Source of the DNA: Pseudobutyrivibrio sp.
Lineage (GTDB): Bacteria; Bacillota; Clostridia; Lachnospirales; Lachnospiraceae
Length of the DNA: 44,784 bases
Assembly: GCA_024693775.1 (NCBI GenBank)
Contig: JAILKL010000027.1
Coordinates: forward strand, 1-44,784
Direction: 5' to 3'
Shown here: positions 1-44,784 of the stretch, piece after piece
Layout of the letters: every line of letters begins with the position of its first letter
Position numbering within the stretch: position 1 is the stretch's first letter
Program-made: the position numbers and the translations under genes
The notes under the pieces: generated by a model
Told to the model about the DNA's origin: nothing
Database searches by the model: none
Seen by the model: only the letters and a program-made list of their open reading frames with translations

Positions 1-43
<43 letters not shown>

Positions 44-230
44 AAAAGTTTAATTCCGAATCAGTATAAAACTGACTTGTTTACTAATAAAGGTTTCGTT
101 TCATTAAGAAACTAAATGAATTTCAAGGATACATGTTTAAAATAAACTGTATTAATTCAAGGTTTGTTTCACTGTTCAGTTATCAATTTTCTTCTGCTCT
201 GTGGAGCTCCGTGCCCCTCAGTGCTCAGTT
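44..230 (-). other. rRNA operon leader (no gene)
   Basis: This AT-rich stretch lies between the probable rRNA promoter and the mature 16S 5' end. It would be transcribed and trimmed away during rRNA processing. I see no open reading frame worth calling in it, and no tRNA. Confidence 0.6.
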
Positions 231-259
231 ATAATATCATCCAAATTCGTACTTGTAAA
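231..259 (-). promoter_or_regulatory. probable rRNA operon promoter
   Basis: On the minus strand TTTACA (259-254) is separated by exactly 17 bases from TATTAT (236-231). It lies about 190 bases upstream of the 16S 5' end, a normal distance for an rRNA leader. Spacing and position support a sigma-A promoter, but neither box is perfect and other promoters could lie nearby. Confidence 0.5.
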
Positions 260-356
260 CCCCTTTTTGCCACATTTTTTAAAGTAAATCTATTTGCCGA
301 AAATCGGCTTTTTGCGTGAATTGTTTTAATTATTTACACAACTTTAAAATTCCGAC

Positions 357-384
357 AAAAAAGGATGTCATTATGACATCCTTT
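357..384 (-). terminator. intrinsic terminator with a stop codon as its loop
   Basis: A perfect 11-bp stem (arms 360-370 and 374-384) is followed on the minus strand by six T residues (362-357). The three-base loop is TAA, the stop codon of the small zinc-ribbon gene that ends here. It should end transcription of the upstream J-domain operon before the rRNA promoter. Confidence 0.85.
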
Positions 385-517
385 CCGAAAATCTGAGTTC
401 GCATTTTATATTGCAAAATACTGGAACATAGCCATTTTTGTACTTTGCATTTAACATCTTTGAAGATATATAAAACTCCTTCTTACAATTTGGACAAACT
501 CTTTTTACTGCTATCAT
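371..517 (-). CDS. 48-residue zinc-ribbon microprotein
   Basis: This short reading frame encodes 48 residues with a CPNC pair at residues 8-11 and a CNIKC pair at 35-39, a C-x2-C...C-x3-C arrangement typical of small zinc ribbons. The start is supported by GGGAG six bases upstream of ATG. It begins 18 bases after the J-domain gene, so the two are probably cotranscribed. The C-terminus is basic and short, and the stop codon sits inside the terminator loop. I do not recognise the family. A structural zinc site and nucleic acid or protein binding are inferred from the cysteines only. Confidence 0.6.
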   Translation of the reverse strand: MIAVKRVCPNCKKEFYISSKMLNAKYKNGYVPVFCNIKCELRFSERMS

Positions 518-535
518 TTGTGTCTCCCATCTAGT

Positions 536-1495
536 TTACAGTCCTTCGGCTGCGTATTGCTTTAATAATTCTTCTATCTCTATATTCGTATTTTCGATAT
601 GATAGATTTCATTTTCCTTTGGTTTGATCCACAGGTCCAGGTCAACATATCTCTTTTTGGTTCTGGTGGATAGCTTTTTGTCCGCCACAATCATTTTGAC
701 CTGTGCTACTCTTTGCTCAAATAACGGAATGACTACATAATACATCCTGTCATCCTTGAAGCTCAGATAACCTACTATCTCTCCTGATTTATTTCTTACA
801 TATAATCTGTGGTTGGAAATGCCAGCTGGATATAGCTTTGTGCCGGCACGTGGTGATATGGCATTGTCATCTAGCTCTAGCATGGCATCTATTTTGTATG
901 CCTCACCCTCTGCTTTTGCCAAATTAGGCAATGACAACATACTATCAATGAACTGGCCTGTCAATATATATGTAAGCCTAGCCAAATACTTTTGTTTTAT
1001 AACCTCAGGCAGCTCAAAAAAGAGGCTAGGTCTAGCCCCTGCCAAAAGTTCCTTGCTGGTTTCGTATAGGCTTTTTAAAAATAATGAAAAGTCCTCATCC
1101 TTTGACCAGACATATTTTCCTCTGGCTATCTCTATGGTGCCAATGCTGTTGCCGTCGAAATCCTCCACATGATGAAAAATCGGACGACTGCAGTACGCGT
1201 TTGGATTTTGCTTTACATTCCAATTGGCGCTGGCACTAGAGCGCCTTCTTGAGTTATCTGCTCTTTTATAGGTAGTAGATGAAGATGACCTTTTAGCCTT
1301 TGGACTAGGGCCATCGAAATCCTTCATGACTAGCTCATAGGCTATGTTGATTCGGGCGGCCTGCTGCCCATTTGTGTCATCTCCATTACTATCAGGATGC
1401 ATTTGATGCATCAATTTTCTATATTTACGTTTTACGGTTCTAGCATCTTCTGTTCCATCTAAGCCTAGGATTTTGAATGCTTGCGTTTTGTTCAT
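536..1495 (-). CDS. J-domain (DnaJ-like) protein
   Basis: The first 60 or so residues form a J domain, with the HPD tripeptide at residues 33-35 after a basic helix II (KRKYRKLMHQM). J domains stimulate the ATPase of DnaK-type Hsp70 chaperones. There is no glycine/phenylalanine linker and there are no CxxCxGxG zinc repeats, so this is not DnaJ itself but a class C co-chaperone. After a serine/arginine-rich linker (about residues 65-95) comes a body of about 220 residues that I do not recognise; it is probably the client- or target-binding part. The Shine-Dalgarno is weak. The gene follows the DUF3783 gene by 27 bases and precedes the zinc-ribbon gene by 18. Confidence 0.8.
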   Translation of the reverse strand: MNKTQAFKILGLDGTEDARTVKRKYRKLMHQMHPDSNGDDTNGQQAARINIAYELVMKDFDGPSPKAKRSSSSTTYKRADNSRRRSSASANWNVKQNPNAYCSRPIFHHVEDFDGNSIGTIEIARGKYVWSKDEDFSLFLKSLYETSKELLAGARPSLFFELPEVIKQKYLARLTYILTGQFIDSMLSLPNLAKAEGEAYKIDAMLELDDNAISPRAGTKLYPAGISNHRLYVRNKSGEIVGYLSFKDDRMYYVVIPLFEQRVAQVKMIVADKKLSTRTKKRYVDLDLWIKPKENEIYHIENTNIEIEELLKQYAAEGL

Positions 1496-1522
1496 TTCTA
1501 TAAGATATCCTGTATGTTGCTA

Positions 1523-1888
1523 CTATAAAATGTTCTGCGTATCTTTCACTTCATCTAAAAGATGCTCATATAAATATGCTGGGGTCCATTTTAGATTGAT
1601 AGGTGTAACCATGGCTTTATAAACTACCTTTGGAATGCCTGTGGCGTTGTATGTATTTAAAAAGGTTTCCATGGCATCATCATTGAAGCCCTCAAAAACC
1701 ATAAGCTCCTTTGGATTTATCTGGCTGTCCTTTGGAGTGAAGCCTTGATTGCTACCTGCCAAGAGACTTTCTATAGATGTATGTATATCATCACCTTTGA
1801 GTGTAATCATCTGTGCATTTACCGCTGCGCATGCCTTTGTAACGGCTGCAATTTTATTAAACATAAGATTGTAAACTAATACTTTCAT
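1523..1888 (-). CDS. DUF3783-like protein
   Basis: A 121-residue soluble protein with the features I associate with DUF3783: an N-terminal beta strand (KVLVYNLMFNKIAAV), a central ELMVFEGFNDDAMETFL segment, and an ending with K-x-V-x-T-x-x-N-x-x-W. Its biochemical role is unknown. The start is supported by a strong AGGAGG upstream of ATG. It is the first gene of a probable three-gene unit with the J-domain and zinc-ribbon genes, because a terminator (1931-1957) separates it from the gene before. The family assignment is from memory of motif shape and is moderately sure. Confidence 0.6.
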   Translation of the reverse strand: MKVLVYNLMFNKIAAVTKACAAVNAQMITLKGDDIHTSIESLLAGSNQGFTPKDSQINPKELMVFEGFNDDAMETFLNTYNATGIPKVVYKAMVTPINLKWTPAYLYEHLLDEVKDTQNIL

Positions 1889-1930
1889 GATTTTATCCTC
1901 CTATGTTTTCTATAATAATATATTTATAAG

Positions 1931-1957
1931 AAAAGGACTATGCCCAATGCATAATCC
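1931..1957 (-). terminator. intrinsic terminator after the 136-residue gene
   Basis: Arms 1935-1943 and 1949-1957 pair with one G-T wobble around a five-base loop. On the minus strand they are followed by TTTT and more T-rich sequence. It should separate the 136-residue gene from the DUF3783 gene. Confidence 0.65.
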
Positions 1958-2015
1958 CTTGTACTTCATCAAATATAAAGTTTTATTATGTTCTGCTAAA
2001 GCCACGATTGTTAAA

Positions 2016-2426
2016 CTATGCTAGCTTTTCCTCGTCCTCTTCAGAAAATAATGAAAATGTATGAGCAACAATCTTGTCTAATTCTACCTTTTGATCAGCG
2101 TGACCTTCTAAAACTGTGCCGTTGTAGGTAAGACCACATGCTGTGCTAATGTTTTTGTATTTAGTGGTCATCTTGGTAACCTCGTCGTATGTGCCGAATA
2201 GCTGAAGACCCTTAAATACTTTTTCTATAGACTTGTAGTCTTTTTCTTTAACGAGGTCTGCCACCTTGTTATAAAGGGCTGTATCCTCGTAGCTTTTTTC
2301 CTCTGAATACTTTTCTATAAAATTTAAAAAATTCTGACCTAGGCTAATAACAAATGCCTCTTCTTTATGACCACCAAGCTGCTGTTGCTGCATGCCAATC
2401 TTTCTTTTTGTACGAACTGTAATCAT
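2016..2426 (-). CDS. unrecognised 136-residue protein
   Basis: I do not recognise this protein. It is soluble, has no signal peptide, is lysine- and glutamate-rich and is probably mostly helical. It contains a glutamine run (QQQQ, residues 13-16) near a basic N-terminus and an acidic tail (SEEDEEKLA). The start is well supported by GTGAGG five bases before ATG. It appears to be a single-gene unit, with a near-consensus promoter at 2483-2511 and a terminator at 1931-1957. The strong promoter suggests substantial expression, but nothing in the context indicates a function. Confidence 0.7.
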   Translation of the reverse strand: MITVRTKRKIGMQQQQLGGHKEEAFVISLGQNFLNFIEKYSEEKSYEDTALYNKVADLVKEKDYKSIEKVFKGLQLFGTYDEVTKMTTKYKNISTACGLTYNGTVLEGHADQKVELDKIVAHTFSLFSEEDEEKLA

Positions 2427-2482
2427 TCTAACCTCACCCGTGCAAATCGTTACTAAAATCTGTACTTTTTAAACCGGACACA

Positions 2483-2511
2483 ATTTTATAACAATTTGTT
2501 CTAGCTGTCAA
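2483..2511 (-). promoter_or_regulatory. promoter of the 136-residue gene
   Basis: On the minus strand TTGACA (2511-2506) and TAAAAT (2488-2483) are separated by exactly 17 bases. This is close to the sigma-A consensus and lies about 60 bases upstream of the start codon. Confidence 0.75.
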
Positions 2512-2515
2512 CGAG

Positions 2516-2539
2516 ATTTATCATATTTCTATGATAAAT
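2516..2539. repeat. perfect 10-bp inverted repeat beside a promoter
   Basis: The arms at 2516-2525 and 2530-2539 are exact inverted copies around a four-base loop (GAAA on the minus strand). The element ends four bases upstream of the -35 box at 2511. It could be an operator or the 3' hairpin of dinB, but the minus strand after it has no T tract, so it is a poor terminator. Confidence 0.5.
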
Positions 2540-2601
2540 TTTCGTTAAAATATAAACAATTCAGCAAACTCGACTCATAGCCCTATTTTATAGTACAAAA
2601 C

Positions 2602-3849
2602 TTAAGATTTATCCATTGAATCATTGCTTTGTTCAGCCTGAAAACGTCGATTTATGTGTAAATTAGAGTCAATTGTACTGGCTCTTTGAATCGAACTGTT
2701 GCCGTACTTTCCTCTAATGGAGTCTAGAGCTCCGTCTAAAAGCTTTCGTTTTTCCTTTTTCTCATCTACAAAAAGGGATATCTGCTCAAAGCCATCCCTA
2801 TCTATATCTGAAACAGAAAGTCCCACCAATCTAAGGGGCTCTCCCTTCCAGCTTTCCTCCATAAGCTCCTTTGCCACCTGATAAATCACATCAGTAACGT
2901 CAGTGGTCTCATCTAGCTTTCGCTGATGGCTCTTATTTACAAAATCGAGATTTCTGTAGGTAATACCGACGCATCTACATTTGCCCTCGTCCCGACGCAT
3001 TCTGGCGCTAACCACATCAGCCTGGGCTAGAAGAATTCTCTCGATGCTTTCGATATCCTCTAAATCATCCTCCACAGTGGTTTCGGCTGAGTAGCCCTTT
3101 GCATCCTCTGGCTCATCCACTACGGGAGAATTGTCGAGGCCATTGGCATAATTATGGAAATGATGTGCCGCACGCTCTCCCACCACCATGGCAAGATCTG
3201 CTATAGGCGCTTGAGCTAAGTCTCCTATGGTTTTTATATGAATCATGTTGAGTCTCTTTGTGGATGACTTTCCGCAGGAAAATAGCTCGCCAACTGGAAG
3301 AGGCCACATTTTTTCTTTTATCTCGTCTGGGAAAAGTGTGTGGACCTTATTAGGCTTTTCAAAATCGCTGGCCATTTTGGCACAGAGCTTGTTTTCGCCA
3401 ATGCCCACATTTACTGTAAATCCCAGCTCATTATATATCCTGTCCTTTATCTCATGAGCTGTGGCTATAGGGTCGGGATAAATCAGATGCATTCCTGACA
3501 TATCTAAGAAAACCTCATCTATAGAAAAGGACTGCATGCATGGAGTGTACTCCTGACAAATGGCCTTGAAGGCTCTAGAGCATTTTACATACCAGTCAAA
3601 ATTGGACCTGACTACAACTAGATCTGGGCATTTGCGCATGGCAAGGCTCACAGGCTCACCTGTGACTATTCCGTATTTTTTGGCAGGGATGGACTTGGCA
3701 GCTACTATGCTTCGGCGTGAGGATGGGTCGCCACCTACTACCGATGGGATGGTCCTGATATCTGGGCCGCCCTGATTTAAGTGCTCCACTGCCGACCATG
3801 ATACAAAAGCGCTATTTACATCAATGTGAAAAATCAATCTCTCATGCAT
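2602..3849 (-). CDS. dinB: DNA polymerase IV (Y-family translesion polymerase)
   Basis: This 415-residue Y-family DNA polymerase would copy past damaged template bases. The N-terminal catalytic motif reads IFHIDVNSAFVSW, the clostridial variant of the usual HIDMDAFYAS, and the second acidic motif is FSIDEVFLDMS. Helix-hairpin-helix-like and little-finger regions follow. The frame is open to 3897, but I place the start at 3849: the conserved MHERLIFHID begins there and AGAGG lies eight bases upstream. It is transcribed divergently from the radical SAM gene. A LexA-like box overlaps its probable -35 element, which fits damage induction. The C-terminal tail after about residue 390 is unlike the core and is probably disordered. 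Confidence 0.93.
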   Translation of the reverse strand: MHERLIFHIDVNSAFVSWSAVEHLNQGGPDIRTIPSVVGGDPSSRRSIVAAKSIPAKKYGIVTGEPVSLAMRKCPDLVVVRSNFDWYVKCSRAFKAICQEYTPCMQSFSIDEVFLDMSGMHLIYPDPIATAHEIKDRIYNELGFTVNVGIGENKLCAKMASDFEKPNKVHTLFPDEIKEKMWPLPVGELFSCGKSSTKRLNMIHIKTIGDLAQAPIADLAMVVGERAAHHFHNYANGLDNSPVVDEPEDAKGYSAETTVEDDLEDIESIERILLAQADVVSARMRRDEGKCRCVGITYRNLDFVNKSHQRKLDETTDVTDVIYQVAKELMEESWKGEPLRLVGLSVSDIDRDGFEQISLFVDEKKEKRKLLDGALDSIRGKYGNSSIQRASTIDSNLHINRRFQAEQSNDSMDKS

Positions 3850-3869
3850 AATCTTAACCTCTTCTATAT

Positions 3870-3898
3870 ATAATACAGCAAAACACATATAAAGCAAA
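3870..3898 (-). promoter_or_regulatory. probable dinB promoter
   Basis: On the minus strand TTTGCT (3898-3893) and TATTAT (3875-3870) are 17 bases apart, just upstream of the dinB ribosome binding site. The -35 box is imperfect, as expected for a regulated promoter, and is overlapped by the LexA-like box. Confidence 0.5.
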
Positions 3899-3908
3899 CA
3901 TATGTTTT
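3895..3908. promoter_or_regulatory. LexA-like SOS box
   Basis: CAAACATATGTTTT contains the palindromic core AACATATGTT, which is the core of the Bacillus-type LexA operator CGAACATATGTTCG. The outer bases differ, so the match is incomplete. Its placement over the -35 region of dinB, a classic SOS gene, makes the assignment attractive. Confidence 0.5.
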
Positions 3909-3954
3909 CATTTTTCAGGTTGAATTATATGAAATCCTATTTTATTATTTTGTC

Positions 3955-4854
3955 ATGAATTACATTAGTTTATCGGATTATCTAAAAAATAAATATCATA
4001 CAAAGGTGTACAAGCTATCCCTAACCACAGGCTGTACCTGTCCTAATAGAGACGGTACCATCAGCTATGGTGGATGTATTTTCTGCTCTGAGGGAGGCTC
4101 TGGAGATTTTGCTGCCACAGAAAAGGATTTGACCGAACAAATCAAATCTGCAAGAGCTAAGGTGGATGCAAAGATACCCAGCAAAATTCCTCTTAATGAG
4201 AGAAAATATATTGCATATTTTCAGTCATACACAAACACCTATGGTGATGAAGAATATCTTAAAAAGCTGTTTGAACAGGTATCAGAGTTTCCTGAGATTG
4301 TGGGTATTTCCATTGGGACAAGACCGGATTGCCTATCAAACGATATGATTTCCTTTTTAGGTGAATTGAATAAAAAGCTGGAGGTATGGGTTGAGCTGGG
4401 ACTACAGACTATCCATGAAGATACTGCTGTGCTCATTAATCGAGGCTATACGCTGCCTGTATTTGAGGACAGCTATCAAAGACTGTCGGCTGCAGGCATC
4501 AAGGTGGTGGTCCATGTGATATTAGGGCTTCCTGGTGAAACTGTAGAGGACATGCTTTCTACTGTAGATTATCTGGCCAAGCTATCCCCTGAGCTTTTTG
4601 GAATAAAGCTGCAGCTACTGCACATTTTAAGAGGGACAAAGCTGGCTGCCATGTACGAAAAGGAGCCATTTCATGTATTTACTTTGGAGGAATATTGTGA
4701 GGTGGTAGGCAAATGTCTAAAGCTATTGCCTAATGATATGGTAATCCATCGCATTACAGGTGATGGACCAAAAAAGCTTCTCATTGCCCCTACCTGGAGT
4801 GGCAACAAGAAGCTTGTTATGAACACTATGAGAAAATATATTAGTGAATTATAA
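3955..4854 (+). CDS. radical SAM protein, YhcC/TIGR01212 family
   Basis: This 299-residue protein has the iron-sulfur motif of the YhcC group, CPNRDGT...GGCIFC. C29, C41 and C44 are the likely ligands, with a C-x11-C-x2-C spacing instead of the usual C-x3-C-x2-C. SIGTRPDC and HVILGLPGET follow, as expected for a radical SAM barrel. The substrate of the family is not established. It is the only convincing plus-strand gene in the window. The ATG at 3955 has a weak Shine-Dalgarno and overlaps the stop of a possible nine-codon upstream frame (3929-3958). Its end overlaps the end of cobD by six bases. Confidence 0.88.
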   Translation: MNYISLSDYLKNKYHTKVYKLSLTTGCTCPNRDGTISYGGCIFCSEGGSGDFAATEKDLTEQIKSARAKVDAKIPSKIPLNERKYIAYFQSYTNTYGDEEYLKKLFEQVSEFPEIVGISIGTRPDCLSNDMISFLGELNKKLEVWVELGLQTIHEDTAVLINRGYTLPVFEDSYQRLSAAGIKVVVHVILGLPGETVEDMLSTVDYLAKLSPELFGIKLQLLHILRGTKLAAMYEKEPFHVFTLEEYCEVVGKCLKLLPNDMVIHRITGDGPKKLLIAPTWSGNKKLVMNTMRKYISEL

Positions 4855-5886
4855 AATGTCCTCTAAGGCGCTAAGCAGGCCTTCGTTTTCATTTCTTTGT
4901 TTGATGGCTAATCGATAAAAGCCCTTATCAAGGCCTACATAATCAGAACAGTCTCGGATTAGGATGCCGTATTCTAAAAGTGGTTGAATTAAATCATCAC
5001 CATCATATTTGAACAAAATAAAGTTTGCATTTGTGGTATAGCATTTTAATCCCAGCTTCTTTAGGCCATCTGATAAGAAATCTCTTTCTTTATCTATGAG
5101 CTCTATAGAATCTAAAACATAATCTGTATGCTTTAGACACTCTACTGCTGCCATTTGTCCAAAGATAGATAGATTCCATTCTGGCAAATGAGCCTCTAGT
5201 GCAGCGGCAAGGCTAGGCTTTCCACATACTGCATAGCCTACTCTAACGCCTGGGATAGCGTAGGTTTTGGTCATGGCTCTAAGTACAATTAGAGACCTGG
5301 AATTTCTAATGCTATAGCATAATGAATCTGTTCTATCATATCCTGTGAGTGCAAGGAAGCACTCGTCTACCACAATAATCGCTCCAATGTTTTCACACTG
5401 AATAATAGCTGCATTTAATAGATCCTTTGGAATAATTTTTCCATTTGGATTGTTTGGACTAGTGATAAAAACAATGTCAGGCTCCTCGTTTGTAATGGCT
5501 GCAATCAAGGTTTCATCATAGTCAAAATCATTTTCTTCTTTTAAATAATGATACGCAATTTTACACTGAGGCACTGCACCCTTCAAACAGGTACTATAGC
5601 CAGAAAAACCCGGTGCCACAAGCAATGCCTTTTTAGGTGCAAAGGCATGGCAGGCTGCCATAATGATTTCTGAGGCGCCATTGCCATATACTATCTGATC
5701 GGAAGGCACTTCAAAATGACTGGCTGTGTCATTTTTTAACTGTTCATGAATCAAATCAGGGTATTTATCGGCGTGAAGAGCCGCTTCTGTTAAGACCCAC
5801 TGGACTTCTGATGGAATTCCCAGTGGATTGATGTTGACTGAAAAATCAAATTTTACGCTATTTCTATAAATGTCTCCGCCATGCAT
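4849..5886 (-). CDS. cobD: threonine-phosphate decarboxylase (CobD type)
   Basis: This PLP enzyme of the class I/II aminotransferase fold is expected to decarboxylate L-threonine O-3-phosphate to aminopropanol phosphate, the linker of the cobalamin nucleotide loop. It shows MHGGD near the N-terminus, SVNINPLG, the SPNNPNG motif, DECF, and the PLP lysine in MTKTYAIPGVRVGY. The frame is open to 5940, but MHGGD at 5886, with AAGGAG nine bases upstream, is the better start and gives 345 residues. A histidinol-phosphate aminotransferase is the main alternative, but the cobalamin operon context favours CobD. It is the last gene of the operon, 14 bases after cbiB. Confidence 0.9.
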   Translation of the reverse strand: MHGGDIYRNSVKFDFSVNINPLGIPSEVQWVLTEAALHADKYPDLIHEQLKNDTASHFEVPSDQIVYGNGASEIIMAACHAFAPKKALLVAPGFSGYSTCLKGAVPQCKIAYHYLKEENDFDYDETLIAAITNEEPDIVFITSPNNPNGKIIPKDLLNAAIIQCENIGAIIVVDECFLALTGYDRTDSLCYSIRNSRSLIVLRAMTKTYAIPGVRVGYAVCGKPSLAAALEAHLPEWNLSIFGQMAAVECLKHTDYVLDSIELIDKERDFLSDGLKKLGLKCYTTNANFILFKYDGDDLIQPLLEYGILIRDCSDYVGLDKGFYRLAIKQRNENEGLLSALEDIL

Positions 5887-5900
5887 GTCAAATAACTCCT

Positions 5901-6881
5901 TTATAAAACCAATAACATAACAATAAGTATAACCATACAAATAATTGTGGTGGCATACATAAGGACATTTGCCCTTTTTATATCCTCCAAAGATATTGGT
6001 CGAATGTCATCGCCAATATAGGGCTTTTCTACCCTTTTTCCAAAATAGCTGGCAGGTCCTGCCAAACGAACCCCAAGTGCTCCTGCGCAGGCGCTTTCTG
6101 TCTGGGCTGAATTAGGGCTGGCATGATTAAACCTATCCCTGAGATAAATTTTGCGAGCTCTGGTACCGTTATAATTTTTCCCTAGGAATGCACAGGAAAT
6201 AATCATAAGCCAGGCGCTGACTCTAGCTGGAATGAAATTTACCACGTCATCCAGCTTTGCTGCCGCTTTACCAAAGTCCATATATTTATCATTTTTATAA
6301 CCTACCATAGAATCCATGGTATTAATAGATTTGTAAATAATGCCAAGAACAGGGCCTCCGATGGCAAGATATATAAGTGGTGCAATGACTCCGTCAGAGG
6401 TGTTTTCTGCCACTGTCTCAACTGCAGCCTTTACTACTCCCGTCTCATCTAATTGAGCTGTGTCTCGTCCCACTATCATAGATACTGCTTTTCTACCATC
6501 TTCCAGGGTACCATTTTTTAGAGCATGGTAAACCTTCATGCTTTCTGTACAAAGGCTCTTTGCCGCAATACACTGGTAGGTTATCACAGCCTCTAGTATA
6601 CAACCCAAAAATGGATTAATTGTGTAAAAAGTGCGTAGAATTAGTATCGTAATTACGGATGGAATAAAAATTATAATTAAAACGAGATAAATACCATATC
6701 TTTGTTTCATTTTAGGAATCGCCTCTGTATCGAGGGATTTATCTGCTTTATTTAAAAAGAAATTCGTAAATGCCGATATAAGTGAACCAATCCATCTAAC
6801 TGGATGTGGCCAGTTCATTGGATCACCTATCAAAAGATCTAGGACGAAGCCCAGTACAAACGCCGTTATGTGATAACTCAA
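5901..6881 (-). CDS. cbiB: adenosylcobinamide-phosphate synthase CbiB
   Basis: This integral membrane protein attaches the aminopropanol (phosphate) arm to adenosylcobyric acid. It shows the family N-terminus (LGFVLDLLIGDP followed by WPHPVRWIG), the conserved VAENTSDGVIAPL block, and NTMDSMVGYKN. Several hydrophobic helices are visible, including one at the C-terminus. An ATG exists at 6899, but I prefer TTG at 6881: AAAGGGG lies six bases upstream and the resulting N-terminus matches known CbiB lengths. The start lies inside the end of cobC (59-base overlap), suggesting translational coupling. Confidence 0.92.
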   Translation of the reverse strand: MSYHITAFVLGFVLDLLIGDPMNWPHPVRWIGSLISAFTNFFLNKADKSLDTEAIPKMKQRYGIYLVLIIIFIPSVITILILRTFYTINPFLGCILEAVITYQCIAAKSLCTESMKVYHALKNGTLEDGRKAVSMIVGRDTAQLDETGVVKAAVETVAENTSDGVIAPLIYLAIGGPVLGIIYKSINTMDSMVGYKNDKYMDFGKAAAKLDDVVNFIPARVSAWLMIISCAFLGKNYNGTRARKIYLRDRFNHASPNSAQTESACAGALGVRLAGPASYFGKRVEKPYIGDDIRPISLEDIKRANVLMYATTIICMVILIVMLLVL

Positions 6882-7398
6882 AGGTATACCCCTTTCCATT
6901 TTCTACATGATAATTGTAATATTCGCCCCCGAATAATTCTGAAAGGATGGTCATAATAGTGCCACCGTGAACAACCATGGCTATATATTCCACATCCTTT
7001 GATGCGTACATAAGCTTGTTGAAGGCAGCCATTGTGCGCAATTTGACCTCTATGGAAGATTCTCCTCCAGGAAATGGAGCCATACCACCAGACTCCAGCC
7101 ATTCCTCGTATTTGGGATTGTTCTCAAGATCCTCGTAATTTTTGCCCTCAAACTCACCGAAATTGGTCTCCTTTAATCCAGCCACAACTATAGGATGAAT
7201 GTTTGGATAAATTAAACGCGCTGTCTCCACACATCTAGACATTGGACTACAAAAAACAATATCCACCTCAGGATATTTTTTGTTTTTAAGCGCATCAATG
7301 CCCTCCTGGCAGAGACCCTCGTCTGTAACTCCAATATATCTTTTCTCGATGTTTCCCTGAGTTTTTCCATGTCTAATCAAATGAATTGTTTTTTCCAT
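6823..7398 (-). CDS. cobC: histidine phosphatase, probable alpha-ribazole phosphatase CobC
   Basis: This 191-residue phosphoglycerate-mutase-fold phosphatase has the catalytic LIRHGKT motif at residues 7-13. FCSPMSRCVETA and VVHGGTI supply the other phosphate-pocket residues, and LKETNFGEFEGK is typical of the CobC branch. In cobalamin assembly it would remove the phosphate from alpha-ribazole phosphate or from adenosylcobalamin phosphate. Its ATG overlaps the stop of the preceding short CobU-like gene (TAATG). Many histidine phosphatases look alike, so the substrate is taken from the operon context. Confidence 0.85.
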   Translation of the reverse strand: MEKTIHLIRHGKTQGNIEKRYIGVTDEGLCQEGIDALKNKKYPEVDIVFCSPMSRCVETARLIYPNIHPIVVAGLKETNFGEFEGKNYEDLENNPKYEEWLESGGMAPFPGGESSIEVKLRTMAAFNKLMYASKDVEYIAMVVHGGTIMTILSELFGGEYYNYHVENGKGYTFELSHNGVCTGLRPRSFDR

Positions 7399-7730
7399 TA
7401 TTTTATCCTCTGTCCTATGCCTAGTACAACTCGATAAACCTCAGTTGATCTGGATGCTATCTCAATAAGAATGCGTCCAGCAATATCACGATATTTTCTT
7501 TCAAAGGAATCTATAGGTACTACTCCATTTCCTATTTCATCTGCTATTAAAACCCAATTGCCATCCTTTGTAGCCTCTAGCAATTCCTCTAGAATCTCTG
7601 ACTGTGATCTACCTTCCTCTAGTCTTTTTCTAATAAAGAGATGGGTCTGATTGAAGAACTTCGCATTTACGAAGTTGCTTCTAGCAAATTCTGTTTTTCC
7701 CTGATAGCTTCCGCCTACTACTAAAATCAT
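7398..7730 (-). CDS. shortened CobU-like P-loop protein
   Basis: This 110-residue protein is a second, reduced relative of CobU. It keeps the P-loop GGSYQGKT (residues 6-13). Its C-terminal half, ADEIGNGVVP...RKYRDIAGRI...VVLGIGQRIK, closely resembles the end of classic CobU proteins. The middle of CobU, containing the region around the guanylated histidine, is absent; full-length CobU is about 180 residues. AGGTGA precedes its ATG and it overlaps cobC by one base, so it is translated in the operon. It may retain nucleotide binding or kinase activity, or serve as a partner of the full-length CobU at 8486-9031. Its function is uncertain. Confidence 0.8.
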   Translation of the reverse strand: MILVVGGSYQGKTEFARSNFVNAKFFNQTHLFIRKRLEEGRSQSEILEELLEATKDGNWVLIADEIGNGVVPIDSFERKYRDIAGRILIEIASRSTEVYRVVLGIGQRIK

Positions 7731-7737
7731 AATTCAC

Positions 7738-8499
7738 CTATTTTAAAACTGTAAAAATAGCGATGGCAATAGCCACCATTAGCTCAGTGTTGCACACAAA
7801 CCAGCCTGCCAAATCCCCTGTGACTCCTCCAAATCTGGCATAAGCAATATAGATGTAATATACAAGGGATAAAACCAGTGCTATTAATGCAACTGTAAAA
7901 TAATACTGCAGGAATAATCCTGCGATTAATGCAACAGCTATAAATTCTATAATTAAAGCTATCAACACCTTTTTATCATCTGCAGTGCGGGCCTCTGTGC
8001 TTAAAAGACCATCATCCTTTGCCTTTTTATATTTAATGACGCAGATGCCGCTGACGGCTCTTGACTCAAAAAACATAATAGACCATGTAATAAGTCCCAT
8101 TTTATCAAATAATAAAAGTGAAGAGGCCATGATTAGGCCATAGATAATCACCCGAATTACTGAGAAGGCACCGATATGTGGATCCTTTAGGATTTCAAGG
8201 CGTCTTTCCTTTGTCTGAAAGGATGAAAGGGCGTCGCTGGTGTCCATAAATCCATCCAGATGAAAGCCTCCCGTAATTAAAAGCGGAATGGCCATGGCGA
8301 TAAATACAAAAATTAATTTATCTAAGCCAAGTGCCTGATGAAGCATGAACCACAAATACTCCACTACTCCAATTACTGCTCCCACAAATGGGAAGAAAAT
8401 AAGATGATATTTCATATCATCACTGGCCCAGATAAATCTAGGCATTGGAATTCTAGAGTACATTGAAAATGCCACTGCTATTGATTTAAGAATTTTCAT
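7738..8499 (-). CDS. cobS: adenosylcobinamide-GDP ribazoletransferase (cobalamin synthase)
   Basis: This 253-residue membrane protein joins adenosylcobinamide-GDP with alpha-ribazole (phosphate) in the last assembly step. The signature is clear: YSRIPMPRF near the N-terminus and GGFHLDGFMDTSDAL with its acidic metal-binding residues. Several hydrophobic helices and a conserved GGVTGDLAGW stretch near the end also support it. The start overlaps the end of cobU by 14 bases. It acts at the membrane together with CbiB. Confidence 0.95.
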   Translation of the reverse strand: MKILKSIAVAFSMYSRIPMPRFIWASDDMKYHLIFFPFVGAVIGVVEYLWFMLHQALGLDKLIFVFIAMAIPLLITGGFHLDGFMDTSDALSSFQTKERRLEILKDPHIGAFSVIRVIIYGLIMASSLLLFDKMGLITWSIMFFESRAVSGICVIKYKKAKDDGLLSTEARTADDKKVLIALIIEFIAVALIAGLFLQYYFTVALIALVLSLVYYIYIAYARFGGVTGDLAGWFVCNTELMVAIAIAIFTVLK

Positions 8500-9031
8500 G
8501 TTCTGTTTCCTTTACTTTGATTGGAATCCCCACAACCACCTCGTAAACTGCATCAGAAATAGCAGCTACCTTTTCGTTTATCTCTCCTAGGGCTCGCATA
8601 TATTCCTTTGTGGCCTCATCATAGATAGCACCATCCTCAAATATATTATTGCTAACTATGATAAGGTGAGCAACCCCATTACTCAGGTTTTGCACCTGCT
8701 TTATTATTTCATGGACACAGGTGTCAGCTGGCTTTATCTCGCCCTCTGAAAACATTTCATTGGCCACAAGATTAGACATGCATTCCAGCAAAATACAAGA
8801 ATCCTCCTCCACCTTAGGAAGTGCTCTATCAACTCCCGTAGCATATTCTAAGGTGATGAAATTTCTATCGCATCGCTGGGCTCTGTGTCTAGAAATTCTC
8901 TCACGACTTTCCTGGTCTAATGACGCCATTGTGGCAAGATAATATTTATTTTTTTCTGGCAGGTCATAGGTGTATTGCTCCGCAAATGCGGATTTACCAC
9001 TACTGCTGCCACCATATATCAATGTAATCAT
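8486..9031 (-). CDS. cobU: adenosylcobinamide kinase/guanylyltransferase CobU
   Basis: This 181-residue P-loop enzyme is expected to phosphorylate adenosylcobinamide and transfer GMP onto it. The Walker A motif is GGSSSGKS at residues 7-14. The middle region contains RISRHRAQRC, where the guanylated histidine is expected, and the end reads VVVGIPIKVK. The usual NEVG...P motif appears as SNNIFEDG, so this copy is divergent in exactly the segment that is canonical in the shorter paralogue. The ATG overlaps the cobT stop (ATGA). Confidence 0.88.
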   Translation of the reverse strand: MITLIYGGSSSGKSAFAEQYTYDLPEKNKYYLATMASLDQESRERISRHRAQRCDRNFITLEYATGVDRALPKVEEDSCILLECMSNLVANEMFSEGEIKPADTCVHEIIKQVQNLSNGVAHLIIVSNNIFEDGAIYDEATKEYMRALGEINEKVAAISDAVYEVVVGIPIKVKETEHENS

Positions 9032-10104
9032 TGGTTATTACCGTAATTTTCGTATTGCTCTACCCCAGAGTCTCCGAATTTTAAAGCCTTTGTATAGGCC
9101 ACCTCAATGGCTCGAAGAAGGGAAACCATCATGACAGCTCCTGTGCCCTCACCAAGGGCCATTTCTGCATCTAGAACTGGAGATACTCTAAGCTTTTTAG
9201 CCAGCTTTTCTGTGACTATCTCCTTGCTTTTGTGAGAAGGAATGAGATAATCTGCTGCCCCCTCTAAAAGTCTGTCTGCCACAAGGGCTGAAATCATGCT
9301 GAGCATGCCATCTAAAACAACTGGAATATGATAAAGAGCTCCGCCAAGTACAAGGCCTGTCATGGCTGCCAGCTCCAGTCCTCCAAAATGTACGCACACC
9401 TCCAGTGGAGACAAGTCTCTGTACATGGAAAGTGCCATGGAAACCACCGCACGCTTTTTGCTGAGACCCTCGTCTGTAAGGCCTGCGCCTCGACCTGTGA
9501 CAGTCTCGGCATTTAATTCCAAAAGATATCCTGCCATGACTGAGGCTGAAGTAGTGTTTCCAATACCCATCTCGCCCATGAGGATAAGATCATAGCCCAT
9601 ATCCTTTGATTCCTTTATCAGGTCCATGCCCACCTGCACAGCCTGGGTGAATTCCATAACTGTCATGGCACTTTCTTTTAGGAAATTGTTGGTGCCATTT
9701 TTTACTCTTTTATAAACTGTGCCTGGAATCTGACCATCGTAATTTATTCCAACATCCACTGCTACCACGTCAATATTTTGGGCCTTTGCCATAACTCCTG
9801 AGGTGGTAAGGCCCTTGCCTATGGTCTCGGCACAAATTCTGGTGACGCTCTGGTCCGCTTGGCTGACCCCCTCCTCTACGATACCGTGGTCTCCGCAGCA
9901 CTCTATCAATCTAATTTTTTCCAGGCTAGGTGTTTTTTGTCCCTGTATTGCACCTATTTTTGCATAGATTGATTCAAAGGTGCCAAAGCCATTAATAGGC
10001 TTTGAAACATGGTCCCAGTTTTCTTTTATTTTATTAAAAAGCTCCTCTGAAACAGGATCTATTTTAATTTTGTTTTCTAGTATGTCTTCAAATAAGTATT
10101 TCAT
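9028..10104 (-). CDS. cobT: nicotinate-nucleotide-dimethylbenzimidazole phosphoribosyltransferase
   Basis: This 358-residue enzyme makes alpha-ribazole phosphate, or an analogue with another lower base, from nicotinate mononucleotide. It shows KPINGFGTFE, CGDHGIVEEGVSQ, the GEMGIGNTTSAS motif, and EGTGAV near the end, where the family's catalytic glutamate lies. AAGGAG precedes the ATG, which overlaps the cbiA stop (ATGA). No dimethylbenzimidazole synthesis genes (bluB or bzaA-F) are in the window, so the native lower base cannot be read from here. Confidence 0.95.
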   Translation of the reverse strand: MKYLFEDILENKIKIDPVSEELFNKIKENWDHVSKPINGFGTFESIYAKIGAIQGQKTPSLEKIRLIECCGDHGIVEEGVSQADQSVTRICAETIGKGLTTSGVMAKAQNIDVVAVDVGINYDGQIPGTVYKRVKNGTNNFLKESAMTVMEFTQAVQVGMDLIKESKDMGYDLILMGEMGIGNTTSASVMAGYLLELNAETVTGRGAGLTDEGLSKKRAVVSMALSMYRDLSPLEVCVHFGGLELAAMTGLVLGGALYHIPVVLDGMLSMISALVADRLLEGAADYLIPSHKSKEIVTEKLAKKLRVSPVLDAEMALGEGTGAVMMVSLLRAIEVAYTKALKFGDSGVEQYENYGNNQ

Positions 10105-11483
10105 AGACCATTCTCCTTTCTAGCTGCCTCTACGAAGTTTATGGCAATCTGTGGACAGGACATGTAATAAAGATGAGGGTAGCCCACTATGGAGGCTCCA
10201 TTTTTATGAATGCATTTCCAGCTGCGAGTGCCGCTAGGCTTTTTGGCTGTCATGTCCTCTCCGTTGTTTGTGGTGTCGTAATAATGGAACTCATGTCCCT
10301 TTACAAAAAGCTTTTCGTCATCCACTGTGACATAGCCAAATCTCACTAATTTGCCCTGCCAGCTGCTGGTGCCCTTTATGGCCCCCACCATGGAAAAGCT
10401 TTGTCCAGCTTCGTCTGTGATGGAGTCTAGCAAATACATAAAGCCTCCGCATTCTGCCATGGTAGGAATACCTGAATCATAAGCATTTTTGATAGCAGAA
10501 AGCATTGCTTTATTATTTGAAAGCTCCTTTAAATAATTTTCTGGATAACCTCCACCAAGGATTAATCCATTTATATTTTCTGGCAGACTGCTGTCATTTA
10601 TAGGTGAAAATGGAATAAGCTTGGCCCCAAGTGCCTCTAGCAGCTCCAGGTTTTCCCTATAATAAAAGCAAAATGCCAAATCTCTTGCTATAGCAATTCG
10701 TATTTTCGAAGTACCTTTATTTTTATTTATATAATTATCTATATCCGTTTGGATATTGGCACCTTCATTTGCCATTGAAATATTATCCTTTATATTAGCA
10801 CTAGAATATGCCAAATCTATGAAGGCATCCATATCTATTCCCTCTGTAACAAGGGCGGCACTTTCCTTTATCTTTTCTCTAAGGTCTGATATCTCCTCTG
10901 GAAGGGTGAGGCCTAGATGTCTGCTGGAGATCTCCATGTCAGGATTGTTTGCCACGGATCCTATAAACTTGATTCCCAGCTCTGACTCTATCAGTGGTGC
11001 CAAAATCTTTGCAAAGCTTTTGGAGGTTTTATTTAGGATAACACCTTTAATAAGACCGTATTTGTCATAGTCCAGAAAGCCCTTTAGCTGAGCCAGAACA
11101 GATCTGCCGGCGCCTCTGGCATCCACTACTAAAACTATGGGAGCCTGCAATACTCTAGCCAGATCATAGGTGGAACCTGTTTCCTGCACACCTCCTACGC
11201 CATCATATAGGCCCATAACTCCTTCGATTACTGCAATATCCCCTGAGAATTCTCTTTTAAAAATATCCAAGGTCACCTGGTCCTCTGTGAAAAAGGTATC
11301 CAGATTTCCCGATGGGATTTCCACTACGTTTCTATGGAACATAGGATCGATGTAATCCGGGCCGCACTTAAAGCTGCATGGCTTTAAGCCCTTTTGTTTG
11401 AGGGCTGATAATAATCCTATGGTAACTGTTGTCTTACCGCTGCCGCTGTTTGGTGCCGCTATAAGAATTCTAGGGTATGACAT
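10101..11483 (-). CDS. cbiA: cobyrinate a,c-diamide synthase
   Basis: This 460-residue glutamine amidotransferase of the CobB/CbiA family amidates the a and c side chains of cobyrinate with ATP. The N-terminal half has the P-loop APNSGSGKTT and the family motifs KCGPDYIDP and VIEGVMGLYDG. The C-terminal half is a class I glutaminase-like domain with GLILGGGYPE and the cysteine in MAECGGFMYL. AAGGAG lies upstream of the ATG. It is the best-defined amidation gene together with cobQ upstream. Confidence 0.95.
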   Translation of the reverse strand: MSYPRILIAAPNSGSGKTTVTIGLLSALKQKGLKPCSFKCGPDYIDPMFHRNVVEIPSGNLDTFFTEDQVTLDIFKREFSGDIAVIEGVMGLYDGVGGVQETGSTYDLARVLQAPIVLVVDARGAGRSVLAQLKGFLDYDKYGLIKGVILNKTSKSFAKILAPLIESELGIKFIGSVANNPDMEISSRHLGLTLPEEISDLREKIKESAALVTEGIDMDAFIDLAYSSANIKDNISMANEGANIQTDIDNYINKNKGTSKIRIAIARDLAFCFYYRENLELLEALGAKLIPFSPINDSSLPENINGLILGGGYPENYLKELSNNKAMLSAIKNAYDSGIPTMAECGGFMYLLDSITDEAGQSFSMVGAIKGTSSWQGKLVRFGYVTVDDEKLFVKGHEFHYYDTTNNGEDMTAKKPSGTRSWKCIHKNGASIVGYPHLYYMSCPQIAINFVEAARKENGL

Positions 11484-11492
11484 AAAATCTCC

Positions 11493-13703
11493 TTAATTGA
11501 TGCTGAAGGTAGCGATGTATACAGGGTTCTGCCCCTGCATAACGCTATAGTCTCCAGCCTTTTTTGCCTTGCTGACACTGATTTGAACCAGGTCAAAATC
11601 TGTGATATTAAATGATTTCAATACATTATTTATCTCTGCAATGGTTTCGATGGTGACTGCATTTATCACCACCTTTATAGGTGTTTCAAAGGCCTTTAGC
11701 TTTTGTAAAATCTCTGCTAATCTACCTGCACTGCCACCTATAAAAACAAACTCAGGTGCTGGCAAGCCTTCCATGGCATCTGGTGCAATTCCTGGAATAA
11801 GCTTTATATTTTTCAGAGTCTTGTACTGAATATTTTTTTCAATAAGTGCACAGGCATTTTCGTTTAGCTCGATGGCATATACAAAAATTGATGGATCTAA
11901 AAGGCCGATTTCTACTGCCACAGAACCGCTGCCACTGCCAATGTCGTAGACTACACTATCCTTAGTGACGCCTAGCTTGCAAATAGAAAGGGATCTAATC
12001 TCCTCCTTTGACATAGGAATCTTGTCACGTAAGAATTGGTCATCTCTAAGGCCTGGCGCCAATCTTTTTTCTACTGGCATGGTATTTTTAATATAAAGTG
12101 TGCAGAGTCCATCCTCATTTATGCGTGCACATTTATTTGCTCCACCCTTTATTATATTTTCGTCTGAATAGAGATTGAAGCCTGCTGCGATATCGTATTT
12201 ACCATATCCCTTTACCTCTAAATCTACCAGAGTCTCACCTACGATTCTCACATCCTTTGAGCTGGTGGTCAGCATGAAAATTTCTGATTCATGCTTTGCA
12301 TTTTCAATCAATCTAGGAAGCCAAATGTCCTCCTTTACTCCATGGGAGCTCATGAGAACAGCTGTCTGCCAATTGACGCCCAATCTAGCTGCAAATGCAC
12401 TGATGGATGAAATGCCAGGAAGAATGGTTACATGGCAATAATCGAGAGTTTTTAGGGCATTGCTAAGCTTGGCAGCTCCGCTGAAAAAGCCTGTGTCTCC
12501 AGAAAATAAAACCACCACATTCCATTTGCCCATAGCTTTTCTAACATGAGCTATGGCACTGAGTCTTGGAAGAATATCCTTTGCCAAATAGTATGGCTCC
12601 TTTTTGGCAGTGGAATCCACGCCATAAAGCATACGAGGGGCGCCGAAAATATAATCTGCATTTTCTACGGCAGTTTGAACCTCCTCTGTAATGGTTCCAA
12701 AGCCCATACCGTAGCCTGCCAAGGTAACGTTTATGTCGTAATGAACCAATTCATCTTCTATATCTAAATCTATTATCTTAGTTTTTTCTAAGGTTTTGTC
12801 CTGTTCTAAATCTATTACTCTGGTTTTTTCCAGACTACTATCCTTTTCCAAATCAATTACCTTTTTCTTTTCTAAGGATTCGTCCTTGTTTAAATCTATA
12901 ACAGGGTTTGCTGATTTGTATTCCAACGGGTCCTCATTGATATCGCATATACGATAAATTTCTCTAAGAACCTCTGTAAAGCTAAGAGCATTTTTTTCCT
13001 CTGCAGGACGCTTTATAATAAAGCATTTGATTCCTGCAGTCTTTGCAGCCTCCACACGTGAGGCCTCGCCGCTGGATTTGCCACTTTCCTTTAGGACTAT
13101 GGTGCTAGCCTCTGTTTCCTTGATAAAGGCTAGATTCATTTCCATTGAAAATGGGCCCTGCATGGCAATAATCTGACTGCCCTTTAATCCGCAGTCAGAG
13201 CAGATTTTTAGGCTTTCCTCGTTTGGTATAATGCGGGCCACTATGCGTTCCTTTAGATCCTCATCCTCACAAAATACAGGAAGCTCCTTGCTGCCTGTGG
13301 TAAGAAAAATTTTACCCGGAATATTTTTCAGTGCTCTGGCACAATCTAAGGCCGTGTCAAAGAACACACTGTCACTATAATCCACCTGCTCTGTCTCTCT
13401 AGCCAGTCTAAAAAATGGTACATGACCATACTGATCCACTGCAGAGAGAATCTCCTTTTTCACGATTTCAGCAAAGGGATGTGTGGCATCCACAATGGCA
13501 TCAGGATTTTGCTGATTAAAGAAATCAAGCATGGCTCCTGCATCCATTCTACCATCGTGAATGGAAATAAATTTGGATGCCTCTACAGGCTGCTTTCCAT
13601 ATTCAGTTGCAACACAATAAACGGAGTAAATACCATTTTTGCTAAGAGCTGTAGCTAGCTTTCTAGCCTCGGTGGTTCCACCAAAAATAATAATTTTTTT
13701 CAT
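11493..13703 (-). CDS. CobK-CbiE-CbiT fusion (precorrin-6 reductase and C5/C15 methylase-decarboxylase)
   Basis: Three activities are joined in one 736-residue chain. Residues 1-255 are a CbiJ/CobK reductase (MKKIIIFGGTTEARKLA, DATHPFAE, LTTGSKEL). Residues of about 325-535 are a CbiE methyltransferase (GYGMGFGTITEEV, FSGDTGFFSGA, LPGISSISAFAARLG). Residues of about 545-736 are a CbiT methyltransferase/decarboxylase with the SAM motif YDIGSGSGSVAVE. The linker holds four copies of a 14-residue acidic repeat (12738-12905). The frame is open four codons further to 13715, but ATG at 13703 matches the family N-terminus and has GGTGA five bases upstream. Cobalt-precorrin-6A to -8 would be handled by one polypeptide. 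Confidence 0.92.
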   Translation of the reverse strand: MKKIIIFGGTTEARKLATALSKNGIYSVYCVATEYGKQPVEASKFISIHDGRMDAGAMLDFFNQQNPDAIVDATHPFAEIVKKEILSAVDQYGHVPFFRLARETEQVDYSDSVFFDTALDCARALKNIPGKIFLTTGSKELPVFCEDEDLKERIVARIIPNEESLKICSDCGLKGSQIIAMQGPFSMEMNLAFIKETEASTIVLKESGKSSGEASRVEAAKTAGIKCFIIKRPAEEKNALSFTEVLREIYRICDINEDPLEYKSANPVIDLNKDESLEKKKVIDLEKDSSLEKTRVIDLEQDKTLEKTKIIDLDIEDELVHYDINVTLAGYGMGFGTITEEVQTAVENADYIFGAPRMLYGVDSTAKKEPYYLAKDILPRLSAIAHVRKAMGKWNVVVLFSGDTGFFSGAAKLSNALKTLDYCHVTILPGISSISAFAARLGVNWQTAVLMSSHGVKEDIWLPRLIENAKHESEIFMLTTSSKDVRIVGETLVDLEVKGYGKYDIAAGFNLYSDENIIKGGANKCARINEDGLCTLYIKNTMPVEKRLAPGLRDDQFLRDKIPMSKEEIRSLSICKLGVTKDSVVYDIGSGSGSVAVEIGLLDPSIFVYAIELNENACALIEKNIQYKTLKNIKLIPGIAPDAMEGLPAPEFVFIGGSAGRLAEILQKLKAFETPIKVVINAVTIETIAEINNVLKSFNITDFDLVQISVSKAKKAGDYSVMQGQNPVYIATFSIN
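12738..12905 (-). repeat. four tandem 14-residue repeats in the fusion linker
   Basis: Within the CobK-CbiE-CbiT protein the linker consists of units of the form VIDLxKDxSLEKxK: PVIDLNKDESLEKK, KVIDLEKDSSLEKT, RVIDLEQDKTLEKT and a decayed KIIDLDIEDELVHY. Each unit is 42 bases. The first three are well conserved and the last grades into the start of CbiE. Confidence 0.85.
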
Positions 13704-13722
13704 ACGCTTCACCATTTTATTG

Positions 13723-14472
13723 TTAGTTGATACTGTATCCTCTAGGAGTTACCAGTTTTCCGTCAATGATTTTTGATTTTGAGCTGCCGATGAAAACAGT
13801 GGTAAACATGTTTACCTGAGTATCTCTAAGCTCCTCTAGAGTGCAGGTGTTTGAAGCTGTGCCCTCTCTACCAATGTTTTCCACATAGCCGCAGGCTCTG
13901 TCCTTTGCTGCTCCGGCTTCCATCATAATGTCGCAGGCCTTTTGCAAATAGTCATGTCGTTTTTTGCTGGATGGATTGTATAAGGCAATGGAAAAATCGC
14001 CCATGATTGCAGCCTTTAATCTACCCTCAATAACCTCCCATGGGGTAAGTAAATCACTGAGAGAAATGACGCAAAAATCATGGTTGATAGGTGCGCCAAG
14101 TACTGCTGCCCCAGAAATAGCTGCAGTAACACCAGGCACCACCACAATATCCTCTGCTAGGAATCTATCCTGATACTCTGGCAAGAGCTCAAACATAGGA
14201 GCCGCCATACCGTATACTCCAGCGTCTCCACTGCAGATGAAGGCTACTGTTTTTCCATCTATTGCAAAATCGTAGCAGGCTCTACAGCGCTCGATTTCCT
14301 GTCTCATTGGTGTGGTGAAAAATTCCTTTTCAGGAAAATGTTCCTTTACCAAATCCACGTACACTGTGTAGCCAACTATTACATCAGCCTTAGACATTGC
14401 CTCATAGGCCTCTGCTGTCATCATATTCTTAAATCCTGGGCCCATGCCCACAATATATATCTTATTTGCCAT
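13723..14472 (-). CDS. cbiH: precorrin-3B / cobalt-factor III C17-methyltransferase
   Basis: This 249-residue SAM-dependent tetrapyrrole methylase contracts the ring by methylating C17. It has the N-terminal IVGMGPGF loop, CSGDAGVYGMA, VVPGVTAAISGAAVLGAP, and the CbiH-specific LSDLLTPWEVIE and ALYNPSSKKR motifs. GAGG precedes the ATG. It lies between cbiG and the CobK-CbiE-CbiT fusion, matching its place in the anaerobic pathway. Confidence 0.95.
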   Translation of the reverse strand: MANKIYIVGMGPGFKNMMTAEAYEAMSKADVIVGYTVYVDLVKEHFPEKEFFTTPMRQEIERCRACYDFAIDGKTVAFICSGDAGVYGMAAPMFELLPEYQDRFLAEDIVVVPGVTAAISGAAVLGAPINHDFCVISLSDLLTPWEVIEGRLKAAIMGDFSIALYNPSSKKRHDYLQKACDIMMEAGAAKDRACGYVENIGREGTASNTCTLEELRDTQVNMFTTVFIGSSKSKIIDGKLVTPRGYSIN

Positions 14473-14489
14473 ATTAATCCTCGTTGTAA

Positions 14490-15590
14490 TTACCAGTTTA
14501 TAAAGATTTTATCTATTCGAGATTCTGCTAGTGTTATTCCGTTAAATGCCGTCTTCTGTCTCTTTAAAACTGACAATTTAATATTTTCATTATCAAATTC
14601 TGTTATCCGATTTTGGTCTGATTTTGTAGCCATCATGACGGCTGCTCTTTCGCAAACATTGCCGACACCTACCTTCGTCTTTACGAATTCTGACTCATCA
14701 AAATCATATGGAATCCCTTGTAATTGTTGGGCTGAGAAGGTTTCAAAGGGCACCCCAAAATACTGGGCTAATTTTATTAAGCCTATCTCATTAGCCTTTA
14801 CATCAATGGAACATATACTATGTAAATTTCCCATAATTTGGGCATTTTCATAATACGTATTTACGAATTCCAATAATTCATCAAAGTTTTTTCCCTTTTT
14901 GCAGCCCATACCAAATACCATTCTCTTTGGTATAAGAACTAATGGGCAGCCCTCACTAGCTATATTTTCATAATCATCTGTAATAATGATATCTGGATTA
15001 TCATCTGATTGTATAAAATTTGCTGGTGAAGATCCTATCTCCTCGTAATTATCTAGACTAATTGAATACTTTACCTGTATTCCTTTTAAAACCTTTGAGG
15101 AAACAGCCTTTATTCGTGATTTATCAAGTATTCTAAAGCCATTGTTTTTTGCGAAAACATCTATGGCAAATGCGTTATTCACATCTGTAGCTGTGGTAAT
15201 AACGGCATTGGCCCCTGTTATTTTTGCAAGCCTTCTAGCTAGATCATTGGCTCCGCCAAAATGTCCAGACAAGAGTGAGATGACATTCTGCCCCAACTCA
15301 TCCATTACCACAACAGGACTATCTGAAAGCTTGTTGTCTACAAAGGGTGCTATGGTGCGCACAGCTATGCCAACAGCGCCAATAAACAAAATTGGTAGAT
15401 GATGCTCAAAGGAATCTCTGGTCCAATCAGTTAAGGACGTATGCTTTTCTTCTGATGTCTCTGCAGAAGAAAATAGATTATTGTGCCATACTTCCAAAAT
15501 ATAATCCTGGCACTGATCCTTTAGCTTTTCTGTCAGAGTTTTACCATTATCACTAAAATATGCAATTCTAAGAATTGTTTTTGATACCAT
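14490..15590 (-). CDS. cbiG: cobalt-precorrin-5A hydrolase CbiG
   Basis: This 366-residue protein opens the delta-lactone of cobalt-precorrin-5A and releases acetaldehyde. It is diagnostic of the oxygen-independent pathway. Visible motifs are ILFIGAVGIAVRTIAPFV with DSPVVVMDE, LLSGHFGGANDLA with ITTATDVN, and a C-terminal domain with GMGCKKG and KTKVGVGNVCERAA. GAGG precedes the ATG by a short gap and 11 bases separate it from cbiF. Confidence 0.95.
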   Translation of the reverse strand: MVSKTILRIAYFSDNGKTLTEKLKDQCQDYILEVWHNNLFSSAETSEEKHTSLTDWTRDSFEHHLPILFIGAVGIAVRTIAPFVDNKLSDSPVVVMDELGQNVISLLSGHFGGANDLARRLAKITGANAVITTATDVNNAFAIDVFAKNNGFRILDKSRIKAVSSKVLKGIQVKYSISLDNYEEIGSSPANFIQSDDNPDIIITDDYENIASEGCPLVLIPKRMVFGMGCKKGKNFDELLEFVNTYYENAQIMGNLHSICSIDVKANEIGLIKLAQYFGVPFETFSAQQLQGIPYDFDESEFVKTKVGVGNVCERAAVMMATKSDQNRITEFDNENIKLSVLKRQKTAFNGITLAESRIDKIFINW

Positions 15591-15601
15591 ATATTCCTCT
15601 T

Positions 15602-16357
15602 TTATTTTACTGGCCTAAATCCTGTTTCAAAATCAGCTGAATATAGCTTTGAAAGCGCATAGCCTGATTTTGCTATAACGTCTCCCACCAAAACCACTGC
15701 AAGATTCTTGATGCCGTGGGCGTCTGCAGTCTCAGCCAAGGTACCTACAGTGCAAATATATTTTTCTTCCTCTGGCCAGCTGGCCTTGTATACTATAGCT
15801 GCTGGGGTATCCTCTTTGTAGCCACCTGCCACCAATCTTTCAGAAAGCTCCGCCATCATACCTGAGCTAAGATAAATAGCCATGGATGCACCATGGGCTG
15901 CAAAGCTTTCGATGGATTCCTTTTCTGGAACTGTAGTACGTCCTGCCATTCTGGTGATAATAAGAGACTGGCTCACCTCAGGCAATGTATATTCCAAATT
16001 GAGAGCTGCTGCTGCACCAAAGCATGCACTGACACCTGGACAGCTTTCGTACTCTATATTGTTTTCATCTAAAATGTGCATCTGCTCCTGCACGGCACCG
16101 TAAATGCTTGGCTCACCTGTGTGAAGTCTAACAATGCTTTTGCCCTGCTTTGAAGCAGCTAACATAACCTCCATAACCTCCTCTAAGGTCATGGTGGCGC
16201 TATTATAAATTTGGCAATCTTCTTTTGCGTAATCCAAAAGCTGTGGGTTTACAAGCGAGCCGGCATAGATGATTACATCAGCCTGCTCTAAAAGCTTCAT
16301 TCCTCTAACTGTAATTAAGTCTGCTGCCCCGCAGCCTGCTCCTACAAAATAAACCAT
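15602..16357 (-). CDS. cbiF: precorrin-4 / cobalt-precorrin-4 C11-methyltransferase
   Basis: This 251-residue tetrapyrrole methylase transfers a methyl group from SAM to C11. It has VYFVGAGCGAADLITVRG, the YAGSLVNP motif, RLHTGEPSIYGA, CPGVSACFGAAAAL, and the CbiF-specific ITRMAGRTTVPE. AAGGAG lies upstream of the ATG, and the gene follows cbiD by nine bases. Confidence 0.96.
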   Translation of the reverse strand: MVYFVGAGCGAADLITVRGMKLLEQADVIIYAGSLVNPQLLDYAKEDCQIYNSATMTLEEVMEVMLAASKQGKSIVRLHTGEPSIYGAVQEQMHILDENNIEYESCPGVSACFGAAAALNLEYTLPEVSQSLIITRMAGRTTVPEKESIESFAAHGASMAIYLSSGMMAELSERLVAGGYKEDTPAAIVYKASWPEEEKYICTVGTLAETADAHGIKNLAVVLVGDVIAKSGYALSKLYSADFETGFRPVK

Positions 16358-16366
16358 TGCTACTCC

Positions 16367-17497
16367 TTATTTAAACAATTTTTCCTTTGCATTTTTTGAC
16401 TGAGCTAAAAGTCCGAACTCATTTGAATATAAAATGCAATCTATGGAAATTCTTCCCTGGGCTCTAAAGTCCAGATAGAATAAAATCCTTTCCAAAACTA
16501 TATCCATGGTTTTTTGCAGATATCCTGCATCATCCAATAGATGTAGCGCCTCCTCTGTGTTGAGGCAATCTAAAATCCTTCTGGCCAAATCACCATCAAT
16601 GCCTGCTCTAAGAGCACAGCCTGCTAGAATTTCCACTCTGGCATCGGCCTCGTGAGAATGGGTATTCATAATGCCTCCGGCAATTTTTACAAGCTTTCCT
16701 ATATGGCCTGTAATAACCATGCCATCAAAGCCTAGCTTGCATACCAAATCTACTGTCTCTCCAATAAAATTAGAACACTTTACGCTGGTATCCAAATCGT
16801 AGCCATAGGCTTCCTTCATGAATTTCAGCCCATAATTTCCAGGGGATACTGCTGCAATAGTTTTGCCAAGAGCCTTCTTTTGTGCCAGCTCCACCTGGAT
16901 GGTGTCCACTAGAGCCTTTGCGCTCATAGGCTCCACTATACCTGTGGTGCCAAGAATGGATATGCCACCTACAATACCAAGCCTTGGATTGAAGGTATGT
17001 CCTGCCAGCTCCTCACCCTCAGGGACTGAAATGATTACAGAAAGCTTTCCATTGAAATCAAGAAGATTGCAAACCTCTGTTACCTCTTTTATTATCATTT
17101 CTCTTGGAACATGGTTGATGGCTGCATTTCCCACAGGCTGATCAAGGCCTGGCAAGGTAACCCGGCCCACACCAAATCCACCGTCTAAATCTATGGATGC
17201 TGCAGCTGTTTTTCCATTATCTGGCTCCATTGCAGATTCATGACCTGGTTCTAAAATCCTTACTGTGGCCACAACATGACTGCCTGTAGTCACATCTGGG
17301 TCGTCTCCACCATCCTTTATAACGGCGCAGCTCACCTGATTTTCCATGCGTTTAATATCCACCAAATCTGCATTAAACATGATTTTGGCGGGTGTTTCTA
17401 TTTCTATATTAAGTTTTTCCTGACCTGTCAGAAGCATATAGGTGGCTGCCTTTGCCGCTGCCGCCGCACAACTTCCAGTGGTAAAACCTTTTCTCAT
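16367..17497 (-). CDS. cbiD: cobalt-precorrin-5B C1-methyltransferase CbiD
   Basis: This 376-residue C1-methyltransferase belongs to the anaerobic pathway. It begins with the family signature RKGFTTGSCAAAAAKAA, and has KDGGDDPDVT, GVGRVTLPGL, GTTGIVEPMS and ITGHIGKLVKIAGGIMNTHS. The ATG has GGAGT upstream, formed by the last codons of cbiC; the two genes are separated by two bases and are likely translationally coupled. Confidence 0.96.
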   Translation of the reverse strand: MRKGFTTGSCAAAAAKAATYMLLTGQEKLNIEIETPAKIMFNADLVDIKRMENQVSCAVIKDGGDDPDVTTGSHVVATVRILEPGHESAMEPDNGKTAAASIDLDGGFGVGRVTLPGLDQPVGNAAINHVPREMIIKEVTEVCNLLDFNGKLSVIISVPEGEELAGHTFNPRLGIVGGISILGTTGIVEPMSAKALVDTIQVELAQKKALGKTIAAVSPGNYGLKFMKEAYGYDLDTSVKCSNFIGETVDLVCKLGFDGMVITGHIGKLVKIAGGIMNTHSHEADARVEILAGCALRAGIDGDLARRILDCLNTEEALHLLDDAGYLQKTMDIVLERILFYLDFRAQGRISIDCILYSNEFGLLAQSKNAKEKLFK

Positions 17498-17499
17498 AA

Positions 17500-18132
17500 T
17501 TACTCCATGTTGTAAAGTAACGCATTTACGATAGCTGCTGCCACATTGCTGCCGCCCTTGCGTCCTCTATTGATAATATATGGCACCTGAGAATCTAAGA
17601 ACAGCTCCTTTGCAGCCACCACATTAACAAAGCCTACTGGCACACCTATTACAAAAGCTGGTGTAAATTTGCCCTCCTCCATCATTTCATATAAAGAAAT
17701 AAGGGCTGTAGGAGCATTTCCAATAGCAAAAATTACTGGCATATTAAGGGCTGCTGCATGCTCCATAGAAACTGTGGCTCTAGTAACCTGACGAGCCTTT
17801 GCCTCTGCTGCCACATCCTCATCTGCCATAAAGCAATGTACCTGGCCACCAAACTGTGCCAGCTTCTTTTTGTTGATGCCGGCTAGGGCCATATTGGTAT
17901 CTGTGACAATGTGTGCACCATTTCTTATAAGCTCCTTTGCCTTTGCAATGGCGCCCTCTGAATAACACATGGTATTTGCGTACTCAAAATCCGCACTGGT
18001 GTGAATGACACGCTTTGTCACAGGCTCCTGCTCTGGATCAAGGGTAATGCCCATTTCAGCCAGCTCCTTACCTATTATTTCAAAGCTTCTTTTTTCTATT
18101 TCTGTTGGTAAAACAAACTCTATATTTTTCAA
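17500..18132 (-). CDS. cbiC: precorrin-8X / cobalt-precorrin-8 methylmutase
   Basis: This enzyme moves the methyl group from C11 to C12, giving (cobalt) hydrogenobyrinate. IHTSADFEYA holds the catalytic histidine, and VTDTNMALAGI, FAIGNAPTAL, GVPVGFVN and NRGRKGGSNVAAA are all family blocks. There is no ATG. The frame could open at a TTG at 18144, but I prefer the TTG at 18132: GGAG lies six bases upstream and the N-terminus then has the usual length (210 residues). Confidence 0.93.
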   Translation of the reverse strand: MKNIEFVLPTEIEKRSFEIIGKELAEMGITLDPEQEPVTKRVIHTSADFEYANTMCYSEGAIAKAKELIRNGAHIVTDTNMALAGINKKKLAQFGGQVHCFMADEDVAAEAKARQVTRATVSMEHAAALNMPVIFAIGNAPTALISLYEMMEEGKFTPAFVIGVPVGFVNVVAAKELFLDSQVPYIINRGRKGGSNVAAAIVNALLYNME

Positions 18133-18172
18133 TATATACTCCAAAATTCTAATATCTTAATTTGTAAATCTA

Positions 18173-19687
18173 TTATCTAATTAAAGAATACACATAATCC
18201 ATGTCTAAATTATTACGGACTACATCTGCTAATTTGTCGTATTCTCTTTCTTTGAATTCCTGGTAGGACATGGATTCATTGCAGGTGTCTATGCCCTTTG
18301 CCTTTGCAATTTCATTGATAATGCGAAGAGCCAAATCTCCATTGTCAAAGATTCCATGGACGTAGGTACCAAACACATTGCCTCTTTGAACAATGATGAT
18401 ATTTCCCTCGTCGTCTCTTTCTACCACATCTAAATCCATCTCTGTAAAGGAATCAACATCCTTTGAGAAATCCACCAGAGTCTCACCGTTGTGGATCTCA
18501 TAGCCTATAAATTCCTCTCCTGATAAACCGGCAAACACGCCTGTCATATCATCAAAGCAATCCTCAGTCTGGCTGCGATGCTTTTGAGGTGCAAGGGTTG
18601 TGGCTAGAGGCAGTAGCTCTAAGCCTCTAATGCTGCCGCCCTCTTCTACCATATCAGGGTCTGCTACAATGTTTCCCATCATCTGGAACCCACCGCAGAT
18701 ACCTGCCACGGGACCATTTACAGCAAATTTCTTTATGGCTGCCTCCATGCCGGATTCTCTGAGCCATCGTAAATCCGATATGGTATTTTTGCTGCCCGGA
18801 ATAATTACCATGTCTCCATTTTCTATGTCTCTAGGATTGGTAATGAATTCTACCGATACACCTGGAATGCTCTCAAATGGAGCCACGTCTGTAAAATTGG
18901 AAATTCTAGGAAGCCTGACTACCTTTACAGCAATCTGAGCATCGCTTAGGGCTGCATGATTATCCAGTCGCTCGCTAAGGCTGTCCTCATCATCTATCAT
19001 AAGCTTTGTGTATGGCACAGTACCTATAACCTTTACGCCGCCCATATCCTCAATCATATCAATGCCAGAATCTAAAAGAGTCTTATCTCCTCTGAACTTA
19101 TTTATAATCAAGCCCTTTACTCTAGCTCTTTCCTCTGGCTCTAAAAGCTCTAGTGTGCCCAAAAGCTGTGCAAACACTCCACCTCTATCAATGTCTCCTA
19201 CCAATAGCACTGGTGCATCCACAAGCTGGGCCATGCCCATGTTTACAATATCATCTGCCTTTAGATTTATCTCTGCTGGGCTGCCTGCTCCCTCTATTAC
19301 AATAATGTCAGCCACCTTTTCCAGCTCATGATAGGCTGCCATAATATCTGGAATAAGCTGCTTTTTGTATGCGAAATAATCTCTGGCATTCATGTTTCCC
19401 ACTACTTCACCGTTTACTATTACCTGTGAGCCTATATCATTTGTAGGCTTTAACAAAATGGGATTCATATATACGGATGGAGCAATGCCTGCACATTCTG
19501 CCTGCATGGCCTGAGCGCGTCCTAGCTCTAGCCCATCTTCTGTTACAAAGGAATTGAGGGCCATATTCTGAGATTTAAAAGGCGCTACTCTATATCCATC
19601 CTGTTTAAATACACGGCACAGCCCGCCCACAAGCAAGCTTTTACCCACGTTTGACATGGTGCCCTGTACCATAATTACTTTTGCCAT
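18173..19687 (-). CDS. cobQ: cobyric acid synthase
   Basis: This 504-residue amidotransferase, also called CbiP, amidates the b, d, e and g side chains of adenosylcobyrinic acid diamide. The start [17 protein letters not shown] carries the P-loop, followed by [21 protein letters not shown] and [11 protein letters not shown]. The C-terminal glutaminase-like half has [12 protein letters not shown], the cysteine in [10 protein letters not shown], and the histidine in TYVHGIFDN. The frame extends to 19720, but ATG at 19687 with AAAGGAG five bases upstream fits the family. It overlaps the ABC ATPase gene by 13 bases. Confidence 0.96.
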
Positions 19688-20466
19688 AAATACTCCTTTA
19701 AACTGTTGGCATACTGCCATAAACCATCTGTAATGGCCTCTGCCTGTGGCATATGGTAAATATGAGAAATGTTTTCTCCTGTAAGAACCTCTTTTGCTGT
19801 TCCCACATAGGCCATGGAGCCTGAATCCACGGCAATTACTCTATCTGCAATAGCTGGCACAAATTCCAGCTCATGAATTGACATGATTACAGCTATGCCC
19901 TTTTCCTTGGCCAGCCTTCTTATTACTCCTAAAATATCCACCTTGAACTGGATATCCAAAAACGAAGTGGGCTCATCTAATATCAAGATTTCTGGCTCTT
20001 GGCAGATGGCTCTGGCAAGCATGATTCTTTGCCTTTGTCCATCACTGATTCTAGAAAAATCCTTGGCTGCCACATCCTCTGCTCCCACTAGAGCAATGGC
20101 CTTATCTACAGCCTCATTGTCCTCCTTGGACAAAATACCAAGTCGGCCTGTGTAGGGATATCTGCCTGTTGCTACCACATCCCAGCAGGTCATTAATTCT
20201 GGATGAATCTTTTCGGTGGAAACCATAGATAGCTTTTTGGCCAGGTCTTCACCTGAAATAGAATCATCATCCGTTTCATCAATATATATTTTTCCGTCAA
20301 GCTTTTTTAATTGCTTGGTAATGGTTTTTAATATGGTGGATTTGCCGGCTCCATTGGGGCCAATTATGGCAATGATTTCTCCAGGGGCCACATTTATGTT
20401 TACCTGAGAAACCACTGGAGCACCATATCCAACCACTAAATCAGATATTTTTATAATATTATCCAT
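19675..20466 (-). CDS. ABC transporter ATPase, BtuD/FecE type
   Basis: This 263-residue ATP-binding subunit drives import of cobalamin, another corrinoid or a related metal chelate. It shows Walker [10 protein letters not shown], the signature [14 protein letters not shown], Walker [13 protein letters not shown], and the H-loop histidine in MSIHELE. These are typical of the iron-siderophore/B12 subclass. It overlaps the permease gene by eight bases and the cobQ gene by 13. Control by the cobalamin riboswitch favours a corrinoid or cobalt-linked substrate over iron. Confidence 0.92.
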
Positions 20467-21475
20467 GCACTACACTCTTTCCCTTTACCAAAAGGTAAAT
20501 AACAACGGGAGCTAGAAAAACAGATGTAACTGCACTAACGCTAAGCTCAGTAGGGGCAAAGGCCACTCTGGCTATACAATCGCACACTAAAGTAATCACT
20601 GCGCCACCAATAAAGCAGGCAGGTATCATGACTATAGGCTTTGCTGTTTTTAATAGTCCTCTCATAATATGAGGAACTGCCACACCTACAAAGGAAATAG
20701 GTCCAGCAAAGGCTGTGACTGTAGCTGATAAAAGGCTAGAGAGCAAAATTAATGCCACTCTAAGCTTTTTTATATCAACGCCCATGTTTCTGGCGTATGC
20801 TTCACCTAACTGATAAGCACCTATTGGCTTTGACATCATAAAGGTGATGACTAGAACTACTGCTACTATAACTACTGAAATGTTTACATTGGTCCAGCTG
20901 GTTCCAGAAAAGCTTCCCATTGACCAGTTATGTAAATTTACAATGTTTGAATCATTTGCAAATTCGATGATGAACTCCGTAATTGCGGAGCATATATATC
21001 CAATCATTACACCGCACACTACGAGTAATGACATATTTTTCATTTTTTGAGATAACAAAAGAACTATTCCCATGGCAGTCAGCGAGCCTATGAAGGCTGC
21101 TATAACCATGCCGATGGAGGTGATAACTAAATGATTGTTCAGGAAAAATACCATTACAATGGCCACTATGAGCTTGGCGCCAGAAGAGATACCCAGCACA
21201 TATGGGCCTGCAATTGGATTTCCAAAGAATACCTGTAAAAGAAAACCAGAGACAGCCAATGCTCCTCCTAATATTATTGCCGCAAGAATTCTAGGTAATC
21301 TGATAGATAATATGATTTTTCCCACCATAACGTCCTTGGGAGATATAAAGGATAAGATAATATCCCACACTCCTATATCTGCACTTCCAAGTCCAACACA
21401 TACGATTGCTAGAACCACTAAAAGTGCTGCTAATAATGATAAGATTAGTACATAATTTCTGCCCTGTGTTTTCAC
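20459..21475 (-). CDS. ABC transporter permease, BtuC/FecCD type
   Basis: This 338-residue membrane protein has many hydrophobic helices and FecCD family motifs: SIRLPRILAAIILGGALAVSG, NPIAGPYVLGISSGA, and the near-C-terminal GPISFVGVAVPHIMR. It begins with GTG, preceded by GAGG in the end of the upstream gene. It would form the dimeric channel working with the ATPase at 19675-20466 and the binding lipoprotein at 21479-23074. Confidence 0.92.
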   Translation of the reverse strand: MKTQGRNYVLILSLLAALLVVLAIVCVGLGSADIGVWDIILSFISPKDVMVGKIILSIRLPRILAAIILGGALAVSGFLLQVFFGNPIAGPYVLGISSGAKLIVAIVMVFFLNNHLVITSIGMVIAAFIGSLTAMGIVLLLSQKMKNMSLLVVCGVMIGYICSAITEFIIEFANDSNIVNLHNWSMGSFSGTSWTNVNISVVIVAVVLVITFMMSKPIGAYQLGEAYARNMGVDIKKLRVALILLSSLLSATVTAFAGPISFVGVAVPHIMRGLLKTAKPIVMIPACFIGGAVITLVCDCIARVAFAPTELSVSAVTSVFLAPVVIYLLVKGKSVVHG

Positions 21476-21478
21476 TTT

Positions 21479-23074
21479 TTAATCCTCGATTTTGTATAGA
21501 TATTTTAATGAAGATGTTTCTCCTACTAATATACCATGTAGGTCTTCTATAAAATCAGCAACATGTGTACTTTGCTGAAAAAATTTATCAGGAAGGCAAT
21601 AAACCCTGTCATTTTTGAATGCCTTAAAATCTTTTAATAGTGGCGCTTTATTCAAAAGTACAGATTTGTTGCTTATTTCCCCCTCTATAATACCATTATA
21701 TATCAATACGTCTGCATCTTCCGCTATTAAATAAAAATCTTCTACTGTAATTGTGGCGGTGGATGTGGCGCCATCAGAGGCATGCTTTAAATCCTCTGGT
21801 ACATAGTTGCCTCCTGCCATATCAATCATGGTGGCTACGTAATCCTGTGGAGAACGAACTATTATTGTGCCGTTGGTAGAAACGGAAAATACCGCTACCT
21901 TTAAGCCTGTATCCTCCTGGCTATCTATGCTGTTAACCACCTCTACCTGCTCATCAAAAATGCTGTTGGCATTTTCCAGCTGATCATATAAAAGGCCATA
22001 TAGCTTTATCCATTCTAATCTGCCTAAGGGATTGGTTTCGTAGCTGGAATACTCTACCATTACTGGAATTCCTAGAGCTTCTAGCTTTTCCTTTACCTCA
22101 GGATTGTGGTAAATCATGGTGTTTTCTATAGCTAGATTACAGCCCTCCTCTAGTAAAAGCTCATAGTCTGGAGCTGAATATTTGCCCGCATATAGTATGT
22201 CACCTGATTTTATAGACTTTGTAGCCTCTGGTATGGACCAATCGCTGGCCTTTGTTCCAGAAAATTTAATATTTGAAAGGGCATCTATTGCCACAATGTA
22301 ATCCATTACTGAGGTAGATACTAAATACGTATTTCCGATATCAGAAAGAATCGTAACATTGTCTGATATTCCATCTAAATAATAATCGTCGTCATGCTCC
22401 TCTTCTAACGGGTCCGTATTATTGCTATCAGCATTAAGACAATAATTATCTAAAATATATTCGTCATCAATTTCCTTTAAAAAATACTGGCTATTACTGC
22501 CGGTACCAAGGGTGATCAGTGCGTAGTACTTGTTTCCCTTGTAAAAATCCACCTTGAATTCTCTAGCGTAATTATTTTGTAAAAATGATACGTACTGTAG
22601 ATTTCCAAGAGAGTATTCTGGAGGATAATTGGTGTATTCGCGGGAGGCTGCGGTCTGCTCACTGTTTGAGGAGGTATCATCTGAAGAATTTTCAGGAGAC
22701 GATACTGTGATTTCATAGGTAATCTCATGGGGTGTTCCCATGGCTGTGGTGTCTGCAATTACCTCAAAGGCCTGGTCAAATTCCTCAAAAGGAATAGTAA
22801 AAACAGAGTTTTCATTTAATTCAGCTTCGTTATCATACTGAGTTCCCTCGACAATCATGTAATCGTAGTGGGAGCTGGACCAGACAAGCTCTACCGTCTT
22901 TGCATCCTCCTCCACAGTCACCTGGGCCGGCGATTGGATTGATGCTCTGCCGCTGCCGCCCTCCATTTGAACCTGACAGCTGTAGGTGCCGCTATTTAGT
23001 TCCTTATTATTAAGATAGCTGCAGCCAGTGAGCACAATGGCTATAGCTGCAGCTAAGATTATTCCTTTTTTCAT
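21479..23074 (-). CDS. substrate-binding lipoprotein of the BtuFCD-like importer, with an extra N-terminal domain
   Basis: A signal peptide ends in a lipobox, LTGC (cysteine 18). Residues 30-130 form a predicted beta-rich domain with SSHYDYMIVEG and TAMGTPHEITYEI, a pattern I know from clostridial surface proteins but cannot name. A serine/threonine/asparagine linker (about 130-147) leads into a class III periplasmic-binding fold (about 150-531). Near its start this includes SIKSGDILYAGKYSAPDYE; PVMVEYSS and NPLGRLEWIKLYG mark the domain centre. It should capture the substrate outside the membrane. At 531 residues it is much longer than BtuF because of the added domain. Corrinoid is the likely ligand, from context. 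Confidence 0.85.
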   Translation of the reverse strand: MKKGIILAAAIAIVLTGCSYLNNKELNSGTYSCQVQMEGGSGRASIQSPAQVTVEEDAKTVELVWSSSHYDYMIVEGTQYDNEAELNENSVFTIPFEEFDQAFEVIADTTAMGTPHEITYEITVSSPENSSDDTSSNSEQTAASREYTNYPPEYSLGNLQYVSFLQNNYAREFKVDFYKGNKYYALITLGTGSNSQYFLKEIDDEYILDNYCLNADSNNTDPLEEEHDDDYYLDGISDNVTILSDIGNTYLVSTSVMDYIVAIDALSNIKFSGTKASDWSIPEATKSIKSGDILYAGKYSAPDYELLLEEGCNLAIENTMIYHNPEVKEKLEALGIPVMVEYSSYETNPLGRLEWIKLYGLLYDQLENANSIFDEQVEVVNSIDSQEDTGLKVAVFSVSTNGTIIVRSPQDYVATMIDMAGGNYVPEDLKHASDGATSTATITVEDFYLIAEDADVLIYNGIIEGEISNKSVLLNKAPLLKDFKAFKNDRVYCLPDKFFQQSTHVADFIEDLHGILVGETSSLKYLYKIED

Positions 23075-23083
23075 TATAAAAGA

Positions 23084-23650
23084 TTATTCCTCTACTAATT
23101 GTGGATTGGAAACCTTTACTTTGTGGTCATACCAGGTACCCTTTGTACCAAGTAATGCAAGGTCAAACTCTTCATCAATAGCTGAAACAGGTACGTCGAA
23201 TCCATAAACCTCTTCTGTAAGGCCGTCCTCGTATGTAACTGTGTCTGTAGTAGGCTGTAAAGCGTTTTCTGTATCATTTTCAGCATCTGCTGCCATACCT
23301 ACATATAAATTGACGATGTTCTTTGAAACAAGTGTGATGTGGATTGTGCCTACACCGTTTTCTACTGTAAGCTTTCCAATGTTGTTGTATGCCTCGTTTA
23401 CGTGGAACATACCACTGTCTGTAGTAAACTCTGCATCATAAACACCATCTGCTAAATCTAAAGTAGCTGTTGTCTCTTCTGATTCTGTAGCCTCTGCCTC
23501 AGAATCCTCTACTACTGCCTCATCTGCTGTCTGTGACTCCTCAGCAACCTGAGAATCCTCTACAGCTGTGTCTGCCTTTGTATCTTTACAAGCAACAAAC
23601 GAAAGCGCCATTGTTGCCACAATTATCAAACTAAGAAATCTCTTTTTCAT
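23084..23650 (-). CDS. small lipoprotein with a WYD-type beta domain
   Basis: This 188-residue secreted lipoprotein has a signal peptide ending at FVAC (cysteine 21). A strongly acidic linker rich in E, D, A and T (residues 22-65) is followed by one beta-rich domain: DGVYDAEF...GMFHVN, NIVNLYVGMAADAEND, YGFDVPVSAID and TKGTWYDHKVKV. The same general pattern (short strands, an xVPVxAxD segment and a terminal WYD) is common in clostridial surface proteins near metal and heme transporters. It is distantly like the N-terminal domain of the binding protein next door. A ligand or metal-complex binding role at the cell surface is an inference. Confidence 0.75.
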   Translation of the reverse strand: MKKRFLSLIIVATMALSFVACKDTKADTAVEDSQVAEESQTADEAVVEDSEAEATESEETTATLDLADGVYDAEFTTDSGMFHVNEAYNNIGKLTVENGVGTIHITLVSKNIVNLYVGMAADAENDTENALQPTTDTVTYEDGLTEEVYGFDVPVSAIDEEFDLALLGTKGTWYDHKVKVSNPQLVEE

Positions 23651-23673
23651 GTAAAACCTTTCTAGTGCCTATA

Positions 23674-24876
23674 TTACTGTTCCATTGCAGCCTTTGTATG
23701 AGCTACGTAAATTGCCTGAATATCTGCGATTTCGCCTAGTCCGCTAAGCTGGCAATCGATTGATGTAAAGCCTGCCGCTGTAAACATTGACTTCCATGAA
23801 TCCTCATCGTCACCTGCCATATCATTATTGGCATGATCACCTGCTACTACCATAAGTGGACGAAGAACTACCTTTTCATACCCAGCTTCCTGTACCTTTG
23901 CGATAATGTTTTCACAAGATGTTTCCTCTGGCTCTCCCTCAACTGTTCCTACAAAAACATTTTTGTAGCCAAGCTCATCCATCTGAGTCTGCATCTGGCT
24001 GTATGTAACCTTTGCTGTGTGGCTAGTGCCATGACCCATGAATACAAATGCAACGCCTTCTTTTTCAGCTGCCTCTAAAGAATCATAATTTCCATCAGCT
24101 ACTGCCTCAGAAACTACTGCCTTTGCCACAGCTTCCTTGTCGTCGTTAATTTCTGTAGCGTCTGCTCCAACCTCACCAAGAAGTGGCTCAGCAACCTTTA
24201 CAGATTCAAACTTGTCCTCATAAGCGCTGACAGATTCCATTAACTGGTCGTACTCTGTACCATGCATTAAATGAGTAGGCTGAACTACAAGGTTCTTAAC
24301 TCCGTTATTTACTGCTCTTTCAAGGGCCTGGTCCATATTGTCGATTACTTCGCCATCTCTAGACTGGATATGGTTGATAATAATCTGAGATGTAAATGCT
24401 CGACGAACTGACCAATCAGGATTGGCCTTTGCAATGGCCTTTTCTACTGAACCGATATCATTTACACGGCTATCGTTGAATGAAGTACCAAAGCTGACTA
24501 CAAGGATTTCGTTGTCACCAATCTCATCCTGATTTAAAGGATCATCAGCTGTTGCGTCACCTGTGTCTCTACCAAAATAATCTGGGTCTGCATTTGTTCC
24601 CTCTACTAATTCCTTCTGAGTGTCTGTAAGGGCATCCCATGCATCCTTTGCTGCCTGGCACTGCTCATCAGTCTCATCTGTTCTATCCTTTACATAAATC
24701 GCATCGATTAGCGCTGCTACGTTATCTGCTGCCACCTGGTCTGGATTCTCCTCTTCTACTGTTGACTCTGCATTTGTATCACTAGAGCTGTCTGTTGGTG
24801 CAGCTGTGCCGCATCCTGAAAGCATCATCGATGTAGTCATCATAAGTGCTAAAATGCTTAAACTTCTTTTTCTCAT
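23674..24876 (-). CDS. cbiK: lipid-anchored sirohydrochlorin cobaltochelatase CbiK
   Basis: The CbiK domain (about residues 120-400) aligns well with Salmonella CbiK. It keeps all three metal-site residues: the histidine in VFMGHGTSH (Salmonella H145), the glutamate in GTVEGEPEE (E175), and the histidine in VAGDHANNDMAGDD (H207). In front of it are a signal peptide ending in the lipobox LSGC (cysteine 22) and a helical segment with DETDEQCQAAKDAWDAL. Thus the enzyme should sit outside the membrane, unlike the cytoplasmic Salmonella enzyme. AGGAGG precedes the ATG. It is the first gene behind the cobalamin riboswitch. It may chelate cobalt into a tetrapyrrole or bind metal and tetrapyrrole for the importer. 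Confidence 0.9.
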   Translation of the reverse strand: MRKRSLSILALMMTTSMMLSGCGTAAPTDSSSDTNAESTVEEENPDQVAADNVAALIDAIYVKDRTDETDEQCQAAKDAWDALTDTQKELVEGTNADPDYFGRDTGDATADDPLNQDEIGDNEILVVSFGTSFNDSRVNDIGSVEKAIAKANPDWSVRRAFTSQIIINHIQSRDGEVIDNMDQALERAVNNGVKNLVVQPTHLMHGTEYDQLMESVSAYEDKFESVKVAEPLLGEVGADATEINDDKEAVAKAVVSEAVADGNYDSLEAAEKEGVAFVFMGHGTSHTAKVTYSQMQTQMDELGYKNVFVGTVEGEPEETSCENIIAKVQEAGYEKVVLRPLMVVAGDHANNDMAGDDEDSWKSMFTAAGFTSIDCQLSGLGEIADIQAIYVAHTKAAMEQ

Positions 24877-24935
24877 GTCATCCTCCTACATTTATACTAG
24901 GGTAACTTTGACATGAGGTAAAATATTCGTGCAAA

Positions 24936-24970
24936 ATAAAAGGCTGCCTTATAAAAATAAGAAACAGCCT
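24936..24970 (-). terminator. riboswitch-controlled terminator
   Basis: On the minus strand AGGCTG (24970-24965) and CAGCCT (24946-24941), with inner TTAT/ATAA pairing, form a hairpin followed by TTTATTTT. It lies between the cobalamin aptamer and the cbiK ribosome binding site, the usual place for an expression platform. Confidence 0.75.
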
Positions 24971-25047
24971 CATAATCAAACATAACAACAAGGCCTATGG
25001 GCCATGTATTATCAATTATGATTCGAGTACCGCAAATCAAAATTACC

Positions 25048-25205
25048 AGGCCTAGGCAGGTCTCCTGACTTCGATCAACATCTAATCCCTCTTCCCAATT
25101 ACTCAGTGACTATAGGATAGACTCCCTAACACAGTGACGGCTTCGCTCTGGATTCACACCAGATTCCCTTTTCACCCATTCGCAATGCAATGGACACCTA
25201 AGCTG
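25048..25205 (-). promoter_or_regulatory. cobalamin riboswitch (adenosylcobalamin aptamer)
   Basis: The minus strand has the ordered conserved blocks of the aptamer: GGTGTCCATTGC at the 5' side, GGGTGAAAAGGGAA, GGTGTGAATCC, GCCGTCACTGTG, GTCACTGAG with TTGGGAAG, and the B12 box AGTCAGGAGACCTGCC (25069-25054). Binding of the coenzyme should favour the downstream terminator and shut off the whole operon. I could not identify a convincing promoter between it and the preceding gene. Confidence 0.93.
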
Positions 25206-25251
25206 TTCTATTAATTTTTCTATGACAAACTATCATATTTATCTACTAGTG

Positions 25252-27420
25252 TCAATCTTTGTCGATAGTATCCATAGATAGTATCACAATCTCAAAAGCA
25301 TAAAATCCGCTAACCTGATTTCCGCTAAGATATTTGATGAAACAATTGACTGATAGTGAATCCTCACCAATATTTTCCATATATTCCCATTTACCAGTTT
25401 TATAGGCTTTTTTCAAGGCATCATTCAAGCCTATTGGAATAAGCTTATTGGAAGGAATGCTGGCGCCTCCTAGCTTGTCCTCAGTGGTGTAATCTGTCTT
25501 AATAAGGAATTTGGCAAAGGTATTGTTATAGCGTAGGATTCGAGTTGCTCTGTTCTTTACCTCGATTATTCCCATAGGAATCTGGCCAAAGAATTCATCC
25601 AGCTGCCAGTTGTAATCGGCGTTAATCTTTGGCTCCACCAGGTTTGTAGAGCCTATGGTGTTGTAATAGTCCAGCTCATCCTTGTTTTCCATCACAAGAC
25701 CAATTCTACTGTCAAAAATAGTGAACCAATCATTTAATGAAATAGGCTTTGCGTAGTAATAGCCCTGCTGCTTTATGGCACCAATTTCTCTAAGGAATTT
25801 GACCTGTTCTATGGTCTCTACGCCCTCTACTACAGTCTCAATGCCCAGCTTTGTGGCCATTTTTACAAGCTCCTCTAATATGATATGACTCTTTTTAGAC
25901 TCGCCAAATTCTCTCATAAATCTTAGGTCAAATTTGATAGTGTCAAAATCCAGCTTTTGCAAAATATTAAGTGATGAATAGCCACTACCAAAATCGTCCA
26001 TCCATACCTTGAAGCCTGCATCATGAAATCTCTTGATTTGCTCACCAATGTAGCTGATATCAAGAGAGGATACACTCTCTGTAATTTCTATGGTGATATA
26101 ATCTGGGGTAAACTCTGAAGCCTCTACCCTGCTAATAATTTCTCCGACAATATCGCAGAGAACAAAATCATTTCTGGAAAGATTTATAGAAACTGGCACA
26201 AATGGATGACCTGTGTCCTTTGTCTCCTTTAAATCCTCAAGCACTCTATCAAGAAGGTACAAATCCAGCTTGTGAATCAGCTGTGTATCCTCTAAAACCG
26301 GGATAAATTTATCTGGAGGAAGCAAGCCCTTTTCAGGGTCAATCCATCTAGCCAATGCTTCTTCATCACACACGCATCCATTTACAGAACGGACAATTTC
26401 CTGATAATAAGGCAGAATCCATCTGTTTTCCATGGCGCGCTCGAAATTATTTACAACATACTGATGCATTAGCATTTGCTTGTGCAATTCATCGCTATAA
26501 TAATAGTATTTAGAATTGTAAGAGCCACGGCCCTGATCACAGGCGATTTTTGCTCTATCACAGGCTGCGCTGGAGGTTACATCTCCATAGGTAATGGAAT
26601 AAATTCCCACACGCACTGGAAGAGTCTTTTCTTCATTGGCCTTTTGTAGCTCATCAAAAATTTGCTCAAGCTCCTCCTCAAGCCCGTCAGAAGCAGTATA
26701 GGCTGCAAAGTGATCCTGACTAAGCCTTCCGCAATTTTCCGTAGAAAAATGATTTTTAAGGATTTGACCAAATGCGCAAATTAAATTGTCACCTTCGTGG
26801 ATACTATATTTTTGATTGAAGAATTTCATGCCTGTAAGATCAAAAAACAGCATACAGGGAGACAGTCCCTCTTCTATCAATGCCTTTTTTCCTGCGTCTG
26901 CAAGCATGAGAAAATATGACATGTTTGGTAAGCCTGTTAGAGAATCATAGAAATTATCTCTAATCAGACTTTCCTTTTTTAATAAATCCTGATAATTGCT
27001 GGCTATTTCACCAGTTATCTTGTCATCCTGGCCTCCGCCGAGGCCTTCTACCATATACACAGTGGTGGAGAGCATTTCACCGTGTTCTGCGAAATAATGC
27101 TCGCCGTGAGCATGTACGATTACATAGTCATTTATCTTTTTAGACATACTACGGTATACCACATCATAATTGCCTGTGCCTGAGGCAAATTTGTATGCGG
27201 CATCTGCTACTCTGGCTTTGTCATCTGGATGAGTATCCTTGTACATATCCTTGTCGAATAAATCTATAATTTCTTCCTTAGATACCCCCATAAGCTTTGA
27301 CATTCCATCGGTAACCAATAAAGTCACCACTCTGTTGTCGATAAACTGGTAGATGACTAGTGGAATGTTCAGCGCTTCTAAAGCTTTACGTTGTAATTCT
27401 GCAAATTCATATCGTTCCAT
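25252..27420 (-). CDS. PAS-GGDEF-EAL-PAS protein, probable cyclic-di-GMP phosphodiesterase
   Basis: This is a 722-residue cytoplasmic signalling protein without membrane segments. A PAS-like sensor region (about 1-125) is followed by a GGDEF domain (155-315) whose active loop has decayed to RLSQDHF (232-238), so it is unlikely to make cyclic-di-GMP. The EAL domain (about 330-580) keeps the key residues: EALARW (355-360), SINLSRND, EITES, DDFGSGYSS (475-483), KFD and EGVET. It should therefore hydrolyse cyclic-di-GMP. A second PAS-like region (605-720) ends the protein, an unusual position. GGGGAG precedes the ATG. No partner gene is adjacent. Confidence 0.9.
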   Translation of the reverse strand: MERYEFAELQRKALEALNIPLVIYQFIDNRVVTLLVTDGMSKLMGVSKEEIIDLFDKDMYKDTHPDDKARVADAAYKFASGTGNYDVVYRSMSKKINDYVIVHAHGEHYFAEHGEMLSTTVYMVEGLGGGQDDKITGEIASNYQDLLKKESLIRDNFYDSLTGLPNMSYFLMLADAGKKALIEEGLSPCMLFFDLTGMKFFNQKYSIHEGDNLICAFGQILKNHFSTENCGRLSQDHFAAYTASDGLEEELEQIFDELQKANEEKTLPVRVGIYSITYGDVTSSAACDRAKIACDQGRGSYNSKYYYYSDELHKQMLMHQYVVNNFERAMENRWILPYYQEIVRSVNGCVCDEEALARWIDPEKGLLPPDKFIPVLEDTQLIHKLDLYLLDRVLEDLKETKDTGHPFVPVSINLSRNDFVLCDIVGEIISRVEASEFTPDYITIEITESVSSLDISYIGEQIKRFHDAGFKVWMDDFGSGYSSLNILQKLDFDTIKFDLRFMREFGESKKSHIILEELVKMATKLGIETVVEGVETIEQVKFLREIGAIKQQGYYYAKPISLNDWFTIFDSRIGLVMENKDELDYYNTIGSTNLVEPKINADYNWQLDEFFGQIPMGIIEVKNRATRILRYNNTFAKFLIKTDYTTEDKLGGASIPSNKLIPIGLNDALKKAYKTGKWEYMENIGEDSLSVNCFIKYLSGNQVSGFYAFEIVILSMDTIDKD

Positions 27421-27489
27421 AAAAGTAAGCTCCCCAAATTTTGTTTTGCAACGTACTTATAGATGATATGCATTATACAAAATAATTAT

Positions 27490-27531
27490 GGAGTTATTGT
27501 TAAATGATTTATAGCAAATAACAATAACTCC
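27490..27531 (-). terminator. stem-loop after the TetM-like/Rae1 gene
   Basis: Perfect 13-bp arms at 27490-27502 and 27519-27531 flank a 16-base loop, seven bases after the stop codon. On the minus strand the following sequence is ATAATTATTTTG, a poor T tract, so termination may be incomplete. Confidence 0.55.
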
Positions 27532-27537
27532 ATTTGA

Positions 27538-30099
27538 TTAATCAAGATTGTATTCTTCTCGCAATTCTTTTGCTTTTCGCTCCACCTCTTCAATAAATTC
27601 TCTTGAAGAAATAAGTCTGGCACCAGCTCCTCTAATGATGATTTGCTCTAAGCCATCTGAGGTAACTACCGTAATATCGTATTTTTTGCCATGCTCATGT
27701 GTGAAACGCTCTATATAGGCATCTGCGGTCTGGGCCTCGGCTGTAAATACCTGATGGATGTTGAGGTAATCGCTGGCTTCCACTGGATGTCCCTTTACTC
27801 TGTAGGCATCAAAAACTGCAATAACATTGTAGTCTGTCATGGCCTTGTAATTACTGAGGATATCCAAAAGCTTTCCTCTGGCTCCGTCTAAATTTACATC
27901 CAACACCGCCTTTAATTCTGGCCAGGCATAAATCAGGTTGTAACCATCCACCAGCATATACTTTTCTCTTGGCTTTACAGCCTTTGGTGCCTGGTATACA
28001 TAGTCAGAATCTACTCGTCTAATACGATTTTCTCCGTAGTGCCAGCCTTTTTTAGGATTCTTTCCACCATTGCTGTGGGTGGCCTGACGCAGGATAGAAT
28101 CTATTTCATCTGGGTCTAGCCACTGGTCCATGTCTCTAATGGCACGCTTTGTAGAAGGCATGACCACCTCCTGTGCCTTTGCCTTGTCCTTTAGACAAGG
28201 GACATGACAATGGCCCTTTACCTCATACCATGGAACCACTGTGGCAGCCCCATGAGAGCAAAATACAGAGGATGCTGGATTACGTAAATCCGAATCTGGG
28301 TCGTAGGCAAAGTGTGCCACCACCTCATCCTCATTGTGACATGGCTTGTAGCCCTCTAGAGCCAAATCAATGTGGCCCTGCCCCTTTGTATAGGATATGA
28401 GCTTGGCCTGATAATTGCGTATGTTTACAGCAGGTGCACTGCCCTTTAGTCTGGTCATGCCATTGATATCCTCTGGCATTTCAAAGCTACCGCTCATGGC
28501 CTCAATATCTGTCATGGCCCTACCAATGTGCTCTGTAGGAAGAACAATTTCAAAGCTATAGTATGGCTCTAAAACTGTGGTGCCTGCCTCCATTAAGCCT
28601 TGTCTGATAGCTCGATAGGTGGCCTCTCTAAAATCTCCACCCTCGGTATGCTTGATGTGAGCTCTACCGCCTACTACGGTATATTTTATATCTGTAAGGG
28701 CTCCACCGATTTGGATGCCCACATGTTCCTTTTCTAAAATATGGGTGACTATAAGTCGCTGCCAATTGAGAGCCAAATCATCTGTACCCACATCTGTAGC
28801 CACCTCTATACCACTGCCTGCAAAAAGCGGCTCCATCAAAAGATGTACCTCTGCATAATGTCTAAGAGGCTCAAAGTGACCTACACCCTCTACCGTATTT
28901 GCGATAGTTTCTTTATATAAAACGCCACTTTCCTCAAAGGATACCTGTAGGTTTAGTTCATCTGCAATTCTTTTTGTAAGGATTTCTGTCTGCACCTCTC
29001 CCATGAGATTGATGCGAATCTCCTCGGTGTCCTCGTCCCAGGATACATTTAAGGAAGGGTCCTCCTGATTGAGCTTTAGCAAATCTGGGTATGCCACTCT
29101 AGGTACTGTGTCATCCAAAAAGCTAACCTGATACTGTAAAACAGGATTTAAAAATAATTCGCTGCGGTCCGACTCTGTGCCTAGTCCCTGCCCTGCGAAG
29201 GTATCGTTTGGACCTACAAGTGCAACTATATCTCCTGCAACTGCACTATCCACCTGCGTGTATTTGCTGCCGGAATAAACCCTAATCTGGTCTACCTTTT
29301 CTCCAGTATCTAAAACCTGCTTTACCTTTAGACTACCGCTGACAATCTTTGCAAAGGTAAGTCTAAAATCTCTGCCTAAGGACTCAATTTTATATACCCT
29401 AGCTCCAAAATCTGCTACGTCCTCAGCTGATTTTTCATCAGCGGAATGTGACAGCATTACCATTAGGTTCATAAGCTTGTCTACGCCCTGATTTTTCAAG
29501 GCTGACCCCATGAGAATTGGAAAAATCGATCTGCTCTCAATCAAGGATGTAATAGTGTGCTCTGAAAGTGTATCAGTAGATAAAAACTCCTCCATGGCAC
29601 CCTCGTCTTCTGTGGCGATAGCCTCATAATCCTCTAATAGAACACATCTATCAGATAGCTCATTTTGGATATTAGAAATAAGGGCATCCCTATCTGTGCC
29701 CTCCTGATCCATTTTATTAACAAAAATGATTGTTGGAATGTTGTTTGTAGATAGTAAATTAAACAGAGTCTTGGTGTGAGCCTGCACACCATCTGCTCCG
29801 CTAATAAGTAGAATTGCATAATCCAGCGCCCACATGGCTCTCTCTGTCTCTGTAGAGAAATCCACGTGGCCTGGAGTATCTAACAATGTAAAATCAAAGC
29901 CCTGATATTGAAATCTGGCTGGCTTTGAGAAAATAGTGATACCTCGGGACTTTTCCTGAGAATCTGTATCGAGGAAGGCATCCTGATGATCAACTCGGCC
30001 CAGTTCATTTATAAGCCCACCATTGTATAAAATGGCCTCTGATAATGTAGTTTTTCCCGCATCTACGTGGGCTAAAATTCCCCAAGTCTTATTTTTCAT
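27538..30099 (-). CDS. TetM-like ribosomal GTPase fused to a Rae1/YacP (NYN) endonuclease
   Basis: Residues 1 to about 640 are an EF-G-like ribosomal protection GTPase. They have G1 AHVDAGKTT, RGITIF, DTPGHVDF and NKMD, a TetM-like tail, and a domain IV beginning with LEPYYSFEI. A linker of about 70 residues leads to a NYN nuclease domain (about 712-853) that strongly resembles Bacillus Rae1/YacP: LVDGYNLIYAWPELK, AVFDAYRVKG, TADAYIERF and VVTSDGLEQ. TetM enters the ribosomal A site, and Rae1 cuts mRNA there, so the fusion suggests a factor that recognises and clears particular ribosomes. Classical TetM is about 640 residues and has no such domain. GAGGAGAGG precedes the ATG. It is the fourth gene of the argS operon. 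Tetracycline resistance cannot be assumed. Confidence 0.9.
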   Translation of the reverse strand: MKNKTWGILAHVDAGKTTLSEAILYNGGLINELGRVDHQDAFLDTDSQEKSRGITIFSKPARFQYQGFDFTLLDTPGHVDFSTETERAMWALDYAILLISGADGVQAHTKTLFNLLSTNNIPTIIFVNKMDQEGTDRDALISNIQNELSDRCVLLEDYEAIATEDEGAMEEFLSTDTLSEHTITSLIESRSIFPILMGSALKNQGVDKLMNLMVMLSHSADEKSAEDVADFGARVYKIESLGRDFRLTFAKIVSGSLKVKQVLDTGEKVDQIRVYSGSKYTQVDSAVAGDIVALVGPNDTFAGQGLGTESDRSELFLNPVLQYQVSFLDDTVPRVAYPDLLKLNQEDPSLNVSWDEDTEEIRINLMGEVQTEILTKRIADELNLQVSFEESGVLYKETIANTVEGVGHFEPLRHYAEVHLLMEPLFAGSGIEVATDVGTDDLALNWQRLIVTHILEKEHVGIQIGGALTDIKYTVVGGRAHIKHTEGGDFREATYRAIRQGLMEAGTTVLEPYYSFEIVLPTEHIGRAMTDIEAMSGSFEMPEDINGMTRLKGSAPAVNIRNYQAKLISYTKGQGHIDLALEGYKPCHNEDEVVAHFAYDPDSDLRNPASSVFCSHGAATVVPWYEVKGHCHVPCLKDKAKAQEVVMPSTKRAIRDMDQWLDPDEIDSILRQATHSNGGKNPKKGWHYGENRIRRVDSDYVYQAPKAVKPREKYMLVDGYNLIYAWPELKAVLDVNLDGARGKLLDILSNYKAMTDYNVIAVFDAYRVKGHPVEASDYLNIHQVFTAEAQTADAYIERFTHEHGKKYDITVVTSDGLEQIIIRGAGARLISSREFIEEVERKAKELREEYNLD

Positions 30100-30122
30100 G
30101 TCCTCTCCTCGTATGCCGTTAA

Positions 30123-30992
30123 TTAGTTGTAGCCTCGAAATCCTTTTCCTACGATTTCACTGCTATTTGTGATAGCAATGAATGCGCCTGGCTGCACCTT
30201 TTTAATCTGATGCTTTAAATCAACCGCCTGCTGACGCTTTAGGATAGTAAGAATAATTGTCTTTTCGTTGTGCTGATATGCACCTGTTGCTTTGTAAACT
30301 GTAGCACTCTTGTGCAAATCATTGATGATGAAATCCACGATTGGATCTGGATTGTCACAAATAATTGTAAAGTATTTTGCAAGATTGATATTTTCGATAG
30401 TCTCATCTACTACAAGTGATTTTGCAAGAAGACCTACTAAAGAGAATAAACCTGTCTGGATATCGAATACGAAGCATGAGCTAACAACGATGAGAACATC
30501 TGTAAGGAACAATGCTGCACCGATATCGATCTTTGTATATTTTTTGAGAATCATGGCCACAATATCTGTACCACCTGAGGATGCTCCCATGTTGAAGAAC
30601 ACTGCTGATGCAAAGGCAGGTAGTGCTATGGCAAAAATAAGCTCTAGTACCGGCTGATTGGTAAGTGGACCATCCATTGGATGAATCTTCTCTAGGATTC
30701 TAGGACCAAATGAAACTAAAAGTGTAATGTAGGTAGTCTTTATACCAAAGGACTTTCCAAATACCATAAAGCCTAAAAGTAGAAGTGCTATGTTGATAAT
30801 TAAATTGATTCGACCAGGTGTTACCGGCATCAATGCCGCTAGAACAATAGAAAAACCACTGACTCCACCAAATGAAAAATTGTTAGGGAATTTAAAAAAG
30901 TAAATTCCTATAACCATCACTATAGAAGCGAGGGTAAACATTGTATATTCGTAAATATTCTTTTTTCTGGCAATACGTTTTTCCAAAACCAT
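30123..30992 (-). CDS. YitT family membrane protein
   Basis: This 289-residue protein has about five or six hydrophobic helices with small-residue motifs such as GGVSGFSIVLAAL and MGASSGGTDIVAMIL. A soluble C-terminal DUF2179 domain of about 80 residues follows. Function in this family is unproven; some members may be transporters. GAGG lies very close to the ATG. It follows the rRNA methyltransferase gene by 19 bases and precedes the TetM-like gene by 23, so it is probably cotranscribed with translation genes without an obvious functional link. Confidence 0.88.
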   Translation of the reverse strand: MVLEKRIARKKNIYEYTMFTLASIVMVIGIYFFKFPNNFSFGGVSGFSIVLAALMPVTPGRINLIINIALLLLGFMVFGKSFGIKTTYITLLVSFGPRILEKIHPMDGPLTNQPVLELIFAIALPAFASAVFFNMGASSGGTDIVAMILKKYTKIDIGAALFLTDVLIVVSSCFVFDIQTGLFSLVGLLAKSLVVDETIENINLAKYFTIICDNPDPIVDFIINDLHKSATVYKATGAYQHNEKTIILTILKRQQAVDLKHQIKKVQPGAFIAITNSSEIVGKGFRGYN

Positions 30993-31011
30993 ATTCCTCT
31001 TTCACAATTAT

Positions 31012-32328
31012 TTATCCTAGTAGTCTGAGACCCTTTGGATAATGATTTTTGATTTGGCCCTTTACAGCCTTTCCCCAGCCGATGGAATAGCCATCCACTG
31101 TCATAAGAACCCAGCCATCTGGCACGTCAGCCATTACTGAGCCACCCTTTAGATAATCTGTAATCTGTGATGAAGACGACTGCAGGTCATAGGTGTTTAT
31201 CACCTCTTCACTAGATAGTGCCAAGGCCAATGCATGACTAGGCTCAAATCTATTTTTCTTGAGAGTGCCCAAGAACAGGCCTCCTCTAAGAACGTGCAAG
31301 CCTTTGAAATCAGGACACTGCTCTGGAAGTGCATAAAGCAAATCTCCATTTAAAAGCAAATTATCTCGTATAGGATTTTTAAGAGTATTTTTTGCAAATG
31401 TTAAATAGTCATTTAACATTTTATCAGATGTTTTCTTAAGTGAATACTCTCTTCGATTAGGAATAAAGTCTTCTACCTGAGCTTTTTCAAGGAGAGCTGC
31501 ATAATGGCCCTCTCCCTTGTGTATATGAGGCCATAATCTGCGCTCCTCTATGAGAGTCATATCTGGATGTCTCTCAATAAAGGCAGCAACGGCCTCCTCA
31601 TCCTCTGCCTTTGCGAAGGTACATGTACTGTAACAAATGCGTCCACCAGGAACAAGCATCTCATAGGCTCTGTCCAAAATCTCTGCCTGACGAGCTGCGC
31701 ACATCTGAACGGACTCTAGTGACCATTCATTGCAGGCATCGTGATTTTTTCTGAACATACCCTCACCTGAGCATGGTGCATCCACCATAATCTTGTCAAA
31801 GTATTCCGGGAATTGCTCTGCCAATCTGTCAGGATATTCTGAGGTGACGACGGCATTTTTGATGCCAAGGCGCTCAATATTTTCTGATAGAATCTTAGCT
31901 CTATTTTTCATAGGCTCATTGGACACAAGAATACCCTCTCCCATGAGATAGCCTGCTATCTGGGTGGACTTGCCACCAGGAGCTGCGCAAAGATCCAGAC
32001 AGATATCTCCTGGATTTGGAGAAAGCATCTCCACTGGAAGCTGAGCTGATGCATCCTGGATATAGTAAACACCTGCGTGGTGATATGGATGCACGCCTGG
32101 CCTGTTATTTACATCATCATAGTAGTAGCCATTTTTAGACCACTCTACCTGTCCTGTAAGGATATCTGCCATGTCCTCTGCCGCCGTAGAGCGAGCTTTT
32201 ATGGGATTGAATCTCAGTGCAGATATTTTATCTTCCTCGTAGGAACGCAAAAACGCATGGAGGTCAGGCCCTAAGTCCTGCTCCATGCGATTAACAAAAT
32301 CAATTGGTAAAAATGAATTATCAACCAT
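31012..32328 (-). CDS. RsmB/NOP family RNA m5C methyltransferase (RsmF-like)
   Basis: This 438-residue SAM-dependent cytosine-5 methyltransferase probably acts on 16S rRNA. The catalytic cysteine motifs are DAPCSGEGMF and CYSTCTFAKAEDEEA, and the SAM loop is LCAAPGGKSTQIAGYL. The C-terminal part (about residue 300 on, with LRGGLFLGTLKKNRFEPSHALA) resembles the RsmF/YebU extension with its PUA-like end. The ATG overlaps the argS stop by one base (TAATG), a sign of coupled translation. The exact modified base cannot be assigned from the sequence. Confidence 0.9.
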   Translation of the reverse strand: MVDNSFLPIDFVNRMEQDLGPDLHAFLRSYEEDKISALRFNPIKARSTAAEDMADILTGQVEWSKNGYYYDDVNNRPGVHPYHHAGVYYIQDASAQLPVEMLSPNPGDICLDLCAAPGGKSTQIAGYLMGEGILVSNEPMKNRAKILSENIERLGIKNAVVTSEYPDRLAEQFPEYFDKIMVDAPCSGEGMFRKNHDACNEWSLESVQMCAARQAEILDRAYEMLVPGGRICYSTCTFAKAEDEEAVAAFIERHPDMTLIEERRLWPHIHKGEGHYAALLEKAQVEDFIPNRREYSLKKTSDKMLNDYLTFAKNTLKNPIRDNLLLNGDLLYALPEQCPDFKGLHVLRGGLFLGTLKKNRFEPSHALALALSSEEVINTYDLQSSSSQITDYLKGGSVMADVPDGWVLMTVDGYSIGWGKAVKGQIKNHYPKGLRLLG

Positions 32329-34088
32329 TACATACGCTCCGGTGCCTTGAAACCAAGAAGTTCGATTGATTTCTCAAGCACGTTCTTTGTGAGAACGAGA
32401 AGCTTAAGGTAACTAGCCTTTTTCGCCTCATCTTCCTCAGCTAAAATCTTTGTATCGTGATAGAATCTGTTGAATGCATTTGCTAAATCGTAAATGTATG
32501 CACAGATCTTGTGTGGTGCCATATCCTCGTATGCTGAGTTAAGGGCAGCCATAAATCTAGTAAGCTCAAGCTGTAATCCTCTCTCTGAATCAGAGTGTGC
32601 TGGAAGAATAGCTGTATCAATGCTATCAACGCCAGCCTTTGCAAGTATAGACTTGCATCTAACGATTGTGTAAAGGATGTATGGACCTGTGTTTCCTTCT
32701 GCTGAAGTAAATCTGTCGATATCAAAGATGTAATCCTTTGATGCCTGGTTTGAAAGATCACCATATTTTACCGCTGAAAGACCAACTATCTGAGCTGTCT
32801 TTAGGGCATCCTCATCATTCATAGTACCATTTTCTTTAATTTTTTCTAGCATCTTGTCTTCTACTTCCTGAAGAAGATACTCAAGACGCATAACTCCGCC
32901 CTGTCTAGTCTTGAATGGCTTTCCGTCCTTTCCATTCATAGTACCAAAGCCTACGAAGTGTAAACCGGTACCATCTGGGATGATACCTGTCTTCTTTGCA
33001 CATCTAAATACCTGTGTAAAGTAAAGCTCCTGTCTCTTGTCTACTACGTAGATGAGCTTGTCTGGATTGTAATCCTTCATACGCCATACCATAGTAGCAA
33101 GGTCAGTAGTGTTATATAATGAAGCTCCGTCTGATTTGAGAATCATACATGGTGGAACCTCTTTTGTATCTGTGTCTTCCTTTACGTCTACTACAAGAGC
33201 GCCCTCTGAAATGTATGCAAATCCATCATCCTTCATCTTTTGAACCATGTCAGGAATGTATGGCTGTGCATCAGACTCGCCCTTCCAAAGGTCGAATGTA
33301 ACATCAAGCTTTTCGTAATTTCTCTTTAGGTCGTTTACTGAAACATTGAGAATGTGTGAAAGAAGCGCCTGATATCCACGTCTACCATGCTGAAGCTCGT
33401 ATGTAGCTGTCATGGCAGCCTCCTTGTAAGAAGGATCCTCCTTTGATTTGCCAGAAGCGCAAGGATAAATCTCCTCAAGCTCTGAAATAGTAAATGGAGC
33501 CTCTGTAGGATACTCTCCCTCGTAGCTCTCATCAAAATATACAAGCTCTGGCTTGCGAAGCTTTAACTCTGTAATGATAAGTCCCATCTGAAGACCCCAG
33601 TCTCCAAGATGCACATCACCGATAACCTCGTCACCCATAAAGCGAGCTGTTCTCTTTATAGACTCACCGATAATTGCTGAACGTAAATGTCCAACGTGAA
33701 GTGGCTTTGCAACGTTTGGTCCGCCGTAATCAATCATGACCTTCTTTGGCTGTGCCACCTTTTCAACACCAAATCTTTCCTCATCATCTGCCATACCAGA
33801 AACAAACTGTGCAATGAACTCGTCAGAAAGATTTATATTTATAAATCCTGGAGGGCATACCTCGCACTTGGCAAACATAGTATTATCGCCAAGCTTCTCA
33901 ACTACCTCACCAGCGATTGCAATAGGTGCCTTTTTATAAGCCTTTGCTGCTGCCAAAGCTCCGTTGCACTGGAACTGGCACAAATCAGGTCTATTCGAAA
34001 GACTAACCATACCATATTTTTCATCGTAGCCACATGCTGTGAAACCATCAACTACAACATCTTTGATCTGCTGAAGAATCTCTTTCAT
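32328..34088 (-). CDS. argS: arginyl-tRNA synthetase
   Basis: This 586-residue class I synthetase charges tRNA-Arg. It has the HIGH-type motif KPLHVGHLRSAIIGE, and the KMSKS position is replaced by KPFKTRQGG, as commonly seen in ArgS. The N-terminal Add-1 domain has SLSNRPDLCQFQCNGA, and the C-terminal anticodon-binding helices end in VLEKSIELLGFKAPERM, a near-universal ArgS ending. CGGAGG precedes the ATG and a good promoter lies at 34132-34160. It leads the operon argS, rRNA methyltransferase, yitT and the TetM-like/Rae1 gene. Confidence 0.97.
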   Translation of the reverse strand: MKEILQQIKDVVVDGFTACGYDEKYGMVSLSNRPDLCQFQCNGALAAAKAYKKAPIAIAGEVVEKLGDNTMFAKCEVCPPGFININLSDEFIAQFVSGMADDEERFGVEKVAQPKKVMIDYGGPNVAKPLHVGHLRSAIIGESIKRTARFMGDEVIGDVHLGDWGLQMGLIITELKLRKPELVYFDESYEGEYPTEAPFTISELEEIYPCASGKSKEDPSYKEAAMTATYELQHGRRGYQALLSHILNVSVNDLKRNYEKLDVTFDLWKGESDAQPYIPDMVQKMKDDGFAYISEGALVVDVKEDTDTKEVPPCMILKSDGASLYNTTDLATMVWRMKDYNPDKLIYVVDKRQELYFTQVFRCAKKTGIIPDGTGLHFVGFGTMNGKDGKPFKTRQGGVMRLEYLLQEVEDKMLEKIKENGTMNDEDALKTAQIVGLSAVKYGDLSNQASKDYIFDIDRFTSAEGNTGPYILYTIVRCKSILAKAGVDSIDTAILPAHSDSERGLQLELTRFMAALNSAYEDMAPHKICAYIYDLANAFNRFYHDTKILAEEDEAKKASYLKLLVLTKNVLEKSIELLGFKAPERM

Positions 34089-34131
34089 CTTTTCCTCCGA
34101 ACTAATTCTTTTCTAAAACTCACGGTGAAAA

Positions 34132-34160
34132 ATTATACCATAAAATGCATGTTCATACAA
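34132..34160 (-). promoter_or_regulatory. argS operon promoter
   Basis: On the minus strand TTGTAT (34160-34155) and a perfect TATAAT (34137-34132) are separated by 17 bases, about 45 bases before the argS start. I see no T-box or other leader structure in the short space between. Confidence 0.75.
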
Positions 34161-34192
34161 CCGGCCTGGTCACATCTCCTACCCCATTTTGC

Positions 34193-35296
34193 TTACTGAG
34201 CAATAGCATCTTCAAAGTGATCCGAGTAGGCTTTTGTGCCGTCGTGATAGACCCACATAGCCTCTAAATTGTCATGGCTATTAACAAAATCTAGTCCCTC
34301 TTCTATGGTCATGTTGTAAAGGGCTGTGGAGTAGGCATCGGCCTTTCCAGAATCATCAGTAATGATAGAAACTGCCGCGAAGGTTTCATTAGGGAAAAGT
34401 GTGTCTGGGTCGATAATATGGCAATAGGTCTTTCCGTCTACTACATAATAACGCTGGTAGTCTCCAGATGATACAACGCACTGGCCATCTTCGATGGTTA
34501 CAGTCTCAATGTATTTTTCCTCGCTATCCATGTCTGGATTTTGGATGGCAATTTTGAATGGAGTGCCATCAATACGGGTGCCAACACCGCCTACATTGCC
34601 ACCGAGGCTCATAAGGATGTTGTTCATACCCTGTTGCTTGCAATAATCCATAACACGCTGTACGGCGTAGCCTTTTCCAGTGCTTCCCACATCAAGAGAC
34701 ATCTCAGGATCAGCCAGGTAAACTGTGCCGGCCTTTTCGTCTATGATGACGTCTTCAATATTGGTATGCTCAGCTGCAGCTGTAAGCTCTTCCATGGTAG
34801 GAAGCTCTGCAGTCTCAGGGTCGTTCATGCCGTGCTCTCTATAATCGTGCCAAATTTGAAGAACTGAACCCATGGCAATGTTTACCTTGCCATCAGTTTC
34901 TTCATAAATATCTTTACTGAATTTGATAAGGTTGATAATTTCTGGATCAACCTCTACAGGTGCAACCCCTGCGTTTTCATTGATAGTGCGGATATTGTTT
35001 ATGCCATCATAATCATTGTAGATGTCATAAAGATTATTATAAAAGATCAAGCGCTCTTTTATTAAATTTGCTTGCTCTGTGAATTCGTCTTCAGTGTAGG
35101 CATAGCCTAATAATTCTGTTCTTGTGTCAAAAATATCAAAAAATGTAGCTGTATACTTTGTCATTTCGCCTGGATTTTCAGAGACGGCGCCCTCTTTTCT
35201 ATTTTGCAATTTGGAAACTAATCCAGATTGGAAAGCTATAACTATTAAGATTACTAAAACAATAATACTAAGGGCTATCGCTTTAATTTTATTCAT
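34193..35296 (-). CDS. apbE: FAD:protein FMN transferase, ApbE family
   Basis: This 367-residue protein has an N-terminal membrane anchor (hydrophobic residues 6-23) and an ApbE domain outside the membrane. FFDIFDTRTELLGYAY, the DVGSTGKGYAVQRV block and LMSLGGNVGGVGTR mark the FAD and metal site. The enzyme transfers FMN from FAD onto a serine or threonine of exported target proteins. The frame reaches 35329, but ATG at 35296 with GGTGG four bases upstream is the likely start. The gene follows a duplicated-domain lipoprotein, with a terminator hairpin between them, suggesting lower expression than its neighbour, which could be its target. Confidence 0.92.
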   Translation of the reverse strand: MNKIKAIALSIIVLVILIVIAFQSGLVSKLQNRKEGAVSENPGEMTKYTATFFDIFDTRTELLGYAYTEDEFTEQANLIKERLIFYNNLYDIYNDYDGINNIRTINENAGVAPVEVDPEIINLIKFSKDIYEETDGKVNIAMGSVLQIWHDYREHGMNDPETAELPTMEELTAAAEHTNIEDVIIDEKAGTVYLADPEMSLDVGSTGKGYAVQRVMDYCKQQGMNNILMSLGGNVGGVGTRIDGTPFKIAIQNPDMDSEEKYIETVTIEDGQCVVSSGDYQRYYVVDGKTYCHIIDPDTLFPNETFAAVSIITDDSGKADAYSTALYNMTIEEGLDFVNSHDNLEAMWVYHDGTKAYSDHFEDAIAQ

Positions 35297-35311
35297 AAAA
35301 CCACCTATAAA

Positions 35312-35344
35312 ACAAATAGGAGTGTGCACATCTGCACACCCCTA
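35312..35344 (-). terminator. terminator/attenuator between the lipoprotein and apbE
   Basis: A 12-bp stem (35317-35328 with 35333-35344, one G-T wobble, four-base loop) is followed on the minus strand by TTTGTTTT. It ends the lipoprotein transcript 18 bases after the stop codon. Only read-through would reach apbE unless apbE has its own promoter, for which there is almost no room. Confidence 0.75.
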
Positions 35345-35362
35345 ATATTAATTAAATTTAAA

Positions 35363-36463
35363 TTACTGAGCGTTTTCGCAAGCCTTTGCAGCTGCTACTA
35401 CGAAATCAGAAATATGGATTGAAACTGAAGCAGCAAGATCTGCATCTGCAGCTGCACCAGCGTCCATAGCTGTACCTGAAATCTCATCCATTGTCTTACC
35501 AACAGTGTACTCCTCAAATGAAGCAGCCTGCTCGTACCACTCCTTGCCAATAGCTGAAGCATTCTTCATGCCGTAAGCATCGCCAAGAGTCTTCTTGCTA
35601 TCTACTGTAGAGTTGAGATCTGTAGAGATAACACCAAGTGTATCGAAAGCAATCTTGCCCTGAACTACATCGATGAAATCACTAGTAACAACACCGTCAG
35701 CATCAAGTGTTACAGCTGAGATAGTTGTATCTGCCTGAGCGTTTCCGTCAGCATCCTTAGAAGCGTCTGTTGAGCTACCGATGTTTGTTGTAACACCAAG
35801 ACCAAGCTTGTCGCCTTCCTTTGCGCCACCAGCAACTGCGTTGTACATAGCGTCAGCAACAGCTGTCTGGAAACCATTTACGTGGATAGTAACTGAAGCA
35901 GCAAGATCAGCGTCAGAAGCCTTTCCTTCCTCTACTGCCATGTTGTTGATATCATCAACAGTCTTACCAACTGCCCACTCTTCGAAAGCAGCAGCCTGCT
36001 CATACCATTCCTTGCCGATTGGTGAAGCAGCCTTCATTCCGTAGTCATCGCCAAGCTCCTTCTTTGACTTGAACTCTGTATCAAGGTCTGTTGCAACCTT
36101 TCCGAGCTTATTGATCTCGATCTTTGTCTGAGCAACATCGAGAACACACTCAACAATTGCACCATTAGAATCTACTGTAACAGCGGCAATAGTTGTATCA
36201 AACTGTGCTGTACCAGCAGTATTAGCTGTAGCGCTCTTTGAATCAGCGAGTGATACGCTAGTACCAACACCTGTTAAAAGCTCTCCTTCTGCTGCTACTG
36301 GAGCTACTCTATCCTCTGCAGGAGCAGCTGCCTCTGTAGACTCTGTAGCCTCTGTTGATTCTGTTGTCTCTGTAGGAGCAGCTGTCTCTGTAGAACCACA
36401 TCCAGCAAAAACTGACATGGACATTGCAGCAACACCTAATAATGCGATTAAATTCTTTTTCAT
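35363..36463 (-). CDS. lipoprotein with two copies of one 140-residue domain
   Basis: The signal peptide ends in the lipobox FAGC, followed by a T/E/A/S-rich linker and two similar domains (about residues 63-206 and 220-361). Shared blocks are LGVGTSV-like strands, DTTIxAVT, a KELGDxYGMKxAS segment, the invariant IGKEWYEQAAxFEE, VGKTxDxI, and ADADLAASVxIHxxxF. I do not recognise a named family. The last block sits where FMN-binding domains carry their flavinylated threonine, but no clear GAT motif is present. The first methionine is doubled; ATG at 36463 is seven bases from AAAGGG and preferred over 36466. Location before apbE suggests a flavin-related surface role, by inference. Confidence 0.8.
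   Translation of the reverse strand: MKKNLIALLGVAAMSMSVFAGCGSTETAAPTETTESTEATESTEAAAPAEDRVAPVAAEGELLTGVGTSVSLADSKSATANTAGTAQFDTTIAAVTVDSNGAIVECVLDVAQTKIEINKLGKVATDLDTEFKSKKELGDDYGMKAASPIGKEWYEQAAAFEEWAVGKTVDDINNMAVEEGKASDADLAASVTIHVNGFQTAVADAMYNAVAGGAKEGDKLGLGVTTNIGSSTDASKDADGNAQADTTISAVTLDADGVVTSDFIDVVQGKIAFDTLGVISTDLNSTVDSKKTLGDAYGMKNASAIGKEWYEQAASFEEYTVGKTMDEISGTAMDAGAAADADLAASVSIHISDFVVAAAKACENAQ
35381..36277 (-). repeat. internal tandem domain duplication
   Basis: The lipoprotein gene consists of two related segments, about 35846-36277 and 35381-35806. The encoded block GKEWYEQAA is identical in both copies, and KxxLGDxYGMKxAS and DADLAASVxIH are nearly so. The nucleotide copies have diverged, so the duplication is old and kept by selection. 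Confidence 0.8.
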
Positions 36464-36509
36464 CATATAACCCTTTCTCTAATTTAACACACTTCACTAG
36501 TTTAATTAT

Positions 36510-36541
36510 GCGCAATTTTATCTTGCAATAAAGAATTGCGC
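36510..36541 (-). other. 5' leader hairpin before the duplicated-domain lipoprotein
   Basis: Eight-base arms GCGCAATT and AATTGCGC (36510-36517 and 36534-36541) lie 44 bases upstream of the lipoprotein start. A hairpin near the 5' end may protect an abundant mRNA or bind a regulator. A possible promoter (TTGCGT, 18 bases, TAAAAT) lies just upstream on the minus strand. Confidence 0.35.
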
Positions 36542-36667
36542 TCTAGTTGTTAACATTTTAACATAGGGCATACTACTCACGCAACCACTTTGTTATGAAA
36601 TTAACATTTTATTCATAATTATTACTAAAATGTAGCTTTGTATACAAGAATTTTTTGCATAAAAATA

Positions 36668-36707
36668 CCTTTATGGAAAAAGACTCTTCCGTCAATTTCC
36701 ATAAAGG
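36668..36707 (-). terminator. terminator after bioY
   Basis: Perfect 12-bp arms at 36668-36679 and 36696-36707 are followed on the minus strand by TATTTTTA. It begins 20 bases after the bioY stop codon and separates bioY from the lipoprotein gene. Confidence 0.8.
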
Positions 36708-36726
36708 CTAAATAATGGGTGCTATA

Positions 36727-37290
36727 TTACTTTATAACTGGTCGTACTCTCCGAGCCACAATAAGGCCAAGTGCAAGCTTGATCAAGTCTGGAATGATGA
36801 ATGGGAATACACACCAACCAAGAGCCGTCATAACCCCAATTGCTCCTGCATCTCTTGCATAAACCATCATGAACCATACTGTACCAAGTGCATAACATGC
36901 TGCCAAGCCAAGTACAAGCGCTATTATCTCTACAACAAGGCTCTTTTTAAAGAACTTTGTGAACAAGATATAAATGATGCCTGTAAGCAAAAATCCAACA
37001 ATGTAACCACCTGTGCTACCTAAAATAGCTCCAAGGCCGCCAGAAAATCCGGCAAACACAGGAGCGCCAACTGCTCCAAGCAAAATGTACACTAAAATCG
37101 ATACTGTGCCTCGTTTTCCCCCAAGCAATGACAAAACTGTAAACACTGCAAATGTCTGCAATGTAAAAGGAACTGCTGTAGGTATACTAATCCATGAGCA
37201 TACGGCAATAAGCGCTGTACCAAGCGCGATATACGCAATATCTAATGCATTAGAACTACCCTTTTGTGAAATCATTTCTGTTGTATCCAT
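36727..37290 (-). CDS. bioY: biotin transporter BioY (S component)
   Basis: This 187-residue, six-helix protein is the substrate-binding component of an ECF-type biotin importer. BioY features are SIPTAVPFTLQTFAVF, LLGGKRGTVSILVYILLGAVGAPVFAGFSGG, the GSTGGYIVGF motif, and FIIPDLIKLALG near the end. AAAGGAGGG lies six bases upstream of the ATG. No EcfA/EcfT genes are adjacent, so it probably shares a general energy-coupling module. A BirA-like operator covers its promoter, suggesting repression when biotin is plentiful. Confidence 0.95.
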   Translation of the reverse strand: MDTTEMISQKGSSNALDIAYIALGTALIAVCSWISIPTAVPFTLQTFAVFTVLSLLGGKRGTVSILVYILLGAVGAPVFAGFSGGLGAILGSTGGYIVGFLLTGIIYILFTKFFKKSLVVEIIALVLGLAACYALGTVWFMMVYARDAGAIGVMTALGWCVFPFIIPDLIKLALGLIVARRVRPVIK

Positions 37291-37349
37291 GGTGCCCTCC
37301 TTTAAGCCTCAATTATTAACCTCTAAAAGAGTACCATATACGACAATTT

Positions 37350-37383
37350 ATTGTCAACCATTATAATATTATAGGGTGACAAT
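37350..37383 (-). promoter_or_regulatory. BirA-like operator and bioY promoter
   Basis: ATTGTCAACC and GGGTGACAAT (37350-37359 and 37374-37383) form an inverted repeat with 14 bases between. This is similar in form to the Bacillus BirA site (TTGTTAACC, spacer, GGTTAACAA). One arm contains TTGACA (37357-37352), which with TACTCT (37333-37328), 18 bases away, could be the bioY promoter. The operator would block the -35 region. Confidence 0.6.
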
Positions 37384-37399
37384 TTGATTGTCGCCCTAT
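37371..37399 (-). terminator. stem-loop after trpG, possible weak terminator
   Basis: Thirteen-base arms (37371-37383 and 37387-37399) with one mismatch and a three-base loop lie four bases after the trpG stop. No run of Ts follows on the minus strand. The element shares one arm with the BirA-like operator, so it may serve either purpose. Confidence 0.4.
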
Positions 37400-37402
37400 T
37401 GT

Positions 37403-37969
37403 TTATGATGCAAAAAAGTTTTCTAGCATTGTGCGTCCATCTGCCGTCATTATTGATTCCGGATGAAACTGTAAACCATATACTGGTAAATCGCTATGCT
37501 TTACTGCCATGATTTCCCCATCATCTGACTTTGCAATAACCTTAAGACAATCTGGCATTGTAGTAGGATCTGCTGCCAGTGAATGATATCTGGCCACCTT
37601 TAGATTTTCTGGCAGTCCCTTAAAAATTGGAACGCCCTCCTTTAGCTGAATATCAGATTGTTTGCCGTGCATTAGTTCCTTAGCATAGGTAATTGTTGCA
37701 CCAAAGCTTTCGCAGATAGCCTGATGACCTAAGCACACACCCAGTATTGGCGTGGTTTTTGCAAAATGCTTGATAACATCCTCACAGATGCCTGCATCCT
37801 TTGGTCGTCCTGGACCAGGCGATATTACAATATGGCTAGGTGCAAGCTTTTCTATTTCTGATATGGTAAGCTCGTCGTTTCTTACCACTAAAATATCAGG
37901 ATTTATTGATCCAATTAGCTGATATAGGTTGTAGGAGAAACTGTCGTAATTGTCCATTAGTAATATCAT
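37403..37969 (-). CDS. trpG: anthranilate synthase component II (glutaminase)
   Basis: This 188-residue class I glutamine amidotransferase supplies ammonia to TrpE. It begins MILLMDNYDSFSYNLYQLIG, with the nucleophile in GVCLGHQAICE and the His-Glu pair in GLQFHPESI. SPGPGRPKDAG is typical. The frame is open to 38029, but the ATG at 37969 overlaps the trpE stop (ATGA) and has GGGAGG six bases upstream. It could also serve p-aminobenzoate synthesis, as no pabA is seen here. Confidence 0.95.
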   Translation of the reverse strand: MILLMDNYDSFSYNLYQLIGSINPDILVVRNDELTISEIEKLAPSHIVISPGPGRPKDAGICEDVIKHFAKTTPILGVCLGHQAICESFGATITYAKELMHGKQSDIQLKEGVPIFKGLPENLKVARYHSLAADPTTMPDCLKVIAKSDDGEIMAVKHSDLPVYGLQFHPESIMTADGRTMLENFFAS

Positions 37970-39468
37970 GCTATGCCTCCCTCTGCCATTTCGACGGCCT
38001 TTACTACAGCCTTTGCTTTGTTGATGCATTCCATGGCTTCCTTTTCAGGAACAGAATCATAAACAATACCTGCTCCAGAGCGAATGCAGATGCTATCGTT
38101 TTTCTTGTACACAAGACGGATGGCGATACACACATCTAGATTTCCAGCAAAATCGATATAGCCTAGTGCTCCACCGTAAATGCCACGTTTGCTATTTTCC
38201 AGCTCCTCAATAATCTGGCAGGCTCTGAATTTTGGTGCTCCAGAAAGTGTGCCTGCTGGAAGGATAGAATCAATGGCATCCATGGCATCCTTGTTGTCAG
38301 CCAAAGTGCCTACTACTGTAGAGCCTATATGCATTACATGGGAATAACGCTCAATTTCCATGTATTTTTCTACCTCTACAGAGCCAAGCTTTGCAATTTT
38401 TCCAATATCGTTACGGCCTAAATCCACAAGCATATTGTGCTCTGCTCTCTCCTTTTCATCAGCCAAAAGCTCCTTTTCAAGAGCCTCATCCTCTGCCTCA
38501 GATGCCCCTCTTGGTCTGGTGCCTGCCAATGGGAAGGTGCTAACCTTTTTCTTTTCCACCTTTACCAAGGTTTCTGGTGATGCTCCAGCGATTTCTATAT
38601 CATCACTGGAAAAGTAAAACATATATGGAGATGGATTGCTTCCTCTAAGAAGTCTATAGGTATCAAAAAGGCTTCCCGTAGCCTTTGCTGTCAAAGGATT
38701 AGATAGCACGACCTGGAAAATGTCCCCCTCCTTTATATACTGCTTTGCCTTTTTTACCATTTCCTTAAATGAAGCCTCTGAAAACTTAGGTTTGATTTTG
38801 GTCTTCAAGGAAAGTGGCTCAAACGCCTTCTTTTCCCCCTTTAGAATTAATTTTTTCAAATCTAAAAGCTTTTCCTCAGCCTGCTTTATTTCGTTGGCCA
38901 AGGCGAAGGCCTCCTTATTTTCTGTCATGATGCCTGTGATCAAATAAATCTTTTGTCTAAAATTGTCAAAGGCAATAACATCATTAAAGAGCATCAGGTC
39001 CATATCCTTAAAATCATCTTCTCCGTGATTTTTGAGATTAAGCTTTGGCTCGCTGTATTTTATGTAATCATAGGAAAAATAGCCCACAAGACCTCCTGTA
39101 AATGTAGGCAGCTCCTTAATGATAGGGGTTTTGTAATCCTCAAGGATTTTTCTGATGACTACATTTGGATGAGCCACATGGCGCTCCTCCACCAGCCTTT
39201 TGCCAGTTTCATCATTGGTTTTTACAGATAAAAGGCCATCCTGGCAGGTGATTTCCAGGCTTGGATTGAAACCCAAAAACGAAAATCTACCCCAGGTTTC
39301 CTTTTGGCTGGCGCTCTCTAGTAAATAGCACTGTTTGCTGACATTTCGCAGGATTCGCACCACCTCAATAGGCGTCACACCATCAGAGATCATTTCTATT
39401 GCCACCGGAATTCTTTTGATTTTTTTGTCTTTTGCTAATTCAAATATTTCTTTTTCACTAGGAAACAT
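37966..39468 (-). CDS. trpE: anthranilate synthase component I
   Basis: This 500-residue chorismate-using enzyme makes anthranilate with TrpG. The N-terminal region has LLESASQKETWGRFSFLG, the LLES segment forming the tryptophan feedback site. The C-terminal chorismate domain has FQVVLSNPL, AGTRPRG, ERAEHNMLVDLGRNDIG and LPAGTLSGAPK. GAGG is six bases before the ATG. It lies second to last in the operon, overlapping trpA by 11 bases. Confidence 0.96.
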   Translation of the reverse strand: MFPSEKEIFELAKDKKIKRIPVAIEMISDGVTPIEVVRILRNVSKQCYLLESASQKETWGRFSFLGFNPSLEITCQDGLLSVKTNDETGKRLVEERHVAHPNVVIRKILEDYKTPIIKELPTFTGGLVGYFSYDYIKYSEPKLNLKNHGEDDFKDMDLMLFNDVIAFDNFRQKIYLITGIMTENKEAFALANEIKQAEEKLLDLKKLILKGEKKAFEPLSLKTKIKPKFSEASFKEMVKKAKQYIKEGDIFQVVLSNPLTAKATGSLFDTYRLLRGSNPSPYMFYFSSDDIEIAGASPETLVKVEKKKVSTFPLAGTRPRGASEAEDEALEKELLADEKERAEHNMLVDLGRNDIGKIAKLGSVEVEKYMEIERYSHVMHIGSTVVGTLADNKDAMDAIDSILPAGTLSGAPKFRACQIIEELENSKRGIYGGALGYIDFAGNLDVCIAIRLVYKKNDSICIRSGAGIVYDSVPEKEAMECINKAKAVVKAVEMAEGGIA

Positions 39469-40231
39469 AATATGCCTCTTTCATTGATTTAACGAATTTG
39501 CCTACGTGCTCTGGTGCATTTTTTCCATATTTTTCTATGACCTTTACAATCGCAGAGCCCACAATTGCTCCGTCAGCAATGTCTGCCATTTCCGCTGCCT
39601 GCTCTGGTGTGGAAATTCCAAAGCCTATCGCTGTTGGAACGTCTGTGTTTTTTCTAACTCTGTCAACTAAAGCCCTAATATTTCCATTTAGCTGAGCTCT
39701 GGTTCCTGTAACACCTAGGCTTGATACAATATAGATAAATCCGTGGGCGTCTGCAGAAATCATATCAATTCTGTCCTCTGAGGTTGGAGCAATCATGGAA
39801 ATAAACTCTACATCATACTCCATTGCCGCGTCTTCAAATTCTGCCTTTTCCTCGAAAGGAACATCTGGCAAAATGATTCCGCAGATACCTGTCTCCTTGC
39901 ATTTTTCAAAGAAACGGTCTACGCCGTAGGAAAATACCACGTTTGCATAGGTCATGAATACTAGAGGAATATTCACCTCGCTGCTAACCTCCGAAACCAT
40001 TTTAAACACATCGTCTGTAGTGATGTTGTTTGAAAGTGCTCTGATATTGGCCTCCATAATGACTGGACCCTCAGCTGTTGGATCAGAAAATGGTATGCCA
40101 AGCTCTATTAAATCTGCTCCGTTTTCTGCCATTTCCTTAATAATTTTCTTTGTGGTGTCCAAATCTGGATCTCCGCAGGTAATGAAAGGAATGAATGCTT
40201 TTTTTGTAAATGCTTCTGTGATTCTACTCAT
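39458..40231 (-). CDS. trpA: tryptophan synthase alpha subunit
   Basis: This 257-residue TIM barrel cleaves indole-3-glycerol phosphate. Catalytic glutamate and aspartate sit in [37 protein letters not shown] and [11 protein letters not shown] are standard. The frame is open to 40267, but ATG at 40231 has GGAGG six bases upstream and the family N-terminus MSRITEAF. It overlaps the trpF-trpB gene by eight bases and its product works with the TrpB half of that protein. Confidence 0.96.
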
Positions 40232-42017
40232 GGATGTCCTCCCCTCTATAACGGGCAATTTCTGCACAGTCCTTGTCCCCGCGGCCTGAAACAGTAACGA
40301 TAATTATCTGGTCTTTTCTCATTGTTGGAGCCAGCTTTCTAGCATAGGCAATTGCGTGGCTACTCTCGATTGCTGCAATGATGCCTTCGGTTTTGGCAAT
40401 GTACTCAAAGGCTTCTACTGCTTCCACATCTGTTACTGGCACGTATTCTGCTCTGCCGATGTCGTGCAAATATGCATGCTCTGGGCCAACGCCTGGATAA
40501 TCAAGTCCAGCTGAGATGGAATAAACAGGAGCTATCTGGCCATATTCATCCTGACAGAAATATGACTTCATGCCGTGGAAGATGCCCACCTTTCCTGTGT
40601 TTACTGTGGCAGCTGTCTCAAAGGTATCGATGCCTCTGCCGGCTGCTTCGCATCCGATTAATCTAACTCCATCATCACCAATATAGTGATAGAAGGAACC
40701 CATGGCATTGCTGCCGCCACCTACGCAGGCTATAACTGCATCAGGAAGTCTACCCTCCTTTTCCAAAATCTGCTGACGAGATTCTCTAGAAATAACAGCC
40801 TGAAAATCTCTAACTATTGTTGGAAATGGATGAGGCCCCATAACTGATCCTAGACAATAATGTGTATCATCAATTCTGGTAGTCCACTCTCTCATGCACT
40901 CTGATACTGCATCCTTTAGAGTAGCTGTACCACTGGTAACTGGCACCACATCAGCTCCTAAAAGCTTCATTCTATATACGTTAAGAGCCTGGCGCTCTGT
41001 GTCTTCCTTTCCCATGAAAACTACGCATTCCATATCAAGAAGAGCTGCTGCTGTGGCTGTAGCTACGCCATGCTGGCCTGCGCCTGTCTCTGCAATAAGT
41101 CTTGTTTTGCCCATTTTCTTTGCTAAAAGGGCCTGGCCTAAAACGTTGTTAATCTTGTGTGAGCCTGTGTGATTTAGGTCTTCTCTCTTGAGGTAAATCT
41201 TTGCGCCCCCAAGATCCTTTGTCATTTTTTCTGCGTAATATAAAAGACTAGGGCGTCCTGCATATTCATCCAAAAGCTCTTTTAATTCTCTATTAAATTC
41301 TGGGTCATCCTTGTAGTGATTGTATGCTTCCTCAAGCTCATTAACTGCATTCATTAATGTTTCAGGAATATACTGACCACCGTGAACTCCGAATCTACCT
41401 TTACTTTTTGTCACTGGCTTGTCCTCTCTTACCGCCTTTACGAACTCTCTCATTTTATGTCCATCCTTCAGCTTGTCTGTCTCGATTCCTGAGCTTACAT
41501 CTACTCCGTATGGATTTGCCACCTCAATGGCCTTGGCTACGTTTTCCTGATTTAAGCCACCAGCCAAAATAAATGGTCTGTCGATGTAAGTGAGAAGCTT
41601 CCAATCCTTTAAGGTCTCGCCCTGGCCGTTTCCTGCATCAAACATAATCATGTCTGCGCTGGATTTTTCTGCCTTAATAATCTCTTCTGTGGAATTTGCC
41701 TTGAAGGTTTTGATTACAGGAATGTTGTTGTCCATTAACTCCTTAATGTAATCCTCATCCTCATGGCCATGAAGCTGAGCCACATCAATGATATTTTCAT
41801 TGAAAAGGTCCTCTACCTCCTTTGTAGGTGCATCCACAAACACGCCTACCGCCTTTATCTCTGGATTTAGCATACTTTTTAAATGCTTTGCCTGCTGGCG
41901 GCTTACATTTCTTCTGCTCTTCTCGTAAAAAACAAAACCGATGTACTCTGGTTTTAATTCATTTGCCTGTTCAATATCTGCCTCTCTTGTAAGGCCGCAT
42001 AGCTTGATAGTAGTCAT
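40224..42017 (-). CDS. TrpF-TrpB fusion (phosphoribosylanthranilate isomerase and tryptophan synthase beta)
   Basis: Residues 1-198 are TrpF, with the catalytic cysteine in KLCGLTRE and the aspartate in [15 protein letters not shown]. Residues of about 207-597 are a full TrpB, with [16 protein letters not shown], the PLP lysine in HTGSHKINN (K288), AETGAGQHG and [10 protein letters not shown]. The junction is short ([14 protein letters not shown]). Fusing the third step to the last is uncommon; the intermediate step, TrpC, is a separate upstream gene. GGGGGA lies upstream of the ATG, which overlaps the trpC stop (TAATG). There is no sign of frameshift or error between the halves. Confidence 0.95.
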
Positions 42018-42814
42018 TATGCTATCCCCCTTGGTCTAATTTCCTTTAATTCTTTCATCTTGGCTTCCTTATCTTCAGCTCGCATTAAGGTTTCACCTAT
42101 TAGCACTGCATCAACTCCTGCATCTCTAAGGTCATTGATGTCGTTGGAATCCTTTATTCCGCTTTCGGATACGTAGGTGACATTTCCTGGAATAAGGTTT
42201 CTCAAGCGTTTGCTGTTGTCTGTATCCACGGAAAAATCCTTTAGATTTCTATTGTTTACTCCAATTATTCTGGCGCCGGCCCTCACGGCCTTTTCCAATT
42301 CTATTTCGTCGTGAATCTCTACCAAAGCGCTGATGCCTAATTCATCGCAAATCTTTATATAATCTGCCACCTGTCTTTCAGAAAGAATGGCACAGATTAA
42401 AAGTACTGCAGATGCTCCTAGGATTTTTGCCTCATAAATCATGTATTCATCTACCACGAAATCCTTTCGAATAATTGGTATATGTACTACGCTTGCGATT
42501 TCTTTAAGATACTGGTCATTTCCTAAAAACCACTTTGGCTCTGTCAAAACTGAGATACAATCAGCTCCGGCCGCCTCATAATCCTTTGCAATCTGCAAAT
42601 AGTCGAAATGCTCTGCTATTACCCCTTTGGAAGGAGAAGCCTTTTTGCATTCGCAGATAAAGGCTAAGTCTCCTTTCACCAAAGCTTTTTCAAACTCAAA
42701 GTTTCCTTTTGGAAGGGCTAAGGCCTCCTCCATAATCTTTTCAATGTTCTTTTCCTTCTTTGCAATTTCTACTCTTCTTTTAGCATGCTCCGCTAATTGA
42801 TCTAGAATTGTCAT
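42017..42814 (-). CDS. trpC: indole-3-glycerol phosphate synthase
   Basis: This 265-residue TIM barrel closes the indole ring. Key residues are in [64 protein letters not shown] and YVSESGI. GGGGGAG precedes the ATG by a short gap. Its start overlaps the end of trpD by 35 bases, and its stop overlaps the start of the trpF-trpB gene. Confidence 0.96.
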
Positions 42815-43847
42815 TTGTCTCCCCCGCCTTGATATCGTTGCTAACTAAAATAAATTTTTCTAATGTCTGAAGTGCCTTACCTGAATCTATAATTTCGGCT
42901 GCCAATTTTACTCCCTCGGCATAGCTGTCAGCCTTGCCACCGATGTAAAGTGATGCTCCTGCGTTTAATAAAACTGCATCTCTCTTTGGGCCCTTGGCGC
43001 CATTTAAAATGTCACGTGTTATCTTTGCGTTCTCCTCTGGAGTACCGCCCTTTAAATCATCCTTTGTGCATTTGCTAAAACCAAAGTCCTCAGGATTGAT
43101 TACGTATGTTTTGTACCATCCGTCCTTAATCTCGCAAATCTTGGTTGGAGCGCTCATGGAAATCTCATCAAGCTTGTCCATTCCATAAACAACCATGCCT
43201 CGTTTTACACCAAGATTTATCAGAACCTGCGCTAGTGGCTCAACCAGATATTCATCGTAAACCCCAAGGAGCTGCATGCTAGGAGTAGCTGGATTTGTAA
43301 GAGGTCCTAGGATATTGAATACTGTTCTAAAGCCCAGCTCTCTTCGAATGGCTCCGACGTATTTCATTGAGGTGTGATATTTCTGAGCGAAGAAGAAGCA
43401 CATGCCCACCTTCTCGAGAAGCTCCACACACTTTTCTGGGTCCTGATTGATGTTTACTCCTAGTGCCTCTAAGCAATCTGCTGTTCCGCATAATGAGGAT
43501 GCTGCACGATTTCCGTGCTTTGCCACCTTCATGCCACCAGCTGCTGCTACAAGGGCTGAGGTAGTGGAAATATTAAAGCTGTGTGCGTTGTCTCCACCTG
43601 TTCCAACGATTTCAAAAACCTCCATGCCTGTGTTTACCTTTGTGGCATGCTCTCTCATGGCTGCTGCGCATCCTGCAATCTCATCTGTTGTCTCAGCCTT
43701 TGCACTCTTTGTGGAAAGAGCAGATAAAAATGCTGCGTTTTGTGTAGGTGAGCTTTCACCGCTCATAATTTCGTTCATTACTGCATAGGCCTCATCATAT
43801 GTAAGGTCTGCCTTGTTAACAATTTTTTCGATAGCTTCTTTGATCAT
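42780..43847 (-). CDS. trpD: anthranilate phosphoribosyltransferase
   Basis: This 355-residue enzyme adds phosphoribosyl to anthranilate. The glycine-rich loop [78 protein letters not shown] and the DEISMSAPT segment are all present. GGAGG lies before the ATG. It is the first gene after the T-box leader and the terminator at 43885-43930. Confidence 0.96.
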
Positions 43848-43884
43848 TTTCTTGCCTCCATTTTGTATGCCGGTTTCTAATCAA

Positions 43885-43930
43885 TAAAAAAGTCCTTGAT
43901 AGAAACCATTAATAAGTCTCTATCAAGGAC
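43885..43930 (-). terminator. T-box-controlled terminator
   Basis: On the minus strand GTCCTTGATAGA and TCTATCAAGGAC form a long stem (arms about 43919-43930 and 43892-43903) followed by TTTTTTATT. The first arm lies just after the T-box sequence, so antitermination by uncharged tRNA can compete with it. Confidence 0.9.
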
Positions 43931-44180
43931 GAAAAATCTATTCCGCGGTGCCACCTTGAATTCATGAATATTCATGCTCTTGCAGGATACCAACATATCC
44001 ATGGCAACTAACGTATGCCCTACGTCGTGCAATACTCAGCCAAACGGCTTTTCCTCACGCCCTCAGGAGTCCATTCCCAAATTGCTATCCTACTGCATCC
44101 CACCATCGCAGCTCTCTAAGCTTTATAGCTTTAGGTATCACAAAAAGGTACTCCTCTCCCTCATCGGTTTAACGCTTTAT
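43931..44180 (-). promoter_or_regulatory. tryptophan T-box leader
   Basis: The minus strand has the T-box core AAGGTGGCACCGCGG just before the terminator, and a long stem I region upstream. Near the end of stem I, GGGAATGGACTCC presents UGG (44073-44071), the tryptophan codon, as specifier. The T-box UGGC would pair with an acceptor end GCCA, matching the G discriminator of bacterial tRNA-Trp. Uncharged tRNA-Trp should therefore turn the trp operon on. Confidence 0.93.
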
Positions 44181-44192
44181 TAAGTTGAAGTA

Positions 44193-44221
44193 AATATAAC
44201 ATTACAGAATTTCTGTGTCAA
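44193..44221 (-). promoter_or_regulatory. trp operon promoter
   Basis: On the minus strand a perfect TTGACA (44221-44216) and TATATT (44198-44193) are 17 bases apart, just upstream of the T-box leader. A 13-base palindrome (ACAGAATTTCTGT, 44204-44216) fills the spacer. Confidence 0.8.
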
Positions 44222-44298
44222 TACGTTTTTTCAGAATATTTTTAAAGTAAAATCTAGATTTACAAAAATAAAGCTACCAGCTGAGGAAAATCAAAAAT

Positions 44299-44784
44299 CT
44301 ATACTACTATCTCAACCTTAATAAGTTCGTCTTCATTTTTGATATCAAAGCTGCCGTCGTATTTGTCGATAACTGCCTGAATGTTTAGCATACCAAATCC
44401 TCTGGATTTGAGATTTCGTTTTCTAGAAACCAGGTGTCCTCTGCGATATTCTAGCGGATAATCCGAGGTGTTTGACTGTATGATACACAAGCTATCATTA
44501 AATGGCCAAGTGGCTATTTCCACATGGCCGCCATGTTCATTGGCCTCTATGGCATTTTTTAGGATATTAGATATCAGGATACAAAGGTCATAATCAGAGA
44601 TCTTCTTTTCTCGTGGTACCACCATCTTGATATCAAGATCTACTCCACGCTCCTCAGCCATATCCTTGTAGCGCCAAAGAACTCCGTCTATGGCGGCGTT
44701 TCCTGTGTAGCTAACCTTTTTAAAGGAACAGGTGCTGCCTAGAAGCATGTCACAATATTCCTTTACCTTGTCCATATCTCCCTC
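44299..44784 (-). CDS. GHKL-domain sensor histidine kinase, C-terminal part (partial)
   Basis: The reading frame is open through the right edge, so only the C-terminal end, about 160 residues, is seen. It is a GHKL ATP-binding domain of the AgrC-like type, with the N box ISNILKNAIEAN, the glycine box RGFGMLNIQAV, and a final beta strand (ELIKVEIVV). The phosphorylated histidine and the membrane sensor part would lie outside the window. A response regulator partner is expected beyond the edge but cannot be seen. The ATG-like codon at 44775 is internal, not the start. Confidence 0.85.
   Translation of the reverse strand, partial: EGDMDKVKEYCDMLLGSTCSFKKVSYTGNAAIDGVLWRYKDMAEERGVDLDIKMVVPREKKISDYDLCILISNILKNAIEANEHGGHVEIATWPFNDSLCIIQSNTSDYPLEYRRGHLVSRKRNLKSRGFGMLNIQAVIDKYDGSFDIKNEDELIKVEIVV

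Follow-up and report, generated by a model that had tools for sequence, protein, structure and literature searches.

A GTPase–NYN fusion of Clostridia that appears to take the place of the stand-alone mRNA nuclease Rae1

It is, to our knowledge, an open question how Rae1 locates its target ribosomes. The window analysed here (the whole 44,784-nucleotide stretch of a Pseudobutyrivibrio sp. contig, JAILKL010000027.1) carries a gene in which a Rae1/YacP-like NYN nuclease is joined to a translational GTPase of the EF-G/Tet type, and it raises the question of whether the product is an mRNA nuclease brought to the ribosome by its GTPase, an antibiotic resistance factor, or something else. Since Rae1 is here tied to a GTPase of a type whose access to the ribosome is known, the targeting question becomes addressable by point mutants in one gene. 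In the passages cited here, Rae1 is described as cutting in the ribosomal A site, in dependence on translation and perhaps preferentially when ribosomes have stalled (PMC6613710, PMC10100781), and Tet-type GTPases are described as reaching into the A site (PMC8161019).

The gene is a single uninterrupted open reading frame (ORF) with an ATG start and a product of 853 aa, organised as a GTPase (residues 1–590), a folded tail up to about residue 632, a linker of some 80 aa that is disordered for the most part, and a NYN domain at 713–852 (Table 1). All Pfam domains exceed their gathering cut-offs, including GTP_EFTU (aa 5–215, E = 5.1e-50) and NYN_YacP (aa 715–850, E = 6e-46, 156.9 bits against a gathering score of 24.6), and the marks of the translational GTPase superfamily are all present (P-loop, DTPGH, NKxD, domains II–V). 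Among solved structures, phmmer matched the GTPase half best to TetO (4v6v, 2.9e-76), followed by TetM (3j25/3j9y), and the NYN half to Bacillus subtilis YacP (5mq8/5mq9, E = 1.3e-19); a structural second look listed matches spanning the GTPase only, so the NYN fold is assigned from sequence. The translation contains all four motif strings given in the original prediction (VFDAYRVKG, TADAYIERF and VTSDGLEQ among them). No excess of promoters or terminators over shuffled sequence was found.

Table 1. Features of the fusion gene, in positions of the window (residue numbers of the fusion protein in brackets)
Feature	Position	Strand	Evidence
Fusion gene, EF-G/Tet-type GTPase + Rae1/YacP NYN nuclease	27538..30099	-	ORF, Pfam, AF2
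G domain (aa 5-215), P-loop AHVDAGKT, DTPGH, NKMD	29455..30087	-	Pfam, alignment
Domain II (aa 246-302)	29194..29364	-	Pfam EF-G_D2
Domain III (aa 340-389)	28933..29082	-	Pfam EFG_III
Domain IV (aa 393-505), best-conserved GTPase domain	28585..28923	-	Pfam EFG_IV, identity comparison
Domain IV tip KHTEGGDFR (aa 483-491), replaces Tet SPVSTPADFR loop	28627..28653	-	Alignment
Domain V (aa 509-590)	28330..28575	-	Pfam EFG_C
Conserved folded tail (aa 587-632), C587/C614/H632, candidate metal site	28204..28341	-	Alignment, AF2
Linker (aa 633-712), mostly low model confidence	27964..28203	-	Alignment, AF2
Short linker helix (aa 663-674), ELxxIFxxT-like motif	28078..28113	-	Motif count, AF2
Rae1/YacP NYN domain (aa 713-852), acids D718, D764, D793, E797, D815	27544..27963	-	Pfam, phmmer, alignment, AF2

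The fusion proposed in the original prediction is thereby confirmed: besides the single ORF and its Pfam domains, the whole fusion lies in one frame at 79 of the 80 loci examined (the best 80 of 174 relatives), with L030 as the sole broken frame. This rules out an assembly join or a frame artefact. Broken or adjacent frames (L030, L118, L119 and G192) were described without joining; in L030, L118 and L119 the fusion frames are broken or split, near the linker in L030 and L118, where sequencing error and a natural split are both possible.

The architecture itself is in print. A short passage of Atkinson 2015 (PMC4342817) gives a Tet-NYN architecture in “ten species of clostridiales”, probably the same family as the one described here, and proposes an RNase-based resistance mechanism. 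On this point the original prediction has to be corrected; no experimental work on the fusion was found in open-licence papers. Added here to that passage are the distribution of the fusion, its single origin, the vacated rae1 place and its replacement, the exclusion of stand-alone rae1, the domain IV tip loop and the loss of the Rae1 tail.

The nuclease half keeps its conserved acids, with no loss of them across the homologues compared: D764, D793, E797 and D815 are identical in 111/111 fused and 32/32 stand-alone NYN domains, and D718 in 32/32 stand-alone domains and all 110 fused ones that reach it (the broken frame of L030 begins after this residue). The fused NYN domain has the same acids as Rae1/YacP of B. 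subtilis (5mq8, 5mq9), from which it differs in being attached C-terminally to a GTPase and, in some fused lineages, the window’s included, in having lost the C-terminal tail. Indeed, the window’s NYN domain has 38 residues after D815, against at least 64 in all 32 stand-alone domains, and its NYN_YacP profile match stops at position 138 of 166, short of a full-length tail. A shortened tail (43 residues or fewer after D815) was found in 39/111 fused and 0/32 stand-alone domains, with 24/24 in Pseudobutyrivibrio and 15/87 among the other fused domains. Coherently, the profile match is over by position 155 in 35/54 fused and 0/46 stand-alone rows of the class, in a count made by eye in which an early end can also reflect divergence. 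In B. subtilis, a tail change in Rae1, R166P, was isolated as an efp suppressor, of a class read by its authors, in the passage cited, as loss of function (PMC6613710). The tail may therefore help stand-alone Rae1 on the ribosome, and the GTPase may make it unnecessary in the fusion.

Then, we evaluated how the fused and the stand-alone forms are distributed. Of 200 family genomes, drawn from 199 genera, 179 have NYN_YacP and 21 gave no match. It stands alone in ten genomes (G048, G169, G182, G017, G082, G005, G137, G054, G043 and G022), in frames of 174–260 aa, and 29 further NYN-positive genomes, G001 included, have the NYN domain or the GTPase in frames of 806–1,095 aa. Most of the remaining listed matches lie in frames longer than 840 aa, so that for most listed family rows the fusion was judged from frame length alone; G033, G078, G081, G115, G119, G190 and G192 have shorter or split frames, or frames that a contig end interrupts. 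Two NYN matches were obtained in four family genomes: in G061, G110 and G145 both pieces fit one gene that is cut by a contig end or has a split match, and in G030 another NYN piece, in addition to the fusion, lies at the end of a contig.

In the class (147 genomes), NYN was found in 100 genomes, 54 with a fused or frame-broken fused gene and 46 with a stand-alone one, and the remaining 47 have neither. A fused and a stand-alone copy were never found together over the cut-off (0/147; Fisher 5e-12, not a true probability because the genomes are related). In the phylum, 84 of 149 genomes are over the NYN cut-off, 11 of these in frames longer than 600 aa. The genome of the window, which is 82% complete, has a single NYN_YacP. 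Many gut Clostridia appear to have no Rae1 in the genome other than the fusion, a pattern that suggests an mRNA cutter guided by its motor at the ribosome and not a drug-resistance gene.

The gene order around the old rae1 place is coherent with a replacement. Stand-alone rae1 adjoins rlmB and/or sigH at 8/10 loci of the family (L101 and L105 lie away from this place) and at 22/22 other loci of the class. Its usual setting is a cysS-mrnC-rlmB-rae1-sigH block (names from Pfam on L109), which, beyond the rlmB-rae1 pair, we take to be the gene order of B. subtilis as well. The pair itself, rlmB (yacO) beside rae1, is given for B. subtilis in PMC6613710. All of the 12 fused genomes chosen for comparison have rlmB, and in 11 its neighbour is mrnC. 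A rae1 match next to rlmB was found in none of the 12, the window’s own genome (L215) included; sigH follows rlmB in nine, again including the window’s own, and no sigH match was found in the other three (L206, L210, L211). The change can be seen within one genus, g225: L146 and L147 come from two species with the fusion, and L144 from a third species, in which the old place holds rae1. Compared with related Clostridia, the fusion therefore replaces the stand-alone gene of the block. Taken together, the vacated place, the absence of genomes with both forms and the single NYN_YacP point to a fusion that appears to serve as the cell’s Rae1.

To place the origin of the fusion, the GTPase halves were compared with unfused relatives. 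The 35 fused GTPases form one clade (support 100/99.7), nested among 14 unfused ones, in a tree with six outgroup rows that left out L180, L188, ten further loci and all but 11 named loci. After the addition of eight phylum-level fused rows, with a different row choice and other rows left out, the fused clade was recovered with 99/98; a first tree of 75 rows, with the saturated outgroups L180 and L188, gave the same grouping with a support of 71. L119 was omitted from the GTPase trees, and L118 was labelled as fused although its parts are in overlapping frames. The NYN tree points the same way with less support, one branch separating 51 fused from 32 stand-alone domains (91/86, bootstrap not settled). 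The unfused GTPases end near fusion residue 634, right after the Cys/His tail, which places the fusion joint there. From these comparisons, the simplest account is one fusion event from unfused ancestors. Fused genes from several family codes lie very close together in the tree with phylum rows, which suggests later lateral spread of the fused gene.

Two features of the GTPase half are shared by fused and unfused members. The first is the tail after domain V, whose residues C587, C614 and H632 are kept in 109, 109 and 106 of 110 fused rows and in 16/16 unfused rows each. Such a Cys/His tail was not seen in the aligned Tet rows, and the three residues are a possible metal site. The unfused GTPase of Ligilactobacillus salivarius UCC118 megaplasmid pMP118 (L246:2384-4902) has the HTxGGDFR tip and the Cys/His tail as in the fusion, and ends after the tail with no nuclease; it lies beside rpsN (S14) and beside a 35-aa putative metal homeostasis protein. 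These neighbours, with the Cys/His tail, hint at a zinc link of the unfused GTPase. Some unfused copies are annotated “translation factor GTPase family protein”.

The second feature is the conservation of domain IV. Its median identity is 72% in 29 fused rows, against 43–54% for the other domains, and 66% against 37–47% in the 16 unfused rows. An EF-G control of 20 rows from family genomes is even across domains (77–85%), with the limits that its rows come from one family while the fused rows span the class, and that L225 is probably an antisense ORF. Since domain IV stands out with and without the nuclease and EF-G is even, the probe of the decoding centre seems to have been under special constraint already before the fusion. 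Within Pseudobutyrivibrio, identity is 92% for the NYN domain against 64% for the G domain; among the other 58 fusions, it is 79% for domain IV, 66% for NYN and 64% for the G domain. These values point to strong constraint on domain IV and, within the genus, on the NYN domain.

We therefore kept, as the best reading of the locus, the part of the original prediction that concerns a ribosome-delivered nuclease: the fusion would be a Rae1 permanently mounted on a GTPase that probes the decoding centre and brings it to stalled ribosomes, a reading to which we give an even chance of being right. The GTPase would bind the factor site of ribosomes with an empty A site, and its specialised domain IV tip would probe the decoding centre; GTP hydrolysis would then make domain IV withdraw from the A site, and the NYN domain, kept close by the flexible linker, would enter it and, on a ribosome that has not resumed translation by then, cut the mRNA. 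A Tet-type domain IV and Rae1 would compete for one A site, which makes it doubtful that both act at once, and a hand-off from one to the other is assumed. The role would be a housekeeping one in ribosome surveillance and not an acquired resistance to drugs. A stricter version, in which one polypeptide is a GTP-fuelled surveillance nuclease whose domain IV reads the state of the decoding centre, whose GTP hydrolysis clears the A site and whose Rae1 then cuts the A-site codon, is more speculative, and we consider it somewhat less probable than its opposite. If true, many gut Clostridia would have in this protein a standard rescue factor that cuts mRNA, with the eukaryotic A-site nucleases of no-go decay as its functional counterpart.

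The alternative that survives best is that the two halves share the ribosome and nothing else, with Rae1 attached for co-expression or local concentration and GTP hydrolysis not controlling cleavage; we judge it unlikely, perhaps one case in four. The occurrence of the separate parts is in its favour. Stand-alone rae1 occurs without a fusion-clade GTPase in 42 of 46 class genomes, and, among the 62 class genomes bearing the GTPase, four have it unfused without any NYN (4 of the 47 rae1-less genomes) and four more have it with a separate rae1. Neither gene needs the other, as judged from these genomes. The unfused GTPases in genomes without a NYN_YacP match (L125, L126, L127 and L128) indicate that the GTPase probably also serves a separate function. 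Co-occurrence as a functional proof was dropped, since in the class the proportions are equal (4/46 against 4/47, p = 1). In the family, the GTPase was found in 8/10 genomes with stand-alone rae1 (in G082 its frame is shortened to 541 aa) and 0/20 rae1-less ones (Fisher 8e-6), a comparison that is not independent because losing a fused gene removes both parts. The fusion-clade GTPase was not found in the 20 re-searched of the 21 NYN-less family genomes, which means that the whole fusion is dispensable and, together with the separate parts seen in the class, also weighs against the proposed hand-off. G054 and G178 have, instead of the clade GTPase, a Tet-type 644-aa protein (33 and 32% identity).

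The linker speaks on both sides. It is variable, with a length of 66–107 aa (median 80) in 107 relatives, three fused rows (L118, L041, L167) being left out for want of a motif marking the linker end, and mostly of low model confidence, which suits separate mechanisms. Against them, an ELxxIFxxT-like motif, which coincides with a short helix predicted in the AF2 model, is kept in 86/107 linkers and occurs in 0.2% of shuffled linkers, by a pattern picked after the linkers had been inspected. Furthermore, the union has been retained since its one origin, and the Rae1 tail has been lost in part of the fused lineages. The retained union, the motif and the tail loss suggest that the GTPase took over a function of Rae1, such as ribosome binding, in keeping with the delivery of the nuclease by the GTPase.

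A role in antibiotic response or resistance, with a GTPase that removes a drug from the A site like TetM and a nuclease that adds an RNase step, is in our view improbable. It is suggested in the Atkinson 2015 passage, which names an rRNA RNase ability (PMC4342817), and TetO and TetM are the solved structures nearest to the GTPase in sequence; the annotation TetM/TetW/TetO/TetS family is also given to one of the two plasmid copies of the fusion and to most of the unfused copies listed for Ligilactobacillus. On the Tet model NF012153, however, the fusion scores 396.1 bits and six other clade members (five unfused, one fused) 391–468, against a curated cut-off of 775 and 851.5 bits for a comparison Tet protein (L181). 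Neither does it reach the cut-off of the EF-G model TIGR00484 (257.1 bits against 659.4).

The tip of domain IV differs as well. Pro-509 of TetM sits at this tip in the drug site, according to the passage cited (PMC8161019), and the Tet proteins have SPVSTPADFR or SPASTPADFR there; the Tet-type rows L181, L183, L186 and L189 and TetB(P) (L244) have Pro at the corresponding position, with TetB(P) keeping SPASTPADFR and both L244 and L181 retaining the STPADFR loop (the outgroup counts cover nine rows, including one unrelated ORF each from L182 and L186). In the fusion clade, the proline place is Lys483 in 110/110 fused and 16/16 unfused rows, within an HTxGGDFR tip in 108/110 and 16/16. Compared with Tet(M), Tet(O) and TetB(P), the fusion therefore has about half the curated score, a different tip loop, an extra Cys/His tail and a fused nuclease. 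Plain tetracycline resistance was rejected on the Tet-model score and the tip loop, and the GTPase, on its sequence, is unlikely to be a plain tetracycline resistance factor, as the original prediction had held; the GTPase, described there as TetM/EF-G-like, is not TetM and belongs to a separate clade also found without nuclease.

In addition, the gene is present in most family genera sampled, unlike an acquired gene, and only 2 of 957 matching plasmid records cover at least 80% of the fusion. These points concern tetracycline, and an unknown other drug stays compatible with them, but nothing specific in these analyses points to the drug-response role proposed earlier. Two GTPases (L182:1242-3185 and L185:1928-3943) are intermediate between the fusion clade and the Tet proteins: their Tet-model scores of 606 and 561 bits are both under the cut-off, and their tips read MHSNPGDFL and VHTKAPDFT, with Met and Val at the proline place.

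Of the two plasmid copies, one lies on a 252-kb Agathobacter rectalis plasmid (L245:2971-5772), annotated as a TetM/TetW/TetO/TetS resistance protein, and the other, in a 518-kb record of Monoglobus pectinilyticus, is named translation factor GTPase family protein. The gene is common in Lachnospiraceae and partly annotated as tetracycline resistance, which our results suggest it is not; this would bear on resistome counts.

That the NYN domain targets rRNA or tRNA, for example in ribosome inactivation or recycling, would agree with the role in rRNA and tRNA maturation proposed earlier for NYN domains (Anantharaman and Aravind, via the passage of Atkinson 2015, PMC4342817), but is very improbable, since the fusion stands in for Rae1, which is described as cutting mRNA, and has the same acids as stand-alone Rae1.

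Anti-phage defence was also considered and rejected, with no PADLOC match at E 0.01. Among the loci compared, the fusion has rsmF nearby, in some cases accompanied by argS, yitT, EAL and cbiK, at 19/22 loci (L009–L030) and 0/58 others; as the neighbourhood is conserved at these loci only, the context gives no function. Directly downstream of the fusion gene, the window encodes a PAS-GGDEF-EAL protein (25252-27420), with a match of more than 35% identity at 18 of the same 22 loci and 0/58 others.
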